From NCBI RefSeq assembly GCF_030687835.1, contig NZ_CP117449.1, positions 3,596,001-3,660,000 of the forward strand: a stretch of DNA of 64,000 bases, given 5' to 3'. The notes under the pieces are model-generated. The model worked only from the letters and a program-made list of their open reading frames with translations. It did no database searches and had not been told where the DNA came from. Numbering within the stretch: position 1 is the stretch's first letter; the number at the start of each line of letters is the position of its first letter. Of the stretch, positions 1-64,000 are shown one piece after another. This DNA is from Pseudomonas hefeiensis (GTDB lineage Bacteria; Pseudomonadota; Gammaproteobacteria; Pseudomonadales; Pseudomonadaceae). The translations under genes were made by a program, and so were the position numbers.

Positions 1-998
1 GCAATCAGGTGTTCCACCAGCCGGGTACGGATCTGCCGGTGATTGAGGCCACGGCAATCAATGCCCAGCGTCTGGGCAATCACCTTGAAACGGTCGGGTG
101 CCGAGTTGTAGTTGAACGCCACCACATGCTCCACCAGCACTGCGTTGCACAAGCCATGGGGCAAATCCAGGAAACCGCCCAGGCTGTGGGACATCGCATG
201 CACCGCACCCAGAATCGCGTTGGAGAACGCCAGCCCGGCCTGCATGCTGCCCAGCATGATCTTTTCCCGCAGGGCGACGTCCGCCGGGTTGGCGATCATC
301 TGCACCAGGTTGCCGTTGATCAGGCGCATCGCCTCCAGCGCATGGGGGTCGGTGAGCGGGCCGTGGCCGGTGGAAACAAACGCCTCGATGGCATGCACCA
401 GCGCATCGATGCCGGTGCAGGCTGACAGGAACGGGTCCATGCTCAGGGTCGTTTCCGGGTCGATCAGCGACACGTCCGGCACCGCGGCCTTGCTGACGAT
501 GGAGAACTTCATGCGCTCTTGCTGGTTGGAAATGATCACGAACTGCGACACGTCCGCCGAGGTGCCGGCGGTGGTGGGAATCAGGATCAGCGGTGGACTG
601 GGCACGTGCAAGGTGTCCACGCCTTCGAACTCCAGGATATTGCGACCATGGGCAACGACGATGCCGATGCCTTTACCGCAATCCATGGGGCTGCCGCCAC
701 CGACCGCGACGATGACATCGCAGTGGTTTTCCCGGTACAGCTCGGCACCGAGCATGACTTCTTCGACCCGGGGATTGGGTGAGACGGCACTGTAGATACA
801 GTAATCGATGGCCTGGGCCTGGAGGCTGGCTTCGACGTCGGCGACCCATCCCGCAGCGATCACGCCGGGATCGGTGACGATCAGCACCTTGCGCGCGCCG
901 AACGTCTTGGCGTAATTGCCGACATTGTGCCGGCAACCGGCGCCAAACATGATTTCAGGTGAAACGAACTTGCGCAGCGGACTGAGACTATGGCTCAT
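1..998 (-). CDS. ercA: Iron-containing alcohol dehydrogenase, ErcA/YiaY-like (3' end outside window)
   Basis: The protein starts MSHSLSPLRKF at 998 and runs off the left edge, leaving about 332 residues of a family that is usually about 385 long. It shows the NAD-binding GGGSPMDCGKG stretch and, further on, the iron-site region with GIDALVHAIEAF and HAMSHSLGG followed by LPHG, as in group III Fe-dependent alcohol dehydrogenases. In P. aeruginosa and P. putida the orthologue (ErcA / YiaY) belongs to the ethanol-oxidation regulon and is linked to signalling rather than to bulk alcohol oxidation. It lies downstream of pqqA on the same strand and has no obvious promoter of its own, so it is probably read through from the pqqA promoter. 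The family call is firm; the exact substrate is unknown. Confidence 0.9.
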   Translation of the reverse strand, partial: MSHSLSPLRKFVSPEIMFGAGCRHNVGNYAKTFGARKVLIVTDPGVIAAGWVADVEASLQAQAIDYCIYSAVSPNPRVEEVMLGAELYRENHCDVIVAVGGGSPMDCGKGIGIVVAHGRNILEFEGVDTLHVPSPPLILIPTTAGTSADVSQFVIISNQQERMKFSIVSKAAVPDVSLIDPETTLSMDPFLSACTGIDALVHAIEAFVSTGHGPLTDPHALEAMRLINGNLVQMIANPADVALREKIMLGSMQAGLAFSNAILGAVHAMSHSLGGFLDLPHGLCNAVLVEHVVAFNYNSAPDRFKVIAQTLGIDCRGLNHRQIRTRLVEHLI

Positions 999-1078
999 CG
1001 GTAAGCCTGTTCTTATTGTTCCGGGAATACCCTGAGCCTAAAGCATCCCACCGTGATTGCAATCAGACCAAATGGGTA

Positions 1079-1105
1079 GCCCGGCCTGAACCTCTCAGGC
1101 CGGGC
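1079..1105 (-). terminator. Strong hairpin between pqqA and ercA
   Basis: A perfect 11-bp stem (gcccggcctga / tcaggccgggc) with a 5-nt loop sits 7 nt beyond the pqqA stop codon. There is no T-run after it, so it may work as an RNA-stabilising or attenuating hairpin that lets the short pqqA message outnumber the ercA message rather than as a full terminator. Confidence 0.65.
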
Positions 1106-1111
1106 CAACGC

Positions 1112-1183
1112 TCATCGGTTGGCGAAGTACATCGTCACTTCAAAGCCTATACGCAGGTCGGTGTACGCGGGTTTAGTCCACAT
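1112..1183 (-). CDS. pqqA: PQQ precursor peptide PqqA (orphan copy)
   Basis: A 23-residue peptide, [20 protein letters not shown] plus ANR, is encoded with a good Shine-Dalgarno (gaggaaag) 5-8 nt upstream. Glu15 and Tyr19 are the two residues that PqqE crosslinks to build pyrroloquinoline quinone; both are present in the invariant E-V-T-x-Y context. No pqqB, C, D or E gene lies next to it, so this copy must rely on maturation enzymes encoded elsewhere. It sits between exaC and ercA inside the quinoprotein alcohol dehydrogenase locus, with a regulon-type motif about 70 nt upstream, suggesting that cofactor precursor supply is induced together with the dehydrogenases. The identification rests on near-complete match to the family pattern and is very secure. 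Confidence 0.95.
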
Positions 1184-1249
1184 GGGTCTTTCCTCTTCTT
1201 GTACCGGGCCATTCCGGCAAGGTCATTAATGCACAGGGCGCCCAGAGCT

Positions 1250-1264
1250 CGAATGCTACTTTCG
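1250..1264 (-). promoter_or_regulatory. Putative regulon motif upstream of pqqA
   Basis: The + strand reads cgaatgctactttcg. Closely similar sequences occur at 3023, 8479 and 23215 (and in the opposite strand near 17951), each 55-80 nt upstream of a gene of this locus. It is a candidate site for a LuxR-type response regulator such as AgmR; found by eye only. Confidence 0.5.
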
Positions 1265-1315
1265 AAGCGGTGGGTGGGGTGCGTTGGTAGCAATGCTTGG
1301 CCTGTACAAATCCAA

Positions 1316-1404
1316 TGTGGGAGCGGGCTTGCTCGCGAAGACGGTGGATCAGGCACTGATCGAGTGACTGTGCCGCCGCTTTCGCGAGCAAGCCCGCTCC
1401 CACA
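1316..1404. repeat. REPIN, gtgggagcgggcttgctcgcga type
   Basis: Two inverted copies of a REP palindrome (tgtgggagcgggcttgct and its complement) face each other about 45 nt apart. It lies between exaC and pqqA. This family recurs throughout the window. Confidence 0.9.
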
Positions 1405-1427
1405 TTTGGTTTTGCGGTGCTTCTTGG

Positions 1428-2948
1428 TTAGAAGAACCCCAACGGATTAATGTCGTAGCTCACCAGCAGGTTCTTGGTCTGCTGATAGTGGTCGAGCATC
1501 ATCTTGTGGTTCTCCCGACCGACGCCGGACTTCTTGTAGCCGCCGAACGCAGCGTGGGCCGGGTACAGGTGGTAGCAGTTGGTCCACACACGCCCGGCCT
1601 TGATCGCCCGGCCCATGCGGTAGGCGCGGTTGATGTCGCGGGTCCACAAGCCGGCACCGAGGCCGAATTCGCTGTCGTTGGCAATCGCCAGGGCTTCGGC
1701 TTCGTCCTTGAAGGTGGTGATGCCTACTACCGGGCCGAAGATTTCTTCCTGGAACACACGCATCTTGTTGTGGCCCTTGAGCAGGGTCGGCTGGATGTAA
1801 TAACCACTCGACAAGTCCCCCTCAAGGCGCTCTGCCGCACCGCCGGTGAGCAGCTCTGCCCCCTCTTCCCGAGCAATCTCCAGGTACGAAAGGATCTTGT
1901 CGTATTGCTGCTCGGAGGCCTGGGCGCCCACCATGGTGTCGGTGTCCAGCGGGTCGCCACGCTTGATCCTGGCGATCTTTTTCATGACCTCGGCCATGAA
2001 CGGTTCATAGATCGACTCCTGCACCAGTGCCCGGGACGGACAGGTGCAGACTTCACCCTGGTTGAAGAACGCCAGCACCAGGCCTTCGGCGGCCTTCTCG
2101 ATGAAGGCCGGCTCGGCCTGCATGATGTCTTCGAAGAAGATGTTCGGCGATTTGCCGCCCAGCTCCACGGTGGACGGGATGATGTTCTCGGCCGCGCATT
2201 TCATGATGTGCGAGCCCACCGGGGTGGAGCCGGTAAAGGCGATCTTGGCGATCCGCTTGCTGGTGGCCAGGGCTTCACCGGCTTCGCGACCAAAACCATG
2301 GACAATGTTCAGCACACCGGCTGGCAGCAGGTCGGCAATCAGTTCGGCGAAGATCATGATCGACAGCGGCGTCTGCTCCGCCGGCTTGAGCACGATGCAG
2401 TTTCCGGCGGCCAGGGCTGGGGCGAGTTTCCAGGCGGCCATCAGCAGCGGGAAATTCCACGGAATGATCTGCCCGACCACGCCCAGCGGCTCGTGAAAAT
2501 GATAGGCGGTGGTCAGCTCATTGATTTCGGCTGCGCCGCCCTCTTGGGCGCGGATGCAGCCGGCAAAGTAACGGAAGTGGTCGGCCGACAGCGGCACGTC
2601 GGCGTTGAGGGTTTCGCGCACCGCCTTGCCATTGTCCCAAGTCTCGCTGACGGCAAGGATTTCCAGGTTCTGCTCGATGCGATCGGCGATCTTCAGCAGC
2701 ACCAGGGAGCGGTCCTGGGCTGAGGTCTTGCCCCAGGCATCGGCCGCGGCATGGGCTGCATCCAGGGCCTTGTCGACATCCGCGGCGCTGGAGCGCGGGA
2801 ATTGCGCAATGACTTGGCCATTGACCGGGGACGTATTGGTGAAGTATTCGCCATTGACCGGCGCGACGAATTCGCCGCCGATGAAATTGCCATAGCGCGG
2901 CTTGAAGGTAACGACGGCGCCTGGGGTTCCGGGTTGTGCGTAGATCAT
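1428..2948 (-). CDS. exaC: NAD+-dependent aldehyde dehydrogenase ExaC/PedI
   Basis: This 506-residue protein of the aldehyde dehydrogenase superfamily would oxidise the acetaldehyde (or other aldehyde) produced by the periplasmic quinoprotein alcohol dehydrogenases to the acid in the cytoplasm. Visible signatures are the oxyanion Asn165 in PWNFP, the general base Glu262 in VELGGKSPN, the nucleotide-loop FTGSTPVGS and the nucleophile Cys301 in [11 protein letters not shown]; Cys303 is a second nearby Cys, as is typical of the ExaC/AcoD subgroup. Length is normal. It is transcribed alone, in the same direction as pqqA-ercA, with a regulon-type motif about 75 nt upstream. In P. aeruginosa exaC is adjacent to exaAB; here pedH lies between. 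Confidence 0.95.
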
Positions 2949-3022
2949 AATGGGCCTCTGCCTGGTCGATGCCTGTCACGGGACAGGCGATAGGCCGATG
3001 GTAGAGAGCCTCGCGCGGTGGA

Positions 3023-3037
3023 CGAATGCGTCGTTGG
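3023..3037 (-). promoter_or_regulatory. Putative regulon motif upstream of exaC
   Basis: The + strand reads cgaatgcgtcgttgg, matching the sequence in front of pedF (cgaatgctgctttgg) at 12 of 15 positions and lying 75 nt upstream of the exaC start, the same distance range as for pqqA and pedF. Confidence 0.45.
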
Positions 3038-3112
3038 CAGGGGGGCTCTCGTTATTTGGTCGTAGATTTGTGGATTTTTCAGGACACGAAAAGCGGGAAC
3101 AAGCGCTGCCTT

Positions 3113-3222
3113 TGTGGCGAGGGGATTTATCCCCGCTCGAGTGCGCAGCGCTCGCAAAGATTTTGGGGCCGCTTCGCAGCCCAGCGGGGCGGTGCGACGT
3201 TTCGCTAAATCCCCTCGCCACA
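3113..3222. repeat. Palindromic repeat, tgtggcgaggggatttatcccc type
   Basis: A long inverted repeat with tgtggcgaggggattta at one end and the complement at the other. The right arm carries an extra variant segment (cagcggggcggtgcgacg...) that recurs in the copy at 29165. Seven copies of this family are in the window. Confidence 0.85.
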
Positions 3223-3248
3223 AAAGCAGCACCCGGCTCAATGACAAC

Positions 3249-5024
3249 TCAGCGCTTGGCCACCAACTCTTTCGGCAACTTGAAGGTCCAGAGCATCCCG
3301 CCCTGATTGAAGTCCTTCACGCGCTTGGCCACTTCGCCCCCCCACAACGGCACCGCGCCACCCCAGCCCGAGAGCACGGAGACATATTGCTCGCCGTCCA
3401 TTTCCCAGGTGATGGGCGAACCGAGCACGCCGGAGCCGGTCTGGAATTCCCAGACCTTTTCCCCGGTCTTGGCGTTGAAGGCCTGCAGGAAACCTTCAGG
3501 CGTGCCGGTGAAGACCAGGTTGCCCTTGGTGGTCAGCACCCAACCCCACAGTGGCGCGTAGTTCTTGTGGCGCCAGACTTCCTTGCCGGTCTTGGGGTCG
3601 ATGGCCCGCAACACGCCAATGTAGTCTTCGTTCAGCGGTTTGATGGTGAAACCGGCCCCCAGGAACGCCGCGCCCTTCTTGTAGGCGATGCCTTCGTTCC
3701 AGATGTCCATGCCCCACTCGTTGGAGGGCACGTAGAACAACCCGGTGTCCTGGTTGTAAGCCATGGGCATCCAGTTCTTCGCCCCGAGGAAGGCCGGCGC
3801 GACAAACACCGAGCCGCCCTTGGCTTCGCTGCCTGGCGCGCCCGGACGGCCGGCCTCGTTGTAGATCGGCCGCCCGTCCTTGTCCAGGCCACTGGCCCAG
3901 GTGATCTTGTCGACAAACGGGAAGCCACGGATGAACTTGCCGTTGGTGCGATCGAGCACGTAGAAGAAGCCGTTACGGTCGGCGGTGGCCGCGGCCTTGA
4001 TGTCCTTGCCCCCTTCCTTGTAGTTGAAGGAGATCAGCTCGTTGACGCCGTCATAGTCCCAGCCGTCGTGAGGAGTGCTCTGGAAGTGCCATTTGATGCT
4101 GCCGTCGTCCGGGTTAAGGGCCAGGCGCGACGAGGAGTAAAGGTTGTCGCCGGGGCGCAGATGGGAGTTCCACGGTGCCGGGTTACCGGTGCCAAACAGC
4201 AGCAGATTGGTTTCCGGGTCGTAGTAGCCGCCCAGCCAGGGCGCGGCACCACCGGTTTTCCAGAGATCTCCCGGCCAGGTCTTGCCGGCTTCACCACCGG
4301 AAATGCCATTCTCGATAGCCTTGCCGTCCTTGTAGACATAACCCATGTGCCCTTCCACGGTCGGGCGGGTCCACAGCAGCTCGCCGTTTTTCGGGTCGTA
4401 GGCGCTGATCTTGCCCACCACGCCAAACTCACCGCCCGCCACGCCGGTGATCAACTTGCCGTTGATGACCATGGGCGCGGCACTGATGGAATAACCTTCC
4501 TTGTGGTCAGCGACCTTCTTGCTCCACACCACTTTGCCGGTGTCTTTGTTCAACGCCACCAACTTGGCGTCCAGGGTGCCGAAGTACACCAGGTCGCCAT
4601 ACAGCGCCACGCCACGGTTGATCACGTCGCAGCAAGGACGGATGTCATCGGGCAGGCGCGCGTCGTACTGCCAGAGTTTCTTGCCGGTGCGTGCATCCAC
4701 CGCGAACACTCGCGAATAGGAGCCGGTGAGGTACATCACCCCATCCTTGACCATCGGCTGCGCCTGCTGGCCGCGCTGTTTCTCACCGCCAAAGGAAAAC
4801 GCCCAGACCGGCCGCAGCTCCTTGACGTTATCGGTATTGAGGGTCGCCAGTGGACTGTAGCGCTGGCCCTGAACGCCCAGGCCGTTGGTCACAATCTGCT
4901 GGGGGTTTTTCGGATCCTGGAAGATCTCCTGATCGGTCACGGCGGCGAGGGCCGAACCGGACAGCAGCATGGCACTGAGCAGCAGGCTCACGGCGAAGGG
5001 TTGGCGACGTGCGGGATGACTCAT
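3249..5024 (-). CDS. pedH: Lanthanide-type PQQ alcohol dehydrogenase, PedH-like
   Basis: A 591-residue periplasmic quinoprotein with a signal peptide (hydrophobic residues 11-27, cleavage near ALA). It carries the W-motif beta-propeller repeats of PQQ dehydrogenases, the vicinal Cys131-Cys132 pair that contacts PQQ (RPCCD), and WDYDGVNE with Asp323 and Asp325. The second Asp is the residue that marks lanthanide-dependent enzymes such as XoxF and PedH; the numbering coincides with that reported for P. putida PedH. I chose the ATG at 5024 because it has a Shine-Dalgarno (agaggt) and opens the signal peptide; an upstream in-frame ATG at 5147 has neither. It would feed electrons to cytochrome c-550. 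In P. putida this gene is induced by lanthanides while pedE is repressed. Confidence 0.93.
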
Positions 5025-5053
5025 GACGGCTACCTCTGCGGTTATTGTTATAC

Positions 5054-5070
5054 CCGGGAAATTTTCCCGG
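5054..5070 (-). promoter_or_regulatory. Inverted repeat in the pedH leader
   Basis: A perfect 8-1-8 palindrome (ccgggaaa t tttcccgg) ends 30 nt upstream of the pedH start codon. A similar 7-1-7 palindrome (cgggaag t cttcccg) lies in front of pedE at 8555, so both quinoprotein genes share the CGGGAAn-T-nTTCCCG form. It may be an operator or an RNA hairpin. Confidence 0.5.
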
Positions 5071-5130
5071 TCTGTCGCAGATTCTTGGGCCCACAGCCCC
5101 TGGCAACAATTGCCCGCTGTGTTGAGTTTT

Positions 5131-5144
5131 CTAGTTCCTTGGTA
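5131..5144 (-). promoter_or_regulatory. 14-bp element shared with pedF/pedE promoter
   Basis: The sequence ctagttccttggta occurs here, 107-120 nt upstream of pedH, and again identically at 8504-8517, 103-116 nt upstream of pedF. Orientation relative to the - strand gene is the same in both cases. A shorter match (ctaccttggta) is at 13938. A good candidate operator for PedR2 or AgmR. Confidence 0.55.
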
Positions 5145-5211
5145 CATGTGGGGGGGGGGACAGTGCCTGTATCCACACTCCCTGCGGCATGTACCAACCC
5201 TTGTGGCGAGG

Positions 5212-5326
5212 GGATTTATCCCCGCTGGGCTGCGCAGCAGCCCCCTGAGTCAGTTCGGTCACCCCAACAGCCAGAAAAGATAGAGGGCCGCTTCGCGCCC
5301 CAGCGGGGATAAATCCCCTCGCCACA
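5212..5326. repeat. Palindromic repeat, tgtggcgaggggatttatcccc type
   Basis: Inverted arms (tgtggcgaggggatttatcc / complement) with a gctgggctgcgcagcag centre. It fills the space between pedH's promoter and the end of the hydrolase gene. Confidence 0.85.
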
Positions 5327-5337
5327 GGGGTATGCCT

Positions 5338-6276
5338 TCAGTCAGGGTCGTGGGCATCCACCCGCGTCATCCCCGCCCGCTCATAGCGCGGATACAGATG
5401 GCTGACACTGCGAATCAGCTCATAGCGACTCAGGCTGATCCCGGCAAAACGTTGGGGAATGGGGCTGCGGATCATCTCGGCCATGTCATCGCCACGGGCC
5501 GCGCCGTCGCGCATCAATTGGTCGAGCCAGCCCAGGTAATCGCGCATCTGCGCAAACGGCTGCGGGTCAGTCGCGACCGGGCCATGACCGGGGACGATCT
5601 GCTTCCAGGGCAAGGCTTGCAGGGTGTCCAGGTCCTGGCGCCACACCTCAAGCCCCGGGCTGTTGGGGGTGGTCAGCGCCCGCTGGTAAAACACCAGGTC
5701 GCCGGCGAACAGCACGCCGGTGGTTTCATCAAGGATCGCCAGGTCCGCCCCGGTGTGCCCGGCCAGTTCCAGCAACCGCAAGGAATGACCGCCCACCTTC
5801 AGCGGCCCGGGAACCAGCACCTGGTTCGGCAACACCACTTCGGTGCCACGCATCCAGTCACCAACCAGCCGATACATGTTCTCGGCCATGGCATCGCCCT
5901 GCTCGCGCAACAGCTGCGTGGTCCCCGCCAGCGCCCCGATGGACACGTCGCTGAAAGCCTGGTTGCCCAAGACATGGTCGGGGTGATGATGAGTCAGCAA
6001 TACCTGGATCACCGGTTTATCGGTGGTCGCGGCAATCGCCTGGCGCAAGGCCTGCCCGTAGCGCCGGGACGGGCCGGTGTCGATGACCACCACGCCGGCC
6101 TCGGTGACAATGAAAGCGGTGTTGACGATGTTGCCGCCGTTGTCCTTGGCAAAATTGTCCGTGCTGCCTTCCAGCAGCCAGGTGCCGTCGGCGATCTGCC
6201 GGGGCGTGAGTGCATAGTCCGGTCCGGCCCATGTCGGCAGGCACAGGCCCAGCCAGATCAGCAACAACCAACGCAT
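5338..6276 (-). CDS. Quinoprotein relay system zinc metallohydrolase (metallo-beta-lactamase fold)
   Basis: This 312-residue protein has an N-terminal signal peptide (MRWLLLIWLGLCLPTWA) and a metallo-beta-lactamase domain with the zinc motif LTHHHPDHVLGN, followed by later His and Asp ligands (ELAGHTGAD, LFAGDLV, VPGHGPV). It belongs to the SoxH-related hydrolases that co-occur with quinoprotein alcohol dehydrogenases. The start at 6276 follows a near-perfect aaggag. It is the last gene of a four-gene unit: pedF, binding protein, SoxYZ-like carrier, hydrolase, with gaps of only 5-16 nt. A role in releasing a group bound to the SoxYZ-like carrier is a reasonable inference, but the substrate is unknown. 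Confidence 0.85.
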   Translation of the reverse strand: MRWLLLIWLGLCLPTWAGPDYALTPRQIADGTWLLEGSTDNFAKDNGGNIVNTAFIVTEAGVVVIDTGPSRRYGQALRQAIAATTDKPVIQVLLTHHHPDHVLGNQAFSDVSIGALAGTTQLLREQGDAMAENMYRLVGDWMRGTEVVLPNQVLVPGPLKVGGHSLRLLELAGHTGADLAILDETTGVLFAGDLVFYQRALTTPNSPGLEVWRQDLDTLQALPWKQIVPGHGPVATDPQPFAQMRDYLGWLDQLMRDGAARGDDMAEMIRSPIPQRFAGISLSRYELIRSVSHLYPRYERAGMTRVDAHDPD

Positions 6277-6292
6277 GGCGCGCTCCTTGTGG

Positions 6293-7048
6293 TCAGGGGA
6301 CCGTTGCCTCGAATTCATTGCCGCTGTTGTCACGCAACAACAGGCGGGTCTGCCCGGGGCCTTGAATATCGAAGCTCAGGTTGGGGTTTTCACTGACGGC
6401 CGGGAACAGCTCCAGGCGCGCCAGCACCTGGCCGTCGGCGTCCAGCAACTGCGCCTGGTTGAGGTAAAACTCAGGGATGCCGCTCACCAGCCCATTGTCC
6501 ATCGGGTGGGCCACTTGCAGGCGCAGGCGACTGTCTTCACCTCGGGGGTAACGGGCTCCCAGCACTTCGCCCAGGTGTTCTTCCCAGCCCGGTTGGGTGC
6601 GCACAACGCTTGGCGCGGTGCAGCCGCCACCGGCCGCGTCGATCAACGTCGAGCCGACGTGCCACAAACCATCACGGGTCTGCACGGCAGCGCGCAACGG
6701 CGTGGCCTGCTCGATACGAATACGGATCGACAGCCAGGGCAGCACCCGCTCCCCCGGCTGGAAATCGACGATTTTGGGCAACGGGTTCAGCTCGGCCCAA
6801 ACCAGCATGCGCACCACATCGCCGGTGAATGCGCGGGCATCGATCTGCAGCGGCACCTGGCGCGCGTCTTCAGCAAAAGGGGGCGCCAGCAACCGGACCC
6901 GGTCGTCGAACACGAAGGGCGCCTCACCCAGCAGTTGTTTGTGGTAGAAGGCCCACATCACCGAGGGCACCGGGTCCTTCCCGGTTTCGAGCGCCGGCGC
7001 CGTCAACGGCAGGCAGCACAACAGCAGACCAAACGCTCGCCAGTTCAT
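6293..7048 (-). CDS. Quinoprotein dehydrogenase-associated SoxYZ-like carrier protein
   Basis: A 251-residue exported protein (signal peptide to about residue 19) that looks like a fusion of SoxY and SoxZ. The N-terminal half ends in GGGC with Cys143, equivalent to the cysteine of the SoxY GGCGG swinging arm that carries sulfur intermediates; the C-terminal half (about 155-251) is SoxZ-like, ending in TRLLLRDNSGNEFEATV. The start at 7048 has ggag 8 nt upstream. Position between the binding protein and the SoxH-like hydrolase suggests that the two act together: a thiol carrier plus a thioester/persulfide-type hydrolase in the periplasm. This function is inferred from family resemblance only. 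Confidence 0.8.
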   Translation of the reverse strand: MNWRAFGLLLCCLPLTAPALETGKDPVPSVMWAFYHKQLLGEAPFVFDDRVRLLAPPFAEDARQVPLQIDARAFTGDVVRMLVWAELNPLPKIVDFQPGERVLPWLSIRIRIEQATPLRAAVQTRDGLWHVGSTLIDAAGGGCTAPSVVRTQPGWEEHLGEVLGARYPRGEDSRLRLQVAHPMDNGLVSGIPEFYLNQAQLLDADGQVLARLELFPAVSENPNLSFDIQGPGQTRLLLRDNSGNEFEATVP

Positions 7049-7058
7049 CCCTGCACTC

Positions 7059-7934
7059 CTATTGATACATGTCGGGCACTTCGTAACGCAGGCCGTAGTG
7101 GGCATAGATGGTTTTGAGACTGCCGTCGCGGATCAACCCTTCCAGCGCTTCTTCCACCGCATAAGCCAACTGCCGGTTGCTCTCATGCACCGCCATGCCG
7201 ATTTCCCAACGTTGCTTGCCCATGTTCGGGTAAGCATTTTCAGCCAATGCCAGTTGTGGATCGGCCGCCTCGTGAAGTTGCCAGTCGATCTCCCCGCGCA
7301 TGGCCATGACGGCGTCGACCTGCCCGGCCCGCATGGCCTTGAACGCCTGGCCTACGCCGGGGAAGTGATGGGTCCTGTCGCTGAGCATGCCGTCGAACAC
7401 CGAGGTCAGGTAGAACGACGGCACGCTGTCGACCTCAACGCCAATGGGATGCTGCTGGAATACTGCGACACTGGCTACGCTCTCAAGCCGTCGGCGGTCG
7501 TACGCCACTTGCCAGCACTCCTGCTGATAAGGCCCGAACATGGCGACCTGGGCATTTTCCAGTTCGCCGATGTCGTTGCGCTTTTGCACGTAGTCACGAT
7601 CGTAAGGCACGCGCATCATCAGGTCGGCCAGTTGCCGACCATGCAACGCGCTGCTGCGCCAGATGTAATCGCGCAGGTCGTCATCGAGCTTTTCGCCGGG
7701 CGGTGCCCAGATCAATCGCAGGCGCACGCCAAGGGCTTTGGCCAGGGCCTGGGCCAGCTCTACGTCCACGCCCCGGGGCTGGCCGTGGTCTTCGAAGCTA
7801 TAGGGGGCGAAATCCTTGTACACCGCCACCTTCAGCTCGCCGGCGGCGATCATTTCGTCGTAGTTGCGCACCTGTGCCTGAACCGTCTGGCCACACAGCA
7901 ACAGGCTGCAGAATATCCACGCGAACAGGCGCAT
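7059..7934 (-). CDS. Quinoprotein dehydrogenase-associated periplasmic substrate-binding protein
   Basis: A 291-residue protein of the bacterial extracellular solute-binding family 3, with a signal peptide (MRLFAWIFCSLLLCGQTVQA) and the typical opening AAGELKVAVYKDFAPYSF. Start at 7934 follows gaggag with 8-nt spacing, 5 nt after pedF ends. Members of this subgroup occur beside PQQ alcohol dehydrogenases but have no ABC permease next to them, so they may be a periplasmic sensor or assembly partner rather than a transporter component. The same holds here: the nearest ABC permease (16970) is of another type. Confidence 0.85.
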   Translation of the reverse strand: MRLFAWIFCSLLLCGQTVQAQVRNYDEMIAAGELKVAVYKDFAPYSFEDHGQPRGVDVELAQALAKALGVRLRLIWAPPGEKLDDDLRDYIWRSSALHGRQLADLMMRVPYDRDYVQKRNDIGELENAQVAMFGPYQQECWQVAYDRRRLESVASVAVFQQHPIGVEVDSVPSFYLTSVFDGMLSDRTHHFPGVGQAFKAMRAGQVDAVMAMRGEIDWQLHEAADPQLALAENAYPNMGKQRWEIGMAVHESNRQLAYAVEEALEGLIRDGSLKTIYAHYGLRYEVPDMYQ

Positions 7935-7939
7935 GGCGA

Positions 7940-8401
7940 TCACTCCTCGACGTGCACGCTGTCGAGATAGGTGCGCACCGCCCATAAGGCTTCCTGGCTC
8001 AAATAGTCCGCCATTTTCGGCATGTAGACCCGGCCGTCGCGCACCGCGCCATGGCGCACGCGCTCGACAAACCACTCATCTCCGGCTTCGGCGGCGTCCA
8101 GCAGGCGCAGGTCCGGCGCGATCCCGCCAGACTTGGCTTCCAGGCCGTGGCACGCGGCACAGTTCTGGTTGTAGGCCGAGGAGCCGATTTCCACGGCCTT
8201 GTCCCGCTCAGGAGAGCTGCGATAGGGGTTCTGGGCGACCCAACCATCCCCGTCCAACGGCAGGCCGGTGTCCTTGATCGCGGTCAGCCCTTTGGTTTCC
8301 ACTGCCTGGGGCACTACGTTGCCATGGGCCCACACGGAGCCTGCGCCGGTCAGCCCTATCAGCAATGCGGTAGCGATGATGGCGTTGCGTTTTGTTGTCA
8401 T
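7940..8401 (-). CDS. pedF: Cytochrome c-550 (PedF / ExaB-type)
   Basis: A 153-residue periplasmic cytochrome c with a signal peptide ending near VWA and one haem site, Cys81-Ala-Ala-Cys84-His85. Met127 in VYMPKM is the likely sixth ligand. It is the electron acceptor of the PQQ alcohol dehydrogenases, passing electrons on to the respiratory chain. The gene is divergent from pedE with a 252-bp shared promoter region and starts the four-gene unit that ends at 5338. A Shine-Dalgarno (gaggg) lies 8 nt upstream. Confidence 0.93.
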   Translation of the reverse strand: MTTKRNAIIATALLIGLTGAGSVWAHGNVVPQAVETKGLTAIKDTGLPLDGDGWVAQNPYRSSPERDKAVEIGSSAYNQNCAACHGLEAKSGGIAPDLRLLDAAEAGDEWFVERVRHGAVRDGRVYMPKMADYLSQEALWAVRTYLDSVHVEE

Positions 8402-8478
8402 TGTTATGCCCTCGAATTTGCACGCAAGACCTCTCTACAGAGGCCGTGCCGTCATCTTAGGAACGCCTGCGCCCCGGC

Positions 8479-8517
8479 CGAATGCTGCTTTGGTGGCCGC
8501 ACTCTAGTTCCTTGGTA
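8479..8517. promoter_or_regulatory. Divergent pedF/pedE control region with two recurrent motifs
   Basis: cgaatgctgctttgg (8479-8493) is 78 nt from pedF and recurs in front of pqqA, exaC and nosP. ctagttccttggta (8504-8517) is identical to the element in front of pedH. The arrangement is compact and lies between divergent genes, so one regulator could serve both directions. Confidence 0.55.
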
Positions 8518-8554
8518 GCGGGTCATCCGGCGCGGTTCGCAAAGACAGCCCGTT

Positions 8555-8569
8555 CGGGAAGTCTTCCCG
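8555..8569 (+). promoter_or_regulatory. Inverted repeat upstream of pedE
   Basis: Perfect 7-1-7 palindrome cgggaag t cttcccg, 85 nt upstream of the pedE start. Related to the palindrome in the pedH leader at 5054. Confidence 0.45.
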
Positions 8570-8653
8570 GCAAGGGCGGGACTTTTTCCGTATCGGTAGA
8601 GCCCTGGCGCGACCCAACCTAGTCAGGCCAAAACCTCACTGGGAATGCCCACC

Positions 8654-10519
8654 ATGACAATAAAAACGCTCCCCGCCCTCTCTTCCCTGACCGTCGCCTT
8701 GTTGCTGGCCGGTAGCCTGTCGTTGAGTCCCCTGGCCAACGCCGCAGCGCCCGGGGTCACCTGGGAAGACATCGCCAACGACCACCTGACCACCCGCGAC
8801 GTATTGCAATACGGCATGGGCACCAATGCCCAGCGCTGGAGCCCGCTGGCCCAGGTCAATGACAAGAACGTGTTCAAGCTCACGCCGGCCTGGTCTTACT
8901 CATTCGGCGACGAAAAGCAGCGCGGCCAGGAATCCCAGGCCATCGTCAGCGACGGCGTGGTGTACGTCACCGGCTCTTACTCGCGGGTGTTCGCCCTCGA
9001 CGCCAAGACCGGCAAACGCCTGTGGACCTACAGCCATCGACTGCCGGACAACATTCGCCCGTGCTGCGACGTGGTCAATCGGGGCGCGGCCATCTACGGC
9101 GACAATATCTACTTCGGCACGCTGGATGCGCGGGTTGTCGCCCTGAATAAAAACACCGGCAAAGTGGTGTGGAACAAGAAGTTCGGCGACCACGCCGCCG
9201 GCTACACCATGACCGGCGCCCCGGTGCTGATCAAGGACAAAACCAGCGGCAAGGTGCTGTTGATCCATGGCAGTTCCGGGGATGAGTTCGGCGTGGTCGG
9301 CCAACTGTTCGCCCGGGACCCGGACACCGGTGAAGAGGTCTGGATGCGACCTTTCGTCGAAGGCCACATGGGCCGTCTCAATGGCAAGGACAGCACGCCG
9401 ACCGGCGATGTGAAAGCCCCGTCCTGGCCCGACGACAAAACCACCGAGACCGGCAAGGTCGAGGCCTGGAGCCACGGCGGCGGCGCGCCTTGGCAGAGCG
9501 CCAGTTTCGACCCCGAGAGCAACACCATCATCGTCGGCGCCGGCAACCCGGGGCCATGGAACACTTGGGCGCGCACGGCCAAGGATGGCAACCCGCAGGA
9601 CTACGACAGCCTCTACACCTCCGGCCAGGTGGGGGTTGACCCAAGCACTGGCGAGGTGAAGTGGTTCTACCAGCACACGCCCAACGATGCCTGGGATTTC
9701 TCCGGCAACAACGAGCTGGTGCTGTTCGACTACAAGGACAAGGACGGCAAGCTGGTCAAGGCCACCGCCCACGCCGACCGCAACGGTTTTTTCTACGTCG
9801 TGGACCGCAACAACGGCAAGCTGCAGAACGCCTTCCCTTTCGTCGACAACATCACCTGGGCCAGCCACATCGATCTGAAGACCGGCCGCCCAGTGGAAAA
9901 TCCCGGTCAGCGTCCGGCCAAGCCACTGCCGGGTGAAACCAAGGGCAAACCGGTGGAAGTTTCACCGCCGTTCCTCGGTGGCAAGAACTGGAATCCCATG
10001 GCCTACAGCCAGGACACCGGGCTGTTCTACATCCCTGGCAACCAGTGGAAAGAGGAGTACTGGACCGAAGAAGTGAATTACAAGAAAGGCTCGGCCTACT
10101 TGGGTATGGGCTTTCGCATCAAACGCATGTATGACGATCACGTCGGCAGCCTGCGGGCGATGAACCCCACCACCGGCAAGGTGGTCTGGGAGCACAAGGA
10201 AGCCTTGCCGCTGTGGGCCGGAGTGCTCGCCACCAAGGGTAATCTGGTGTTCACCGGCACCGGCGACGGCTTCTTCAAGGCCTTCGACGCCAAGACCGGC
10301 CAGGAACTGTGGAAGTTCCAGACCGGCAGCGGCATCGTCTCCCCGCCCATCACCTGGGAACAGGACGGCGAGCAATACATCGGCGTGACCGTCGGCTATG
10401 GCGGCGCCGTGCCGTTGTGGGGCGGCGACATGGCCGAGTTGACCAAACCGGTGGCCCAGGGCGGGTCGTTCTGGGTGTTCAAGATTCCGAGTTGGGATAA
10501 CAAGGTAGCCCGCCAATAA
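8654..10519 (+). CDS. pedE: Calcium-type PQQ ethanol dehydrogenase, PedE/ExaA-like
   Basis: A 621-residue periplasmic quinoprotein ethanol dehydrogenase with signal peptide (residues 1-30). The PQQ-contacting vicinal disulfide is Cys137-Cys138 (RPCCD). The metal/catalytic region reads WDFSGNNE, with catalytic Asp348 but Ser350 where lanthanide enzymes carry a second Asp, so Ca2+ is the expected metal. I prefer ATG 8654 over ATG 8646-frame-mate 8645 because ggga at 8641-8644 is then 9 nt away. It would oxidise ethanol and other primary alcohols and reduce cytochrome c-550. Paired with pedH it forms the lanthanide-switch set known from P. putida. No other gene appears to be co-transcribed directly; repeats follow. 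Confidence 0.94.
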
Positions 10520-10523
10520 CCCT

Positions 10524-10883
10524 TGCGGGAGCAAGCCTGCTCGCGATAGCGGTGGTTCAGTTGGCAGTGATGTTGAATGTGCCGACGGCTTCGCGAGCAA
10601 GCCCGCTCCCACAGTTGATGGTTGTCGGACACAGAATTTGTGTCCGCCGCAGATCCCTTGTGGGAGCGAGCCTGCTCGCGATAGCGGTGGTTCAGTTGCC
10701 AGTGATGTTGAATGTGCCGCCTGCTTCGCGAGCAGGCTCGCTCCCACAGTTGATGGTTGTCGGACACAGAATCTGTGTCCGCCGCAGATCCCTTGTGGGA
10801 GCGGGCTTGCTCGCGAAAGCGATGGTTCAGTCAGCGCTGATGTTGAATGTCCCTCCGCCATCGCGAGCAGGCTCGCTCCCACA
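10524..10883. repeat. Array of three tandem REPINs
   Basis: Three REPINs at 10524-10613, 10659-10748 and 10794-10883 are spaced exactly 135 bp apart. The spacers are almost identical (agttgatggttgtcggac...), so the whole 135-bp unit was amplified in tandem rather than inserted three times. It accounts for nearly all of the 383 bp between pedE and the pentapeptide gene. Confidence 0.9.
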
Positions 10884-10902
10884 GTCAACCGAGTTTACTG
10901 CC

Positions 10903-11547
10903 ATGAGATTTCTCCCTCTGCTGCTTCTGCTCATCGGCGCCCATGCCAGCGCCGAAGACCCCGACACTCCCCTGACCATCAACGGCTGCATCATCGCCGA
11001 ATCCAGCCAATGCCCTGGCGCCGACCTTCGCGGTGCCCGGCTGGCCAACCAGGACCTGCGCAAAATGAACCTCAGCGGCGCCGACCTGCGCGACGCCGAT
11101 CTGCGCCATGCGCGCCTGGACCTGGCCAACCTGGAAAAGGCCCGTCTGCAAGGCGCCAACCTGACCCGCGCCAGCTTGCAGCAAAGCAACCTGCGCCTGG
11201 CGAACTTGCGTGGTGCCACGCTCAAGGCGATCCAGGGCTGGGGCCTGTTTGCCCAGGGCGCCCAGTTCCAGAAAGCAGACCTGAGCGCCGCGTACCTTCA
11301 ATTCGCCCGACTGTCCGGCGCCCGAATGCACGAAACCAACCTGCAAGCCGCCGACCTGGAGATGGCCTGGCTGAGCAAGGCAGACCTCAAGGGCGCCGAC
11401 CTGCGCGACGCCAACCTGCAGGAAGCCAAGCTTGGCGAAAGTAACCTGGAAGGCGCCAACATGAGCGGCTCACGCCAGCATTACGGGAATTTTCAGGATG
11501 CGAATATGCAAGGGTGTACGGGCTGCCCGGTGTCCTGGGATCAATGA
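10903..11547 (+). CDS. Exported pentapeptide-repeat protein
   Basis: A 214-residue protein with a signal peptide (MRFLPLLLLLIGAHASA) followed by about 30 A(D/N)LxX pentapeptide repeats (ADLRG, ANLEK, ANLTR, ADLSA...), predicting a right-handed quadrilateral beta-helix. In P. putida an orthologue lies at the same place between pedE and pedR2, so it is a conserved member of the locus, but its role is not known to me. The true start is the ATG at 10903, since upstream in-frame codons only translate the REPIN array. A short cysteine-bearing tail (GCTGCPVSW) follows the repeats. Confidence 0.85.
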   Translation: MRFLPLLLLLIGAHASAEDPDTPLTINGCIIAESSQCPGADLRGARLANQDLRKMNLSGADLRDADLRHARLDLANLEKARLQGANLTRASLQQSNLRLANLRGATLKAIQGWGLFAQGAQFQKADLSAAYLQFARLSGARMHETNLQAADLEMAWLSKADLKGADLRDANLQEAKLGESNLEGANMSGSRQHYGNFQDANMQGCTGCPVSWDQ

Positions 11548-11571
11548 AGTCTCCAGATACACACAAAGCCT

Positions 11572-11703
11572 TGTGGCGAGGGGATTTATCCCCGCTGGGC
11601 TGCGTAGCAGCCCTAAAGCCTGAAGCCTCGGTGTGCCAGGTCTATTGAGCTGGCTGTTTTAGGGCTGCTACGCAGCCCAGCGGGGATAAATCCCCTCGCC
11701 ACA
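11572..11703. repeat. Palindromic repeat, tgtggcgaggggatttatcccc type
   Basis: Nearly perfect inverted repeat (tgtggcgaggggatttatcc...gctgggctgcgtagcagccc and complement) between the convergent pentapeptide gene and pedR2, where it may also help end transcription. Confidence 0.88.
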
Positions 11704-11731
11704 AATGGGTCATTGCTCAGGAATCCGGGAT

Positions 11732-12370
11732 TTACCCCGCTACCCGCACCACGCCCATGTCGATCCCCAGGTGGACCAGTTCGGCATGGGAACTGACCTG
11801 CAGCTTGCTCTTGAGCAGCGTCAAGTGATTGGACACGGTCTTGGCGCTGATGCACAGCTGTTCGGCAATGGTGCGCGCCGGGGTGCCTCTGGCGAGCATG
11901 ACGAAGATCTCCAGCTCACGCTGGGTCATGCATTGCAAGCGCGGGTCGGTGTTGTGCCGAGTGCTGGCGCAAGCCAACTGGGTAGCCAGGGATTGTTCAA
12001 TGTAAGCATGGCCGGCCAGTACCCGGCGCACGGCCTCCACCAGCACCTGGGGCGCCGAGTTTTTGGTCAGGTACCCCGAAGCACCGGCGTCCAGCGCCTG
12101 ACGGACCAATGGCAGTTCATCGTGCATGCTGAAGAACAACACTCGCAGTTGCGGCAGGCGCTGGCGCAGGCGCCGGGTGGTTTCCAGCCCACTGATACCG
12201 GGCAAGCCAAAGTCCATGATCACCAGATGAGGCACCTGCTCCAGCACTTGACTCAACGCCTCTTCACCGGTGGCGGCTTCCCGCACGTGCAGGTCCGGCA
12301 TCAGTGCCCGCAAAAGGCTGGCATAGCCCTGCCGAACCACCGCATGATCGTCTACCAACAAGATGTTCAT
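11732..12370 (-). CDS. pedR2: LuxR-family response regulator PedR2-like
   Basis: A 212-residue NarL/LuxR response regulator. The receiver has Asp7/Asp8, phospho-acceptor Asp53 (VIMDFGLPG), Ser81 and Lys103; the C-terminal helix-turn-helix reads ARTIAEQLCISAKTVSNHLT. The start at 12370 has ggagg 5 nt upstream and overlaps the kinase stop codon by one base (TGATG), so the two are translationally coupled. In P. putida the PedS2/PedR2 pair at this position controls the reciprocal lanthanide switch of pedE and pedH; the same role is likely here because both target genes are present. Confidence 0.88.
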   Translation of the reverse strand: MNILLVDDHAVVRQGYASLLRALMPDLHVREAATGEEALSQVLEQVPHLVIMDFGLPGISGLETTRRLRQRLPQLRVLFFSMHDELPLVRQALDAGASGYLTKNSAPQVLVEAVRRVLAGHAYIEQSLATQLACASTRHNTDPRLQCMTQRELEIFVMLARGTPARTIAEQLCISAKTVSNHLTLLKSKLQVSSHAELVHLGIDMGVVRVAG

Positions 12371-13626
12371 CACGCCTCCAGAGGAATATTCAAGGCCAGC
12401 GCCCAACCGGCGCCGGGCTGGCTGATGATGCGCAGTTCGCCACCCAGGCTGCGGGCACGCTCGGACATCGAATGCAGGCCGACGCCCGGTTGATGGGGCG
12501 CGGTCGCTCCCCGGCCATTGTCACGCACCAGCAACCGCAAGCGCCCGGCCCGATGTTGCAGGCGAATCCGCACCTGCGTGGCGCCGGCATGCCGGACGAC
12601 ATTGGTCAGGGCTTCCTGCAACAGGCGATACAGGTGGGTCTTGTTCGAGCCGGACAACGGCGGCAACGGCGCGTTGATCCGCAGCTGACAGGCGATGCCC
12701 TGGTTTTGCTGCCACTGAGCCACCAGCAATTCGAGGGCCTCGGACAGCGGCAAGTGCTGGAGCACCACCGGATACAGGTCTTGCACCAGCGCACGGAATC
12801 CCTGTTGCAGATGCTCGCAATGATCCTCGAGCTGGCTGACGGTCTGCTCCAGCATCGGCGGCTGATCAATCACCAGCCGCAGCAAGCACGCCCGGGCGCG
12901 GATTCCTGCCACGTATTGGCCCAGGTCATCGTGCAGGGTCCGGGCCAACTGCGTGCGCTCCTGCTCCTGCACGGCCAGCAGGGCTTGGGTGAGCCGGGTG
13001 TTATCGACCTGCGACTGGGCCAGGGCGGCGGTCATGCGATTGAAATGCCCCGCCAATTGCCGGGCCTCCGGGATCGCGTCAGCGGCCAGCCGCACCTGCA
13101 GATCGCCGGCAGAGACCTGACGCAGGGCCCGCAGCAATTCATCGAGCAATCCCATGCCCCGGCGCACCGCCCAACGGATCACCAGCAGGCTGACCAACAG
13201 CGCCAGCGCACAGACGCCCAGCAGTTGCACCAGGGAATCGAGGATTTCTTCGATTTCGTCCCGAGGATCTACCGCGATCCAGGCCCGTCGACCGTCGCGC
13301 AAATCCACCACCTCGGCAGCGGGACCGTCGGCCAGCAACCAGCGGCCAAGCCAGGCGTTCACCCCGCCCTCGATATTCACCGGATGCATCTGCCCCGCCG
13401 CCAGCCAGTGAACCCGCACATGACGCAGACTGCCGGTCAACCGCGACTGGAGACTGGCCGGGTTGCGCTCGGCGGTTTCGCTCAGGTAATGCACCACGGA
13501 CTCGGCCGATTGCAGCTCGCGTTTCACATCGGCCGTGGCTTGATGCAGCAACAGGACCGCACAGGCCAGGGTGACCAGGGCAAAAAACGCCGTCACCCAG
13601 AGGTTGATTCGCCAGAGGGCTGACAT
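12370..13626 (-). CDS. pedS2: Membrane sensor histidine kinase PedS2-like
   Basis: A 418-residue kinase: transmembrane segment about 9-28, periplasmic sensing region about 30-130, second transmembrane segment about 133-152, HAMP to about 205, then a HisKA_3 dimerisation domain with His232 (LHDDLGQ) and a NarX-type ATPase domain (N box in LTNVVRHA, DNGRG). A periplasmic sensor domain of 100 residues fits direct detection of lanthanide or another periplasmic cue. No strong Shine-Dalgarno precedes it; instead a small reading frame stops 2 nt before its ATG, suggesting coupling. Confidence 0.88.
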   Translation of the reverse strand: MSALWRINLWVTAFFALVTLACAVLLLHQATADVKRELQSAESVVHYLSETAERNPASLQSRLTGSLRHVRVHWLAAGQMHPVNIEGGVNAWLGRWLLADGPAAEVVDLRDGRRAWIAVDPRDEIEEILDSLVQLLGVCALALLVSLLVIRWAVRRGMGLLDELLRALRQVSAGDLQVRLAADAIPEARQLAGHFNRMTAALAQSQVDNTRLTQALLAVQEQERTQLARTLHDDLGQYVAGIRARACLLRLVIDQPPMLEQTVSQLEDHCEHLQQGFRALVQDLYPVVLQHLPLSEALELLVAQWQQNQGIACQLRINAPLPPLSGSNKTHLYRLLQEALTNVVRHAGATQVRIRLQHRAGRLRLLVRDNGRGATAPHQPGVGLHSMSERARSLGGELRIISQPGAGWALALNIPLEA

Positions 13627-13628
13627 GG

Positions 13629-13871
13629 TTAGCAGCCCATTCCCTGGACAACACCACAAAGCAGGTGTCCACCACACTCCCATTGTGGGAGCGGGCTTGC
13701 TCGCGAAAGCGGTGGATCAGCTTGCATTGATGTCAATGGTGCTGCCGTCTTCGCGAGCAAGCCCGCTCCCACAATTCCACCGTACATCCTTGGTTGCGCT
13801 GACAACCGGTCCACGCCAATCAGACTCAAGATCAGCAGCAACGGCAGAAGCAGGGCTTTGAGAATCCGCAC
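13629..13871 (-). CDS. Possible small membrane peptide upstream of pedS2, with a REPIN in its 3' half
   Basis: A GTG start at 13871 preceded by aggag (10-nt spacing) opens a frame whose first 33 residues look genuine (MRILKALLLPLLLILSLIG, then VDRLSAQPR), a signal peptide or membrane anchor. From about residue 34 the frame is the translation of the REPIN at 13684-13773, and it stops at 13629, two bases before the pedS2 ATG. It may be a real gene whose end was replaced by the REPIN, or a chance frame. I do not recognise the family. Confidence 0.35.
   Translation of the reverse strand: MRILKALLLPLLLILSLIGVDRLSAQPRMYGGIVGAGLLAKTAAPLTSMQADPPLSRASPLPQWECGGHLLCGVVQGMGC
13684..13773. repeat. REPIN
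   Basis: tgtgggagcgggcttgct arms in inverted orientation, 90 bp overall; it lies within the small frame upstream of pedS2. Confidence 0.9.
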
Positions 13872-13937
13872 GGTCTGTCCGCTCCTGATGAATGACGATG
13901 ACTGGCATCCTAAAACCCCAGCGTCGACAGCGGGTTA

Positions 13938-13948
13938 CTACCTTGGTA
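13938..13948. promoter_or_regulatory. Partial copy of the pedH/pedF element
   Basis: ctaccttggta shares CCTTGGTA with the 14-bp element at 5131 and 8504. It is between the divergent pedS2 unit (70 nt from its possible first frame) and the binding-protein gene at 14028 (80 nt). Confidence 0.35.
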
Positions 13949-14027
13949 CTGGCCCGGCGGTACTTTCTGCATATTTCCCCCTGGCCACAGGCTTCCTATG
14001 CTGGCGCTACCCGCAAATGGAGGTGTT

Positions 14028-15212
14028 ATGCGCCGGCTCGTCAGTTACGCCTTGATCCCTTTGCTCGCAGCAGTCAGCGCCGGCTTGCCGGTCGCCACCC
14101 AGGCTGACAACGCCGCGCCGCTGCAAGTGCGCATCGGCTACCTGGGTTACCGCCCCGATCCGGGGCCGCTGCTGTCCAACGTCATTGAAGAGCCCGCCGA
14201 TGCCGGGCTGCGCGGGGCGCAGTTGGCGATTGTCGACAGCAACAGCACCGGGCGTTTTCTCAAGCACGATTACCAGCTGCAAAGCGCCAGCGTCGACAGC
14301 CCGGAAGCCTTGCTCCAGGCCGCCCAAGCGCAGCATGACCAGGGCCTGCGGTTGTTTGTGGTCAACGCGCCGTCCGCCAGCTTGCGCCAGCTCAGTGCCG
14401 CCCTGCCCGACAGCCTGCTGTTCAACGCCGGCAGCGCCGACGACAGCCTGCGCACCACCGACTGCCTGGGCAACGTGCTCCACAGCCTGCCCGACCGGGC
14501 GATGCTCGCCGATGCCCTGGTGCAGTTCGGCGTCGTACGCAAATGGCAGCGGGCATTACTGATCGTCGGCCAGACAGCCGAGGACCAGGCCTATGCTGCC
14601 GCGCTACGACGAGCCATGAAGCGTTTCGGCATGAAGGTCGTCGCGCAAAAAGACTGGCAGTTCGACAACGACCAGCGCCGCAGCGCCCAGGCCGACATGC
14701 CTTTGTTCACCCAGACCGCCGAATACGACGTGGTGCTGGTGGCCGACGAGCGCGGCGATTTCGGCGAATACGTGCCCTATCAGACCTGGTACCCGCGTCC
14801 GGTGGCCGGCACGCAAGGCCTGACCCCCACTGCTTGGCACAAGACCGTGGAAACCTACGGCGCGGCACAACTGCAAAAACGCTTCGAAGCCCTGGCCGGG
14901 CGCTGGATGAACGACCGCGATTTCGCCGCCTGGATCGCCGTGCGCAGCATTGCCAGCGCCGTCAGCAAACTGCGCCAGGACGACCCGTTCGCCATCCGCC
15001 AACTGGCGCTGAGCGAGCAGTTGCCGCTGGACGGTTTCAAGGGCCGCAAGCTCAGTTACCGGCCGTGGAACGGGCAACTGCGCCAGCCGATTCCCCTGGT
15101 TCAGCCGCGGGCGCTGGTGAGCACCTCGCCCCAGGACGGTTTTCTGCACCCAACCAACGAAATGGACAGCCTGGGCTATGACCGGCCCGAAGTGAGCTGT
15201 CGCTACCCCTGA
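14028..15212 (+). CDS. ABC transporter substrate-binding protein of the PQQ alcohol dehydrogenase system
   Basis: A 394-residue exported protein (signal peptide to about residue 27) of the LivJ-like periplasmic-binding fold. It is a member of the set (binding protein, YVTN propeller, ATPase, permease) that travels with PQQ alcohol dehydrogenases. The start is the ATG at 14028 with ggagg 6 nt upstream; an earlier in-frame ATG at 13998 lacks one. It is followed by the propeller gene after 31 nt and starts a four-gene operon. It is unusual for a LivJ-type receptor to be encoded with an ABC-2-type permease, which is normally an exporter. Confidence 0.85.
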   Translation: MRRLVSYALIPLLAAVSAGLPVATQADNAAPLQVRIGYLGYRPDPGPLLSNVIEEPADAGLRGAQLAIVDSNSTGRFLKHDYQLQSASVDSPEALLQAAQAQHDQGLRLFVVNAPSASLRQLSAALPDSLLFNAGSADDSLRTTDCLGNVLHSLPDRAMLADALVQFGVVRKWQRALLIVGQTAEDQAYAAALRRAMKRFGMKVVAQKDWQFDNDQRRSAQADMPLFTQTAEYDVVLVADERGDFGEYVPYQTWYPRPVAGTQGLTPTAWHKTVETYGAAQLQKRFEALAGRWMNDRDFAAWIAVRSIASAVSKLRQDDPFAIRQLALSEQLPLDGFKGRKLSYRPWNGQLRQPIPLVQPRALVSTSPQDGFLHPTNEMDSLGYDRPEVSCRYP

Positions 15213-15243
15213 TCCCTTCCAGAACAACAATAAGGAAACCGCC

Positions 15244-16248
15244 ATGCGCCGCCCCCTGCTTTACCCGACCCGGTTCCAACCTGCGCTGCTTTGCCAGGCC
15301 CTCACCCTGGCGGCGGCGTTGTTCGTCGCCGGCCCCGCCGCCGCCAGTATCGCCTGGGTTTCCAATGAGAAAGACAACAGCCTGAGCCTGATCGACATGC
15401 AGAGCCTGGAGGTCATCGAGACCTTGCCGGTGGGCCAACGCCCCCGAGGCCTGTTGCTGTCCCACGACAACCGCTTGCTGTACATCTGCGCCAGTGATTC
15501 GGACCGGGTCCAGGTGATGGACGTCGCTACCCGCAAGATCATCAAGGAATTGCCCTCCGGCAAGGACCCGGAGCAATTCGCCTTGCACCCCAATGACCGC
15601 TGGCTCTACGTGTCCAACGAAGACGATGCCCTGGTGACCGTGATCGACACCCAGACTTCCGAGGTGCTGGGACAGATCGGCGTCGGCGTCGAGCCCGAAG
15701 GCATGGCCGTCAGCCCCGATGGCAAATGGGCGGTCAACACCAGTGAAACCACCAACATGCTGCACTGGATCGACACCAGCACCCAGACCTTGGCCGACAA
15801 CACGCTGGTGGACCAGCGGCCGCGTTTCGTCGAGTTCAATCGTGACGGTTCGCAGCTCTGGGCCTCGGCGGAAATCGGCGGCACGCTGACGATTCTCGAT
15901 GTCGCCAGTCGCCAGGTGCTCAAGACGCTGACGTTCCAGATCAAGGGCGTTCACCCCGACAAGGTACAGCCGGTGGGCATCAAGCTCAGCGCCGACGGCA
16001 AACTCGCCTTCGTCGCCCTGGGCCCGGCCAATCACGTCGCCGTCATCGATGCCAAGACCTTCGAAGTGCTGGACTACCTGCTGGTGGGGCGGCGCGTCTG
16101 GCAACTGGCATTCACCCCCGATCAACGCCAACTGCTGACAACCAATGGCGTCAGCGGCGATGTGTCGGTGATCGACGTGCAGAGCCGCAAGGTGCTCAAG
16201 TCGGTCAAGGTCGGGCGTTATCCCTGGGGCGTAGTGGTGACGCCATGA
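15244..16248 (+). CDS. PQQ-associated YVTN beta-propeller protein
   Basis: A 334-residue exported protein with a signal peptide (residues about 12-34) and seven-bladed YVTN-type repeats (for example LIDMQSLEVIETLPVG, VIDTQTSEVLGQIGVG, VIDVQSRKVLKSVKVG). Such propellers are surface or periplasmic scaffolds. The gene has an aaggaa Shine-Dalgarno and overlaps the next gene by 4 nt (ATGA). Its presence in every known cluster of this transporter suggests an accessory subunit; no enzymatic residues are evident. Confidence 0.87.
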   Translation: MRRPLLYPTRFQPALLCQALTLAAALFVAGPAAASIAWVSNEKDNSLSLIDMQSLEVIETLPVGQRPRGLLLSHDNRLLYICASDSDRVQVMDVATRKIIKELPSGKDPEQFALHPNDRWLYVSNEDDALVTVIDTQTSEVLGQIGVGVEPEGMAVSPDGKWAVNTSETTNMLHWIDTSTQTLADNTLVDQRPRFVEFNRDGSQLWASAEIGGTLTILDVASRQVLKTLTFQIKGVHPDKVQPVGIKLSADGKLAFVALGPANHVAVIDAKTFEVLDYLLVGRRVWQLAFTPDQRQLLTTNGVSGDVSVIDVQSRKVLKSVKVGRYPWGVVVTP

Positions 16249-16973
16249 ACGCCCTGGAGGTCAGCGACCTGAGCTTCGCCTACGGCGCACGCGAAGCTCT
16301 CAGGCAGGTGAATTTCAGCCTGGCACCCGGGGGCTTCGCTGCGTTGCTGGGGCCCAATGGAGCCGGCAAATCGACGCTGATTGCCTTGCTCACGCGCCTG
16401 TACGATCTACAGCGCGGTGATGTCCGCGTCGGCGGCCATTCGTTGCAGACCTCGCCGCGGCCGGCCTTGCGCCAGTTGGGCGTGGTGTTCCAACAGAGCA
16501 CCCTGGACCTGGACCTGAGTGTCGAACAGAACCTGCGTTACCACCTCGCGCTGCATGGTCTGTCGCGGCGCCAGGGCAGTGTGCGCATCGACGCCGAACT
16601 GGCCCGCCAGCAGTTGACCGAACGACGCCACGAACGGGTGCGCGCCCTCAATGGCGGCCATCGTCGCCGGGTGGAAATCGCCCGGGCGCTGCTGCATGAA
16701 CCACGCTTGTTACTGCTCGATGAACCCAGCGTCGGCCTTGATCCGGCCAGCCGCCTGGCCCTGAGCCAACACGTCCGCCAGCTGTGCCGTGAGGGCATCA
16801 GTGTGTTGTGGACCACGCACCTGCTGGACGAAGTACAGCCCAGCGACGATCTGCTGATCCTGCATCAAGGCCGCCTCGTTGCCAGCGCACGCGCCGACGC
16901 CGTGAGCCAGGCACACGGCGGCACCCTCGGTTCGGCCTTCACCCACCTGACCGCAGCGGGAGTTCACTCATGA
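16245..16973 (+). CDS. ABC transporter ATPase of the PQQ alcohol dehydrogenase system
   Basis: A 242-residue ABC ATPase with Walker A GPNGAGKST, Q-loop VVFQQSTLDLD, Walker B LLLLDEPSVGLD and H-loop TTHLLDE. The ABC signature is degenerate: ALNGGHRRRVEIARALL, with N-G-G-H in place of L-S-G-G. It overlaps both neighbours by 4 nt (ATGA), so the ATPase and permease are made together. It belongs to the drug-exporter-like (CcmA/NodI) group. Cargo unknown. Confidence 0.9.
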   Translation: MNALEVSDLSFAYGAREALRQVNFSLAPGGFAALLGPNGAGKSTLIALLTRLYDLQRGDVRVGGHSLQTSPRPALRQLGVVFQQSTLDLDLSVEQNLRYHLALHGLSRRQGSVRIDAELARQQLTERRHERVRALNGGHRRRVEIARALLHEPRLLLLDEPSVGLDPASRLALSQHVRQLCREGISVLWTTHLLDEVQPSDDLLILHQGRLVASARADAVSQAHGGTLGSAFTHLTAAGVHS

Positions 16974-17761
16974 ATGCGTATTGGCAATGCTTCAGCGGCA
17001 TCGTGGTGCGTGAATGGCTGCGTTTCGTGCTGCAACGCACACGGTTTCTCAGTGCCCTGGTACGGCCGCTGTTGTGGCTGCTGGTGTTCGCCGCCGGCTT
17101 TCGTGCGGCACTGGGCATCGCCATCATTGCCCCCTATGACACCTACATCCCCTACGAGGTGTACATCGTGCCTGGCCTTGCCTGCATGATCCTGTTGTTC
17201 AATGGCATGCAGGGTTCGCTGGCGATGGTCTATGACCGGGAAATGGGCAGCATGCGCGTGCTGCTCACCAGCCCCCTGCCGCGGGCCTTCCTGCTGGCGA
17301 GCAAGTTGCTGGCCACCTCGTTGATTTCGCTGTTGCAGGTCTACGCATTTCTCGCCATTGCCTGGCTGTACGGCATCCAGCCACCGGCCATGGGCCTGGT
17401 GCTGGCGTTTCCGGCGCTGCTGCTGGTGGCCCTGATGCTCAGCGCCCTGGGCCTGCTGTTGTCCAATGCCATCCGGCAACTGGAAAACTTTGCCGGGGTG
17501 ATGAATTTCGTGATCTTCCCGATGTTCTTCCTGTCCTCGGCACTGTATCCGTTGTGGAAAATGCTGGAGGCCAGCCCTTGGTTGTACTGGTTGTGCGCGG
17601 TGAATCCGTTCACCCATGGAGTGGAGCTGGTGCGTTATGCGCTGTATGAACGGTTCAATCTGCTGGCGATGCTGGTGTGCGCGGGCTTGACCCTGGTGTT
17701 CGCTCTACTGGCGGTGTGGACGTTCAATCCGCAGCATGCGGCGTTGCGTAAGGCGGGTTGA
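16970..17761 (+). CDS. pedC: ABC-2 type permease (PedC family)
   Basis: A 263-residue integral membrane protein with six hydrophobic segments and the ABC-2 pattern (…NFVIFPMFFLSSALYPL…NPFTHGVELVRYALY). I use the ATG at 16970, which overlaps the ATPase stop as ATGA; the longer upstream frame is only the ATPase gene read out of phase. The PedC family is annotated as an alcohol-associated ABC permease; direction of transport is unproven, but ABC-2 permeases are normally exporters. Confidence 0.88.
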   Translation: MNAYWQCFSGIVVREWLRFVLQRTRFLSALVRPLLWLLVFAAGFRAALGIAIIAPYDTYIPYEVYIVPGLACMILLFNGMQGSLAMVYDREMGSMRVLLTSPLPRAFLLASKLLATSLISLLQVYAFLAIAWLYGIQPPAMGLVLAFPALLLVALMLSALGLLLSNAIRQLENFAGVMNFVIFPMFFLSSALYPLWKMLEASPWLYWLCAVNPFTHGVELVRYALYERFNLLAMLVCAGLTLVFALLAVWTFNPQHAALRKAG

Positions 17762-17781
17762 CCCGGCCAATGCCAAACTCC

Positions 17782-17871
17782 GGTGGGAGCGGGCTTGCTC
17801 GCGAAGACGGCGGCACATTCAACATAGATGCAAGCTGAACCACCGCTTTCGCGAGCAAGCCCGCTCCCACA
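17782..17871. repeat. REPIN
   Basis: Inverted REP arms (gtgggagcgggcttgct / complement) between the permease and CXXCW genes. Confidence 0.9.
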
Positions 17872-17944
17872 AGGGTTATGTGCATGCCTTCACTATCGCG
17901 CGGGCCTTTAACACTCAAATTACGACTTTAGTACCGGTTTTCCT

Positions 17945-17960
17945 GTCTATGGTCGCATTC
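17945..17960 (+). promoter_or_regulatory. Putative regulon motif upstream of the CXXCW gene
   Basis: tctatggtcgcattc on the + strand resembles the complement of the motif in front of exaC (ccaacgacgcattcg), in the same orientation relative to the gene, about 55 nt before the start at 18015. Weakest of the five occurrences. Confidence 0.3.
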
Positions 17961-18014
17961 ACAAGACCTCGACCCTGGCATGTAATGGGCGCATAACAAA
18001 AAGGATAAATTCCT

Positions 18015-18548
18015 ATGCCCCGTTTGCTGGTGATCGTCTTGCTGGGCCTGTCGCTGACTGTCGCCCAGGCTGATACTGCGCTGTTCTCCGCACAGGGCTA
18101 TCGCATTGCCCAGTATCGCAGCCCGACGCCCGCGGCCGTGGATGGCGCAGAAACGCTCGATACCCAGGCACTGCAACAGCTGATGGAGCACACACCGTCT
18201 GCGATCCTGATCGACGTCTACCGCCGCCCCTGGCTCCAGGGACGCTTCATCGACAACGAGCCCCACGCCAACCTCCCCGGCAGCCTGTGGCTGGCCAATA
18301 CCGGCGACGGCGACCTCGACCCGACCTGGCAAAATTACTTCAACCATCACCTGGGAAAAGCCACTGGCGGGCGGGCGGATCAACCATTGGTCTTTTATTG
18401 CCGCTCTGATTGCTGGTTGAGCTGGAACGCGGTAAAACGCGCCGCCGCCATGGGCTATAAACAGTTGTATTGGTACCGCGACGGCCTCGACGCCTGGGAG
18501 GCGGCCCATCTGCCCCTGCAAGCGGCCCGACCCGAACCCTTTCCCTGA
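18015..18548 (+). CDS. PQQ-dependent catabolism-associated CXXCW-motif protein
   Basis: A 177-residue exported protein with signal peptide (MPRLLVIVLLGLSLTVAQA) and a rhodanese-like fold. The hallmark motif FYCRSDCWLSWNAVKRA, with two cysteines and a tryptophan, is near residue 135. The ending GYKQLYWYRDGLDAWEAAHLP is the typical rhodanese C-terminus. With the SoxYZ-like carrier and SoxH-like hydrolase it adds a third sulfur-chemistry-like component to the locus. Start at 18015 follows aagga. Confidence 0.88.
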   Translation: MPRLLVIVLLGLSLTVAQADTALFSAQGYRIAQYRSPTPAAVDGAETLDTQALQQLMEHTPSAILIDVYRRPWLQGRFIDNEPHANLPGSLWLANTGDGDLDPTWQNYFNHHLGKATGGRADQPLVFYCRSDCWLSWNAVKRAAAMGYKQLYWYRDGLDAWEAAHLPLQAARPEPFP

Positions 18549-18602
18549 TCCAAATGAGTGCGTGCACCCGCCCCCCACACGACAATAACGAGGTGAATGG
18601 CC

Positions 18603-19268
18603 ATGTATAAAATCCTGATAGCCGACGATCACCCACTGTTTCGCGAAGCCATCCACAACGTCATCAGCGACGGTTTTCCTGGCAGCGAGGTGATGGAAAC
18701 CGCCGATCTGGACAGCGCCCTGGCGCTGACCCGCGAGCACGATGACCTCGACCTGATCCTGCTGGACCTGAACATGCCCGGCATGCACGGCCTCAACGGC
18801 CTGATCAACCTGCGCAACGAGGCGCCGACCATCCCCGTGGTGATCGTCTCCGCCGAGCAGGACAAACAGGTGGTGCTGCAAGCCATCACCTACGGCGCGG
18901 TGGGGTTCATCACCAAGTCCTCACCGCGCTCGCAGATGACCGACGCCATCGAGCAGATCCTCAACGGCAATGTGTACCTGCCACCGGACATCATCCGCAC
19001 GCAAAAAAGCCCGATGGGCCGCCGCCTGAACGAAACCCGGGCCTTTGCGCCCGAGCTGCTCCAGGCCCTGACCCGCAAACAACTGCTGGTGCTGGAACGC
19101 ATGACCAAGGGCGAGTCGAACAAACAGATCGCCTACACGCTGGAAATCGCCGAAACCACGGTCAAGGCGCACGTCTCGGCCATCCTGCGCAAGCTCAATG
19201 TGCACAATCGGGTGCAGGCGATTCTCAGTGCCGGGGACATTGATTTCGGGGCTTATCTGCGTCGTTGA
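18603..19268 (+). CDS. agmR: LuxR-family response regulator AgmR/ErbR (PedR1)
   Basis: A 221-residue NarL-type response regulator: [16 protein letters not shown] opening, phospho-acceptor in [10 protein letters not shown], Lys in GFITKSS, and a C-terminal helix-turn-helix ([20 protein letters not shown]). It corresponds to AgmR/ErbR, the activator of quinoprotein ethanol oxidation and PQQ synthesis genes in Pseudomonas. I start it at ATG 18603, 9 nt after gagg, rather than ATG 18597, which is only 3 nt away. It is the likely reader of the motifs in front of pqqA, exaC and pedF. Confidence 0.9.
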
Positions 19269-19286
19269 ACCGCTGACACACATCCC

Positions 19287-19406
19287 TGTGGCGAGGGGAT
19301 TTATCCCCGCTGGGGTGCGAAGCGGCCCTAAAACCTAAGAACTCGGTCTGCCTGGCAGATCCAGGGGGCTGCTTCACAGCCCAGCGGGGATAAATCCCCT
19401 CGCCAC
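19287..19406. repeat. Palindromic repeat, tgtggcgaggggatttatcccc type
   Basis: Inverted arms between the convergent agmR and nahK genes. Confidence 0.88.
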
Positions 19407-19419
19407 AACAGCGTTCGGC

Positions 19420-22062
19420 TCAATGGCCCTGGGTTTGGCCCAATAAATGACTCATCGCAATCTTCAGTTTCATTGGTCGCACCGGCTTGTGCATCAGGGT
19501 GTGGCCGCGTTCGCGGATCTGCTGCTTGAGTTCGTTGCTGTAGTTGGCGGTGATCATCATGGCCGGGATCGCCGAGGCCCGGCGGGCGTTGATCCGGGCC
19601 ACGGCGTCGACGCCGTTCTGCTCGTTGTCCAGGTGATAATCGGCAATCAGCAGGTCAGCCTCGGCATGGTAGTTGTCCACCTGGCGCGCCAGGTCCTGCT
19701 CCGACAGCGCGGTCACCACCCGACAACCCCAACCTTCCAGCAGCGTGCGCATGCCGGCGCAGATGGCTGCGTCGTTATCCAGCACCCAGACCCGCGCCCC
19801 GCGCAGGCGCTCAAGCATCGGCTCGCTCATCTCCAGGCTCGGTAACGGCTTGGGCGCGGTGGCGCTCAGGGGCACGTCGATGGAGAACACCGAGCCCTTG
19901 CCCGGCCATGAACGCACCTGGATCCGGTGCCCAAGGATCCCGGCGATTTTCTCGACGATCGCCAGCCCCAGGCCCAACCCTCGATCCTGATCCGGGCGCT
20001 GCACATCGCCGCGCTTGAACTCCTGGAAGATCTCCTCAAGGCGGTTTTCGGCAATGCCGATGCCGCTGTCCCAGACCTGGATGGACAGGCGCTGACGGTG
20101 CCGGCGACAGCCCAACACCACCCGCCCGCTGGGGGTATAGCGAATGGCATTGCTCAGCAGATTGCGCAGGATCCGCGCCAGCAACTGCATGTCGCTGCGC
20201 ACCAGGGCCGAACACGGCACAAAGTGCAGTTCCAACCCCTCACTGCGTGCGACCTGGACGTATTCGGCAGCCAGGTTGTCGAGCAACTCGCTGAGGGCGA
20301 ATGGCGCGATATCGGCCTTGATCACCCCGGCATCGAGCTTGGAAATGTCCACCAGCGTGCCCAACAGGTTTTCCACGTCCTGCAACGAGTGGCTGACGTT
20401 GCGCACCAGTTGCGCGTTCGCCACCGGCTCCCGGCGCTCGAGCAAGGCGCTGGTGAACAGCCGCGCGGCGTTGAGCGGTTGCAGCAGGTCATGGCTGACC
20501 GCCGCGAGGAATTTGGTTTTCGACAGGTTGGCCTGTTCGGCCTCGCGCTTGGCCTCGCGCAAGCGCAACTCCACGCGGCTGCGCTCGTCAATTTCGCGCA
20601 ATAGCTGGTCATTGAGGGTGGTCAGTTCGGCGGTGCGCTCCTGGACGCGCTGCTCCAGGTTCTGGTAGGCCTGGTGCAGCGCCTCGGCGGTACGACGCCG
20701 TTCGGTAATGTCGCGGATCAGCACGAAGATCCCCACCACTTCACCATTGGCCAGCCGATTGGGCACGTAGGAGCGCAGCATATAGCGCTCCTGGTTGTTG
20801 ATATTGGTTTCGGCAAACTCGAACGTCACGCTCTCACCGGCCAAAGCCCGGGCCACGTAGGCCTCCAGGCGCTGGTAATGCTGTTCGCTGTGGGCCTCGC
20901 GCAGGCTCTGGCCGAGCATCACGCCACGGGGCCAGCAATACCATTGCTCGTAGACTTTGTTGGTAAATTCGTAGACCAGGTCGGCATTGAGGTAGGCGAT
21001 CAGCGCCGGCACGTGGTCGGTAATCAGGCGGATCCAGCGCTCGCTTTCGCTCAGGGTCTCAGCGTGCTGGTAGCGCTCAGTGATGTCGGTGAAGGTGTTG
21101 ACGTAGCCGCCGGTGGGTAGCGGATGGGTGCGAATCTCCAGGACCCGACCATCCGACAGACGCTGCTCGCTTTCGTGGATAAGCCGGCCATTGCTGTCGC
21201 GACTGGCCGGGGTCAACAGTTGCAGTTCACTGTCGGCGATCACCTCGGAAAACGGCCGATGGGCCGCCACCGGCGCCAGACCGCTGAGTTCCAGGAAACG
21301 ACGGTTCCACAACTCCAGCACACCCTGGGCATTGACCATGGCAACACCCTGGGAAAGGTTGTCCACTGCCCGTTGCAACAAGTGCGATTTCTGCGCGATG
21401 GCCTGTTCGCGACGCACGGTTTCACTGAGTTTGACGTCGGTGATGTCGGTAAACAGGATCACCCGTCCGCCTTCCTGGGTTGGCCGCTCGCTGACTTGCA
21501 GCCAGCGCCCGTTCTGCAAGCGGTAGAGCACATGCTCATCAGCCTGGCCACGCGGTTCTTCGCTGAACAACCCGTTGGCGGTCATCAGCCGCTTGACCTC
21601 GGAAATGCGCATCCCGGCGATAATGCGCACGCGACTGTGGGCCCAAAACGCCTTGAAGCGGCTATTGAACAGGACAATGCGTTGCTGCTCGTCGAACAGC
21701 ACAAACGCATCGGAAATGCTCTCAATGGCATCGATCAGGTGCCGGTGGGCGGTTTCCGCACGCAACCGCGCTTCGCCCAGCAGGTGATTGCCGGCCTTGA
21801 GTTCGGCCATGGCCTGGTTCAGGGCGTCGGTGCGTTCGCGAACCTGCTCGGCCAGCACCACTGAATGCTGGAACGCCGCATACGGGTCGTTGCCCCGCGT
21901 CACGCCGGACTCCACCCGTTCGATCAGTGCATCGTTGATGCGCCGCAGTTTGTGGTTTTCGTGCTGGAGGCTGGCGATCTGAGCCTGCAGGTCAGCGATG
22001 GCCGGGGACGCGATGGCGGGCAATGGCAACTCCGGTGAAGGTCTGGTTGATGTGCATGCCAT
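19420..22062 (-). CDS. nahK: Hybrid sensor histidine kinase NahK/ErcS'-like
   Basis: An 880-residue cytoplasmic hybrid kinase: N-terminal coiled coil (about 20-105), three PAS domains (about 110-215, 230-330, 340-455), a coiled linker, HisKA with His524 (AAVSHDLLQPLNA), HATPase (GLGLGLAIVEKI) and a C-terminal receiver with phospho-Asp in LLIADYHLD. In P. aeruginosa NahK (ErcS') pairs with the NO sensor NosP, feeds the HptB pathway that controls biofilm and motility, and was first linked to ethanol oxidation. The ATG at 22062 has ggag 9 nt upstream, whereas the ATG at 22077 has nothing. The coding region overlaps the 3' end of nosP by 71 nt, an unusually long overlap that implies tight co-expression. 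Confidence 0.9.
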   Translation of the reverse strand: MACTSTRPSPELPLPAIASPAIADLQAQIASLQHENHKLRRINDALIERVESGVTRGNDPYAAFQHSVVLAEQVRERTDALNQAMAELKAGNHLLGEARLRAETAHRHLIDAIESISDAFVLFDEQQRIVLFNSRFKAFWAHSRVRIIAGMRISEVKRLMTANGLFSEEPRGQADEHVLYRLQNGRWLQVSERPTQEGGRVILFTDITDVKLSETVRREQAIAQKSHLLQRAVDNLSQGVAMVNAQGVLELWNRRFLELSGLAPVAAHRPFSEVIADSELQLLTPASRDSNGRLIHESEQRLSDGRVLEIRTHPLPTGGYVNTFTDITERYQHAETLSESERWIRLITDHVPALIAYLNADLVYEFTNKVYEQWYCWPRGVMLGQSLREAHSEQHYQRLEAYVARALAGESVTFEFAETNINNQERYMLRSYVPNRLANGEVVGIFVLIRDITERRRTAEALHQAYQNLEQRVQERTAELTTLNDQLLREIDERSRVELRLREAKREAEQANLSKTKFLAAVSHDLLQPLNAARLFTSALLERREPVANAQLVRNVSHSLQDVENLLGTLVDISKLDAGVIKADIAPFALSELLDNLAAEYVQVARSEGLELHFVPCSALVRSDMQLLARILRNLLSNAIRYTPSGRVVLGCRRHRQRLSIQVWDSGIGIAENRLEEIFQEFKRGDVQRPDQDRGLGLGLAIVEKIAGILGHRIQVRSWPGKGSVFSIDVPLSATAPKPLPSLEMSEPMLERLRGARVWVLDNDAAICAGMRTLLEGWGCRVVTALSEQDLARQVDNYHAEADLLIADYHLDNEQNGVDAVARINARRASAIPAMMITANYSNELKQQIRERGHTLMHKPVRPMKLKIAMSHLLGQTQGH

Positions 22063-23155
22063 TGAACTGTTCTCCATAGGTGTTGAAGCCCATCACGCGA
22101 TGGTCGCGCAGGAACTGGCCGATCTGCTCCAGGCCACCGCGGTCTTCCAGCTCCAGGCGCCGAAGAAAACAGTCACAGCCGATGGTCAGCAGCAAGTCAC
22201 CCAGACGCTCCTGCAAGCCGCTGAACAGTTCTTGCAGGTTGTGCAGCAAAGGGCCTGGGGTCATCGCCGTGAGCACGATGCCGTTCTCCACCGCGCAGTA
22301 AAAACTCAGGCTCAGGTCCGGGTGCACCTGCTGGATCGCCCGCACGTAGTACTGGTCGTTGATGCGCACCGCCAGCGGATGGGCGGCGAAGACCCGATAG
22401 TTCAGCGCGCTCACCGGCACGCCGATGTGCCGGGCATACTCCTCGGCGGCGGGCTCGGCGTTGAGCTCATATACACGCCGTGAGGTGCTGTCGGCCCCGG
22501 TCACGACCAACTTCTCCTCCCGAGGCAGGATGTGATGGGTGGTGAACACCTCAAAATCCAGCCAGGTGTTGATCAGCACCACCACGGCCGCGCCGCTGTG
22601 GAACTGACCTTCGTAGTACACATGGGTGTGGGTCAGGTAGTTGTCGTCGCCGGCCGAACCGCCGAAATGCGGAATGTCTCCCAGGGCCGCGCTCAGCGCC
22701 GCCAGCACCATCTCCTCGCGACTGGACAGGCCATCGAGCAAGGTCAGGGCAAAACTGTGGCCCTTGATCGGCGCCAGCGCATTGCTGCGGCAACCGCTGG
22801 CCAGCCGTTCGACCATTTGCTGGGCGTCGATCAGGCTAAAACGCTCCATTTCCCCGATCAGCTCGGCGGCAATGGAAAAATGCCGGTGATCGAAACCCAC
22901 CGCTGTGACGCAGTTGCGGCCATAGCCTTGGCTGGTGATTTCTCCGGCGCTGGTGCAGCCCACCAGGCGAATCCCGCCGAAGCTCTGTGAGAGCGCCTGG
23001 CCAAGAGCCGGTAAATCGTATTCGGCGGAGCAGAAAAACAGCACGAAACCCAAGTGCGGGTGCAGCAACTGCCGCGCCAGCTCCTGGGCAACCTGCTGGA
23101 CGTTCGTTGCCTGGGACATGGCGCTCATCACACCTTCGCTCTGGGCCTTTAGCAT
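21992..23155 (-). CDS. nosP: FIST-domain NO-sensing haemoprotein NosP
   Basis: A 387-residue protein with FIST N and FIST C domains (HLGFVLFFCSAEYD, VGCTSAGEITSQGYG, FGGSAGDDNY, and GFNTYGEQFNGMHINQT near the end). NosP proteins bind haem and report nitric oxide to the co-encoded kinase NahK. Start at 23155 has ggagg 6 nt before it; the longer upstream frame reads through promoter DNA. The gene begins a two-gene unit with nahK and has a regulon-type motif about 60 nt upstream shared with pqqA, exaC and pedF. Confidence 0.88.
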   Translation of the reverse strand: MLKAQSEGVMSAMSQATNVQQVAQELARQLLHPHLGFVLFFCSAEYDLPALGQALSQSFGGIRLVGCTSAGEITSQGYGRNCVTAVGFDHRHFSIAAELIGEMERFSLIDAQQMVERLASGCRSNALAPIKGHSFALTLLDGLSSREEMVLAALSAALGDIPHFGGSAGDDNYLTHTHVYYEGQFHSGAAVVVLINTWLDFEVFTTHHILPREEKLVVTGADSTSRRVYELNAEPAAEEYARHIGVPVSALNYRVFAAHPLAVRINDQYYVRAIQQVHPDLSLSFYCAVENGIVLTAMTPGPLLHNLQELFSGLQERLGDLLLTIGCDCFLRRLELEDRGGLEQIGQFLRDHRVMGFNTYGEQFNGMHINQTFTGVAIARHRVPGHR

Positions 23156-23214
23156 CTTCGCCTCCGACGGGTGCGTGACAGAAGCCTTGAGTGTACGAAG
23201 CGGCGCCCGACTCA

Positions 23215-23229
23215 CGAATGCTACTTGGG
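23215..23229 (-). promoter_or_regulatory. Putative regulon motif upstream of nosP
   Basis: cgaatgctacttggg is identical over its first 12 bases to the copy upstream of pqqA (1250). It continues into tagcggg, as the downstream element at 8516 does. Confidence 0.5.
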
Positions 23230-23333
23230 TAGCGGGTAGACGCTTCCATGGGAGGAGAACAGTGGCGGCCCCTGCCGCGATGCGCACGGCTGGGGCCACC
23301 ACAAACTCCTCCAGGCTTACTCTGAACCGCTAT

Positions 23334-23465
23334 TGTGGCGAGGGGATTTATCCCCGCCGGGTTGCGCAGCAACCCCCAATACCTGGCACCTCGGTGTGCC
23401 AGGTACAACGCACAGGCCGGGTTAGGGCCGCTCGCGGCCCAGCGGGGATAAATCCCCTCGCCACA
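23334..23465. repeat. Palindromic repeat, tgtggcgaggggatttatcccc type
   Basis: Full-length copy filling the gap between the porin stop and the nosP promoter. Confidence 0.88.
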
Positions 23466-23495
23466 GGGTTGTGCATTGCTCCCGATGGATCGTCT

Positions 23496-24680
23496 TTACC
23501 AGGTCAACACCGCCCCCACCGCAAAGGTGTCGGTGTCTTCGTTCTGGGCGCTGGTGTCGTGGCCGGCGATTTCGAACTGGTTGTATTCGGCCACGAGCTT
23601 GAGGTTGTCGTTGACGTCATGGAACAGCGCGATGCCACGGGTTTCATAGTCGGCGCCGCTGCCCACCACGCCATTGCCGTCATCCTCGGTCTTGCCGTAG
23701 GACAGCGCCAGGCGGTTCTTGCCGAGTTTGTAGGAGCCCTGCAACAGGTAGCCGGTGCTGTCGACATTGCGCAACGTCGCTTCGCCGGCATTGTTGGTGA
23801 AGAACGGGTTGATGCCCTTGGCCTGGAACCCCGACCCGGTGAGCGACAACCCGCCCATCTTCGCCTGTACGCCATAGCCCAGGCCTTTGGAGGTCACTGA
23901 ATCGACCGTGGTGTCGGTGTTGTCCGAGGTCTGGTAGCTGCCGTTGAGCCAGCTGTAGATCTTCGCCCCGCCCAGGTCGAACTGGTAGGTCACCTCACTT
24001 TCAGTACGCGGATTCTCCTGGTAGGCCTTGCCGGTGGCACTGCTGTCGTTGGTGTCCACCGGGTCCATGATGCCCACCGCCACCCGCAGACCGTCCATCA
24101 CCGGTGTACGGTAGGTGATCTGCGAGGTCGGGAACGGATACGGATAGCCGCTGCCGATGTTGCCGAACGACACGCCGCCACCGTCCACCAGCCCAAGCGT
24201 GTCGCTGACCTGGCCGTAACCGGCCAGCAACTCGTCCAGCAGAATGTTGGAGCGGGCGAACAGACCGAAGTCCTTGCCGATCAGCACTTCGCCCCACTGT
24301 GGGTTGGCGACGGTGCCGTAGAACTGCCGCACGTCGATGGCGGTGTCGGTGCCGTTGGTTTCGCTGTCGTTGATGGTCACCCAGAACGAGGCACGGGCGC
24401 CGAGCTTGAGGTCATCGACCTGCTTGCCCATGTTGAAGCCCAGGTAGTTGGGCAAGAAGCCCATCTTGACCCGCGACTGTCGACGGTCGAACTGTTCCCC
24501 TGCCCGGTCAACATCGCTGTTGACGTAAAAGGCGTTGATGTAGCCGTCGGTGGAAAAGGTGGTCTGGTCCTTGTCGTACAGCATGATTTCGGCCTGGGCC
24601 CACGGCGTCAGGCCAAGGGTCGAAAGACCGGCGATGACTGCAGGCAAAAAACGGTGGCGAGTATTTTTATTGTTGTGCAT
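23496..24680 (-). CDS. Outer-membrane porin (Gram-negative porin family)
   Basis: A 394-residue beta-barrel protein with signal peptide (cleavage near AQA) and alternating amphipathic strands, ending in the aromatic residue Trp (AVGAVLTW) needed for outer-membrane insertion. It is a 16-strand general-porin type rather than an OprD type. Start has ggag 7 nt upstream. Its place at the end of the alcohol locus may reflect uptake of small substrates, but nothing in the sequence fixes its specificity. Confidence 0.87.
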   Translation of the reverse strand: MHNNKNTRHRFLPAVIAGLSTLGLTPWAQAEIMLYDKDQTTFSTDGYINAFYVNSDVDRAGEQFDRRQSRVKMGFLPNYLGFNMGKQVDDLKLGARASFWVTINDSETNGTDTAIDVRQFYGTVANPQWGEVLIGKDFGLFARSNILLDELLAGYGQVSDTLGLVDGGGVSFGNIGSGYPYPFPTSQITYRTPVMDGLRVAVGIMDPVDTNDSSATGKAYQENPRTESEVTYQFDLGGAKIYSWLNGSYQTSDNTDTTVDSVTSKGLGYGVQAKMGGLSLTGSGFQAKGINPFFTNNAGEATLRNVDSTGYLLQGSYKLGKNRLALSYGKTEDDGNGVVGSGADYETRGIALFHDVNDNLKLVAEYNQFEIAGHDTSAQNEDTDTFAVGAVLTW

Positions 24681-24913
24681 GGCGCGCTCCGCAACATGAG
24701 ACGGGATGTCGGAGGCGATTATCGAAAGGCGTCAGGCCGCGTCATACGCTGCCTTGGAGGCAATTGGCGGATGCTTTGGAAGCGCCGGCCCGGCGCGGCA
24801 GTTTGGGTGTAAGACTGCGATGCCGACGGGCGCGGTACTTTGGGTGCGGGCCGCAGGGGGGGGCTGAGGAATGTAGGGTTGGTGCTGGAGTAGCACCGAC
24901 TTGTAGCAAGGGG

Positions 24914-25069
24914 GTATCTGTGAGAGCAAGACCTGTAGGAAATCTGTGGGAGCAAGGCTTGCAGGAAGTTTGTGGGAGCAAGACCGGTAGGAAGGCTGTG
25001 GGAGCAAGGCCGGTAGGAAGTCTGTGGGAGCAAGGCCGGTAGGAAGTCTGTGGGAGCAAGGCTTGCCCG
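24914..25069. repeat. Six tandem 26-bp repeats derived from a REP arm
   Basis: Six head-to-tail units of 26 bp (consensus aagtctgtgggagcaagg then ccggtagg), starting at 24914, 24940, 24966, 24992, 25018 and 25044. The outermost unit on the right is also the left arm of the REPIN that follows. Together with that REPIN they fill most of the 516 bp between the porin and the dehydratase gene; 24700-24913 shows no gene, only a small hairpin near 24881. Confidence 0.9.
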
Positions 25070-25138
25070 CGATGAACGATAACGCGGTTCAGCTGTTCGA
25101 CCACGGCGCGGCTATCGCGGGCGAGCCTTGCTCCCACA
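25049..25138. repeat. REPIN, gtgggagcaaggcttgcccgcga type
   Basis: Inverted REP arms of a second sequence type. Its inner loop is nearly the reverse complement of that of the REPIN at 56524. Confidence 0.88.
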
Positions 25139-25196
25139 GACCTTGCTCCCGCTGGCCTGTGCAGCTGGCCTGTGCAGCAGGCCCCTCTGCGGTGTA

Positions 25197-26471
25197 TCAG
25201 AACCTCGGTTTGACGGCTTTCCAGTCCGGCTTGTAGCGCTGCATCTGCCGCACGTCGTCGCGCTGGCGGATGCCGCACCTGAGGAACTGCTCATGCAGCT
25301 TGGCCAGTTGATCGCGGTCCAGCTCCAGCCCAAGTCCCGGCGCACGGGTGATTTTCACGCAACCGTCGACAATCGGCAGCTTGCCGCCCTTGATCACCTC
25401 TTCATCCGGTTCCTGCCACGGGTAATGGGTGTCACAGGCGTAGTCCAGGTTCGGCACCGAAGCCGCGACGTGGGCCATGGCCATCAGGCTGATGCCCAGG
25501 TGGGAGTTCGAATGCATCGACACCCCCAGGCCAAAGGTGTCGCACATTTTCGCCAGCGCCTGGGTGTCTCGCAGCCCGCCCCAGTAATGGTGGTCGGCCA
25601 AGACGATCTGCACGCTGTTCAGCGCCACGCTACGACGAAACTCGTCGAAATCGGTGACCACCATATTGGTCGCCAGCGGCAGGCCGGTGCGTCTGTGCAG
25701 TTCGGCCATGCCCTCGAGCCCCGGCGTGGGATCTTCGTAGTATTGCAGGTCATCGCCCAGCAGCTCGGCCATGCGAATGGAGGTTTCCAGCGACCAGTTG
25801 CCATTGGGATCGATGCGCAGCGGGTAGCCGGGAAAAGCCTGTTTCAACGCCTTGATGCAGGCCACTTCGTGCTCCGGCTCCAGGGTGCCGGCCTTGAGCT
25901 TGATGCTCTTGAAGCCGTAGTCCTGGATCATGCGCCGGGCCTGGGCAACGATTTGCTGTTCGTTGAGCGCCTCGCCCCAACTGTCCGGCGGATACGGCGA
26001 ATCAACGTGCTCGGCGTACTTGAAAAACAGATAGGCGCTGAACGGAATCTCATCACGAATCGCCCCGCCCAGCAGATCCACCAGCGGCACGTTCAGGTAA
26101 TGGGCTTGCAGGTCCAGGCAGGCCACCTCAAACGCCGAGTAAGCATTGCTCACCGCCTTGCTCGCATGGGAACCCGGCGCCAGCTCCGCACCGGCAACGC
26201 TGGCGGGCCGGTGGGCGGCCACAGTGGCCTGGACGATGGCCCGCAACTGGTTGAGGTTGAACGGGTCCAGCCCGATCAACTGGCTTTGCAGTTGCTGCTG
26301 GATCGCCAGGGCCGGCGCATCGCCGTAACTCTCTCCCAGGCCGATGTAACCGTTGTCGCTCTCGATCTCGATGATCGAACGCAGCGCGTAGGGCTCATGA
26401 ATGCCGCTGGCGTTGAGCAGCGGCGGATCGCGAAAGGCGATGGGTGTGACGGTGACGCGTGTGATTTTCAT
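25197..26471 (-). CDS. Glucarate dehydratase-like enzyme (enolase superfamily)
   Basis: A 424-residue member of the mandelate racemase/enolase superfamily, glucarate dehydratase subgroup. The catalytic set is visible: KxK at Lys191-Lys193 (SIKLKAG), metal ligands Asp221 (RIDPNG), Glu246 (YYEDP) and Asn269 (ATNMVV), and His320 (SMHSNSHLG). Length is slightly below classical GudD (about 445). It would dehydrate D-glucarate or a related acid sugar to a keto-deoxy acid. It is divergent from the LysR gene at 26579, its probable regulator. No transporter or downstream aldolase is adjacent, so the pathway is split. Confidence 0.85.
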   Translation of the reverse strand: MKITRVTVTPIAFRDPPLLNASGIHEPYALRSIIEIESDNGYIGLGESYGDAPALAIQQQLQSQLIGLDPFNLNQLRAIVQATVAAHRPASVAGAELAPGSHASKAVSNAYSAFEVACLDLQAHYLNVPLVDLLGGAIRDEIPFSAYLFFKYAEHVDSPYPPDSWGEALNEQQIVAQARRMIQDYGFKSIKLKAGTLEPEHEVACIKALKQAFPGYPLRIDPNGNWSLETSIRMAELLGDDLQYYEDPTPGLEGMAELHRRTGLPLATNMVVTDFDEFRRSVALNSVQIVLADHHYWGGLRDTQALAKMCDTFGLGVSMHSNSHLGISLMAMAHVAASVPNLDYACDTHYPWQEPDEEVIKGGKLPIVDGCVKITRAPGLGLELDRDQLAKLHEQFLRCGIRQRDDVRQMQRYKPDWKAVKPRF

Positions 26472-26578
26472 GCAGCGGCTCCGATCATTGTTTTTGTAGA
26501 GAACGGGCCGATGATGGACGGTGGGTATTGTTCCCGTCTAATCTAACTTGGCACTTGATTGATACCTGGATTGAATCA

Positions 26579-27475
26579 ATGTTTGAACTGGCCCAGCTAC
26601 GCTGCTTCACCACGGTGGCGACCGAACTCAATTTCCGTCGCGCCGCCGAACGTCTGAACATGACCCAGCCTCCGCTGAGCCGGCAGATCCAGTTGCTGGA
26701 ACATCACCTGGGTGTCGAACTGTTCACCCGCAGCACTCGCAGCGTGGCGCTCACCGCCGCCGGGCGGGCGTTTTTCATCGAAGCGCAGAACCTGCTGGAG
26801 CAGGCGCAACAAGCCGCCGTGGCCGCCAAGCGGTTTGCCCAGGGCGACATCGGCTCGGTCACCATCAGCTTCGTCGGCAGCGCGGTGTATGAGTTTCTAC
26901 CCAAGGTCATCGCCGAAGCCCGCCTGAAACAGCCCCAGGTAAAAATCGTCCTGTCGGAGATGAACACTTACCAGCAACACGAGGCCCTGCGCGCCCGCCG
27001 CATCGACCTGGGGATCGTCCGCTCGCCACTGCTGGAAACCGGCTACGCCACCGAGTGCCTGGTGCGCGAGCCGTTCGTCCTGGCAGTGCCTGTCGGGCAT
27101 CCGCTGGCCAGTGCCGATTCGGTGGGCGTCGAGGATCTCGACGGTGAACCCTTCCTGATGTACTCCCACTCCGCCTACCCGCCCTTCAACGAACTGCTCA
27201 CCGGCATGCTGCGCTCGGCCCGGGTCGCGCCACAGTTCGTGCAATGGCTGGGGTCCTCGCTGACGATCCTGGCACTGGTCAACGCCGGCATGGGCCTGGC
27301 GCTGGTGCCCCGGTGCGCTACCAGCGTGGTGTTCAGGCAGGTGGTGTTTCGCGAGATTGATCTGGGTGAAGGGGTGCAGAGCGAGTTGCACCTGGTATGG
27401 CGCCAGGACAATGACAACCCGGCGTTTGCCATGCTGCTGGAGGGGATTCGCGGGGCGGTTCGGGAAGGGTTGTGA
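26579..27475 (+). CDS. LysR-family transcriptional regulator
   Basis: A 298-residue LysR regulator: N-terminal winged helix (MFELAQLRCFTTVATELNFRRAAERLN, with MTQPPLSRQIQLLE) and a C-terminal effector-binding domain. It is divergent from the glucarate dehydratase-like gene with a 107-bp gap, the standard arrangement for a LysR activator of the divergent gene. I start it at the ATG 26579 because it fits the family N-terminus; only a weak ggat precedes it. Confidence 0.9.
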   Translation: MFELAQLRCFTTVATELNFRRAAERLNMTQPPLSRQIQLLEHHLGVELFTRSTRSVALTAAGRAFFIEAQNLLEQAQQAAVAAKRFAQGDIGSVTISFVGSAVYEFLPKVIAEARLKQPQVKIVLSEMNTYQQHEALRARRIDLGIVRSPLLETGYATECLVREPFVLAVPVGHPLASADSVGVEDLDGEPFLMYSHSAYPPFNELLTGMLRSARVAPQFVQWLGSSLTILALVNAGMGLALVPRCATSVVFRQVVFREIDLGEGVQSELHLVWRQDNDNPAFAMLLEGIRGAVREGL

Positions 27476-27556
27476 AGGCGAAGCCACATTGCCCGTGCTG
27501 CTGGCTGACTCCGCAAGATGCACAGCGAGCCGTAAACCTTTTACTTGAAAAGCGGC

Positions 27557-28459
27557 TCAGACCTGCAGGTGAAGCGCATCCGCCATGGCTTCAATCTCTT
27601 GTCGCATCCACAATTTCTGCAACCAATGGGAGGGAATAGCCTGCACCCCATAAAATGCCCCTGCCACCTGACCGACAATGGCAGCGGTGGTGTCAGCGTC
27701 GTCGCCCAGGTTCGTCGCGGCCAGCACCGCATCAGTGAAACTGTCCGTCTGATGAAAGCACCACAGCGCCGCTTCCAAGGAAGCCACCGAATAACCAGTG
27801 CCTGACACTTCACTACGACCTTTTCCCTGATATGCCCCTTGGGCGAGCGCTATCACTTTAGCCTCGGTCAGTTGCTCGGACGACACATGCAACACATCCG
27901 CCTTTGAAGCGCCGGTCAATGCGTTGCCAATAACTTCGGCCAACACCTGGCAACACTCCACCGCCTCTGCTGCCCCATGGGTTGTGCGTGAACTCAGAGC
28001 CGCAAAATCGCGAATGCGTTTGCGATCCGGATAAAAGAACAGCACGACCGGTGCCAGTCGCATAAGCGAGCCGTTGCCAGCTGTATCAGGAGCGGTATCC
28101 CCCGCGAATGGGTCGCCATGGGACTGATAGCGTTCCAGTGCACCGCGCACGGTAAAACCAATGTCAAAACAATCACCCGTGGAACTCAGATAACCCCAAT
28201 GCCACCAATTGAGGTATCGGCCCATCTGGTCAGCCGCATCAAAACCACGCTTTTGCAACAGGCTCTCAGCCAGACACAAAGCCATCGATGTGTCATCGGT
28301 CCATTGGCCAGGCTTGAGATTGAAGGGGCCGCCACCGACCATGTCGGTCACCGGGGTAAAGGAACCCCGTGGCTGGAATTCAACAGTCGTGCCAACGGCG
28401 TCACCACACGCCAAGCCCAGTAAGCATCCGCGATAGCGGTCTGAAAGTGTCGCAGACAT
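27557..28459 (-). CDS. ADP-ribosylglycohydrolase (DraG-like)
   Basis: A 300-residue protein with the ADP-ribosyl-hydrolase dinuclear Mg site: GLACGDAVGTTVEF, QWTDDTSMAL (acidic pair), GNGSLMRLAP and GDDADTTAAIVGQVAGA. It removes ADP-ribose from proteins or small molecules. Start at 28459 has aagga 8 nt upstream; an upstream extension to 28693 is not credible. It stands alone between a LysR gene and a SnoaL-like gene, so no partner ADP-ribosyltransferase is visible here. Confidence 0.9.
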   Translation of the reverse strand: MSATLSDRYRGCLLGLACGDAVGTTVEFQPRGSFTPVTDMVGGGPFNLKPGQWTDDTSMALCLAESLLQKRGFDAADQMGRYLNWWHWGYLSSTGDCFDIGFTVRGALERYQSHGDPFAGDTAPDTAGNGSLMRLAPVVLFFYPDRKRIRDFAALSSRTTHGAAEAVECCQVLAEVIGNALTGASKADVLHVSSEQLTEAKVIALAQGAYQGKGRSEVSGTGYSVASLEAALWCFHQTDSFTDAVLAATNLGDDADTTAAIVGQVAGAFYGVQAIPSHWLQKLWMRQEIEAMADALHLQV

Positions 28460-28677
28460 CCTGATTCCTTCTGTTTCGAGTTCGTTCACACATGAGCTGC
28501 ATGCAACCAGCGAGATGATAACGGCTGGACATGCCCAAGGAGCCGGAACGCAATCTTTTTTACGAAATCGAAACGTACATTCACTCGGCTGTTCCCCCAC
28601 TCGAAGACAAGTTGTACGATGACGTACGAGCGCACTTCGCTCGCGTTCCTGATACCTACAACAACAAGGAAATCTCC

Positions 28678-29112
28678 ATGAAAAAAGCCACATTGGTCAT
28701 CAGCTTTCTGTGCCTGTTCAGCGGTTATGTAACCGCTGCCCCTTCACCGGCCGAACAGGAAGTGGCCCAGGCCGTCGACCATCTGACCCAAGCCATGCTG
28801 CACAAAGACATCCCACAACTTCAGGCACTGGCTGCCGAAAACCTGACCTACGGGCACTCCAGCGGGAAGATTCAGGACAAGAAAGCCTTCATTGCCGACA
28901 TCGAAACTGGCAAGAGCGCGTTCAAGACCCTGGAGATGAAGGATCAGAAAATCACCCTGTCAGGCGATGTGGCCCTGGTGCGCAACCACTTCTCCGCGCA
29001 GGCGCTCAAGGGCACCGAAGTGGTCCCGACGGAAATCGAGAACTTTCTGATCTGGCAGAAGCAGAAGGATGGCAAGTGGTTGCTGATTGGGCGGCAGGCG
29101 TTTCGGTTCTGA
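28678..29112 (+). CDS. Exported SnoaL-like/DUF4440 protein
   Basis: A 144-residue protein with signal peptide (MKKATLVISFLCLFSGYVTAA) and an NTF2-like fold typical of DUF4440 (…QAMLHKDIPQLQALAAENLTYGHSSG…ENFLIWQKQKDGKWLLIGRQA). Start has aaggaaat 6 nt upstream. NTF2-like periplasmic proteins are often small-ligand binders; no catalytic residues can be assigned. Confidence 0.75.
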   Translation: MKKATLVISFLCLFSGYVTAAPSPAEQEVAQAVDHLTQAMLHKDIPQLQALAAENLTYGHSSGKIQDKKAFIADIETGKSAFKTLEMKDQKITLSGDVALVRNHFSAQALKGTEVVPTEIENFLIWQKQKDGKWLLIGRQAFRF

Positions 29113-29164
29113 CCTAAAAATCTCCGTGGGCGCCGTTAGTTAACTTGAAGCGGCTGGGATTCAA

Positions 29165-29301
29165 TGTGGCGAGGGGATTTAGCGAAACGTCGCACCGCCC
29201 CGCTGGGCTGCGAAGCAGCCCCAAACTGGCGATTCAGGTGTATCAGACAGAGCGCCAGGGGCCGCTTCGCGCGCCCAGCGGGGATAAATCCCCTCGCCAC
29301 A
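29165..29301. repeat. Palindromic repeat, tgtggcgaggggattta type (variant arm)
   Basis: Same family as 3113 and with the same variant arm (gatttagcgaaacgtcgcac), here in the left arm. Confidence 0.85.
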
Positions 29302-29314
29302 GGTCACAGTTACT

Positions 29315-30238
29315 TCAATCCGCCGCCCATTGCTGGCGGTACTGCAGCAAGAAATCGACAAAGGCGCGCACCCGCTGCGGCACGTACCGACCGTGGGGAT
29401 ACAGCAAGGTGAACGGACGTGAGCGCCCCGCGAAAGGCGCAAGTACCTCCACCAATTGCCCGTTGGCCAGCTCCTGCTCCACGATGAATTTGTAGGTCTG
29501 GAACAAGCCGGCACCATGTTTGGCCAGCGTCACGCCGCCGAGCACATCGTCCGAACAGCAATAACCCCCTTCGCCGAACACCTCCTTTTCCTTGCCTTCG
29601 ACATTGAACAACCAGGAAATCCGCCGCCCGCTGCTGGGCAATTCGAACTGAATGCACTCGTGATCGTCCAGGTCTTCAAGGACCTGCGGCGTGCCGGCCT
29701 TGCGCAAGTAATCCGGGGACGCGACCACCACCAGTTTCGCGTCTTCGAGCAGCCGGGCGATCATGGAGGAGTCTGGCTGGGCCCGCACCCGGATCGCCAG
29801 GTCATAACCCTCGGCCACGAAGTCGATGTTTCGGTTGCTCAGGTGAATGTCCACGGTCACTTGCGGGTACAGCGCCCGAAATGCCGGCAGCAACGGCAGG
29901 ATCCGGTGATGAGCGTAAGTGGTGGGAAGACTGATGCGCAGTTGCCCGGACGGCACCGATTGAGCGCCCATCATTTCCTGTTGCGCCTCCACCAGTTGCG
30001 TCAGCGCTTGCCGGCATTGCTCGAAGTAGGTCTTGCCGGCTTCCGTCAGCCGGATGCTGCGTGTGGTGCGCACGAAAAGACGCGAACCCAGGCGCTCCTC
30101 CAGACGGAAAATCGAGCGACTCACCGCCGCCGGAGTCACCCCGGCTAGCTGGGCCGCCGCAGTGAAACTCCCTGCCTCCGCCGCCAGGCAGAACAGTTCT
30201 ATGCTGCCCAACTGCAGGTCTTCGAAATGACGCTTCAT
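29315..30238 (-). CDS. LysR-family transcriptional regulator
   Basis: A 307-residue LysR protein (LGSIELFCLAAEAGSFTAAA, then VTPAAVSRSIFRLEERLG) of the AaeR/DsdC-like subgroup that ends shortly after a basic tail. It is divergent from the tautomerase gene (128-bp gap). That gap holds a 34-nt element repeated in front of the SDR gene at 30876, which suggests that this LysR controls both. Confidence 0.9.
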   Translation of the reverse strand: MKRHFEDLQLGSIELFCLAAEAGSFTAAAQLAGVTPAAVSRSIFRLEERLGSRLFVRTTRSIRLTEAGKTYFEQCRQALTQLVEAQQEMMGAQSVPSGQLRISLPTTYAHHRILPLLPAFRALYPQVTVDIHLSNRNIDFVAEGYDLAIRVRAQPDSSMIARLLEDAKLVVVASPDYLRKAGTPQVLEDLDDHECIQFELPSSGRRISWLFNVEGKEKEVFGEGGYCCSDDVLGGVTLAKHGAGLFQTYKFIVEQELANGQLVEVLAPFAGRSRPFTLLYPHGRYVPQRVRAFVDFLLQYRQQWAAD

Positions 30239-30253
30239 GATTCGTTACACCGC

Positions 30254-30287
30254 GTATCAACTGAAGTTTCCAGACACCTGTTTATCA
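30254..30287 (+). promoter_or_regulatory. Duplicated 34-nt promoter element, copy 1
   Basis: Begins GTATCAACTGAAGT and ends TTTATCA, 79 nt before the tautomerase start. It matches copy 2 at 30761 in 24 of 34 positions with equal block spacing. Confidence 0.6.
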
Positions 30288-30365
30288 GCCGCAGGCGTAT
30301 AAATATAGTGGCCCTCGTGGCGCGGGAACCGTCCTGCGCTCATTTCTCATCAGCAGGAGTGCATC

Positions 30366-30572
30366 ATGCCTTTCGTCAACGTGCGTATTACCCGCGACGG
30401 CGTCACTCGCGAGCAGAAAGCCCAAGTCATTTCCGAAATCACTGAAACCCTCCAGCGGGTGCTGGGTAAGGATCCGCACTTGACCCACATCGTGATCGAG
30501 GAAGTCGATACCGATAACTGGGGTTACGCGGGTATGACGACGACGCAATACCGAAGCCTTCCCAAAGAGTGA
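30366..30572 (+). CDS. 4-oxalocrotonate tautomerase family protein
   Basis: A 68-residue tautomerase-superfamily protein. After removal of Met the catalytic Pro1 is exposed (PFVNVRITRDGV), and the rest follows the 4-OT pattern (…EITETLQRVLGKDPHLTHIVIEEV). The aggag Shine-Dalgarno is 8 nt upstream. The residue at the 4-OT Arg11 place is Thr or Arg depending on alignment, so activity on 2-hydroxymuconate is not guaranteed. Followed by a strong terminator. Confidence 0.88.
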   Translation: MPFVNVRITRDGVTREQKAQVISEITETLQRVLGKDPHLTHIVIEEVDTDNWGYAGMTTTQYRSLPKE

Positions 30573-30588
30573 CGGTTCTACATTCCCG

Positions 30589-30616
30589 AGCCCGGTCCAA
30601 CTGACCGGGCTTTCTT
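30589..30616 (+). terminator. Intrinsic terminator after the tautomerase gene
   Basis: 9-bp stem agcccggtc / gaccgggct with a 5-nt loop, followed by ttcttg; 17 nt after the stop codon. Confidence 0.8.
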
Positions 30617-30634
30617 GTGCCTGGTGATTAACCC

Positions 30635-30723
30635 TGTGGGAGCGGGCTTGCTCGCGAATGCGGTGTATCAGTCAAAACTTCGGTGGCTGACCCACCGCAT
30701 TCGCGAGCAAGCCCGCTCCCACA
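30635..30723. repeat. REPIN
   Basis: Inverted gtgggagcgggcttgctcgcga arms between the tautomerase terminator and the SDR promoter. Confidence 0.9.
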
Positions 30724-30760
30724 CTAGCTGGTGGTGATCAAACAATTGATTACATGACGT

Positions 30761-30794
30761 ATCAACTCAAGTACCAGCCCCCGTATTTATCAAA
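30761..30794 (+). promoter_or_regulatory. Duplicated 34-nt promoter element, copy 2
   Basis: GTATCAACTCAAGT ... TTTATCA, 82 nt before the SDR start; partner of 30254-30287. Confidence 0.6.
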
Positions 30795-30875
30795 CCAAAG
30801 CGCACCAATACCCTGATCTCAACCACCGCCAACATCGGCGCAACGGTTTCAATTCAACTGATCAGGAGTTCAATC

Positions 30876-31610
30876 ATGAGCCTCAACAAAACCGTCATCA
30901 TCACCGGCGCGTCCAGCGGCATCGGCCTGGGGCTGGTCCAGGCGTTCCTGGATCGGGGCTATAACGTGGTGGGCAATGCCCGCTCCCAATCCGGCCTGGA
31001 CAGCGCCGCGCAACAGCTCGGCCATCAGGAGAATTTCATTGGCGTGGCCGGTGATATCGCTGACCCGGCCACTTCAACCCGGCTTATCGCCAAGGCCATC
31101 GAGGCTTTTGCAGCGGTTGACGGGCTGGTGAACAATGCCGGTTTCTTCCTGCCAAAACCCTTCATCGAATACAGCCCCCAGGACCTGGAAGCGCTGCTGG
31201 ACACCAACCTCAAGGGTCTGGTCTTCGCCAGCCAGGCGGCTGCCGCGCACATGATCGGTCGTCAGCAAGGTTTCATCATCAACATCTCGGCCGCCGTGGC
31301 TCTGCAACCGAACATCCAGGTGCCGGCGGCGCTGCCGGTGTTGATCAAAGGTGGTGTCAACCAGATGACGCGTGCCCTGGCGCTGGAGCTGTCGCCTCAC
31401 AACATCAAGGTCAACGCGGTTGCACCGGGCATCATTGACACGCCCATGCATGACCCGGCCCATCGCGAGTTTCTCAACCACCTGGCACCGGCCGGTCGCG
31501 TGGGTACCATCGAGGAAATTGCCGAGGCCGTGTTGTACCTGGCGGGCGCTGATTTCACGACGGGCGCGATACTGCCGGTAGACGGCGGGATGAGCACAGG
31601 CAAGTGGTAA
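30876..31610 (+). CDS. Short-chain dehydrogenase/reductase family protein lacking the catalytic Tyr
   Basis: A 244-residue classical SDR with the cofactor loop TGASSGIGLG (10-19), NNAG (86-89), Ser138 (INISAA) and C-terminal DFTTGAILPVDGGMS. The catalytic Y-x-x-x-K is altered: Lys158 is present in LPVLIKGG but the Tyr place is Pro154. Without Tyr the usual proton transfer should fail, so the protein may be a non-enzymatic binder or use other chemistry. It has a perfect aggag. It shares a promoter element with the tautomerase gene. A terminator follows. Confidence 0.85.
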   Translation: MSLNKTVIITGASSGIGLGLVQAFLDRGYNVVGNARSQSGLDSAAQQLGHQENFIGVAGDIADPATSTRLIAKAIEAFAAVDGLVNNAGFFLPKPFIEYSPQDLEALLDTNLKGLVFASQAAAAHMIGRQQGFIINISAAVALQPNIQVPAALPVLIKGGVNQMTRALALELSPHNIKVNAVAPGIIDTPMHDPAHREFLNHLAPAGRVGTIEEIAEAVLYLAGADFTTGAILPVDGGMSTGKW

Positions 31611-31621
31611 ACAGGCAAAAG

Positions 31622-31654
31622 AAAAACCCCGCAGGCACAACCTCCGGGGTTTTT
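31622..31654. terminator. Bidirectional intrinsic terminator
   Basis: aaaaacccc ... ggggttttt with an intervening imperfect stem (gcagg / cctcc); A-run on one side and T-run on the other, so it can stop both the SDR transcript and the convergent receptor transcript. Confidence 0.85.
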
Positions 31655-31668
31655 ATGAAGCACAGAAC

Positions 31669-33810
31669 TTAGAGCGTGTAGGAGATGCCGGCCTGCACGG
31701 TTCGCGGTGCGCCTGGGTAGGCATAGACGTTACCGAAAGCGCCTTCTTCGTAGTCGGCGTCGAACAGGTTCTTCAAGTCCAGGTTGAGGCGGATCCGTTC
31801 GTTGACCTTGTAGTAACCGAGCAAGTCCACCACGGTGTAGCTGTCCATGGAGAACGCATTGGCTGCCGTCTGGCCGGCCCGCTCATCGACGTACTTGGCG
31901 CCCAGGCCGAGGCCCAGGCCTTTGAGGCCACCGTCCTGGAATTCGTAGACGTTCAACAGGCTGAAGGTGTTTTTGGGCACGTTGAGCAAGCGGGTGCCGG
32001 ACGGGATATTGATGTCCTTGGTCACTTCGGCATCCACATACGCGTAACCACCAATCACGCGCCATTGCGGCGTCAAATTGCCCGCCACGTTCAGGTCAAA
32101 ACCACGGCTGCGCACTTCGCCAGCGGCCACGCTAAAGGTGGAATCCACTGGGTCAGTGGTGAGCACATTACGTTTTTCGATCTGGTACACCGCCGCATCG
32201 ACACTCAACTGACGATCCAGGGCTTCCCACTTGACCCCCATCTCATAAGACTTGCCCTCTTCCGGCTTGAACCCGCCGCCTTCGCGACTGGCACCGTTGT
32301 TGGGTTTGAACGAGCGTGCGGTATTGGCATAGACAGCCACGGTGTCGGTCAGATCGTAGATCACACCCAGGCGCGGGGTGACGGCGCTGTCGGTGACGTC
32401 CCAGTTTCGACTGCCAGGCGGGTTCTGAGGGACAAAACTCTCGTACTGATGCTCGAACCGCTCAAAACGCGCCCCGGCCAACAGCTTCAAGCGCTCAGTC
32501 AGCGCCACCTGATCCTGCACGAACACACCAAACGTCTTGAGGTTTTCCTGGTCATCTGTGGGTGTGCGCGTTAACGCCGGGCGTGGCTGGCCATACACCG
32601 GATCGAAGATATCGATCGGATAAGCACTGCTCCCCGCGGCGGAACGTTTGATGATGGACTGGTAGTCGTAGTCTTCATACTCGATGCCGGTCAACAGCGT
32701 GTGCTCGAACCCTCCCGTGGAAAAATGCCCGGTGAGGTTGAGTTGGGTGTCCCGGTCAGTCCACTCCAGTTTGCGATAGTTGAAATTGCGCCCCAGGGTA
32801 CGCCCGTCGGCGGCGATGCCGTTGCCTTCCACCGCGTTGCCCTGCAGGGTGCCGTCGAGCCATTGGGTACCGCCGGCCAGGGTCCAGTCGTCGTTGAGCA
32901 TGTGCTCGAAACGCACCTGGAGCATGTTGTTGTCGTTGTGCAATTTGCCAGCGTCTTTTTCGCCGAAGAACGTATCGCGCGAGGCGGTGCCGCGCTGGCC
33001 AGCGTAATGGGTCAGGCCACGGTCCAGCGGCGCATTGTTGCGCATGAAGTCGCCTTCGAAGGTCAGGCGCGTGGTGTCGTTGACCTGCCAGGTCACCACC
33101 GGCGCGATGCCGTAGCGCTCGGTCTCGACGTGATCACGGAACGTATCGCCGCCCTCGCCCACCACGTTCAGGCGATAAGCCAGGCGCCCTTCTTCGTCCA
33201 GCGGGCCTGAGGCATCCAGGGTGCCGCGGCGCATGCCCTGGTCGCTGACCTGGCTGCCCAGGGTCACGGTGCGTTCGGCCAATGGCTGCTTGGACACCAC
33301 GTTGAAGGTGCCGCCCGGATCGCCGCGACCGTACAGCATCGTCGCTGGGCCGCGCAGCACTTCCAGGCGCTCGATGGTGTTGGCATCTGGCATGTTCGGG
33401 TAACCGCGGTTGATCGGAAAACCGTTGCGGTAGAACTCGCCCGTGGTAAAGCCGCGGACCGTGAATGTGGTCAGGCCCTGGCCGCCGAAGTTGTTCGCCC
33501 TGCCGACCCCGCCTGCGTAATCAAGCGCGTCTTGCAGCCGGGTGGCGCTGAGGTCTTCCACCACGTCGCGCGAAACCACGGAAATGGACTGTGGGGTTTC
33601 ATGAATCGCCGTGTCGGTACGTGTCGCGCTGGCCGAACGGGTGGCGCGATAGCCCTTCACCGGACCTTGTGCCGATTCATAGTCGGCGTTACCGACGATA
33701 TCCGTGGCTTGCAACTCAAGGGAGGCTGGTTTGGCAGGGACTGGCTGTTCGGCCCAGGTGGAAACGGAATAAGCCTGAAGCACACACAGTGAAACGAGAA
33801 TCCGACGCAT
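31669..33810 (-). CDS. TonB-dependent siderophore receptor
   Basis: A 713-residue outer-membrane receptor with signal peptide (cleavage near TWA), a short N-terminal stretch without the STN signalling domain, a plug domain (HETPQSISVVSRDVVEDLSATR, split by TonB-box-like residues upstream; then IERLEVLRGPATMLYGRGDPGG) and a 22-strand barrel ending FGNVYAYPGAPRTVQAGISYTL. The lack of an STN domain means it is not an ECF-sigma transducing receptor. It belongs to the ferric-siderophore (FhuA/FoxA-like) group; no biosynthesis genes are adjacent, so a xenosiderophore is likely. A small terminator lies directly upstream of its start. Confidence 0.9.
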   Translation of the reverse strand: MRRILVSLCVLQAYSVSTWAEQPVPAKPASLELQATDIVGNADYESAQGPVKGYRATRSASATRTDTAIHETPQSISVVSRDVVEDLSATRLQDALDYAGGVGRANNFGGQGLTTFTVRGFTTGEFYRNGFPINRGYPNMPDANTIERLEVLRGPATMLYGRGDPGGTFNVVSKQPLAERTVTLGSQVSDQGMRRGTLDASGPLDEEGRLAYRLNVVGEGGDTFRDHVETERYGIAPVVTWQVNDTTRLTFEGDFMRNNAPLDRGLTHYAGQRGTASRDTFFGEKDAGKLHNDNNMLQVRFEHMLNDDWTLAGGTQWLDGTLQGNAVEGNGIAADGRTLGRNFNYRKLEWTDRDTQLNLTGHFSTGGFEHTLLTGIEYEDYDYQSIIKRSAAGSSAYPIDIFDPVYGQPRPALTRTPTDDQENLKTFGVFVQDQVALTERLKLLAGARFERFEHQYESFVPQNPPGSRNWDVTDSAVTPRLGVIYDLTDTVAVYANTARSFKPNNGASREGGGFKPEEGKSYEMGVKWEALDRQLSVDAAVYQIEKRNVLTTDPVDSTFSVAAGEVRSRGFDLNVAGNLTPQWRVIGGYAYVDAEVTKDINIPSGTRLLNVPKNTFSLLNVYEFQDGGLKGLGLGLGAKYVDERAGQTAANAFSMDSYTVVDLLGYYKVNERIRLNLDLKNLFDADYEEGAFGNVYAYPGAPRTVQAGISYTL

Positions 33811-33829
33811 CGATGCACAATCCTAATGG

Positions 33830-33854
33830 AAAAAAGCCTCCACACCGGGAGGCT
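33830..33854 (-). terminator. Terminator-like hairpin in the receptor leader
   Basis: On the - strand a 7-bp stem (agcctcc / ggaggct, 6-nt loop) is followed at once by TTTTT, only about 20 nt before the receptor ATG. It may be a premature terminator acting as an attenuator of the receptor gene. Confidence 0.5.
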
Positions 33855-33897
33855 GACAAGAATGTGTCGCGAAAGATACAGCAACTCATTACTGTTT

Positions 33898-33916
33898 GAT
33901 ATTTATTCCCATTAGT
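33898..33916 (-). promoter_or_regulatory. Weak Fur-box-like sequence
   Basis: gatatttattcccattagt agrees with the 19-bp Fur consensus at about 11 positions. It is upstream of the siderophore receptor, where a Fur site is expected, but the match alone is poor. Confidence 0.3.
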
Positions 33917-33947
33917 GCCGGGTGTGTTTGTGACTGCTTAGTCAGCC

Positions 33948-34045
33948 ATCGCGAGCAAGCTTTGCTCCCACAGGGATCTTCGGCGGGTACAAGTCTTGTG
34001 ATTGGCCCCTGCTCTCCCCTGTGGGAGCAAAGCTTGCTCGCAATG
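33948..34045. repeat. REPIN, agcaaagcttgctcgc type
   Basis: Inverted arms gcgagcaagctttgctcccacag and complement, in outward orientation opposite to most others. It fills most of the space between the receptor and GntR genes. Confidence 0.85.
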
Positions 34046-34150
34046 GCGCCAGAACAATCTCCCACGGCTGAACACAAACCCTTGCCTGCCAGGCTGCAGG
34101 AGTGGTGTAGGAGCGGTGCAGAGTCCCCTGGGACACTACGCCCGGCAAAG

Positions 34151-34160
34151 TCGTATACCA
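34151..34160 (+). promoter_or_regulatory. Putative GntR operator upstream of its own gene
   Basis: tcgtatacca shares TCGTATAC with the perfect palindrome TCGTATACGA at 39612; about 30 nt before the GTG start of the GntR gene. Confidence 0.4.
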
Positions 34161-34190
34161 TATCCCCAACCAAGCCAAACGACCGCCGCC

Positions 34191-34862
34191 GTGACCTTAT
34201 CCAAGTTCAATCTGCCTGACCTGGGCAACACCCCTTCCACTTCGGAAATCATCACCCGCCATCTGCGCGAAGCCATCGTGGCCGGGCATTTTGCCGAGGA
34301 CGAGCCCATTCGCCAGGACGACATCGCCCGGCAGTTCAACGTCAGCAAGATTCCCGTACGCGAAGCCCTCAAGCGCCTCGAAGCCGAGGGACTGGTGATG
34401 TTCCAGCGCAATCGCGGGGCGATGGTCACGCGCATTTCCGAAGCGGAGCTGGCGCAGATGTTCGAGGTGCGAATGCTGCTGGAAGACAAGGTGCTGCGCC
34501 TGGCAATTCCCAACATGACCGAAGCGACGTTTGCTCGCGCCGAGGGCATCTGCCAGGAATTCATCGGCGAGGACGACGTGGGCCGGTGGGCCGAACTCAA
34601 CTGGCAACTGCATGCCTGCCTCTACGAGCCGGCGCAACGGCCCTTCCTGGTGAATTTGATCCGCTCAGTCCACGACAAGCTGGAACGCTACCTGCGCATG
34701 CAGATGAGCCTTTCGGCCGGCAAGGAGCGCGCTGACCACGAGCACCGGGAAATTATTGCGGCCTGCCGCGCCGGTGATGTGGAGCGGGCGGTGAAGTTAC
34801 TGGACGAACACATCGCCGGTGTTTGCAAGACGCTGTTCGAGTTCCTGCCCTCCAGTCATTGA
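34191..34862 (+). CDS. GntR-family regulator with FCD domain
   Basis: A 223-residue regulator: N-terminal GntR winged helix (SEIITRHLREAIVAGHF, QDDIARQFNVSKIPVREALKRLEAEGL) and a C-terminal FCD ligand domain with the usual Asp/His metal ligands. I choose the GTG at 34191, because upstream in-frame codons are a REPIN translation, though no clear Shine-Dalgarno is seen. It heads the hydroxyproline cluster and is the likely reader of the GTATAC-centred palindromes at 34151 and 39612. Confidence 0.88.
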   Translation: MTLSKFNLPDLGNTPSTSEIITRHLREAIVAGHFAEDEPIRQDDIARQFNVSKIPVREALKRLEAEGLVMFQRNRGAMVTRISEAELAQMFEVRMLLEDKVLRLAIPNMTEATFARAEGICQEFIGEDDVGRWAELNWQLHACLYEPAQRPFLVNLIRSVHDKLERYLRMQMSLSAGKERADHEHREIIAACRAGDVERAVKLLDEHIAGVCKTLFEFLPSSH

Positions 34863-34973
34863 TGCGCCGCTACTGTGCCGATTTCGTCATGAGCGCTGGC
34901 TAAATTCATCAAGCCGCCAGGCTCCTGCACGGGCCACGCTTACCGTCATTCATCTGAACGGACGTGGCCCCCC

Positions 34974-35906
34974 ATGAAACGCATCACCGTGATCGATTCC
35001 CATACCGGCGGCGAACCGACCCGCCTGGTCACCGACGGTTTTCCCGACCTGGGCCAAGGCAGCATGGCCGAGCGCCGCCAGCGCCTGGCAACACAGTACG
35101 ACGCCTGGCGCACCGCTTGCGTGCTGGAACCGCGGGGCAGCGATGTGCTGGTGGGGGCGCTGCTCTGTGAACCGCAGGATCCGAGCGCCTGTGCCGGGGT
35201 GATCTTCTTCAATAACAGCGGCTACCTGGGCATGTGCGGCCACGGCACCATCGGCCTGGTGACGTCACTGGCACACCTGGGCAAGATTGGCCCTGGCGTA
35301 CACACCGTCGAAACCCCGGTGGGCACGGTACAAGCGACCTTGCATGAGGATCGTTCGGTCAGCGTACGCAATGTGCCGGCCTACCGTTACCGCAAGGCCC
35401 TGAGCCTGGAGGTGCCCGGGATCGGCCCGGTGGTGGGCGATGTGGCCTGGGGCGGCAACTGGTTTTTCCTGATCGCCGATCATGGCCAGCGCGTGGCGGG
35501 CGACAATCTCGACGCGCTGACCGCCTACACCTACGCCGTGCAGCAGGCCCTGGAGCAGCAAGGGTTACGGGGTGAGGACGGTGGCCTGATCGATCACATC
35601 GAACTGTTCGCCGATGACCCGCAAGCCGACAGCCGCAACTTCGTGCTCTGCCCCGGCAAAGCATATGACCGCTCCCCATGCGGCACCGGCACCAGCGCTA
35701 AACTGGCGTGCCTGGCCGCTGACGGAAAACTGCAACCCGGGCAGATCTGGCGCCAGGCCAGTGTCATTGGCAGTGAATTCGAAGGCTCCTATGAACTCGA
35801 CGGCGAGCGCATCGTGCCGACCATTCGCGGCCGCGCCTATATCAGCGCCGAAACCACGCTGGTCATTGAGCCGGATGATCCCTTCGCCTGGGGCATCACT
35901 CCGTGA
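34974..35906 (+). CDS. lhpA: 4-hydroxyproline 2-epimerase
   Basis: A 310-residue proline-racemase-superfamily enzyme. Both catalytic cysteines are present and at the canonical positions: Cys88 (GMCGHGTIG) and Cys236 ([10 protein letters not shown]). It converts trans-4-hydroxy-L-proline to cis-4-hydroxy-D-proline, first step of the pathway. Length and position (followed by the oxidase subunits) match P. aeruginosa/P. putida lhpA/hypRE. It overlaps the next gene by 4 nt (GTGA). Confidence 0.92.
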
Positions 35907-37018
35907 ACGCAGACCACGTCGCCGATGTGATCATCATCGGTGCCGGCATCATCGGCGCCGCGTGCGCCCGGACGTTGGCCCGGCGAGGCTTGAAGGTCCT
36001 GGTACTCGATGCCGGTTGGCACGGCGCCACAGCCGCCGGCATGGGCCACTTGCTGGTGCTGGACGACAACCCGGCGGAACTGGCCCTCAGTCAATATTCC
36101 CTGCAGCGCTGGCGTCAGTTGGCCCCGGCCCTGCCCGACGCCTGCGCGTGGCGTAACAACGGCACCCTGTGGCTGGCGGCCAATGCCGAGGAAATGGCCG
36201 TCGCCCATAGCAAGTACCTGAACCTGCTGGCCCATGGCGAAGACTGCGAGCTGATGGGTCGTGCGGCCCTGCAGCAGCGTGAGCCGCAACTGCGCGAAGG
36301 TCTGGAGGGCGGCCTGCTGATCAAGGGCGACGCAATCCTGTACGCGCCGGCTGCCGCGCGCTGGATGCTGGACGCGGCCAATATCGATCAGCAGCGCGCC
36401 CAGGTCGTTGAAGTGGACGGCCATCGGGTGCGTCTTGAGGATGGTCGCTGGTTGAACGCAGAAGCGGTGATTCTCGCCAATGGCATCCAGGCCACCGAGC
36501 TGTGCCCGGAGTTGCCGATCGAAGCCAAGAAGGGCCATTTGTTGATCACCGATCGTTACCCCGCCACCGTCTCCCACACCCTGGTGGAGCTGGGGTATGT
36601 CACCAGCGCCCACAACGCCAGCGGTCCATCGGTGGCGTGCAATATCCAGCCGCGCCCGACCGGGCAACTGTTCATCGGTGCCTCGCGGCAGTTCGGCACC
36701 GTCGACCCGCAAGTGGAAGGCTGGATGCTGGCAAAGATGCTCAAGCGTGCCGTCGATTACCTGCCAGGCCTGGCACACCTGAACGGCATCCGCGCCTGGA
36801 CCGGTTTTCGCGCCGCCAGCCCCGACGGCCTGCCGCTGGTGGGGCAACATCCGCAACGCCAGGGTTTGTGGCTGGCAGTGGGGCACGAAGGGCTGGGCGT
36901 AACGACAGCCCTCGCGACGGCCGACCTGCTGGCCGCGCAACTGTTCAACGAAACATCGCCGCTTGCGGCGCAACCGTACCTGCCACAACGTTTTCTGGGA
37001 GAACCGGCTCATGCCTGA
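35903..37018 (+). CDS. lhpB: D-hydroxyproline dehydrogenase, FAD (DAO-type) subunit
   Basis: A 371-residue D-amino-acid-oxidase-type flavoprotein: [20 protein letters not shown] dinucleotide fold at the start and [16 protein letters not shown] near the end. It starts with GTG overlapping the epimerase stop. With the two genes that follow (small ferredoxin-like and NAD(P)/FAD subunits) it forms the heteromeric cis-4-hydroxy-D-proline dehydrogenase, giving 1-pyrroline-4-hydroxy-2-carboxylate. The next gene begins 8 nt before its stop. Confidence 0.9.
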
Positions 37019-37247
37019 TCTGTTTCTGGACGGTCGCCCGCTCACTGTCGTCAGCGGCACCAGCGTCGCCGCCGCCCTCGCCCTGGGAGCCGACGGTTGC
37101 AGCCGCACTTCGGTCAGCGGCCAGCGCCGCGCGCCCTTGTGCGGTATGGGCATTTGCCAGGAATGCCGGGTGATGATCGATGGCCATCGGCGCCTGGCCT
37201 GCCAAACGCTGTGCCGCGAGGGCATGCAGGTGCAAACACGACCATGA
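37011..37247 (+). CDS. D-hydroxyproline dehydrogenase, small [2Fe-2S] subunit
   Basis: A 78-residue ferredoxin-like protein with the cysteine ladder CGMGICQECRVMIDG ... ACQ, typical of the small (gamma-like) subunit of multi-subunit proline/hydroxyproline dehydrogenases. It overlaps both neighbours (8 nt and 4 nt). The start at 37011 is preceded by gggagaaccggctc. Confidence 0.88.
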   Translation: MPDLFLDGRPLTVVSGTSVAAALALGADGCSRTSVSGQRRAPLCGMGICQECRVMIDGHRRLACQTLCREGMQVQTRP

Positions 37248-38500
37248 ACGAAACCACCGACCTGTTGATCATCGGCGCCGGCCCCGCCGGCATGGCTGCC
37301 GCCCTGGCCGCGGCAAACAGCGGCACGCGCATTGTGCTGCTGGACGATAACCCGTTGCCGGGCGGGCAGATCTGGCGCGACGGCCCCCAGGCTCACCTCC
37401 CCGCCGAGGCCCGACGTCTGCGCAACGCATTACAGGCCTGCGCCAATGTGCGCTGCCACGCCGGCACCCGAGTCATCGCCTGCGCCGCCGATAAAACCCT
37501 GTTGGTGGAAGATGCCGAGCGCGGCTGGCAGATTACCTACGAGCGCTTGATCCTGTGTACCGGCGCGCGCGAACTGCTGCTGCCCTTCCCCGGCTGGACG
37601 CTGCCGGGGGTGACCGCTGCCGGTGGTTTACAAGCGTTGATCAAAAGTGGTCTGCCAGTGCGCGGCGAACGGCTGGTGATCGCCGGCAGCGGGCCGTTGC
37701 TGCTGGCCTGCGCCGCCACCGCCAAGCATCAAGGAGCGCAGGTGCTGCGGATCGCCGAGCAGGCCAGTCGCGGCGCCGTCGCCGGTTTCGCCGCACAGTT
37801 GCCACGCTGGCCGGGTAAGTTTTTGCAGTCGTTCAGCCTTTTCGATCCACACTACCGCACCGGCACTCATGTGCTGGAGGCCCTGGGTCGCGAGCGGCTT
37901 GAAGGCGTGCGCTTGCTGCACCAGGGCCAGACGCTTGAACTGGCCTGCGACCGTCTTGCCTGTGGTTTCGGGCTCATTCCCAATACTCAGCTCGGCCAGG
38001 CCCTGGGCTGCGGTCTTGAAGGCCAGGCATTGGCTGTTGACGCCTGGCAAGCGACCACCCGCCGCGATCATTACGCCGCCGGAGAATGCACCGGGTTCGG
38101 TGGCAGCGAACTGGCGCTGGTGGAAGGCGCCATCGCCGGCCACAGCGCCGTCGGCAATAACGTCGCCGCCCAACGCTTGTGGCCTCGCCGAGCACGCTGG
38201 CAAGGTTTCGCCCGGGCTTTGAACAAGGCCTTCGCCCTGAACGCGCGACTCAAGACCCTGGCCCGGGACGACACGCTGGTGTGCCGCTGCGAAGACGTGC
38301 CGTATGGCGAGTTGGCCGGCCACCAAAACTGGCGCGCAGCAAAATTGGCGAGCCGGTGCGGCATGGGCGCCTGCCAGGGCCGGGTCTGCGGTGCCGCGCT
38401 GGAACATCTGTTCGGCTGGACCTCACCGACGCCGCGCCCGCCCTTCAGCCCGGCGCGGATCGAGACGTTGCTGCATCTGGAAGAACCCCCGACAACCTGA
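37244..38500 (+). CDS. D-hydroxyproline dehydrogenase, NAD(P)/FAD subunit with C-terminal [2Fe-2S] domain
   Basis: A 418-residue pyridine-nucleotide-disulfide-oxidoreductase-like subunit: LLIIGAGPAGMAAALAA at the N-terminus, a second nucleotide-binding loop (LVIAGSGPLLLACA) and a cysteine-rich C-terminus (CRCEDVPYGEL ... SRCGMGACQGRVCG) that holds a bfd-like [2Fe-2S] centre. It overlaps the small subunit by 4 nt. This is the last gene of the epimerase-dehydrogenase operon; a REPIN follows. Confidence 0.88.
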   Translation: MNETTDLLIIGAGPAGMAAALAAANSGTRIVLLDDNPLPGGQIWRDGPQAHLPAEARRLRNALQACANVRCHAGTRVIACAADKTLLVEDAERGWQITYERLILCTGARELLLPFPGWTLPGVTAAGGLQALIKSGLPVRGERLVIAGSGPLLLACAATAKHQGAQVLRIAEQASRGAVAGFAAQLPRWPGKFLQSFSLFDPHYRTGTHVLEALGRERLEGVRLLHQGQTLELACDRLACGFGLIPNTQLGQALGCGLEGQALAVDAWQATTRRDHYAAGECTGFGGSELALVEGAIAGHSAVGNNVAAQRLWPRRARWQGFARALNKAFALNARLKTLARDDTLVCRCEDVPYGELAGHQNWRAAKLASRCGMGACQGRVCGAALEHLFGWTSPTPRPPFSPARIETLLHLEEPPTT

Positions 38501-38518
38501 GGCCACACCAAATCCTTC

Positions 38519-38608
38519 TGTGGGAGCGGGCTTGCTCGCGAATGCGTCGGCATATCCGGCATCGATGCAAGCTGACCCACCGCTTTCGCGAGCAAGCCCG
38601 CTCCCACA
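38519..38608. repeat. REPIN
   Basis: Inverted gtgggagcgggcttgctcgcga arms between the dehydrogenase operon and the AraC gene. Confidence 0.9.
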
Positions 38609-38688
38609 GTGGACCGCGTTAGGCCTGGACTTCCTGCCTCGATGACTTTGCCCCTATGATCCCTGCGTCCCCTCAGAAACCTGACGCC

Positions 38689-39438
38689 ATGTACCCCACG
38701 CTCACGTCCTTCGCCCCCTGCGATCTGCCTACCCTGCTCAGCAGCCTGCAACCCATCGCGCCGTTGCTCGACACCCTGTCGGACGTGGTGTTTTTCATCA
38801 AGGACAGGCAAGCCCGCTACGCCTTCGTCAACCAGACCCTGGCCCGGCGTTGCGGCTTCAAACAAAGCGCTGACCTGCTGGGGCTCACCGCCGAGCAGGT
38901 CTTTCCCGAGCGTTTCGGCCCGCTGTACACCGAACAGGACCGACGGGTGCTGGCCAGCGGTCGGGAACTGGCCGACCAGCTCGAATTGCACCTGTATTAC
39001 GGCAATCAACCGGTGTGGTGCCTGACCCATAAACTCGCCCTGCACGAGCCGAACGGCCAGATCGTCGGCCTGGCCGGCGTTTCCCGGGACCTGCAACTGC
39101 CACAGTCAAGCCACCCGGCGTTCCAGAAACTGGCGGCGGTGGATGCCCATATCAAGCAGCACTTCGCCCACCCCATCAGCCTTGCCGACCTGACCACCAT
39201 CGCCGGATTGTCGGTGGCGCAATTGGAGCGCCACTGCAAGCGCATCTTCCAGCTCACGCCCCGGCAGATGATCCACAAAGCGCGGTTGGAAGAAGCCTCG
39301 CGGTTATTACTGGACCACGACCTGCCCATCACCGAAATCGCCTTGCGCTGCGGCTATACCGATCACAGTGCGTTCAGCCGGCAGTTCCGCGCCTTGACCA
39401 GCCTTTCGCCCAGCCAGTATCGCGAAAATCAGCGCTGA
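38689..39438 (+). CDS. AraC-family regulator with PAS domain, LhpR-like
   Basis: A 249-residue regulator: N-terminal PAS domain (about 25-140; VVFFIKDRQARYAFVNQTLARR, VWCLTHKLALHEPNGQIVGLAG) and a C-terminal AraC/XylS double helix-turn-helix (LADLTTIAGLSVAQLERHCKRIF; DLPITEIALRCGYTDHSAFSRQFR). Matches in architecture and place the activator LhpR of hydroxyproline catabolism. The start is uncertain: ATG 38656 is also in frame and neither has a clear Shine-Dalgarno. Confidence 0.85.
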   Translation: MYPTLTSFAPCDLPTLLSSLQPIAPLLDTLSDVVFFIKDRQARYAFVNQTLARRCGFKQSADLLGLTAEQVFPERFGPLYTEQDRRVLASGRELADQLELHLYYGNQPVWCLTHKLALHEPNGQIVGLAGVSRDLQLPQSSHPAFQKLAAVDAHIKQHFAHPISLADLTTIAGLSVAQLERHCKRIFQLTPRQMIHKARLEEASRLLLDHDLPITEIALRCGYTDHSAFSRQFRALTSLSPSQYRENQR

Positions 39439-39608
39439 TCGGTGTTCCCTGGTGGGGCATAGAGCCCCGCGACTGCTCCTATCTGTAACACCGCACTGAA
39501 GCATTAATGGCGCCCGGCGCAGCACCGTGTCTTTTAATGCAAGCACATCAATGCCTTACCGATGGCCACCGAGTCTATCTCAAACAGGCACGCTGATTGC
39601 TTAATCTA

Positions 39609-39638
39609 ATATCGTATACGAAATCCTCAATACGATAT
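39609..39638 (+). promoter_or_regulatory. Inverted repeats upstream of the transporter operon
   Basis: ATATCGTAT (39609-39617) and ATACGATAT (39630-39638) form a perfect 9-bp inverted repeat with 12-nt spacing, and inside the left part TCGTATACGA (39612-39621) is itself a palindrome of GntR-FCD form. It is 31-60 nt before the binding-protein gene. Confidence 0.6.
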
Positions 39639-39669
39639 CTCACCGCATTTATTCGACAGCGAGGCATTT

Positions 39670-40488
39670 ATGAAAAACCCTGCACTGGCCGTAGCCCTGA
39701 GCGTTGCCCTCACGCCCCTTTTCATCGCCACCGCTCACGCCGACAAACTCGACGACATCATCGGCACCGGCAAACTGCGCTGCGCCGTGACCCTGGACTT
39801 TCCGCCCATGGGTTTTCGTGACGCAGGCAATAAACCGGCTGGTTTTGACGTGGACTACTGCCACGACCTGGCGAAAGTCCTCGGCGTGGAGGCCGAAGTG
39901 GTGGAAACGCCGTTCCCGGACCGCATCCCGGCGCTTATTTCCGGCCGTGCGGACGTAATCGTCGCCTCCACCTCCGACACCCTGGAACGGGCCAAGACCG
40001 TGGGCCTGACCGTGCCCTACTTCGCATTCCAGATGGTGGTGCTGACCCGCGACGACACCGGCATCAACAGCTACGACGACCTCAAGGGCAAGCCCTTGGG
40101 TAACACCAGCGGCACCTATGAAGCCATCGCCCTGGAAAAAGACCAGAAAAGTTGGGGCAGCGGCAGTTTCCGCGCCTACCAGTCGCAGAACGACACGCTG
40201 CTGGCCGTCGCCCAGGGACACATCGATGCGACCGTGGTGACCAACACCGTGGCGGCCGCGACCATCAAGTCGGGCAAGTACAAGAACCTGAAAATCGCAG
40301 GCAACGCGCCCTATGTCATCGACTACGTGTCCCTTGGCGCCAAGCGCAACGAGTACGGGCTGATCAACTACCTCAACCTCTTCGTCAACCAGCAGGTGCG
40401 CACCGGCCGTTACAAGGAGCTGTTCGTCAAATGGGTGGGCAGCGACATCCCGCCGGCCGACCTGGTCGTGCCGCAGGTTTACTACTGA
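39670..40488 (+). CDS. Amino-acid ABC transporter substrate-binding protein
   Basis: A 272-residue family-3 solute-binding protein with signal peptide (cleavage after AHA) and the opening IGTGKLRCAVTLDFPPMGFRDAG. It begins a transport/catabolic operon with aconitase X, two permeases and an ATPase, so it most likely binds hydroxyproline isomers. Shine-Dalgarno gcgagg is 7 nt before the ATG. Confidence 0.9.
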   Translation: MKNPALAVALSVALTPLFIATAHADKLDDIIGTGKLRCAVTLDFPPMGFRDAGNKPAGFDVDYCHDLAKVLGVEAEVVETPFPDRIPALISGRADVIVASTSDTLERAKTVGLTVPYFAFQMVVLTRDDTGINSYDDLKGKPLGNTSGTYEAIALEKDQKSWGSGSFRAYQSQNDTLLAVAQGHIDATVVTNTVAAATIKSGKYKNLKIAGNAPYVIDYVSLGAKRNEYGLINYLNLFVNQQVRTGRYKELFVKWVGSDIPPADLVVPQVYY

Positions 40489-40498
40489 GGATTGGAGC

Positions 40499-42277
40499 AT
40501 GCCAAGCACGCCTACCCGTGTGACGGGCCGAAGTCTGGTGGAGGGTGCCGCCCAGGGCGCCCTGCTGTACGCCGAGGTGGGCCTGAGCTTCTGGGGCGGG
40601 GTCGATCCGGCCAGCGGCGAGGTCATTGATCGCCATCATCCGCTGAGCGGCGAACGCCTGGCCGGGCGCGTGCTGGCGATTCCCAGCGGGCGCGGCTCCT
40701 GCACCGGCAGCAGCGTGCTGATGGAGCTGATCAGCAACGGCCACGCACCTGCCGCTCTGGTGCTGGCCGAGGCCGATGAAATCCTGACCCTGGGCGTGCT
40801 GATGGCGCAGGTGATTTTCCAGCGTTCCCTACCGGTGGTGTGTGTCGGGCACGAGGCCTTCAAGCGGTTGCGCGGCCAGGGTTTTGTGCGCATTGAAGGC
40901 GCTTGCCTGACCTTGTCGGGTCAGCGTCCCCACGATGGCTGGCATGGGGCGGACGTCCCAATAACCGCACTCAACTGTTCAACCATCAGCCTCAGTGAAC
41001 AGGACCAGGCGCTGCTGGACGGCACCCACGGCAAGGCGGCCCAGGTCGCGATGCACATTGTATTGCGCATGGCCGAGATCCAGGGTGCCACACAACTGTT
41101 GGATGTAACCCAGGCCCACATCGATGGCTGCATCTATACCGGCCCGGCCAGCCTGCGTTTTGCCGAACAACTGGTGCAGTGGGGCGCGAAGGTGCGCGTG
41201 CCCACCACCCTCAATTCAATCTCCGTGGACCAGCGGCGCTGGCGGGAACTGGGTGTCGACCCGGCCCTGGGTGAGCCGGCCAGCGCCTTGGGTGATGCTT
41301 ACATGGCAATGGGTGCGCAGTTGAGTTACACCTGTGCCCCCTACCTGCTCGACAGCGCGCCCAAGGCTGGCGAGCAAATCGTCTGGGCCGAATCCAACGC
41401 CGTGGTCTACGCCAACAGCGTGCTCGGTGCCCGCACGCAGAAGTACCCGGACTTCCTGGACATCTGCATCGCCCTCTGCGGCCGCGCGCCATTGACCGGC
41501 TGCCATCTTGACGCGCAGCGCAAAGCCACGCTGATTATCGACGTGCCACCGCCGGGCCTCGTGGACGACAGTTTTTATCCGCTGCTGGGCTATCACATCG
41601 GCAGCCTGACGGGCCGGCGCATTCCGCTGATCCGCGGCCTGGAGCACGCGGCCCCCACGCGGGATGACTTGAAAGCCTTCGGTGCCGCGTTCGCCACCAC
41701 CAGCGCCGCGCCGCTGTTCCACATCGCCGGGGTGACGCCCGAGGCCCTCGACCCTGCCGACGTCCTGGCGCCGGGTATCAGCTTGGCGCAGGACACTGTC
41801 AGCGCTGCCGGCCTGCTCGCCAGTTGGCGCGAACTCAATAGCGCCCGGCACCGCCATGTGGACGTGGTCTCCCTGGGCAACCCGCATTTTTCCCTCAGCG
41901 AATTCGCCGCCCTGTCGGCCCTGTGCGCAGGCCGCCACAAACATCCGGAAGTGGTGCTGGCGATCACCTGTGGCCGAGCGGTACTGGAACAGGCTCGCGA
42001 GGCGGGCCATCTGCAGGCCATCGAAGCGTTTGGTGCGCTGCTGGTCACCGACACCTGCTGGTGCATGTTGGGTGAGCCGGTCATTCCGCCCGACGCCACC
42101 ACCCTGATGACCAACTCCGGCAAGTACGCCCATTACGCACCGGGCCTGGTCGGTCGCGGCGTTCACTTTGCCAGCCTCGCGCAGTGCATCGAAGCCGCGT
42201 GCAGCGCAACGGCCAACGGTCAACCGCCGACGTGGCTGCAACCGACTGTTCGCACGGGGAGCCCTACCGATGTTTGA
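40499..42277 (+). CDS. Aconitase X, fused single-chain form (cis-3-hydroxy-L-proline dehydratase)
   Basis: A 592-residue protein combining the small (DUF126-like, about 1-140; IPSGRGSCTGSSVLMEL) and large (DUF521, about 160-575; LNCSTISLSEQDQALLDG, ESNAVVYANSVLGARTQKYPDFLDI, TCGRAVLEQA, NSGKYAHYAPG) parts of aconitase X in one chain. Bacterial aconitase X has been shown to dehydrate cis-3-hydroxy-L-proline with an Fe-S centre. The setting beside hydroxyproline enzymes and an amino-acid transporter supports this use. It follows the binding protein by 10 nt and overlaps the permease start by 8 nt. Confidence 0.88.
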   Translation: MPSTPTRVTGRSLVEGAAQGALLYAEVGLSFWGGVDPASGEVIDRHHPLSGERLAGRVLAIPSGRGSCTGSSVLMELISNGHAPAALVLAEADEILTLGVLMAQVIFQRSLPVVCVGHEAFKRLRGQGFVRIEGACLTLSGQRPHDGWHGADVPITALNCSTISLSEQDQALLDGTHGKAAQVAMHIVLRMAEIQGATQLLDVTQAHIDGCIYTGPASLRFAEQLVQWGAKVRVPTTLNSISVDQRRWRELGVDPALGEPASALGDAYMAMGAQLSYTCAPYLLDSAPKAGEQIVWAESNAVVYANSVLGARTQKYPDFLDICIALCGRAPLTGCHLDAQRKATLIIDVPPPGLVDDSFYPLLGYHIGSLTGRRIPLIRGLEHAAPTRDDLKAFGAAFATTSAAPLFHIAGVTPEALDPADVLAPGISLAQDTVSAAGLLASWRELNSARHRHVDVVSLGNPHFSLSEFAALSALCAGRHKHPEVVLAITCGRAVLEQAREAGHLQAIEAFGALLVTDTCWCMLGEPVIPPDATTLMTNSGKYAHYAPGLVGRGVHFASLAQCIEAACSATANGQPPTWLQPTVRTGSPTDV

Positions 42278-42935
42278 CTACAGTTTCCAGTGGCGCCCAG
42301 CCTTGCGTGCCCTGCCCGACATGCTCGCCGGGGCCTGGGTCACCTTCGAGACCGCGGCGTTGTCGATGATCTTCGGCGTGCTGATCGCCCTGATGTTGAC
42401 GGTGATGCGCCAGGCCCGCCATCCCCTGTTGCGTGGCGTGGGCAATGGCTGGGTGTCGATCGCCCGCAACACGCCCTCGCTGTTCCAGATCTACATCCTC
42501 TACTTCGGCCTCGGCTCCCTCGGGCTGCACATCAGTTCCTGGCTGGCGTTGCTGGCCGGGATCACCTTCAACAACGCCGGTTACCTGGCGGAAAACTTTC
42601 GCGGCGGCCTCAAGGCCGTGCCCAGTACACAGATGCGCGCCGCCCGCTCCCTGGGCATGAGCGCCTGGCAGGCCTACCGGATGATCATCGTGCCGCAACT
42701 GCTGCGCATCGTGTTCTACCCGCTGACCAACCAGATGGTCTGGGCAGTGCTGATGACCTCCCTAGGTGTGGTCGTGGGCCTGAACAACGACCTCACCGGT
42801 GTGACTCAGGAATACAACGTCAAGACTTTCCGCACCTTCGAATACTTCGCCCTCGCGGCGGTGCTGTATTACCTGATCGCCAAGCTGATCGTCGGGCTGG
42901 CCCGGCTGTTGTCCTGGCGCCTGTTCCGTTATTGA
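42270..42935 (+). CDS. Amino-acid ABC transporter permease
   Basis: A 221-residue HisM-type permease with about five transmembrane segments and the EAA-type loop (NFRGGLKAVPSTQMRAARSLGMSAWQAYRMIIVPQLLR). I start it at 42270 (MFDYSFQWRP), overlapping the aconitase X gene by 8 nt. It forms a heterodimer with the next permease. Confidence 0.9.
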   Translation: MFDYSFQWRPALRALPDMLAGAWVTFETAALSMIFGVLIALMLTVMRQARHPLLRGVGNGWVSIARNTPSLFQIYILYFGLGSLGLHISSWLALLAGITFNNAGYLAENFRGGLKAVPSTQMRAARSLGMSAWQAYRMIIVPQLLRIVFYPLTNQMVWAVLMTSLGVVVGLNNDLTGVTQEYNVKTFRTFEYFALAAVLYYLIAKLIVGLARLLSWRLFRY

Positions 42936-42959
42936 GTGTTTCGTTATTGAGGGCTCGTC

Positions 42960-43610
42960 ATGTTTGAAACCAGCCTCACCGTTAACGACCTGCTGTTCTT
43001 GCTCGACGGGGCCTGGGTCACGCTGCAACTGACCGCCTGGTCGATCCTGCTGGGCTCCCTGGCCGGCTTGCTGTTCGGCCTGCTGCGGGCATTGCTGCCG
43101 CGGGCCAGCCTGCCACTGGCCTGGGTACTGGACGTATTTCGCAGCGTACCGCTGCTGATCCAGTTCGTGCTGTTCAACGCCCTCAAGAGCATCGTCGGCC
43201 TGAACCTGAGCGCCTTCGCGGTCGGGTGCATCGTGCTCGGGGTCTACGCCGCTGCGTACTTCACCGAGATCGTGCGCGGTGGTGTGCTGGCGGTGCCGTT
43301 GAGTACACGGCGGGCCAGTCGCTCCCTGGGCCTGAGTTACCTGCAGGATCTGCGCTACATCGTCCTGCCGATTGCCACGCGGGTTGCCTTCCCTGGCTGG
43401 CTGAACCTGGTGTTGGGCGTGATGAAAGACACCGCGCTGGTGATGTGGATCGGCATCGTCGAACTGCTGCGCGCCTCGCAAACCATCGTCACCCGCATCC
43501 AGGAACCACTGCTGGTGCTGTGCATCGCGGGCCTCATTTACTACGTCATGAGCCTGGTGGTCGCCCGCCTTGGCGCACGTCTGGAAAGAAGGTGGCAGGA
43601 AAATGATTGA
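42960..43610 (+). CDS. Amino-acid ABC transporter permease
   Basis: A 216-residue HisM-type permease with the loop YFTEIVRGGVLAVPLSTRRASRSLGLSYLQDLRYIVLP. The stop codon is inside the start of the ATPase gene (8-nt overlap). Second half of the transporter's membrane part. Confidence 0.9.
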   Translation: MFETSLTVNDLLFLLDGAWVTLQLTAWSILLGSLAGLLFGLLRALLPRASLPLAWVLDVFRSVPLLIQFVLFNALKSIVGLNLSAFAVGCIVLGVYAAAYFTEIVRGGVLAVPLSTRRASRSLGLSYLQDLRYIVLPIATRVAFPGWLNLVLGVMKDTALVMWIGIVELLRASQTIVTRIQEPLLVLCIAGLIYYVMSLVVARLGARLERRWQEND

Positions 43611-44327
43611 GATCGAGAACGTACACAAATCCTTCGGCGAGGCTGGAAGTAGTCAAGGGCGTGAGCCTGACGGTGGACAAAGGCGAAGTGGTGTCGATCA
43701 TCGGCGGCTCCGGCTCCGGTAAATCGACCCTGCTGATGTGCATCAATGGTCTGGAGCCGATCCACAAAGGCAGCATCCGCGTGGACGGCATCGAGGTCCA
43801 CGACCGCGCCACCGACCTGAACCGCTTGCGGCAAAAGATTTGGCATCGTGTTCCAGCAATGGAACGCTTTCCCCCACCTGACGGTGCTGGAAAACGTGAT
43901 GCTGGCACCGCGCAAGGTGCTGGGCAAAAGCAAGCAGGACGCCGAAGCGCTGGCGCTGCAACAGCTGGAGCATGTGGGCCTGGGGGACAAGCTCAAGGCC
44001 TTCCCCGGAAAGCTTTCCGGTGGTCAACAACAGCGCATGGCGATCGCCCGGGCCCTGGCGATGTCCCCAGACTACATGCTCTTCGACGAAGCCACCTCGG
44101 CCCTGGACCCGCAACTGGTGGGCGAAGTGCTGGACACCATGCGCATGCTCGCCGAAGACGGCATGACCATGGTGCTGGTGACCCACGAGATCCGCTTCGC
44201 CCGGGACGTGTCCGACCGCGTGGCGTTCTTCTGCGACGGGCGGGTCCATGAAATCGGGCCGCCGGACCAGGTGATTGGCAACCCTGTGCAGCCGGAGACG
44301 GCGGCGTTTCTCAAGTCGGTGAAATAG
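43603..44327 (+). pseudogene. Amino-acid ABC transporter ATPase, two frameshifts
   Basis: The expected 240-residue ATPase is present in three consecutive frames. MIEIENVHKSFG is read from 43603; an extra base near 43636-43641 shifts to the frame with RLEVVKGVSL, Walker A GGSGSGKST and INGLEP; an extra t in aagattt near 43838-43841 (should read I-G-I-V-F-Q-Q) shifts again to the frame with LSGGQQQR, Walker B YMLFDEATSALD and THE. Nothing else is missing and no stop codons interrupt. Either the gene is recently broken, which would disable the transporter unless another ATPase substitutes, or the two single-base insertions are sequencing errors. Confidence 0.85.
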
Positions 44328-44338
44328 CGGATGGCCCC

Positions 44339-44447
44339 ATCGCGAGCAGGCTCGCTCCCACACTGATTTGTGTACGCCACAGACCTCTGTGGGAAAGGCT
44401 TGCCCCCAGCCACAGAACGCTGTGGGAGCAAGGCTTGCCCGCGATGA
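44339..44447. repeat. Cluster of single REP palindromes
   Basis: Three REP arms (gcgagcaggctcgctccca, ctgtgggaaaggcttgccc, ctgtgggagcaaggcttgcccgcga) of two types without a proper REPIN pairing. Confidence 0.75.
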
Positions 44448-44478
44448 GGCCCTATAAGACAACACAAGGATCGCCCCC

Positions 44479-45507
44479 ATGCGCTCATCGAAAATCATCC
44501 ATGTAGTCAGCTGCCATGCCGAAGGCGAAGTCGGCGACGTCATTGTCGGCGGCGTCGCCCCGCCGCCCGGCGCCACCGTATGGGAACAGTCACGCTGGAT
44601 CGCCCAGGACCAGACCCTGCGTAACTTCGTGCTTAACGAGCCCCGTGGTGGCGTATTCCGCCACGTCAACCTGCTGGTGCCCGCCAAAGACCCACGGGCG
44701 CAGATGGCCTGGATCATCATGGAACCGGCCGACACACCGCCGATGTCCGGTTCCAACTCGTTGTGCGTCGCCACCGTGTTGCTGGACAGCGGCATCCTGC
44801 CGATGACCGAACCCCAGACGCGCTTGGTCCTCGAAGCGCCCGGCGGGCTGATCGAAGCGGTGGCCGACTGCCGCGATGGCAAAGTCCAGCGCGTGGAAAT
44901 CAGGAACGTGCCCTCCTTCGTCGACCGCCTCGATGCCTGGATCGAAGTCGAGGGGCTGGGTTCGCTGCAGGTGGACACCGCCTACGGCGGCGACAGTTTC
45001 GTCATCGTCGACGCCCAGCGCCTGGGTTTTGCCATCCGCCCCGATGAAGCGGCCGAGTTGGTGGCCGCGGGGCTGAAAATCACCCGGGCCGCCAACGAAC
45101 AACTGGGCTTTGTGCATCCTTTGAACCCCGACTGGTCGCATATCTCGTTTTGCCAGATCGCCGCGCCTATCGTCCTGGAGCACGGCATCGCCAGCGCTGC
45201 CAACGCCGTGGTGATCCAGCCCGGCAAGATCGATCGCTCCCCCACCGGCACCGGTTGCTCGGCGCGCATGGCGGTGTTGCACGCCAAGGGGTTGATGCAG
45301 GTGGGTGAGCGCTTCATCGGCCGCTCGATCATCGGCTCCGAGTTCCACTGCCGTATCGACTCGCTGACCGAAGTGGCCGGGCGTCCGGCGATTTATCCGT
45401 GCATCGCCGGGCGCGCGTGGATCACCGGCACGCATCAGTTGCTGCTCGACCCAGCCGATCCGTGGCCCGAGGGCTACCGGCTTTCGGATACTTGGCCGGG
45501 CGCATGA
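44479..45507 (+). CDS. Proline racemase-family protein with Ser/Thr in place of both catalytic Cys
   Basis: A 342-residue proline-racemase-superfamily member, second in the cluster. At the first catalytic place it has Ser90 (PMSGSNSLC) and at the second Thr256 (SPTGTGCSA), so neither thiol of a racemase/epimerase is kept. Cys-Thr pairs are known for trans-3-hydroxy-L-proline dehydratase; a Ser-Thr pair points to a dehydratase-like or altered activity. The position between transporter and deaminase genes resembles P. aeruginosa lhpK. Shine-Dalgarno aagga is present. The substrate is unproven; a hydroxyproline isomer is the best guess. Confidence 0.82.
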
Positions 45508-45530
45508 CTTTCGAACTTTGCACATCCCCC

Positions 45531-45651
45531 TGTGGCGAGGGGATTTATCCCCGCTGGGCTGCGAAGCAGCCCCTCTGGATTCCACTGACACACCGAGTTG
45601 CCTGTATCAGGACCGCTTCGCGGCCCAACGGGGATAAATCCCCTCACCACA
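45531..45651. repeat. Palindromic repeat, tgtggcgaggggatttatcccc type
   Basis: Inverted arms between the racemase-family gene and the deaminase gene. Confidence 0.87.
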
Positions 45652-45672
45652 TACCCATAACCGGAGACAACC

Positions 45673-46590
45673 ATGAGTAAACGCATCAACTGGAGCGGTG
45701 TATTCCCTGCCGTCACCACGCAGTTCAACGATGACTTTTCCATCAATCTGGAAAAAACCCATCAAGTGATTTCCAACGTCATCCGCGATGGCGTGTCAGG
45801 CCTGGTGGTCTGCGGCTCGGTGGGGGAAAACACCTCCCTGAGCGCCGAGGAGAAAATTGCCGTGACTGAAGTGGCGGTGGATGCTGCCCGGGGCCGGGTG
45901 CCGGTGATCTGCGGCGTGGCCGAGTTCACTAGCGTGCAGGCGGCCAAGGTCGCCAACGCGGTGCGCCAGGTTGGCGTTGACGGCGTGATGCTGATGCCGG
46001 CGCTGGTCTATGGCTCCAAGCCGTTCGAGACCGCCGAGCATTTCCGCTACGTGGCCCGGCATGCCGACGTGCCGCTGATGGTCTACAACAACCCGCCGAT
46101 CTACAAGAATGACGTGACCCCGGACATCCTGATTTCCTTGGCCGATTGCGACAACGTAGTGTGTTTCAAGGATTCGTCCGGCGACACCCGGCGTTTCATC
46201 GACGTGCGCAATGAAGTCGGCGACCGGTTTGTGTTGTTCGCAGGCCTGGACGACGTGGTGCTGGAAAGCCTGGCCGTGGGTGCCGAAGGCTGGGTCTCGG
46301 GGATGTCCAACGTGTTCCCCCAAGAAGGCGAAACCATTTTCCGCCTGGCCCGCGCCGGGCGTTTTGCCGAAGCGATGCCGATCTACGAATGGCTGATGCC
46401 GATCCTGCACCTGGACGCCCGCGCCGACCTGGTGCAGTGCATCAAACTGTGCGAAGCCATTGCCGGTCGCGGCAGCGCCCTCACCCGCCCACCGCGCCTG
46501 GCGCTGCCGGAGGAGGATCGCGTGTATGTCGAGCAGATCATGGCCAAGGCCCTGGCCAATCGGCCGGTGTTGCCGGATGTGGGGCTTTAA
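45673..46590 (+). CDS. lhpC: 1-pyrroline-4-hydroxy-2-carboxylate deaminase (DapA family)
   Basis: A 305-residue (beta/alpha)8-barrel of the dihydrodipicolinate synthase family with Schiff-base Lys166 (VVCFKDSSGD), Tyr138 (MVYNNPP) and the GSVGENTSL loop. In hydroxyproline catabolism this family member deaminates and dehydrates pyrroline-4-hydroxy-2-carboxylate to 2-oxoglutarate semialdehyde. The dehydrogenase for that semialdehyde is not in the window. Own Shine-Dalgarno cggag; separated from the gene before it by a palindromic repeat. Confidence 0.88.
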   Translation: MSKRINWSGVFPAVTTQFNDDFSINLEKTHQVISNVIRDGVSGLVVCGSVGENTSLSAEEKIAVTEVAVDAARGRVPVICGVAEFTSVQAAKVANAVRQVGVDGVMLMPALVYGSKPFETAEHFRYVARHADVPLMVYNNPPIYKNDVTPDILISLADCDNVVCFKDSSGDTRRFIDVRNEVGDRFVLFAGLDDVVLESLAVGAEGWVSGMSNVFPQEGETIFRLARAGRFAEAMPIYEWLMPILHLDARADLVQCIKLCEAIAGRGSALTRPPRLALPEEDRVYVEQIMAKALANRPVLPDVGL

Positions 46591-46622
46591 GGTCCGCCTC
46601 TTCCCGAAGCGGATGAAATCCA

Positions 46623-46972
46623 TGTGGGAGCGAGCCTGCTCGCGATAGCGGTCTGTCTGATATGACTATGCTGCATGTGTCGCCGTCTTCGCGAGCAAGC
46701 CCGCTCCCACAGGATGGGTGGTGGATACCGAATCGTGAACACACGCAATAAAACTGTGGGAGCGGGCTTGCTCGCGATAGCGGTCTGTCTGATATGACTA
46801 TGCTGCATGTGCCGCCATCATCGCGAGCAAGCCCGCTCCCACAGGATGGGTGGTGGATACCGAATCGTGAACACACGCAATAAAACTGTGGGAGCGAGCC
46901 TGCTCGCGATAGCGGTTTGTCTGAATCGACTATGCTGGATGTGCCGCCATCATCGTGAGCAAACTCGCACAC
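46623..46972. repeat. Tandem array of three REPINs
   Basis: REPINs at 46623-46711, 46755-46843 and 46887-46972, each 132 bp apart, with near-identical spacers (ggatgggtggtggataccg...). The third has a decayed right arm. It fills the 392-bp gap before the DinB gene. Confidence 0.9.
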
Positions 46973-46982
46973 AAGGTGCCCC

Positions 46983-47537
46983 ATGAACTATTTCCTGGCC
47001 CAGGCCCTGAACAATCAGTGGGCCAATCACCGACTACTCATTGCCTGCGCGCAGTTGAGCGAGGCCGAATATGAGGCACCGCGCACGGGGTTCTTCCCGT
47101 CCATCCAAGCCACGCTTTGCCACATCCTGGAAGTGGACCGCTATTACCTCACCGCACTGGAAGGCGACCGTGACGGCCAGATAAAGGACTTCTCCCAGAC
47201 CCTGGCCTTTGCCCAACTGCTGCACAACCAAACTCAAACCGACCAGCGGCTGGTGGCGTTCTGCAAGGCCCTGCGGGTAAAAGACCTCGCCCGCTTCGTC
47301 AATCTGGTGCGTGTCGACGGTGTGGTGCGCGAACGAATCGACCGGCTGCTGTTGCACCTGTTCGAACATCAGATCCATCATCGCGGACAGGTCCACACCA
47401 TGCTCAGCGCCGCCCATGTCAAGCCGCCGCAACTCGATGAATTCTTCCTCGACTGCGACCGCAAGTTTCGCGAAGAAGAGGAGCAGCCACTGCAACTCGG
47501 CGAAGACCGCGTCTGGCGCAACTACCTGCCAGACTGA
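46983..47537 (+). CDS. DinB-family protein
   Basis: A 184-residue four-helix-bundle protein of the DinB/YfiT family. The metal-binding histidines are visible: His near residue 48 (TLCHILEVDRYY) and the pair in LFEHQIHHRGQVHTML. These are metal-dependent thiol-linked enzymes or stress proteins of mostly unknown substrate. It is followed by a DUF6152-type gene 27 nt later, possibly in one operon. Confidence 0.88.
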   Translation: MNYFLAQALNNQWANHRLLIACAQLSEAEYEAPRTGFFPSIQATLCHILEVDRYYLTALEGDRDGQIKDFSQTLAFAQLLHNQTQTDQRLVAFCKALRVKDLARFVNLVRVDGVVRERIDRLLLHLFEHQIHHRGQVHTMLSAAHVKPPQLDEFFLDCDRKFREEEEQPLQLGEDRVWRNYLPD

Positions 47538-47563
47538 ACCGATGATCCAACAGGAGACCTGCC

Positions 47564-47914
47564 ATGAAACACATACTGGGTTGCATCGGCTTATCGTTGA
47601 TGCTGGTGACAACGACAGTCCTGGCCCATCACGGCTGGAGCGAGTACGACACTGACAACGCCCTGCAACTCAACGGAACGATAGAAGAATCCGGCTATTC
47701 GCACCCCCATGGCTTCGTGCGCCTGAAAACGGCGGACAAAACCTGGACCGTGGTCCTCGCCCCGCCGTCACGCATGGAGAACCGAGGCCTGAGCAAGGAC
47801 ATGCTCAAGCCTGGCAATCAGGTGAGCGTGGCCGGCTATGCAAACCGCAACAAACCCGATGAGTTGCGCGCAGAACGCATCACCGTCGACAACAAGACCG
47901 TCGAGTTGCGCTGA
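47564..47914 (+). CDS. Exported DUF6152-type protein
   Basis: A 116-residue protein with signal peptide (MKHILGCIGLSLMLVTTTVLA), then HHGWSEYDTDNALQLNGTI at the mature N-terminus with His pair, and an OB-like beta fold (APPSRMENRGLSKDMLKPGNQVSVAG). The family is found beside small membrane proteins and may bind copper via the N-terminal histidines (inference). Overlaps the next start by one base (TGATG). Confidence 0.78.
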   Translation: MKHILGCIGLSLMLVTTTVLAHHGWSEYDTDNALQLNGTIEESGYSHPHGFVRLKTADKTWTVVLAPPSRMENRGLSKDMLKPGNQVSVAGYANRNKPDELRAERITVDNKTVELR

Positions 47915-48420
47915 TGCAGGCCATCGAGACAGGCACCGACCCGCAGGGCTGGCTAGACCAACTGGAGGGTTCGTCCCTGGCGGTGGCCATGCGCGGCGAA
48001 CTGTGGCTCTACCCGTTGGTGGAGGTGGTACACATCATCGGGTTTTCGCTGTTGGTGGGCGCGGTGGTGATGTTCGATCTGCGGGTACTTGGGGTGTCCA
48101 AGGACATTGCCGTGACGGCGTTGGCCCGCCATCTACTGCCGTGGGCCCTTGCGGCCCTGTTATTGATCGTGCCCGCCGGCTTGATGATGTTCAGCGCCCA
48201 TCCCCATGACTTCGCCGGCAACGGCGTGTTTATCCTCAAGCTGTGCCTGATTGCGACAGCGGGCCTCAACGCCCTGGTGTTTCACCTCGGCATTTATCGC
48301 ACGGTCAGCCAATGGAACACCGCCAGCGCGGCACCAGGACTGGCGAAAGCGCAGGCGGTGCTGTCCGTGGCGGTATGGTTCGCGGTGGTGTTGTGTGGGC
48401 GCTTGCTGGCCTATACCTGA
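47914..48420 (+). CDS. Small membrane protein, DUF6644-like
   Basis: A 168-residue integral membrane protein with four hydrophobic segments (about 30-58, 68-88, 105-125, 142-165) and conserved His in VEVVHIIGFSLLVG. It is translationally coupled to the DUF6152-type gene, so the two likely work as a pair, receptor plus membrane protein. Function not known to me. Confidence 0.75.
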   Translation: MQAIETGTDPQGWLDQLEGSSLAVAMRGELWLYPLVEVVHIIGFSLLVGAVVMFDLRVLGVSKDIAVTALARHLLPWALAALLLIVPAGLMMFSAHPHDFAGNGVFILKLCLIATAGLNALVFHLGIYRTVSQWNTASAAPGLAKAQAVLSVAVWFAVVLCGRLLAYT

Positions 48421-48423
48421 GAT

Positions 48424-48453
48424 AAAAAGTGCGATGGCCTTGCCAGCCATCGC
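48424..48453 (-). terminator. Intrinsic terminator of the acetoin operon
   Basis: On the - strand an 8-bp stem (gcgatggc / gccatcgc, 7-nt loop) is followed by acttttt, 23 nt after the bdhA stop codon. Confidence 0.8.
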
Positions 48454-48475
48454 CAATCGCCCACCTCAGGCGCGC

Positions 48476-49570
48476 TCAGACCCGTGCGGGTGACACGATG
48501 ATTTTCACGTTGTGCTCCTTGTTATTGACCAGTTCCTCGAAGCCCTGACCAACGATCTGCTCCAACTGGATGCGCCCGGTCACCAGCGGCGAGATGTCCA
48601 GGCGCCCATCGGCGATGAAGGCAATCACGTCGGCGAATTCACCGTTGTAGGCCAGCGCGCCGAGCACCTGCTTCTCGGTGGAGACCAGTTCAAAGAAGTT
48701 GAACTCGCTCGGTTCCTCGAAAATGCCCACCAGCACACATTTACCCGCCTTGCGGATCAGGTCGATGGCGAGTTTGGCGGTGTGCTTGTTGCCGATGCAT
48801 TCGAAACTGACATCGGCCCCCAAGCCAGCGGTCAGGCGACGGACTTCGGCCAGGGCGTCGCACTCGTTCGGATCGATCACATGGCTGGCGCCCACTTCCA
48901 GGGCCTTGGCCTTGCGCGCGCCGGACATCTCCAGGGCAATTACCTGCGCCGCGCCGGCGGCCTTGGCGCACATGATGGTGCACAGACCGATGGTGCCGGC
49001 GCCGACCACCACCACGTTCTGGCCCAACAGGCTGCCGGCCTTTTTCACCGCATGCATGCCCACTGCCAACGGCTCGATCAGCGCACCGGCTTCGGCGGGA
49101 AAATCAGCAGGCAGTTTGTACAGCAGATTGGCCGGTACGTTGACCAACTCCGCAAACGCACCGTTGTTCATCAGCCCGGTGAACGCCAGGTTTTCGCAGA
49201 TGTTGTAGAGCCCGTGGGTGCAGTAATAGCAGGTGCCACAGTGCTGACAGGCATCGGCCGCCACCGGCTCGCCGACGCTGAAGCCCTCGACACCGGCCCC
49301 CAGCTCGACGATTTCACCGCAGAACTCATGGCCGAGAATGCACTGGCCCTTGATGCCGGTCAGCGGATGCGGTGCGTCCACCGGAATGAACACCGGCCCG
49401 GCCACATATTCATGCAGGTCAGAGCCACAGATGCCGCACCACTGCACACGGATCTGCACCCAACCGGCGGGTGGCGAAACCGGCAGTGGCACGTCTTCGA
49501 CGCGAATGTCGTTGCGGCCATGCCAGACGGCGGCGCGCATGCTGCGGGTAGGCTTGATTGAAACGTTCAT
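48476..49570 (-). CDS. bdhA: 2,3-butanediol dehydrogenase (zinc alcohol dehydrogenase family)
   Basis: A 364-residue medium-chain dehydrogenase: catalytic zinc site CGICGSD and GHEFCGEI, structural zinc cysteines in ACQHCGTCYYCTHGLYNIC, and Rossmann motif VVGAGTIGL. It interconverts 2,3-butanediol and acetoin with NAD. Last gene of the aco operon, 54 nt after acoC. Start 49570 has ggagg 7 nt upstream. Confidence 0.92.
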   Translation of the reverse strand: MNVSIKPTRSMRAAVWHGRNDIRVEDVPLPVSPPAGWVQIRVQWCGICGSDLHEYVAGPVFIPVDAPHPLTGIKGQCILGHEFCGEIVELGAGVEGFSVGEPVAADACQHCGTCYYCTHGLYNICENLAFTGLMNNGAFAELVNVPANLLYKLPADFPAEAGALIEPLAVGMHAVKKAGSLLGQNVVVVGAGTIGLCTIMCAKAAGAAQVIALEMSGARKAKALEVGASHVIDPNECDALAEVRRLTAGLGADVSFECIGNKHTAKLAIDLIRKAGKCVLVGIFEEPSEFNFFELVSTEKQVLGALAYNGEFADVIAFIADGRLDISPLVTGRIQLEQIVGQGFEELVNNKEHNVKIIVSPARV

Positions 49571-49624
49571 AACGTTGCCTCCAGAGTTTTGTAGGAGCGA
49601 CGAATCACCTCGCCGCCCGCTTGA

Positions 49625-50737
49625 TCAGTGCTGCTCAATGAACCCGAGGATGAGCTGGTTGACCTGCTCGGCCGCCTCCATTTGCACCATGTGGCCCTGG
49701 CCGGGCAGCACCTGGACCTGGGCACTCAGCCCGTCGCTGTGGGCCGCCGGGATGATTGCGTCGTCGCTGCCCCAGATCACCAGCGTCGGTACGTGGCCGG
49801 CCTGCACTACTTCGCGCAAATCCACCTGCTGGCGACCGTCGGCAAACAGCGTCGCTGACAGTTGCAACAGCGCAGCGTCCACCCCCTCCAGGCGCTTGTA
49901 CTTGAGCATGTCATCGAGCATCTGGCGGTTGACCAGCTCGGCATTGGAGAACAGTTGCACCAGTTGCGGCTTGAGAGCGTTGCGGTTGGCTGCTTCGACA
50001 AAACCTTTCAGGTAGCTGCCATTGATCTGCGCGCCCAGCCCGGCACTGCCGATCAAGGTCAGCGACCGTACCCGCTGGGGCATCAGGCGCGCGGCGTTCA
50101 GCGACACCGCCCCGCCCATGGAATGCCCCACCAGATGCACAGCATTGATGTCCAGGTGATCGAGCAAGGCCAGCACCACCCCGCTCAGTTCGTCCAGGTC
50201 GCCGCGTTGCAGTGTCTTGGCGGATTCGCCGTGGCCCGGCAGGTCCAGGGCGATGACCCGACGCCCGGCCGCCAGTGCTTGGTGGTTGAACAGCCAATTG
50301 TTCAGGTCGCCACCGAAACCATGCACCAGCAGCAGCGGCGTGCCGCCCTCGCCACGCTCGAAAAAGCGAATCACCCGGCCGTCCAGTTCGACTTTCTGAG
50401 GTTTCGGGCCGCTGTCTTCGTCGGCAGCGTCGCCGGGCACAAAAGACGACTGGAACTGCTCGATGAGCGCATCGATCTCGGCATCGCTGGCTTCGCCGTC
50501 GACGACAATACCGAGCAAGGCGCCGACCGCCAGGGTTTCGTCCTGCCGGGCGATCTGCCGACGCAAGATCCCGGAGAACGGCGCTTCGACGCTGCTGGAA
50601 ATTTTGTCGGTTTCCACGTCCATCACTTCATCACCCTTGGTGATGGCCTGGCCCTCCTCCTTGAGCCAGGCATCTACCCGGCCTTCGGTCATCGACAGGC
50701 CCCACTTGGGCATGGTCAGGGTATGAATCTGGCTCAT
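49625..50737 (-). CDS. acoC: Acetoin dehydrogenase E2 component AcoC (lipoyl domain + alpha/beta hydrolase)
   Basis: A 370-residue protein made of an N-terminal lipoyl domain (lipoyl-Lys45 in ETDKISSS) and a C-terminal alpha/beta-hydrolase fold with nucleophile Ser206 (GHSMGG) and a late His (GQGHMVQ). It has neither the peripheral-subunit-binding domain nor the usual E2 acyltransferase domain; this form is known for Pseudomonas AcoC. It cleaves acetoin-derived acetyl units onto CoA with AcoAB. It overlaps acoB by one base (TGATG). Confidence 0.92.
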   Translation of the reverse strand: MSQIHTLTMPKWGLSMTEGRVDAWLKEEGQAITKGDEVMDVETDKISSSVEAPFSGILRRQIARQDETLAVGALLGIVVDGEASDAEIDALIEQFQSSFVPGDAADEDSGPKPQKVELDGRVIRFFERGEGGTPLLLVHGFGGDLNNWLFNHQALAAGRRVIALDLPGHGESAKTLQRGDLDELSGVVLALLDHLDINAVHLVGHSMGGAVSLNAARLMPQRVRSLTLIGSAGLGAQINGSYLKGFVEAANRNALKPQLVQLFSNAELVNRQMLDDMLKYKRLEGVDAALLQLSATLFADGRQQVDLREVVQAGHVPTLVIWGSDDAIIPAAHSDGLSAQVQVLPGQGHMVQMEAAEQVNQLILGFIEQH

Positions 50738-51753
50738 CAGCGCTTGCTCCACTCGATCACGTTGAGCACGGCCTGTTCGATCTTTGCCGCGTCGGGGATG
50801 TACAGGTCTTCCAGGGCATCGGAGAACGGCACCGGGGTATGGGGCGCGGTGACCATTTCAATCGGAGCCTTGAGCGCGCCGAAGGCTTTTTGCGCGACCA
50901 GCGCCGAGATGTCCGTGGCCATGGAACAGCGCGGATTGGCCTCATCGATGACCACCAGGCGCCCGGTCTTCTCGACGCTTTCCAGGATGCTGTCCTCGTC
51001 CATCGGGCTGGTGGTGCGCAGGTCGATGACCTCGCAGTCGATGCCGCGCCCGGCCAGGCTGCGCGCCGCGTCCATCGCGGTGTTGACCATGCGCCCGTAC
51101 GAGACCAGGGTCACGTCCTTGCCGTCGCGCAGGAAGTTGGCTTCGCCAAAGGGAATGGTATAGAGCTCTTCCGGCACCTCGCCCTGCATGCTGTAGAGCA
51201 ATTTGTGCTCGCAGAAGATCACCGGGTCGTTGTCGCGGATCGCCTGGATCAGCAAGCCCTTGGCGTCATAGGGCGACGACGGGCACACCACTTTCAGCCC
51301 CGGAATGTGCGTCCACAAGGAGGTGAGCATCTGCGAATGCTGGGCGGCGGCGCGCAGGCCCGCGCCGACCATGGTGCGGATCACCAGCGGTGTGGAGGCC
51401 TTGCCGCCGAACATGTAGCGAAACTTCGCCGCCTGGTTGAGGATCTGGTCCAGGCAGCACCCGGCGAAGTCGACGAACATCAGTTCGCACACCGGGCGCA
51501 CGCCACAGGTTGCCGCGCCGACCGCCGCGCCGACGTAACCGATTTCCGACAGCGGCGTATCCAGCACACGCTCGGGAAACTGGTCGTAAAGCCCCTTGGT
51601 GACGCCGAGCACACCGCCCCAGGCGTCGTTTTCACCGGGCGCGCCGGCGCCACCGGCGACGTCCTCGCCCATGATGAAGACGCTGGAGTCGCGGCGCATT
51701 TCCTGGGCCAGGGCTTCGTTGATTGCCTGCTGATAGCTGATTTTTCTCGCCAT
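50737..51753 (-). CDS. acoB: Acetoin dehydrogenase E1 beta subunit
   Basis: A 338-residue transketolase-like beta subunit (MARKISYQQAINEALAQEM, VFIMGEDVAGGAG, DTPLSEIGYVG, AAQHSQ). With AcoA it forms the TPP-dependent E1 that splits acetoin to acetaldehyde and an acetyl group. Start at 51753 agrees with the family N-terminus; an extension upstream is the acoA gene read in another frame. 35 nt after acoA. Confidence 0.93.
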   Translation of the reverse strand: MARKISYQQAINEALAQEMRRDSSVFIMGEDVAGGAGAPGENDAWGGVLGVTKGLYDQFPERVLDTPLSEIGYVGAAVGAATCGVRPVCELMFVDFAGCCLDQILNQAAKFRYMFGGKASTPLVIRTMVGAGLRAAAQHSQMLTSLWTHIPGLKVVCPSSPYDAKGLLIQAIRDNDPVIFCEHKLLYSMQGEVPEELYTIPFGEANFLRDGKDVTLVSYGRMVNTAMDAARSLAGRGIDCEVIDLRTTSPMDEDSILESVEKTGRLVVIDEANPRCSMATDISALVAQKAFGALKAPIEMVTAPHTPVPFSDALEDLYIPDAAKIEQAVLNVIEWSKR

Positions 51754-51788
51754 GATGGGATTCTCTGTTCTTGTTTTATGAAGAGCGT

Positions 51789-52766
51789 TCAGGGATAGGA
51801 GACGTAAACGTCGGTCAGCAGGTCCGCCGCGGTGGGCTTGGGATCGGACTTGGCCTTGTACACGGCGTTTTCGATCAGCGACTCGACCTCCTTGTCGATC
51901 AGGTCCAACTGCTCGACGGTGAGCAATCCGGCCCGTGTGGTGCGCTCGCGAAACTGCATCAGGCAATCCTGGTTCTCGCGAAAATGCTTGACCTCGTCGG
52001 GTGCCCTATAAGTCTGGGCGTCACCCTCGAAGTGGCCGTAGTAACGGGTCAGCTTGACCTCGATCAGCGAAGGCCCCTCTCCGGCACGGGCGCGTTCGAC
52101 GGCGGCCCCGGCGGCTTCATGCACGGCAAAGAAGTCAAAGCCATCCACCGTCACCCCGGGCATGCCGAAACCGGCGGCGCGATCGGCGATGTGATCGCAG
52201 GCCACCGACCAATTGGACGCAGTGGCTTCGGCGTAGCCATTGTTTTCAGCGATGAACAGGCATGGCAGGTTCCACACCGAGGCCATGTTCATGGCTTCGA
52301 ACACCGCGCCCTCGTTGGAGCCGCCGTCGCCAAAAAACACCACGGCGACGCTGTCGGTGCCCTTGAGTCGGGCGGCCAGCGCGGCGCCCACTACCAAGGG
52401 CGCGCCAGCCCCGACAATGCCATTGGCGCCGAGCATGCCTTTCTCGAAATCGGCAATGTGCATGGAGCCGCCCTTGCCTTGGCAGACGCCGGTCTTCTTG
52501 CCGTAGATCTCGGCCATCATCCCGTACACGTCCACGCCTTTGGCGATGCAATGGCCGTGGCCACGGTGGTTGGAGGCGATGCAATCCTCATCGCCCAAAT
52601 GGGCCATGACGCCGGCGGCCGACGCCTCTTCGCCGGCATACAGATGGACGAAACCGGGAATCTCGCCGGTGGCGAATTCCACGTGCAGGCGCTCTTCGAA
52701 GGCGCGGATGGTGCGCATCACCTGATAGGCGTGCAGCAGTTGATCGTGGGTGAGCGGTGTCGACAT
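51789..52766 (-). CDS. acoA: Acetoin dehydrogenase E1 alpha subunit
   Basis: A 325-residue TPP-binding subunit; the TPP motif runs from FFGDGGSNEGAVFEA to IAENNGYAEAT, and the HRGHGH phosphorylation-loop-like segment is present. Shine-Dalgarno aggag 8 nt upstream of ATG 52766, 2 nt after acoX ends. Confidence 0.94.
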   Translation of the reverse strand: MSTPLTHDQLLHAYQVMRTIRAFEERLHVEFATGEIPGFVHLYAGEEASAAGVMAHLGDEDCIASNHRGHGHCIAKGVDVYGMMAEIYGKKTGVCQGKGGSMHIADFEKGMLGANGIVGAGAPLVVGAALAARLKGTDSVAVVFFGDGGSNEGAVFEAMNMASVWNLPCLFIAENNGYAEATASNWSVACDHIADRAAGFGMPGVTVDGFDFFAVHEAAGAAVERARAGEGPSLIEVKLTRYYGHFEGDAQTYRAPDEVKHFRENQDCLMQFRERTTRAGLLTVEQLDLIDKEVESLIENAVYKAKSDPKPTAADLLTDVYVSYP

Positions 52767-52768
52767 TT

Positions 52769-53842
52769 TTATTCTCCTGGGGTGTCTTCTTGAAGATTCA
52801 GTGGGTGTTGCGGGTGTTCGCGGCCGATCGCCAACAAACGGTGTTGCGCGGCGTAGGCCAGCACCGCGTTGACATCGATGCTCAGCGGGCCGCCGGCATC
52901 GAGAGTGACCGTGGGCCGGTCCTGCGCGTTGAATTCGATTTCCCGTTCCCCATCCAGGGCCAAGGTGCCGCAAGACAGCGACAGGCCATGGGCGATGCCA
53001 GGCTCCAGGGGCCCGGCGGCGAGCACGCCACAGCCTTGCAACAGACCGGGGGCCAGCGGCACCAGCAACGCTTCGGGCGATTGCGGGTCCAGGCGCATCC
53101 AGGCGCCACCCGCTGCCTGGCGTGATACCGGGAACCACAAGCCGCAGAGCGCCGACAGACCGATGGATTGCGGCTCGGCGAAGGTCACGAAGACTTCGGC
53201 CAGGTCCTGTGCCCGACTGATGGCCCGGGCGCCGACAAAGCGCAGCGGTGACACGGCGACGTCCACCAGAGCGATCTCACGCAAGCCGCGACCGGCGTCG
53301 CAGACCAACAGGCGCTTGTTGCGACGCAGGCCGATCTGCGCCGGTATCCTGCCGCTGGCGTACAACCCACCGGCCAACCCGGCGCTGGTGGCTTCGCGCA
53401 GTTCGGGAAAGGCGTTATTGGTGCCCGTGGAGAGGGTCAGTAACGGAATGTCAGCGACTTCGGCGGCCACGGCCTTGTGGGTGCCGTCGCCGCCAAGCAC
53501 GGCGATCAGGCTCACCCCGCGCTCGACCATCAGACGCGCGGCCTGACGCGTATCTTCGACGGTCTGGCGCAACGTCAGGTCAAGAAACTCCAGGGTTGGC
53601 CAGTGGCTGCTACGGGCCTGACGGCTGTGGCTATTCTTTAGAACGGCGGCGGCAATGCCGGTCATGTCGGTCGGCATCAAGACCTGCTCGACACCGGTGG
53701 CACCGAAGGCAGCCAACAGCCGCTGGATCACCGAAACCTTGTCGGTGCTGGAAAACAATCCGGCGTTGGCGGTCAGGCGTCGCACATCACGCCCCGACGC
53801 CGGGTTGGCAATGATGCCCACGGTCAGTGGACGGCGGCTCAT
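52769..53842 (-). CDS. acoX: AcoX, ATP-NAD kinase-like protein of the acetoin operon
   Basis: A 357-residue protein of the NAD/diacylglycerol-kinase-like superfamily (TVGIIANPASGRDVRR, LIAVLGGDGTHKAVAAE with the GGDGT motif, LSTGTNNAFPE). AcoX is always the first gene of Pseudomonas/Ralstonia-type aco operons; its role in acetoin breakdown is not settled. Its own Shine-Dalgarno is poor; a 21-codon frame with a good one overlaps its start (see 53839). Confidence 0.9.
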   Translation of the reverse strand: MSRRPLTVGIIANPASGRDVRRLTANAGLFSSTDKVSVIQRLLAAFGATGVEQVLMPTDMTGIAAAVLKNSHSRQARSSHWPTLEFLDLTLRQTVEDTRQAARLMVERGVSLIAVLGGDGTHKAVAAEVADIPLLTLSTGTNNAFPELREATSAGLAGGLYASGRIPAQIGLRRNKRLLVCDAGRGLREIALVDVAVSPLRFVGARAISRAQDLAEVFVTFAEPQSIGLSALCGLWFPVSRQAAGGAWMRLDPQSPEALLVPLAPGLLQGCGVLAAGPLEPGIAHGLSLSCGTLALDGEREIEFNAQDRPTVTLDAGGPLSIDVNAVLAYAAQHRLLAIGREHPQHPLNLQEDTPGE

Positions 53843-53904
53843 GGCGCCACCGGCAGGTGGGTAGAGGGATGACCTGGGCAGCAGAACCCTCGGTGCAAAG
53901 ACAT
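53839..53904 (-). CDS. Possible 21-residue leader peptide coupled to acoX
   Basis: ATG 53904 preceded by gaggtg (6-nt spacing) opens a short frame, MSLHRGFCCPGHPSTHLPVA plus P, whose TGA overlaps the acoX ATG as ATGA. It starts about 45 nt after the predicted sigma-54 transcription start. Translation of the leader could deliver ribosomes to acoX. Confidence 0.45.
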   Translation of the reverse strand: MSLHRGFCCPGHPSTHLPVAP

Positions 53905-53958
53905 AGGACACCTCGTTTTTATTATTGGCAGTCCGGACGGGCCGGCTGCAGACGCTAG

Positions 53959-53974
53959 AGCAAGGGCGGTGCCA
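53959..53974 (-). promoter_or_regulatory. Sigma-54 (-24/-12) promoter of the aco operon
   Basis: On the - strand: TGGCAC-CGCCC-TTGCT, a perfect match to TGGCAC-N5-TTGC. It lies 117-132 nt before acoX and is opposite the sigma-54 activator gene acoR. Confidence 0.9.
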
Positions 53975-54050
53975 GTTGCCGATAAAACCGGCGGAACGCC
54001 CGGAATAGAGCCCGCTGAGCGCGCCCGCTGATGGAATCAACCCAGGCGCT

Positions 54051-54112
54051 GTGAGACGCGACATGTCAGCCTGCACGAGGTTCTGGCGAGACCGTGAGAC
54101 GTGGCGTCTCAC
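54051..54112. promoter_or_regulatory. Probable AcoR upstream activating sites
   Basis: gtgagacg-tgg-cgtctcac (54094-54112) is a perfect 8-3-8 inverted repeat, and gtgagacg at 54051 repeats its left half (right half degenerate) exactly 43 nt, four helical turns, away. They are 80-150 nt upstream of the sigma-54 promoter on the - strand, a suitable place for an enhancer-binding protein. Confidence 0.7.
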
Positions 54113-54202
54113 ACCTGCCGGTGCGGCTCGCCGAGCTTGTCTGCGCACAACGAACGGCGCTTAATGAGCGCACAACGATAAGAAGCTGAAACGGAGGCCC
54201 GT

Positions 54203-56083
54203 ATGCTTTCCGCTCACTCCCGGGCGCATGTGGATTGCGTCAGCCGCGTACTGAAAAACGCGGCGCAACTGCCACAGCTGCCCGTCCCGGACCTGATCCT
54301 CGACTCCTGGCGTCGCTCCATGGAGCAGCATCATCTGGACCCCGGTTCGCTGCAGGGCCCGCGCATCCTGTCCCAGGACGTGCTCAAGCAATGCCGTGAG
54401 CGCTCAGAACTGTTCCTTAATATCGCCAGCGAAGAAGTCGCCCGGCTGCATGGTCGTGTGCGGGATGCCGACTACTGTGTGCTGCTGACCGATGCCCAGG
54501 GCCAGACCATCGATTACCGGGTGGAAACCACCATTCGCAATGACTGCCGCAAGGCCGGGCTGTACCTGGGCACCTGTTGGTCGGAGGGGGAAGAAGGCAC
54601 CTGCGGCGTGGCGGCGGTGCTCACGGCCAAAACCCCGGTGACGGTGCACAAGCGCGATCATTTCCGGGCGGCGTTCATCGGCCTGACCTGCTCTGCCGCG
54701 CCGGTTTTCGACCCGCAGGGGCAGTTGCTCGGGGTTCTGGACGTCTCGGCGGTGCGTTCACCGGATGATCGACGCTCACAACACCTGATCCGGCAGATGG
54801 TGGTCCAGAGCGCTCGGGAAATCGAACAGGCGTTTTTCATGAGCAGCGCCCAGGGCTACTGGGTGCTGCGGGCCCATCGCAACGCCGGCTACGTCGACAG
54901 CCAGCCGGACTTGCTGTTCGCCTGGGACGACGACGGTTGCCTGCAAGCCCTGAACCCCGCCGCCCGCCAGTATCTGCTGCAACACTACGGCCAACTGCCG
55001 CAACACATCAGCCAGGTGTTCGACCAGCAACTGCTGCACCGTGCCCGCGACGAGGGTCTTTATCCTTTTTCCAGCCCCGGCATCGGGCCGCTTTTGCATG
55101 GTCGCTTGAGCGCGCCGCGACAGCGGGCCAATTCGCGCCCCCGGGTTGCCATGACCCCGGTGGAACTGGACCCTCGATTGGCCGACAGCCTGCGCCTGGC
55201 AGTACGGGTCAAGGATCGCAACTTGCCGGTGCTGATCCAGGGCGAAACCGGCTCCGGCAAGGAGGTGTTTGCCCGCCAACTGCATCAGGCCAGCCAGCGC
55301 CGTGACCGGTCGTTCGTGGCCTTGAACTGCGCGGCGATTCCCGAAAGCCTGATCGAAAGCGAGTTATTCGGCTACGTTGCCGGGGCCTTCACCGGGGCGT
55401 CGACCAAAGGCATGCAGGGCCTGCTGCAACAGGCCGATGGCGGCACATTGTTTCTGGATGAAATCGGTGACATGCCACTGGCCTTGCAGACGCGCCTGCT
55501 ACGGGTATTGGCCGAAGGTGAAGTGGCCCCCCTGGGTGCGTCACGGCGCAGGGCCGTGGACATTCAGGTGATCTGCGCCACCCACCGCGACCTGGAAACA
55601 TTGGTCGCCGCCGGCGGGTTTCGCGAGGATCTGTACTTTCGCCTGGGCGGTGCCCGCTTCCAACTGCCGCCGCTGCGTGAGCGCAGTGACCGGCTGGCGT
55701 TGATCAACCGCATCCTTGAGGAGGAATCGGCGCTGTGCGGGGGCATGGTGCAACTGAGCGGCGCGGCTCTGGAATGCTTGCTCGGCTATCACTGGCCGGG
55801 CAATATCCGCCAGTTGCGCCATGTGCTGCGCTACGCCTGTGCGGTGAGCGAGGCAAGTGTGATCCAGCTCAGTCATCTGCCCGAATCATTGCACAGCGCA
55901 CAAGCGCCTGCAGATGCACCGCAACCCAGCGCCAGCCCGGAGCGTCAGGTGCTGCTCGATGCGCTGGTGCGCCATCGCTGGAAGCCCACTGCGGCTGCAC
56001 GGGCGCTGGGCATTTCCCGAGCGACCCTGTATCGAAGGGTCCACCTGCATGGCATCGAAATGCCCGGCAGAAGCCCGGCGTGA
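54203..56083 (+). CDS. acoR: Sigma-54-dependent acetoin activator AcoR
   Basis: A 626-residue enhancer-binding protein: N-terminal GAF-like sensor region (about 60-210), PAS-like part (about 230-290), AAA+ domain with Walker A GETGSGKE (347-354), the sigma-54 contact loop GAFTGA (394-399) and Walker B GTLFLDEIGD, and a Fis-type helix-turn-helix at the C-terminus (KPTAAARALGISRATLYRRV). It senses acetoin and activates the divergent acoXABC-bdhA operon from the -24/-12 promoter at 53959. Confidence 0.94.
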   Translation: MLSAHSRAHVDCVSRVLKNAAQLPQLPVPDLILDSWRRSMEQHHLDPGSLQGPRILSQDVLKQCRERSELFLNIASEEVARLHGRVRDADYCVLLTDAQGQTIDYRVETTIRNDCRKAGLYLGTCWSEGEEGTCGVAAVLTAKTPVTVHKRDHFRAAFIGLTCSAAPVFDPQGQLLGVLDVSAVRSPDDRRSQHLIRQMVVQSAREIEQAFFMSSAQGYWVLRAHRNAGYVDSQPDLLFAWDDDGCLQALNPAARQYLLQHYGQLPQHISQVFDQQLLHRARDEGLYPFSSPGIGPLLHGRLSAPRQRANSRPRVAMTPVELDPRLADSLRLAVRVKDRNLPVLIQGETGSGKEVFARQLHQASQRRDRSFVALNCAAIPESLIESELFGYVAGAFTGASTKGMQGLLQQADGGTLFLDEIGDMPLALQTRLLRVLAEGEVAPLGASRRRAVDIQVICATHRDLETLVAAGGFREDLYFRLGGARFQLPPLRERSDRLALINRILEEESALCGGMVQLSGAALECLLGYHWPGNIRQLRHVLRYACAVSEASVIQLSHLPESLHSAQAPADAPQPSASPERQVLLDALVRHRWKPTAAARALGISRATLYRRVHLHGIEMPGRSPA

Positions 56084-56091
56084 AGCAACGC

Positions 56092-56421
56092 TTATCTTCG
56101 CGCCAGCGCATGCCGAGCGCACTGTTCGTAGTAAGTCTGTTTGATGGCGGCGGGCTTGAGACGTGAAGCGCTGTTATAGGTCTGCTCGGTGATACCCAGG
56201 GCGGTCATGCGCATCCATGGCCGGGAAAACTTGCGCACCTGCAACCTTTTGCGCGCGCCGTACAAGGTGATCCCGGAAAGCTTCGACGCCTGGGCCCCTG
56301 CGGCAATGTCCGAACCCCAGCGGCATACCGACTGCTGATTTTTCGTCAGCGCCTTGGCCTGAGCCTCAAGCGAAACGGCGACCAGGAGAAACGTCACCAC
56401 GAACCACATAGAAATCCGCAT
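56092..56421 (-). CDS. Small exported protein of unknown function
   Basis: A 109-residue protein with signal peptide (MRISMWFVVTFLLVAVSLEAQA). The mature part has two cysteines (SVCRWGSDIAAGAQ and YEQCARH), likely disulfide-linked, and is basic. I do not recognise the family beyond a resemblance to small DUF-type periplasmic proteins. The ATG at 56421 is chosen for the signal peptide; the upstream extension has REP-derived sequence. Convergent with acoR, 8 nt apart. Confidence 0.65.
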   Translation of the reverse strand: MRISMWFVVTFLLVAVSLEAQAKALTKNQQSVCRWGSDIAAGAQASKLSGITLYGARKRLQVRKFSRPWMRMTALGITEQTYNSASRLKPAAIKQTYYEQCARHALARR

Positions 56422-56523
56422 AGGTATGTCGCCCAACTTTCTGAAATAAAAGAAGTTTGACCACATGAGAATGAGCAAGGGGCCAGCACGGCTACGCAAC
56501 GCCATATAGAGAGGTTTTTTCTC

Positions 56524-56613
56524 TGTGGGAGCAAGGCTTGCCCGCGATAGCCGCACCGTGGTCGAACAACTGAACCGCGTTATCGTTCATCGCGGGCAAG
56601 CCTTGCTCCCACA
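56524..56613. repeat. REPIN, gtgggagcaaggcttgcccgcga type
   Basis: Inverted REP arms; the loop (ccgtggtcgaaca...gcgttatcgttc) is almost the reverse complement of that at 25049-25138, showing a common origin. Confidence 0.88.
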
Positions 56614-56649
56614 GATCCCCTCACCACAAGCAAGCTCCCTCGTCACGGG

Positions 56650-57861
56650 TTACTGGCTTGCCTTGGCTTCCTGCAACAACTGCTGAATTACCTGCTCCTG
56701 CTCACCATAGCGTCCCTCGCCAAAGTGGCTATAGCGCACCTGTCCCTTGGCATCGATGAAGTAGTGGGCTGGCCAGTACTGGTTGTTGAAGGCGCGCCAG
56801 ATTGCATATTGGTTATCGATGGCCACCGGGTAGTTGATCCCCAGTTTGCGAACCTGCTTGCGCACGTTGTCGATGATTTTCTCGTAGCCATACTCAGGTG
56901 TGTGCACGCCGATCACCACCAGCCCATCCTTCTCATACTTGCGTGCCCAATCATTCACATAGGGCAGCGTGTGCTGGCAGTTGATGCAGTCATAGGTCCA
57001 GAAATCCACCAACACCACCTTGCCCCGCAGCGACTCGCTGCTCAAGGGTGGCGAGTTCAACCATTGCACTGCGCCTTCCAGCGACGGCATGTTGCCCTGA
57101 GGCTGAAGCGATTCCATGGATACTGCGCCGGCCTTTTCGACCAGGTAATCGATGGCTTTGGGCACATTCTTCAGTAAACCCTGCTCCAGGGTCGCAGCCC
57201 CTTGGGAGGAGATACTGGCCAACAGGCGGTCATCGGCACCCGTACCAATCGCCACGGCCGCCAGCAATACCACGACACCGGTACCCCGACGCAGCCAAGT
57301 GGTGATCGGCAATGACAGCTTGAGGCGGTCGGCCAATCCGCGTCCGGCCAGGATCAGCACACCCAGCGACAAGGCACTGCCCAGCCCGTAAGCGAGCAAC
57401 AGCAGGCTGGTTTCAGCGCTCGCGCCTTGCAGCATGGCCCCGGTCAGAATCACCCCGAGTATCGGCCCGGCGCACGGCGCCCAGAGCAACCCGGTGGCGA
57501 CCCCGATCAGCACCGAGGCCACAGGCCCGGCCATCCGTCCGGCGCCGGCATCGATACGGTTGCCCAGGCTCACCAGCGGCCGCGCCAGCCATATACCGAC
57601 GCGGCTGAACATCAGCGACAAGGCAAACAGCACCATCACCCACAGGGCAACTTGCCGGCCAACGCTGCTGGCTCGCACGACCCACTCACTGCTGACCACC
57701 GCCAGGCTCGAAACCAGGGCAAACGTCAGCACCATGCCGGCCAGCGTCAGCAGGACCGAGCCCCGCGAGCGATTGGCCCGGGCAAACAGAAACGGCACCA
57801 CTGGAAGAATACAGGGGCTGAGGATCGTCAGGATCCCGCCCAGAAAAGCGATCAGAAGCAT
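56650..57861 (-). CDS. DipZ-like protein: CcdA membrane domain fused to thioredoxin domain
   Basis: A 403-residue membrane protein. Residues 1-240 form a CcdA/DsbD-type core with the paired cysteines in LSPCILPVVPF and APCAGPILGV; residues about 265-403 are a periplasmic TlpA-like redoxin domain with active site Cys-Ile-Asn-Cys (WTYDCINCQHTLPY). It would carry electrons from cytoplasmic thioredoxin to periplasmic thiol proteins. No obvious partner gene adjoins it. Confidence 0.88.
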   Translation of the reverse strand: MLLIAFLGGILTILSPCILPVVPFLFARANRSRGSVLLTLAGMVLTFALVSSLAVVSSEWVVRASSVGRQVALWVMVLFALSLMFSRVGIWLARPLVSLGNRIDAGAGRMAGPVASVLIGVATGLLWAPCAGPILGVILTGAMLQGASAETSLLLLAYGLGSALSLGVLILAGRGLADRLKLSLPITTWLRRGTGVVVLLAAVAIGTGADDRLLASISSQGAATLEQGLLKNVPKAIDYLVEKAGAVSMESLQPQGNMPSLEGAVQWLNSPPLSSESLRGKVVLVDFWTYDCINCQHTLPYVNDWARKYEKDGLVVIGVHTPEYGYEKIIDNVRKQVRKLGINYPVAIDNQYAIWRAFNNQYWPAHYFIDAKGQVRYSHFGEGRYGEQEQVIQQLLQEAKASQ

Positions 57862-57917
57862 GGCAACACCTCAACGGTAGGCAGATAGACAGAACACACC
57901 CAATCGGGCAGCGCCTC

Positions 57918-58007
57918 TGTGGGAGCAAAGCTTGCTCGCGATGCAGGCGCCTCGATTCCTGGCAATAACCGCGTCATCGTTGATCGCGAGCAAGCTTTGC
58001 TCCCACA
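57918..58007. repeat. REPIN, agcaaagcttgctcgcga type
   Basis: Inverted arms tgtgggagcaaagcttgct and complement between the DipZ-like and DUF2790 genes. Confidence 0.88.
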
Positions 58008-58040
58008 GATTTACTGTCACCCGTTGGCTCACACGGCGAC

Positions 58041-58304
58041 TCAGTTACCGTCATTGCAGTTGTCGGCCAACTTGCGATAGTCCAGCGCCTGCTTGTGGCC
58101 CGCTGAGTCGAGGTAGGTCATGCGGGCATTCACCACGCCGCAGGCCGGGTTCGGATCTTCGCTGAAGGACAGGACCTTCTGGATATCCAGGTGGGTGCCG
58201 TAGGCGTAGGTCTGAGCCTGGACGTGACTCTCGGCCCGGGCCGACAAGGTGCAGATGTTCAGCGCGACGAAGAGGCAGGCGGCGTAGACGGCTTTGGTGT
58301 TCAT
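58041..58304 (-). CDS. DUF2790 family exported protein
   Basis: An 87-residue Pseudomonas-typical small periplasmic protein: signal peptide ending ARA, then the DUF2790 core (YGTHLDIQKVLSFSEDPNPACGVVNARMTYLDSAG) with a conserved Cys pair. Start 58304 has gagga upstream. Divergent from the two-component genes; such proteins are often copper- or stress-regulated by the neighbouring system, but nothing here proves it. Confidence 0.85.
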   Translation of the reverse strand: MNTKAVYAACLFVALNICTLSARAESHVQAQTYAYGTHLDIQKVLSFSEDPNPACGVVNARMTYLDSAGHKQALDYRKLADNCNDGN

Positions 58305-58536
58305 GGCGGTATCCTCGATGCATTCAATGGGTGTGTTTTTCGGCCGGGGCGTGTTGTGCCGCCTCGATGGATGCCATTGAATGCCCTTGAGGTATCGCTT
58401 CTGTATCGGGTAACGCGGCTTTTTGAATCCCTGTGTATCCGCCGCGCGCCAGATACACTGCAATACAAACCGTCGCGAGCCGGGCCGGCCGGCGTCTGTA
58501 GACTGATCACAACGAAACGCCAAGGGGCAGAACACC

Positions 58537-59277
58537 ATGGATCACGTCGATCATGTGTTGATCGTGGATGACGATCGCGAAATCAGAGAGCTGGTAGGCA
58601 ACTACCTGAAAAAGAACGGCCTGCGTACCACCGTGGTTGCCGATGGCCGGCAGATGCGTGCCTTTCTGGAAACCACCCCGGTGGACCTGATCGTGCTGGA
58701 CATCATGATGCCGGGCGATGATGGCCTGGTGCTGTGCCGGGAACTGCGCGCCGGCAAACACAAGGCCACACCGGTGCTGATGCTCACCGCCCGCAACGAT
58801 GAAACCGACCGCATCATCGGCCTGGAAATGGGCGCCGACGATTACCTGGTCAAACCCTTCGCCGCCCGGGAACTGCTGGCGCGGATCAATGCCGTGTTGC
58901 GGCGTACCCGCATGCTGCCGCCCAACCTGGTGGTCACCGAAAGCGGTCGCCTGCTGGCGTTCGGCCGCTGGCGCCTGGACACCACCGCCCGGCATCTGCT
59001 GGACACCGACGGCACGATGGTCGCCCTGAGCGGCGCCGAATATCGCCTGTTGCGGGTGTTCCTCGACCACCCGCAGCGGGTGCTCAATCGCGATCAGTTG
59101 CTGAACCTGACCCAGGGCCGGGACGCCGATCTGTTCGATCGCTCCATCGACCTGCTGGTCAGCCGCCTGCGTCAACGGCTGCTGGATGATGCCCGGGAGC
59201 CGGCCTACATCAAGACCGTGCGCAGCGAAGGCTATGTGTTCTCGCTGCCGGTGGAGATCCTTGAGGCTTCGGTATGA
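58537..59277 (+). CDS. OmpR-family response regulator
   Basis: A 246-residue regulator: receiver with DDD at 11-13, phospho-Asp in LIVLDIMMPG, Lys in DYLVKPF; C-terminal winged-helix (LSGAEYRLLRVFLDHPQRVLNRDQLL … SRLRQRL … IKTVRSEGYVF). It overlaps the kinase gene by 4 nt (ATGA). The signal is unknown. The 232-bp region upstream is shared with DUF2790 and has no recognisable operator. Confidence 0.92.
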   Translation: MDHVDHVLIVDDDREIRELVGNYLKKNGLRTTVVADGRQMRAFLETTPVDLIVLDIMMPGDDGLVLCRELRAGKHKATPVLMLTARNDETDRIIGLEMGADDYLVKPFAARELLARINAVLRRTRMLPPNLVVTESGRLLAFGRWRLDTTARHLLDTDGTMVALSGAEYRLLRVFLDHPQRVLNRDQLLNLTQGRDADLFDRSIDLLVSRLRQRLLDDAREPAYIKTVRSEGYVFSLPVEILEASV

Positions 59278-60584
59278 GCCTGTCGCTGCGCTGGCCGCGC
59301 ACCCTCGCCTCGCGCCTGTCGCTGATCTTCCTGATCGGCCTGATCCTGGCCCAGGGCCTGTCGTTCGGCGCCCAGTACTACGAGCGCTACCAGAGCGCCA
59401 AGACCACCATGCTCGGCAACCTGGAAACCGACGTCTCGACCTCCGTGGCCATTCTCGATCGTTTGCCGGCTGCCGAGCGCCAGGACTGGCTGCCGAAACT
59501 TGCCCGACGCAACTATGGCTACCTGCTCGATGAAGGTCAGCCAGGCCAGCGAATGCTTCCTGACAACGCGCCGGTGTCGGTGAGTTCGATCCTGGAGGCC
59601 ATCGGCCAGGCCTACGCCCTGACGTTCACCAACATTCCCGGACCGCAGCAGCACTACCAGGCCCACCTGCGCCTGGCCGACGGCAGCCCGCTGACCATCG
59701 ACGTGCGGCCGGCGATGATGCCCCTCTCCCCCTGGCTCCCGGTGGTGTTGCTGGGGCAATTGGCGCTGTTGATCGGCTGCACCTGGCTGGCCGTGCGCAT
59801 CGCCGTCGGTCCTCTGACCCGGCTGGCCCAGGCAGTGGAAACCCTGGACCCGAATGCTCACAGCGTACGCCTGGACGAAAAAGGCCCGACCGAAGTGGTC
59901 CATGCCGCCAAGGCGTTCAATGCCATGCAGGACCGTATCGCCGCCTACCTCAAGGAGCGCATGCAGTTGCTGGCGGCGATTTCCCATGACTTGCAGACGC
60001 CCATCACACGCATGAAGCTGCGCGCCGAATTCATGGACGATGGCATCGAGAAGGACAAACTGTGCAGCGACCTGAGTGAAATGGAGCATCTGGTGCGCGA
60101 AGGCGTGGCCTATGCCCGCAGCATTCATGGTGCCATCGAAGCCAGCTGCCGCATCAACCTGGATGCGTTTCTCGACAGCCTGGTGTTCGACTACCAGGAC
60201 ACCGGGCAGGACGTGCAGTTGTCCGGGAAAAATGCCGCGGTCATCGACACCCGGCCCCATGCCCTGCGCCGGGTGCTGGTCAACCTGGTGGACAACGCAT
60301 TAAAGTTCGGTGGAGCGGCGCAAATCCAGGTGCAACCTGCCGACAACGGACAACTGATGATCCAGGTGCTGGACCGTGGTCCCGGCATCAATGAGCAGGA
60401 GCTGGCCGAGGTGCTCAAACCGTTCTATCGGGTGGAAAACTCGCGCAACCGGGAGACCGGTGGAACCGGATTGGGGCTGGCCATCGCCCAGCAACTGGCG
60501 ATCGCCATGGGCGGTTCGCTGACCTTGAGCAATCGTGACGGCGGCGGGTTGTGTGCCGAGTTGCGGCTAAGGGTCGAAAGTTAA
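59274..60584 (+). CDS. EnvZ-type sensor histidine kinase
   Basis: A 436-residue membrane kinase: TM1 about 15-33, periplasmic loop about 35-150, TM2 about 153-172, HAMP to about 230, HisKA with phospho-His in AAISHDLQTPITRMKLR, and HATPase (LVNLVDNALKFG, GTGLGLAIAQQLA). Forms a pair with the preceding regulator. The periplasmic loop (about 115 residues) is the sensing part; ligand unknown. Confidence 0.92.
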   Translation: MSLSLRWPRTLASRLSLIFLIGLILAQGLSFGAQYYERYQSAKTTMLGNLETDVSTSVAILDRLPAAERQDWLPKLARRNYGYLLDEGQPGQRMLPDNAPVSVSSILEAIGQAYALTFTNIPGPQQHYQAHLRLADGSPLTIDVRPAMMPLSPWLPVVLLGQLALLIGCTWLAVRIAVGPLTRLAQAVETLDPNAHSVRLDEKGPTEVVHAAKAFNAMQDRIAAYLKERMQLLAAISHDLQTPITRMKLRAEFMDDGIEKDKLCSDLSEMEHLVREGVAYARSIHGAIEASCRINLDAFLDSLVFDYQDTGQDVQLSGKNAAVIDTRPHALRRVLVNLVDNALKFGGAAQIQVQPADNGQLMIQVLDRGPGINEQELAEVLKPFYRVENSRNRETGGTGLGLAIAQQLAIAMGGSLTLSNRDGGGLCAELRLRVES

Positions 60585-60704
60585 CGGGCAACCAAACTGT
60601 GGGAGCAACTGTCTTGGATGGTTTATTTAGCCATCTTTTTCAGAGGCAGCGAGCCTCCCACAGCTCTGGGCTATGCAATTGTCTGAGGGAACCGGAATCA
60701 CAAT

Positions 60705-61637
60705 CTACGCGACGTCTCCCTTCCACTCAGAACCATCCCGGATCATTGCGTTTAGACGTATCAACAAGATCCGCATACATGCGATGAGCGCAACCTTCGC
60801 GCATTTGCCTTTCTCGCGCAGCGCCTTGTAGCGTGCATTGAAGTCAGGCTGATACCTGATCACTGACCAGCAGGCCATGTACAGAGCGCGCCTGGCGGAG
60901 AACCTACCGCCGCTGATATGGCGTTGGCCTTTGTGCGTGCCGCTATCGTCGTTGTAGGGGGCGATGCCTGCTAATGCGGCTATCTGATGTCGCCCAACCT
61001 CGCCGAGCTCTGGAAGATAGGCCATTACGCTGGCTGCCGTGACGAGACCGATCCCCTTGACCGAGCACAGGCGAGTGACTTTTTCACTGTCCAGGCTTTC
61101 AGCGCTTTGACGGATCATCTTTTCTATCAACTTAATGGCTTCGCACAGGTAGTCGATATGACTCTGCAACGCGGGTTTAACGGCCTCAGATGAGGCCGTT
61201 TTAAATCTGCGTTTGTCGTCATCTCTCTGCTGAGTAAAGTTTTCCCGTTGCTGGACCAGTGCGCGCAAGTCGTCCTGTTCGGCACTTGTGATCCGGCTGT
61301 TAGCCGATTTGATGACCGCTGCAAATTGCGCCAGGAGGCGCGCATCTATCGGGTCGGTTTTAGCTTGTTGTCCCATTGCTTTGGCAAAGCTCTTGGCTCG
61401 GCAGGGGTTGATCCGAATGACCTCAAAACCTGCAGCCTGAAGCGCTTTCATGACGTTTCGCTCGTAACCGCCAGTGGCTTCCAACAACACACGGGTGACC
61501 TGATGGAGCAGCAGCCAACCAATTAATCCAGGAAAATCATCTTCAGCGTTAGGGCAACTCACCCCAACATCTAAGAGATCAACCTGAACCTGAAGACTGT
61601 CTTTTGAAACATCAATACCTGCTGGATAGGAAAACAT
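60705..61637 (-). CDS. IS110-family transposase (DEDD recombinase)
   Basis: A 310-residue protein with the RuvC-like DEDD residues Asp9 (AGIDVSKD), Glu53 (LLEATGGYE), Asp95 and Asp98 (KTDPIDAR), and the C-terminal Tnp domain with the helix-hairpin-helix (LCSVKGIGLVTAASVMAYLPEL) and likely catalytic Ser232 (DDSGTHKGQRHI). ATG 61637 has gaggg 8 nt upstream; a TTG at 61643 is an alternative. Length and residues look intact, so the element could be active. Confidence 0.93.
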   Translation of the reverse strand: MFSYPAGIDVSKDSLQVQVDLLDVGVSCPNAEDDFPGLIGWLLLHQVTRVLLEATGGYERNVMKALQAAGFEVIRINPCRAKSFAKAMGQQAKTDPIDARLLAQFAAVIKSANSRITSAEQDDLRALVQQRENFTQQRDDDKRRFKTASSEAVKPALQSHIDYLCEAIKLIEKMIRQSAESLDSEKVTRLCSVKGIGLVTAASVMAYLPELGEVGRHQIAALAGIAPYNDDSGTHKGQRHISGGRFSARRALYMACWSVIRYQPDFNARYKALREKGKCAKVALIACMRILLIRLNAMIRDGSEWKGDVA

Positions 61638-61649
61638 GGCCAAACCCTC

Positions 61650-61845
61650 TTACACTCAAGGTGAGAGCGCTCTGGCTTGGCCCACGCTTGTAACTGTTCG
61701 AGGTGGGCTCGTTCAACTGTTCGGGCTCAATGACCAGAGTGGAGAGGTGAGTGGCAGCATGGGCTCCCACACGTGCTTTAAGCACTCCGGGCATTCAGCT
61801 TGCCACCCACCGCTCTCACCTTCAGTCTAAACGTAGCGCAAGACA
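61650..61845 (-). ncRNA. Predicted bridge RNA of the IS110 element
   Basis: The non-coding 5' end folds, on the - strand, into two large stem-loops closed by an outer stem (61811-61820 with 61660-61669). The first loop is closed by 61802-61811 with 61746-61755 (10 bp, one G-U) and contains, at 61771-61763, UGUGGGAGC, identical to the target strand at 60598-60606 and so complementary to the opposite target strand: the guide expected in a target-binding loop. The second loop is closed by 61734-61739 with 61670-61675, contains an inner stem (61703-61708 with 61680-61685), and bears ACAGUUG (61720-61714), matching the element's own end next to the core: a donor guide. Exact RNA ends are inferred. 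Confidence 0.75.
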
Positions 61846-61850
61846 CAAGC

Positions 61851-61931
61851 GGGCTTGCTCGCGAAGGCGTCGGCACATCCAACAATGATGTCGCCTGACA
61901 ATCCGCTATCGCGAGCAAGCCCGCTCCCACA
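61851..61931. repeat. REPIN split by the IS110 element (right part)
   Basis: Begins in mid-arm with gggcttgctcgcgaag and continues to the intact right arm gcgagcaagcccgctcccaca. The missing start of the left arm (ctgtgggagc) is at 60597-60606 on the other side of the IS. Confidence 0.88.
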
Positions 61932-62113
61932 AGGTTCAGCCCCAGGCTTCAATGTTATCGGGCTTTGTATGCCAATGTGTCCGCCACAGGCAGGGGTACA
62001 CAGGCTTGCAAACGGCCGCGTTGCAGACACACCCCACTTACAGCCGTTTGAAAAACTCCCTCGTGTCCCCGGTCGCTATTCACGACCGGGCCCTCACCCC
62101 AAGGAGCCTTCTC

Positions 62114-62779
62114 ATGCCTGCTTCCACGTTTCGTTTCCAGGGCTGGTCGCTGTTCAGCCTGCTCGCCGCCCTGGTGCTGTTGATGACCGCACTGACCCTG
62201 GCGCTCAACCCGGACCTGACCGAGGGTGTGCGCAGCGCCATCCGCGCCACGGCCCGCTCATCCTTCGCCCTGTTTCTGCTGGCCTTCACCGCCTCGGCGT
62301 TCGCCGTGCTGGTGCCGTCGCCCCTGAGCCGGGCCCTGGTCCGCGAGCGACGTTTCATCGGCTTGGCCTTCGCGTTTTCCCATCTGGTGCACGCCGTGCT
62401 GATCTACAGCTACGGCCAGCTCAACCCCGAGTTCTGGCCGGGTCGCACCACCCTTGGCAATGTCCCCGGCTCCGTCGGCTACGTGTTCATCCTGCTGCTG
62501 GCCCTGACCTCCTTCAAAAGCACCACGCGCCTGATTGGCGCCAAAGCCTGGAAATGCCTGCACGTCAGCGGCATGTGGGTGCTGGTGGCGATCTTTGCTT
62601 ACTCCAACTTCAAGCGCATCCCCATGAGTGCCTGGTACGTGTTGCCCTTCGGCCTGACCTGCGCCGCCATCGCGATCCGTCTGGTGGGCAAGCTCGCCCA
62701 GGCCAACTCGCGCCGAAAGAATTCCTCCCCGTTGGATCGCGCAGCAGCCGCTCCGGTTGCCACTGACAAACCGAACTGA
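62114..62779 (+). CDS. Ferric-reductase-like transmembrane protein
   Basis: A 221-residue membrane protein with six hydrophobic segments and histidines placed for haem binding ([26 protein letters not shown]), as in the ferric-reductase/MsrQ membrane domain. ATG 62114 has a perfect aaggag 7 nt upstream. 17 nt before the HvfX-like gene, so probably co-transcribed; perhaps a haem-b electron carrier for redox handling of metal. Confidence 0.78.
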
Positions 62780-62796
62780 GCCCCGGGAGATCGATC

Positions 62797-63294
62797 ATGT
62801 CTGCAGATGTTTTGAAAGGCCTGCGCATAACGCTCGAACAGGCCGGGACATGGCTCGGGCCATTGGGCCTGCGCCTGTTCCTGGCCTGGGAGTTTTTTGA
62901 ATCCGGGCGGGAGAAATGGCAGGGCGAAAACTGGTTTGCCCAAATCCAGGCGGCATTCCCCTTCCCCTTCAACCACCTGCCGGCCAGTTGGAACTGGGAA
63001 TTGTCGATGTGGGCCGAACTGCTCTGCGCCATCGCCCTGCTGATGGGCCTGGGCACCCGCCTTTCGGCGCTGGTGTTGATGGTGGTCACAGTCGTCGCCA
63101 CCGCTGCCGTGCACTGGCCGGCGGATTGGTCAACCTTGAGTGAACTGGCCCAGGGGTATGCCATCACCAATAAAGGCCACGGCAACTTCAAACTGCCGTT
63201 GATCTATCTGGTGGCGTTGTTGCCGTTGGTGTTGCAGGGGGCCGGGAAGTTGAGTGTGGATGCTGTGCTGAAGATCGGCCTGCACCGCCAATAG
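62797..63294 (+). CDS. DoxX-family membrane protein, HvfX-like
   Basis: A 165-residue DoxX-like protein with four membrane segments, starting [22 protein letters not shown], with [21 protein letters not shown] in the middle and the acidic/aromatic loop ([20 protein letters not shown]). It resembles the HvfX proteins that accompany copper-binding RiPP maturation genes. That fits the HvfC gene facing it at the window edge. Shine-Dalgarno ggag 9 nt upstream. Confidence 0.72.
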
Positions 63295-63313
63295 TGCAAT
63301 TGGCGCATAACCT

Positions 63314-63402
63314 TGTGGGAGCGGGCTTGATCGCGAAGGCGGTGTGTCAGTCGACTTAGTTTTGACTGACACACCGCCTTCGCGAGCAAGCCCGCTCCCA
63401 CA
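63314..63402. repeat. REPIN
   Basis: Inverted tgtgggagcgggcttga / complement arms between the convergent HvfX-like and HvfC genes. Confidence 0.9.
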
Positions 63403-63427
63403 GGTGTTGGCATTTCAAGTGGGCGGA

Positions 63428-64000
63428 TTACGGCTGCACCCCGACAACCCCTTCCCTGTGCATCTGGCGCAACAACATCACCGCGCTGTCCATGAATTCG
63501 CTTGAATCCACCCCCGCCTCCCGTGCCAGCGCCAACAACTGATCGCGCCCAGCCAACCCGGGAAACTGCCCGATACGCTGCAACAGCCGCCAGGCCAACG
63601 GACTGAGCTCAGAAAAGCGCACCGCAAACCCAGGCGTTCGCCGCACCAGCAGCAGCGTCGGTTGCGGCGGTGGCGTCGATGGCTGGTAGCCGGGCGCCAG
63701 GCGATGGACCGGCCAGAGGTACGCCAGCGGCCAGGCCAAAGGTGAAACACGCAAAGACCGATCGAGCAATGCTGCCTCGTCACTGGCCGGCAGCGACTCG
63801 ACTTGCGCTTGCAGCAGCGCCATTTCGACCCACTCGTAGTGAGCCAGCTCGGCCATGAACGCCGGTTCGTCAGGCGACTGCCGGGCCGCGAGATAGCCCA
63901 CGAACTCCCCGGCAATGTCTGCGAAGCGCGGTGCGAGGCAACGATGCTCACGCAGGAAACGGCGTACGCAGACCCGCCAAGCCTCCGGCCCCAGCACGCT
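63428..64000 (-). CDS. HvfC-family RiPP maturation protein (5' end outside window)
   Basis: About 190 residues of the C-terminal part are visible. They include LGPEAWRVCVRRFLREHRC, the FMAELAHYEWVEMALL helix and SPLAWPLAYLWPVHRLAPGYQP, which are typical of the DUF2063/HvfC partner proteins. HvfC assists HvfB (an MbnB-like iron enzyme, DUF692) in converting cysteines of a DUF2282 precursor to copper-binding groups. HvfB and the precursor should lie just beyond the right edge. The gene continues past 64000. Confidence 0.82.
   Translation of the reverse strand, partial: SVLGPEAWRVCVRRFLREHRCLAPRFADIAGEFVGYLAARQSPDEPAFMAELAHYEWVEMALLQAQVESLPASDEAALLDRSLRVSPLAWPLAYLWPVHRLAPGYQPSTPPPQPTLLLVRRTPGFAVRFSELSPLAWRLLQRIGQFPGLAGRDQLLALAREAGVDSSEFMDSAVMLLRQMHREGVVGVQP

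Follow-up and report, generated by a model that had tools for sequence, protein, structure and literature searches.

The window, the whole 64-kb stretch of DNA analysed here, carries at 60604..61849 on the minus strand a segment of about 1.24 kb which, judged from its sequence, is an IS110-family, IS621-like insertion sequence interrupting one arm of a REPIN. Its limits follow the breaks in an alignment of six genomic copies and include both dinucleotide cores (AG on the plus strand, CT on the element strand), which lie at 60604-60605 and 61848-61849, left and right respectively as read on the plus strand. Of the REP target split in this way, the right half, GCTCCCACAG on the element strand, occupies 60597..60606 (minus strand), and the left half, ending in GCAAGCCCGCT, occupies 61848..61862 (minus strand), the core being included in each; both halves were read from the sequence and from the copies. 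Since the flanks read ctgtgggAGC and AGCgggcttg, GCT (element strand) is common to both ends. A preliminary description made from the letters had placed an IS110 element in a REP site, with the arm split at ctgtgggAGC/gggcttg and the CT core kept at both ends; its coordinates proved correct, and the insertion into a REP site is borne out by the sequence and by six genomic copies.

The core sits 20 nt past the end of an open frame (59274-60584) which, from its sequence, we take to encode a histidine kinase. On the other side of the element, the second arm of the same REPIN is intact at 61915..61931 on the plus strand (GCAAGCCCGCTCCCACA, found by pattern search) and represents an unused target. 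Across the window, 24 REP-arm matches with at most two mismatches were located between 1316 and 63402, against 0.04 expected; these arms fall into at least two types, many of them are paired and some form tandem arrays. Additionally, a REP-like stretch, CCTCCCACAGC, lies near the right end of the element (60654-60664). It is kept in six copies and partly in close relatives, and, read on the opposite strand, it is similar to the right target guide described below.

The recombinase gene (tnp, 60705..61637, minus strand) encodes 310 amino acids from ATG. Its product matches PF01548 (82.3 bits) and, in the C-terminal part, PF02371 (60.2 bits), both over the cut-off, as well as NF033542, "IS110 family RNA-guided transposase" (215.8 bits; cut-off 140). 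The solved relatives by sequence are ISCro4 (9t56) and IS621 (8wt6), with which the protein aligns at GIDVSK, EATGGY, KTDPIDAR and GGRFSARRALYM. Within these motifs, the residues D, E, D and D together with a serine are presumably catalytic. An in-frame TGA was flagged in four genomes of the wider survey; in six loci of G378, G630 and G524 it is a natural stop near the C-terminus that falls within the aligned length, and the G485 copy (L039) is without an intact start in the reading that flagged it.

Upstream of tnp lies a predicted bridge RNA (61655..61818, minus strand, ends approximate), composed of an outer stem, a target-binding loop and a donor-binding loop and supported by the fold, a consensus fold and covariation. 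The stretch 61650-61825 has a minimum free energy of -82.1 kcal/mol (z -5.2), and 0 of 200 shuffles were as stable. The outer stem is predicted to be closed by GGUGAGAGCG/CGCUCUCACC, and the tnp start is found directly 3' of it. In the internal loop of the first arm, the putative left target guide (LTG) GCCCG (61788..61792), recognised by position and covariation, occupies the 5' side, and the right target guide (RTG) UGUGGGAGC (61763..61771), recognised by a match test and covariation, occupies the 3' side. In the loop of the second arm, the 5' ACAGUUG (61714..61720) matches the right end of the element and is the candidate left donor guide (LDG), while the 3' ACAAGC (61686..61691) is complementary to the left end, GCTTGT, and is the candidate right donor guide (RDG); all four lie on the minus strand. 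The preliminary description had seen in the 5' non-coding DNA two stem-loops inside an outer stem, arranged as in an IS621-type bridge RNA, with one clear guide in each loop and shorter second guides. The stem-loops agree with the fold and its covariation, the RTG and LDG recur at exactly the positions it gave, and the shorter second guides are the LTG and RDG. The IS621-type arrangement as a whole is supported by the four guides, the fold and the covariation with targets.

The weight of the individual guide matches was assessed with 3000 dinucleotide shuffles of a 171-nt stretch. The 9-nt RTG match was reached by 1.0% of shuffles and the 7-nt LDG match by 6.4%; the left-target and right-donor matches alone are not significant (52% and 78%), and all four matches together were reached by 0 of 3000. 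The longest exact left-target match in this test (GCAAGC) lies within a stem, outside the LTG. Because 52% of shuffles reach the left-target match, the LTG is not provable from the window alone; the copies and relatives serve to establish it. The two bases after the LTG are GA or AA, or CG in other loci, so that it would not pair with the CT core; this departure from the published IS621 scheme speaks against the reading.

A consensus fold was derived from an alignment of 18 relatives, which are not independent of one another. It comprises 43 pairs with 98.4% of cells paired, versus 34-47% when partners were slid, and 12 pairs are changed on both sides, versus 4.2 in shuffles (0 of 500 reached this number). 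Further pair types were no more frequent than in shuffles (22 vs. 22.2; 417 of 500 as high). As the structure comes from the same 18-sequence alignment, the covariation test favours it. The bridge-RNA model R1 scores 203.6 bits on the element strand of the window and 26.5 bits on the plus strand; weak wrong-strand matches of this kind arise at several loci because the stems are near-palindromic. The earlier expectation that a covariance search would recognise this RNA held for the model built here, which finds related loci outside its training set, and failed for Rfam, where no bridge-RNA family matched.

The host genome (6.45 Mb, one contig) contains six element copies, whose identity to the query is 98-100% in four cases and 92% in the other two. 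Each of the six interrupts GCCCG-CT-CCCACA (element strand) at the identical REP position, and no insertion at an unrelated site was seen among them, in agreement with what had been anticipated for other copies. The supply of targets is large: the genome holds 606 exact GCCCGCTCCCACA sites (1 for the reversed control), 452 GCTCGCTCCCACA sites (0 for the control) and 1,927 right-half GCTCCCACA sites (82 for the control). GCCCG precedes 606 of the 1,927 right-half sites (31%); if insertions are independent, the chance of all six copies falling in this class is (606/1927)^6 = 0.001. The copies therefore discriminate between REP types by the left half. Moreover, the left side of copy L004 keeps GCCCG-CT alone, with other DNA beyond it (CACACAGCCCG), and about five bases on the left are therefore sufficient. 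The claim that the guide is programmed for a multicopy REP offering many landing sites stands on these 606 GCCCGCTCCCACA sites, the six copies and the guide-target covariation. In one copy (L006), the recombinase gene is apparently frameshifted, and its bridge RNA region looks intact. A plasmid search matched 2,507 records, one at 60-80% identity and the others below 60%.

The relation between guides and targets was followed in related elements. All 73 loci given to this test were parsed, with no picking among parsed loci; they comprise 59 of the 62 loci of a first list, 11 of the 80 of a second, and three loci from the survey of sX15, a small RNA described below (L091, L094, L096). Left out of the first list were L039, L040 and L079 (left end missing or of another type), and the other 69 loci of the second list (some from the same genomes; L166-L225 among them) lay outside the test. 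Seven left and three right targets were unusable. Among the 66 usable left targets, the LTG matches at 5/5 positions in 37, at 4/5 in 28 and at 3/5 in one; among the 70 usable right targets, the RTG matches at 7/7 positions in 68 and at 6/7 in two. After collapsing to distinct genome-target-guide combinations (31 left, 29 right), own matches amount to 144 of 155 positions on the left (permuted mean 110.0) and 202 of 203 on the right (permuted mean 186.6), values reached by 0 of 10,000 permutations on either side. From these sequences, the target guides are seen to change with the target, in step with the REP of the respective host.

Individual cases illustrate this relation. In G386, the target ATTCG is accompanied by the guide AUUCG in 6/6 copies examined; in G529, the right target CTTCCTA by UAGGAAG; in Luteimonas granuli (L155), AGCTG by AGCUG; and in P. 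bharatica (L160), GCCAG by GCCAG. The left guide is GGCCG in two Luteimonas and ACCCG in G633 (L041), where the left target lies beside an assembly gap; the right target CTCCTAC occurs in several relatives. Other cases speak against a strict match: 3/3 copies in G533 have the target GCCCC with the guide GCCCG (a mismatch at the last base), G556 pairs AGCCC with GCCCC, G657 pairs ACCCG with GCCCG, and Arenimonas L164 is the locus with the 3/5 left target. In 20 of the 28 4/5 left targets, the difference is GUCCG vs. GCCCG, where pairing needs a G-U.

From the observed anatomy, the copies, and the covariation of the fold and of the target guides with their targets, the element is read with a probability of about 0.93 as an IS621-like IS110 member with a REP-programmed bridge RNA, a system that appears complete. 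The RNA binding, the circle and the strand exchange are modelled on IS621. Excision would produce a circle joining the right end, the core and the left end, and the junction would act as a promoter for the bridge RNA and perhaps for the tnp mRNA too. The recombinase would then bind the bridge RNA, whose first loop would pair with a REP arm (GCCCG to the left, and CTCCCACA to the right, with the CT core included), while the second loop would pair with the circle junction (ACAGTTG to the left, GCTTGT to the right). Strand exchange at CT would insert the element and split the REP. The promoter would have its -35 half replaced in the process, and renewed firing would thereby be restricted. REPs lie for the most part outside genes and number in the hundreds, so they would offer the element many low-cost sites.

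An unlikely but not negligible rival is that the folded stretch at the 5' end serves mainly as a regulatory leader of tnp mRNA under antisense control, following the ISPpu9 model, and not a guide. The 5'-UTR of tnp and the antisense RNA Asr9 are described as affecting translation in ISPpu9 (PMC8450116), and the position of the tnp start, directly 3' of the outer stem, would suit such a leader; this reading leaves the guide-target covariation unexplained, however, and both roles can coexist. Far less probable is that the REP palindrome is recognised directly by the recombinase, through protein or hairpin recognition, the RNA match being a by-product of captured REP-like sequence. REPs are palindromic, IS110 is reported as the most represented family among REP-associated insertion sequences (PMC1525189), and a CTCCCACAG-like stretch is present at the right end (60654-60664) in all six copies. 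Against this, elements that hit different REPs carry correspondingly different guides, a change that affects either half and occurs at constant loop positions, and copies L004 (G000) and L078 (G386) retain little beyond the guided bases on the left. Membership in the IS1111 group, which is marked by a guide RNA downstream of tnp and by sub-terminal inverted repeats of 7-17 bp, is highly improbable even though ISPa11 (IS1111) also targets a Pseudomonas REP (PMC11187229), because the present element has its guide loops and its long non-coding end ahead of tnp, and the downstream end measures about 100 nt.

The bridge RNA reading is closest to the system described for IS621 of E. coli (Durrant et al. 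2024, PMC11208160). With IS621 as described there, the element shares membership of the IS110 group, a (here predicted) bridge RNA in the left end, a dinucleotide core, a left and a right guide in either of two loops, and a REP target; the promoter that IS621 forms over the circle junction has a possible counterpart here. The loop order, target before donor with the left guide 5', is the same. The recombinases, in contrast, are distant (phmmer E 1.8e-30), the REP is that of Pseudomonas here and that of E. coli there, and the LTG here is about 5 nt, excludes the core and would not pair with CT, while the RTG is 7-9 nt. A likeness to ISPpu9 and ISPpu10 of P. putida KT2440, drawn from published descriptions, concerns the IS110 family and the use of a single REP position: 7/7 copies of each reportedly occupy one REP position and show a direct repeat of 2 bp (PMC1525189), which is AG in ISPpu9 (PMC8450116). 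Two RNAs of about 180 nt each are further described for ISPpu9 (PMC8450116): one is antisense and spans the sequence that precedes tnp, the other is sense and lies downstream. For the present element, the R1 search of the window found no second bridge RNA copy. With ISPa11 and other IS1111 elements, the element shares an RNA-guided DEDD transposase and, for ISPa11, a REP target, although their guide RNA lies downstream of tnp and here it lies upstream (PMC11187229).

The circle junction can be examined at the level of sequence. A -10-like hexamer, TAGACT (61824..61829, minus strand), would in the circle be separated by 17 nt from TTGCTT, a hexamer that arises when 60606-60608 is joined across the junction. 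The arrangement TTG-17-TAnnnT, with TTG from the right end and TAnnnT in the left end, is kept over the predicted closed-circle junction in 19/19 loci (17 genomes) with differing spacer sequences, as a promoter-like pair that would re-form over the junction. In the integrated window copy, REP sequence stands in place of TTG. On neither strand of integrated 61560-61960 did a sigma-70 scan find a promoter or a terminator. The two junction hexamers agree poorly with the consensus (TTGCTT 3/6, TAGACT 4/6) and fall below the scan threshold, so the scan is blind to the joined form too. In IS621, a promoter is reported to be re-formed on excision (PMC11208160).

The opposite strand of the bridge RNA adds a further layer. 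An Rfam search of 60400-62200 (E up to 1) gave a sole match, a full-length one to RF02234 (sX15, an sRNA of Xanthomonadaceae), over the bridge RNA locus and on the strand opposite to it (61660..61825, plus strand); its 43.1 bits lie below the 55-bit cut-off. Genome-wide, sX15 matches only the six element copies (38 to 43.5 bits). Among 119 genomes of the family to which G012 belongs, 19 had a match, at 32 places, 30 of which were examined as loci. A transposase gene or remnant adjoins sX15 in 21 of these 30 (11 of the 21 are over the Rfam cut-off) and is divergent from it in 21/21, so that sX15, by these sequences, is the antisense strand of such bridge RNA loci, in parallel to Asr9 of ISPpu9. 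Additionally, R1 recovers 9/9 sX15 loci given, on the strand opposite to sX15 (E 3e-9 to 2e-12 for L021, L080, L082, L083 and L085; stronger for L091, L092, L094 and L096). In the remaining places, sX15 lies about 0.75 kb from a tnp (L099), a weak match mirrors a strong one on the opposite strand (L103), and the flanking DNA available holds no tnp (L084, L088, L089, L090, L097, L100 and L105, three of them at contig ends).

In the window itself, the evidence for an antisense RNA from the plus strand is a hint, consisting of the homology and a -10-like hexamer, TACACT (61651..61656, plus strand), whose TAnnnT is kept in relatives and which gives no sigma-70 match at the scan threshold; the empty scan of 61560-61960 counts against a strong antisense promoter. 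A broader, tentative idea is that a clade-wide "anti-bridge" RNA is made from the strand directly facing the bridge RNA (represented by sX15 in Xanthomonadaceae, by Asr9 in ISPpu9 and by the plus strand at about 61660-61825 here), masking the guides or freeing the tnp ribosome site, so that activity would be set by guide and anti-guide; under the same idea, Ssr9 would be the bridge RNA of ISPpu9, and sX15 in two Xanthomonadaceae genomes in which no transposase was found beside the locus might be a domesticated RNA. Ssr9 is described behind a copy of joined end boxes (PMC8450116), and this description suggests, by analogy, that it may be the bridge RNA of ISPpu9. Overproduction of Asr9 is reported to have raised transposition (PMC8450116), which argues against a simple inhibitor. 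As sX15 and the published ISPpu9 RNAs are tied to bridge RNA loci, antisense regulation of the bridge RNA becomes directly testable. In the literature consulted, which did not cover the original description of sX15, nothing linking sX15 or Asr9 to bridge RNAs was found beyond one sentence in which the ISPpu9 small RNAs are thought to modulate recombinase expression (PMC11208160).

Earlier papers have described IS110 elements that target REPs, namely IS621 (PMC11208160) and ISPpu9 and ISPpu10 (PMC1525189). What is added here is the series of guides, with an LTG of about 5 nt tracking the REP of each host, and the link to sX15; relative to the preliminary description, the additions are all four guides, the predicted circle-junction promoter and the antisense/sX15 link. 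This natural series, combining left guides of about 5 nt with right guides of at least 7 nt that track the host REP, can help in learning what minimal rules the guides of bridge recombinases obey and in picking recombinases for Pseudomonas.

Several minor observations concern related loci. At L088 (1501-1671) and L089 (1501-1669), in two genomes of about 5.2 Mb, sX15 occurs without an adjacent transposase and the left end has decayed; it is possibly a retained antisense RNA. The neighbouring gene at both is presumably tex-like, with an S1 domain. Mobile units consisting of a bridge RNA alone, similar to Ssr9, were also considered: no intact one appeared among the R1 hits in 20 + 298 Pseudomonas genomes, of which 37 loci were inspected and the rest were compared with tnp places by coordinates only. 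Most of the 37 are accompanied by tnp, others lie at contig ends, L137 has an N gap, and L139, L140, L143 and L145 look like decayed or deleted copies.

In the donor loop, the loci L021, L080-L083, L085 and L087 mostly combine a left end CTTAT with a right donor guide AUAAG, and L087 has CTTGT with ACAAG, a compensatory pair. Finally, the two element variants in the host genome represented by copies L001 and L005 differ at 91 alignment columns, none of which falls within 61315-61786. This invariant stretch of 472 bp takes in the greater part of the bridge RNA together with the beginning of tnp, as if it had been spread by gene conversion.
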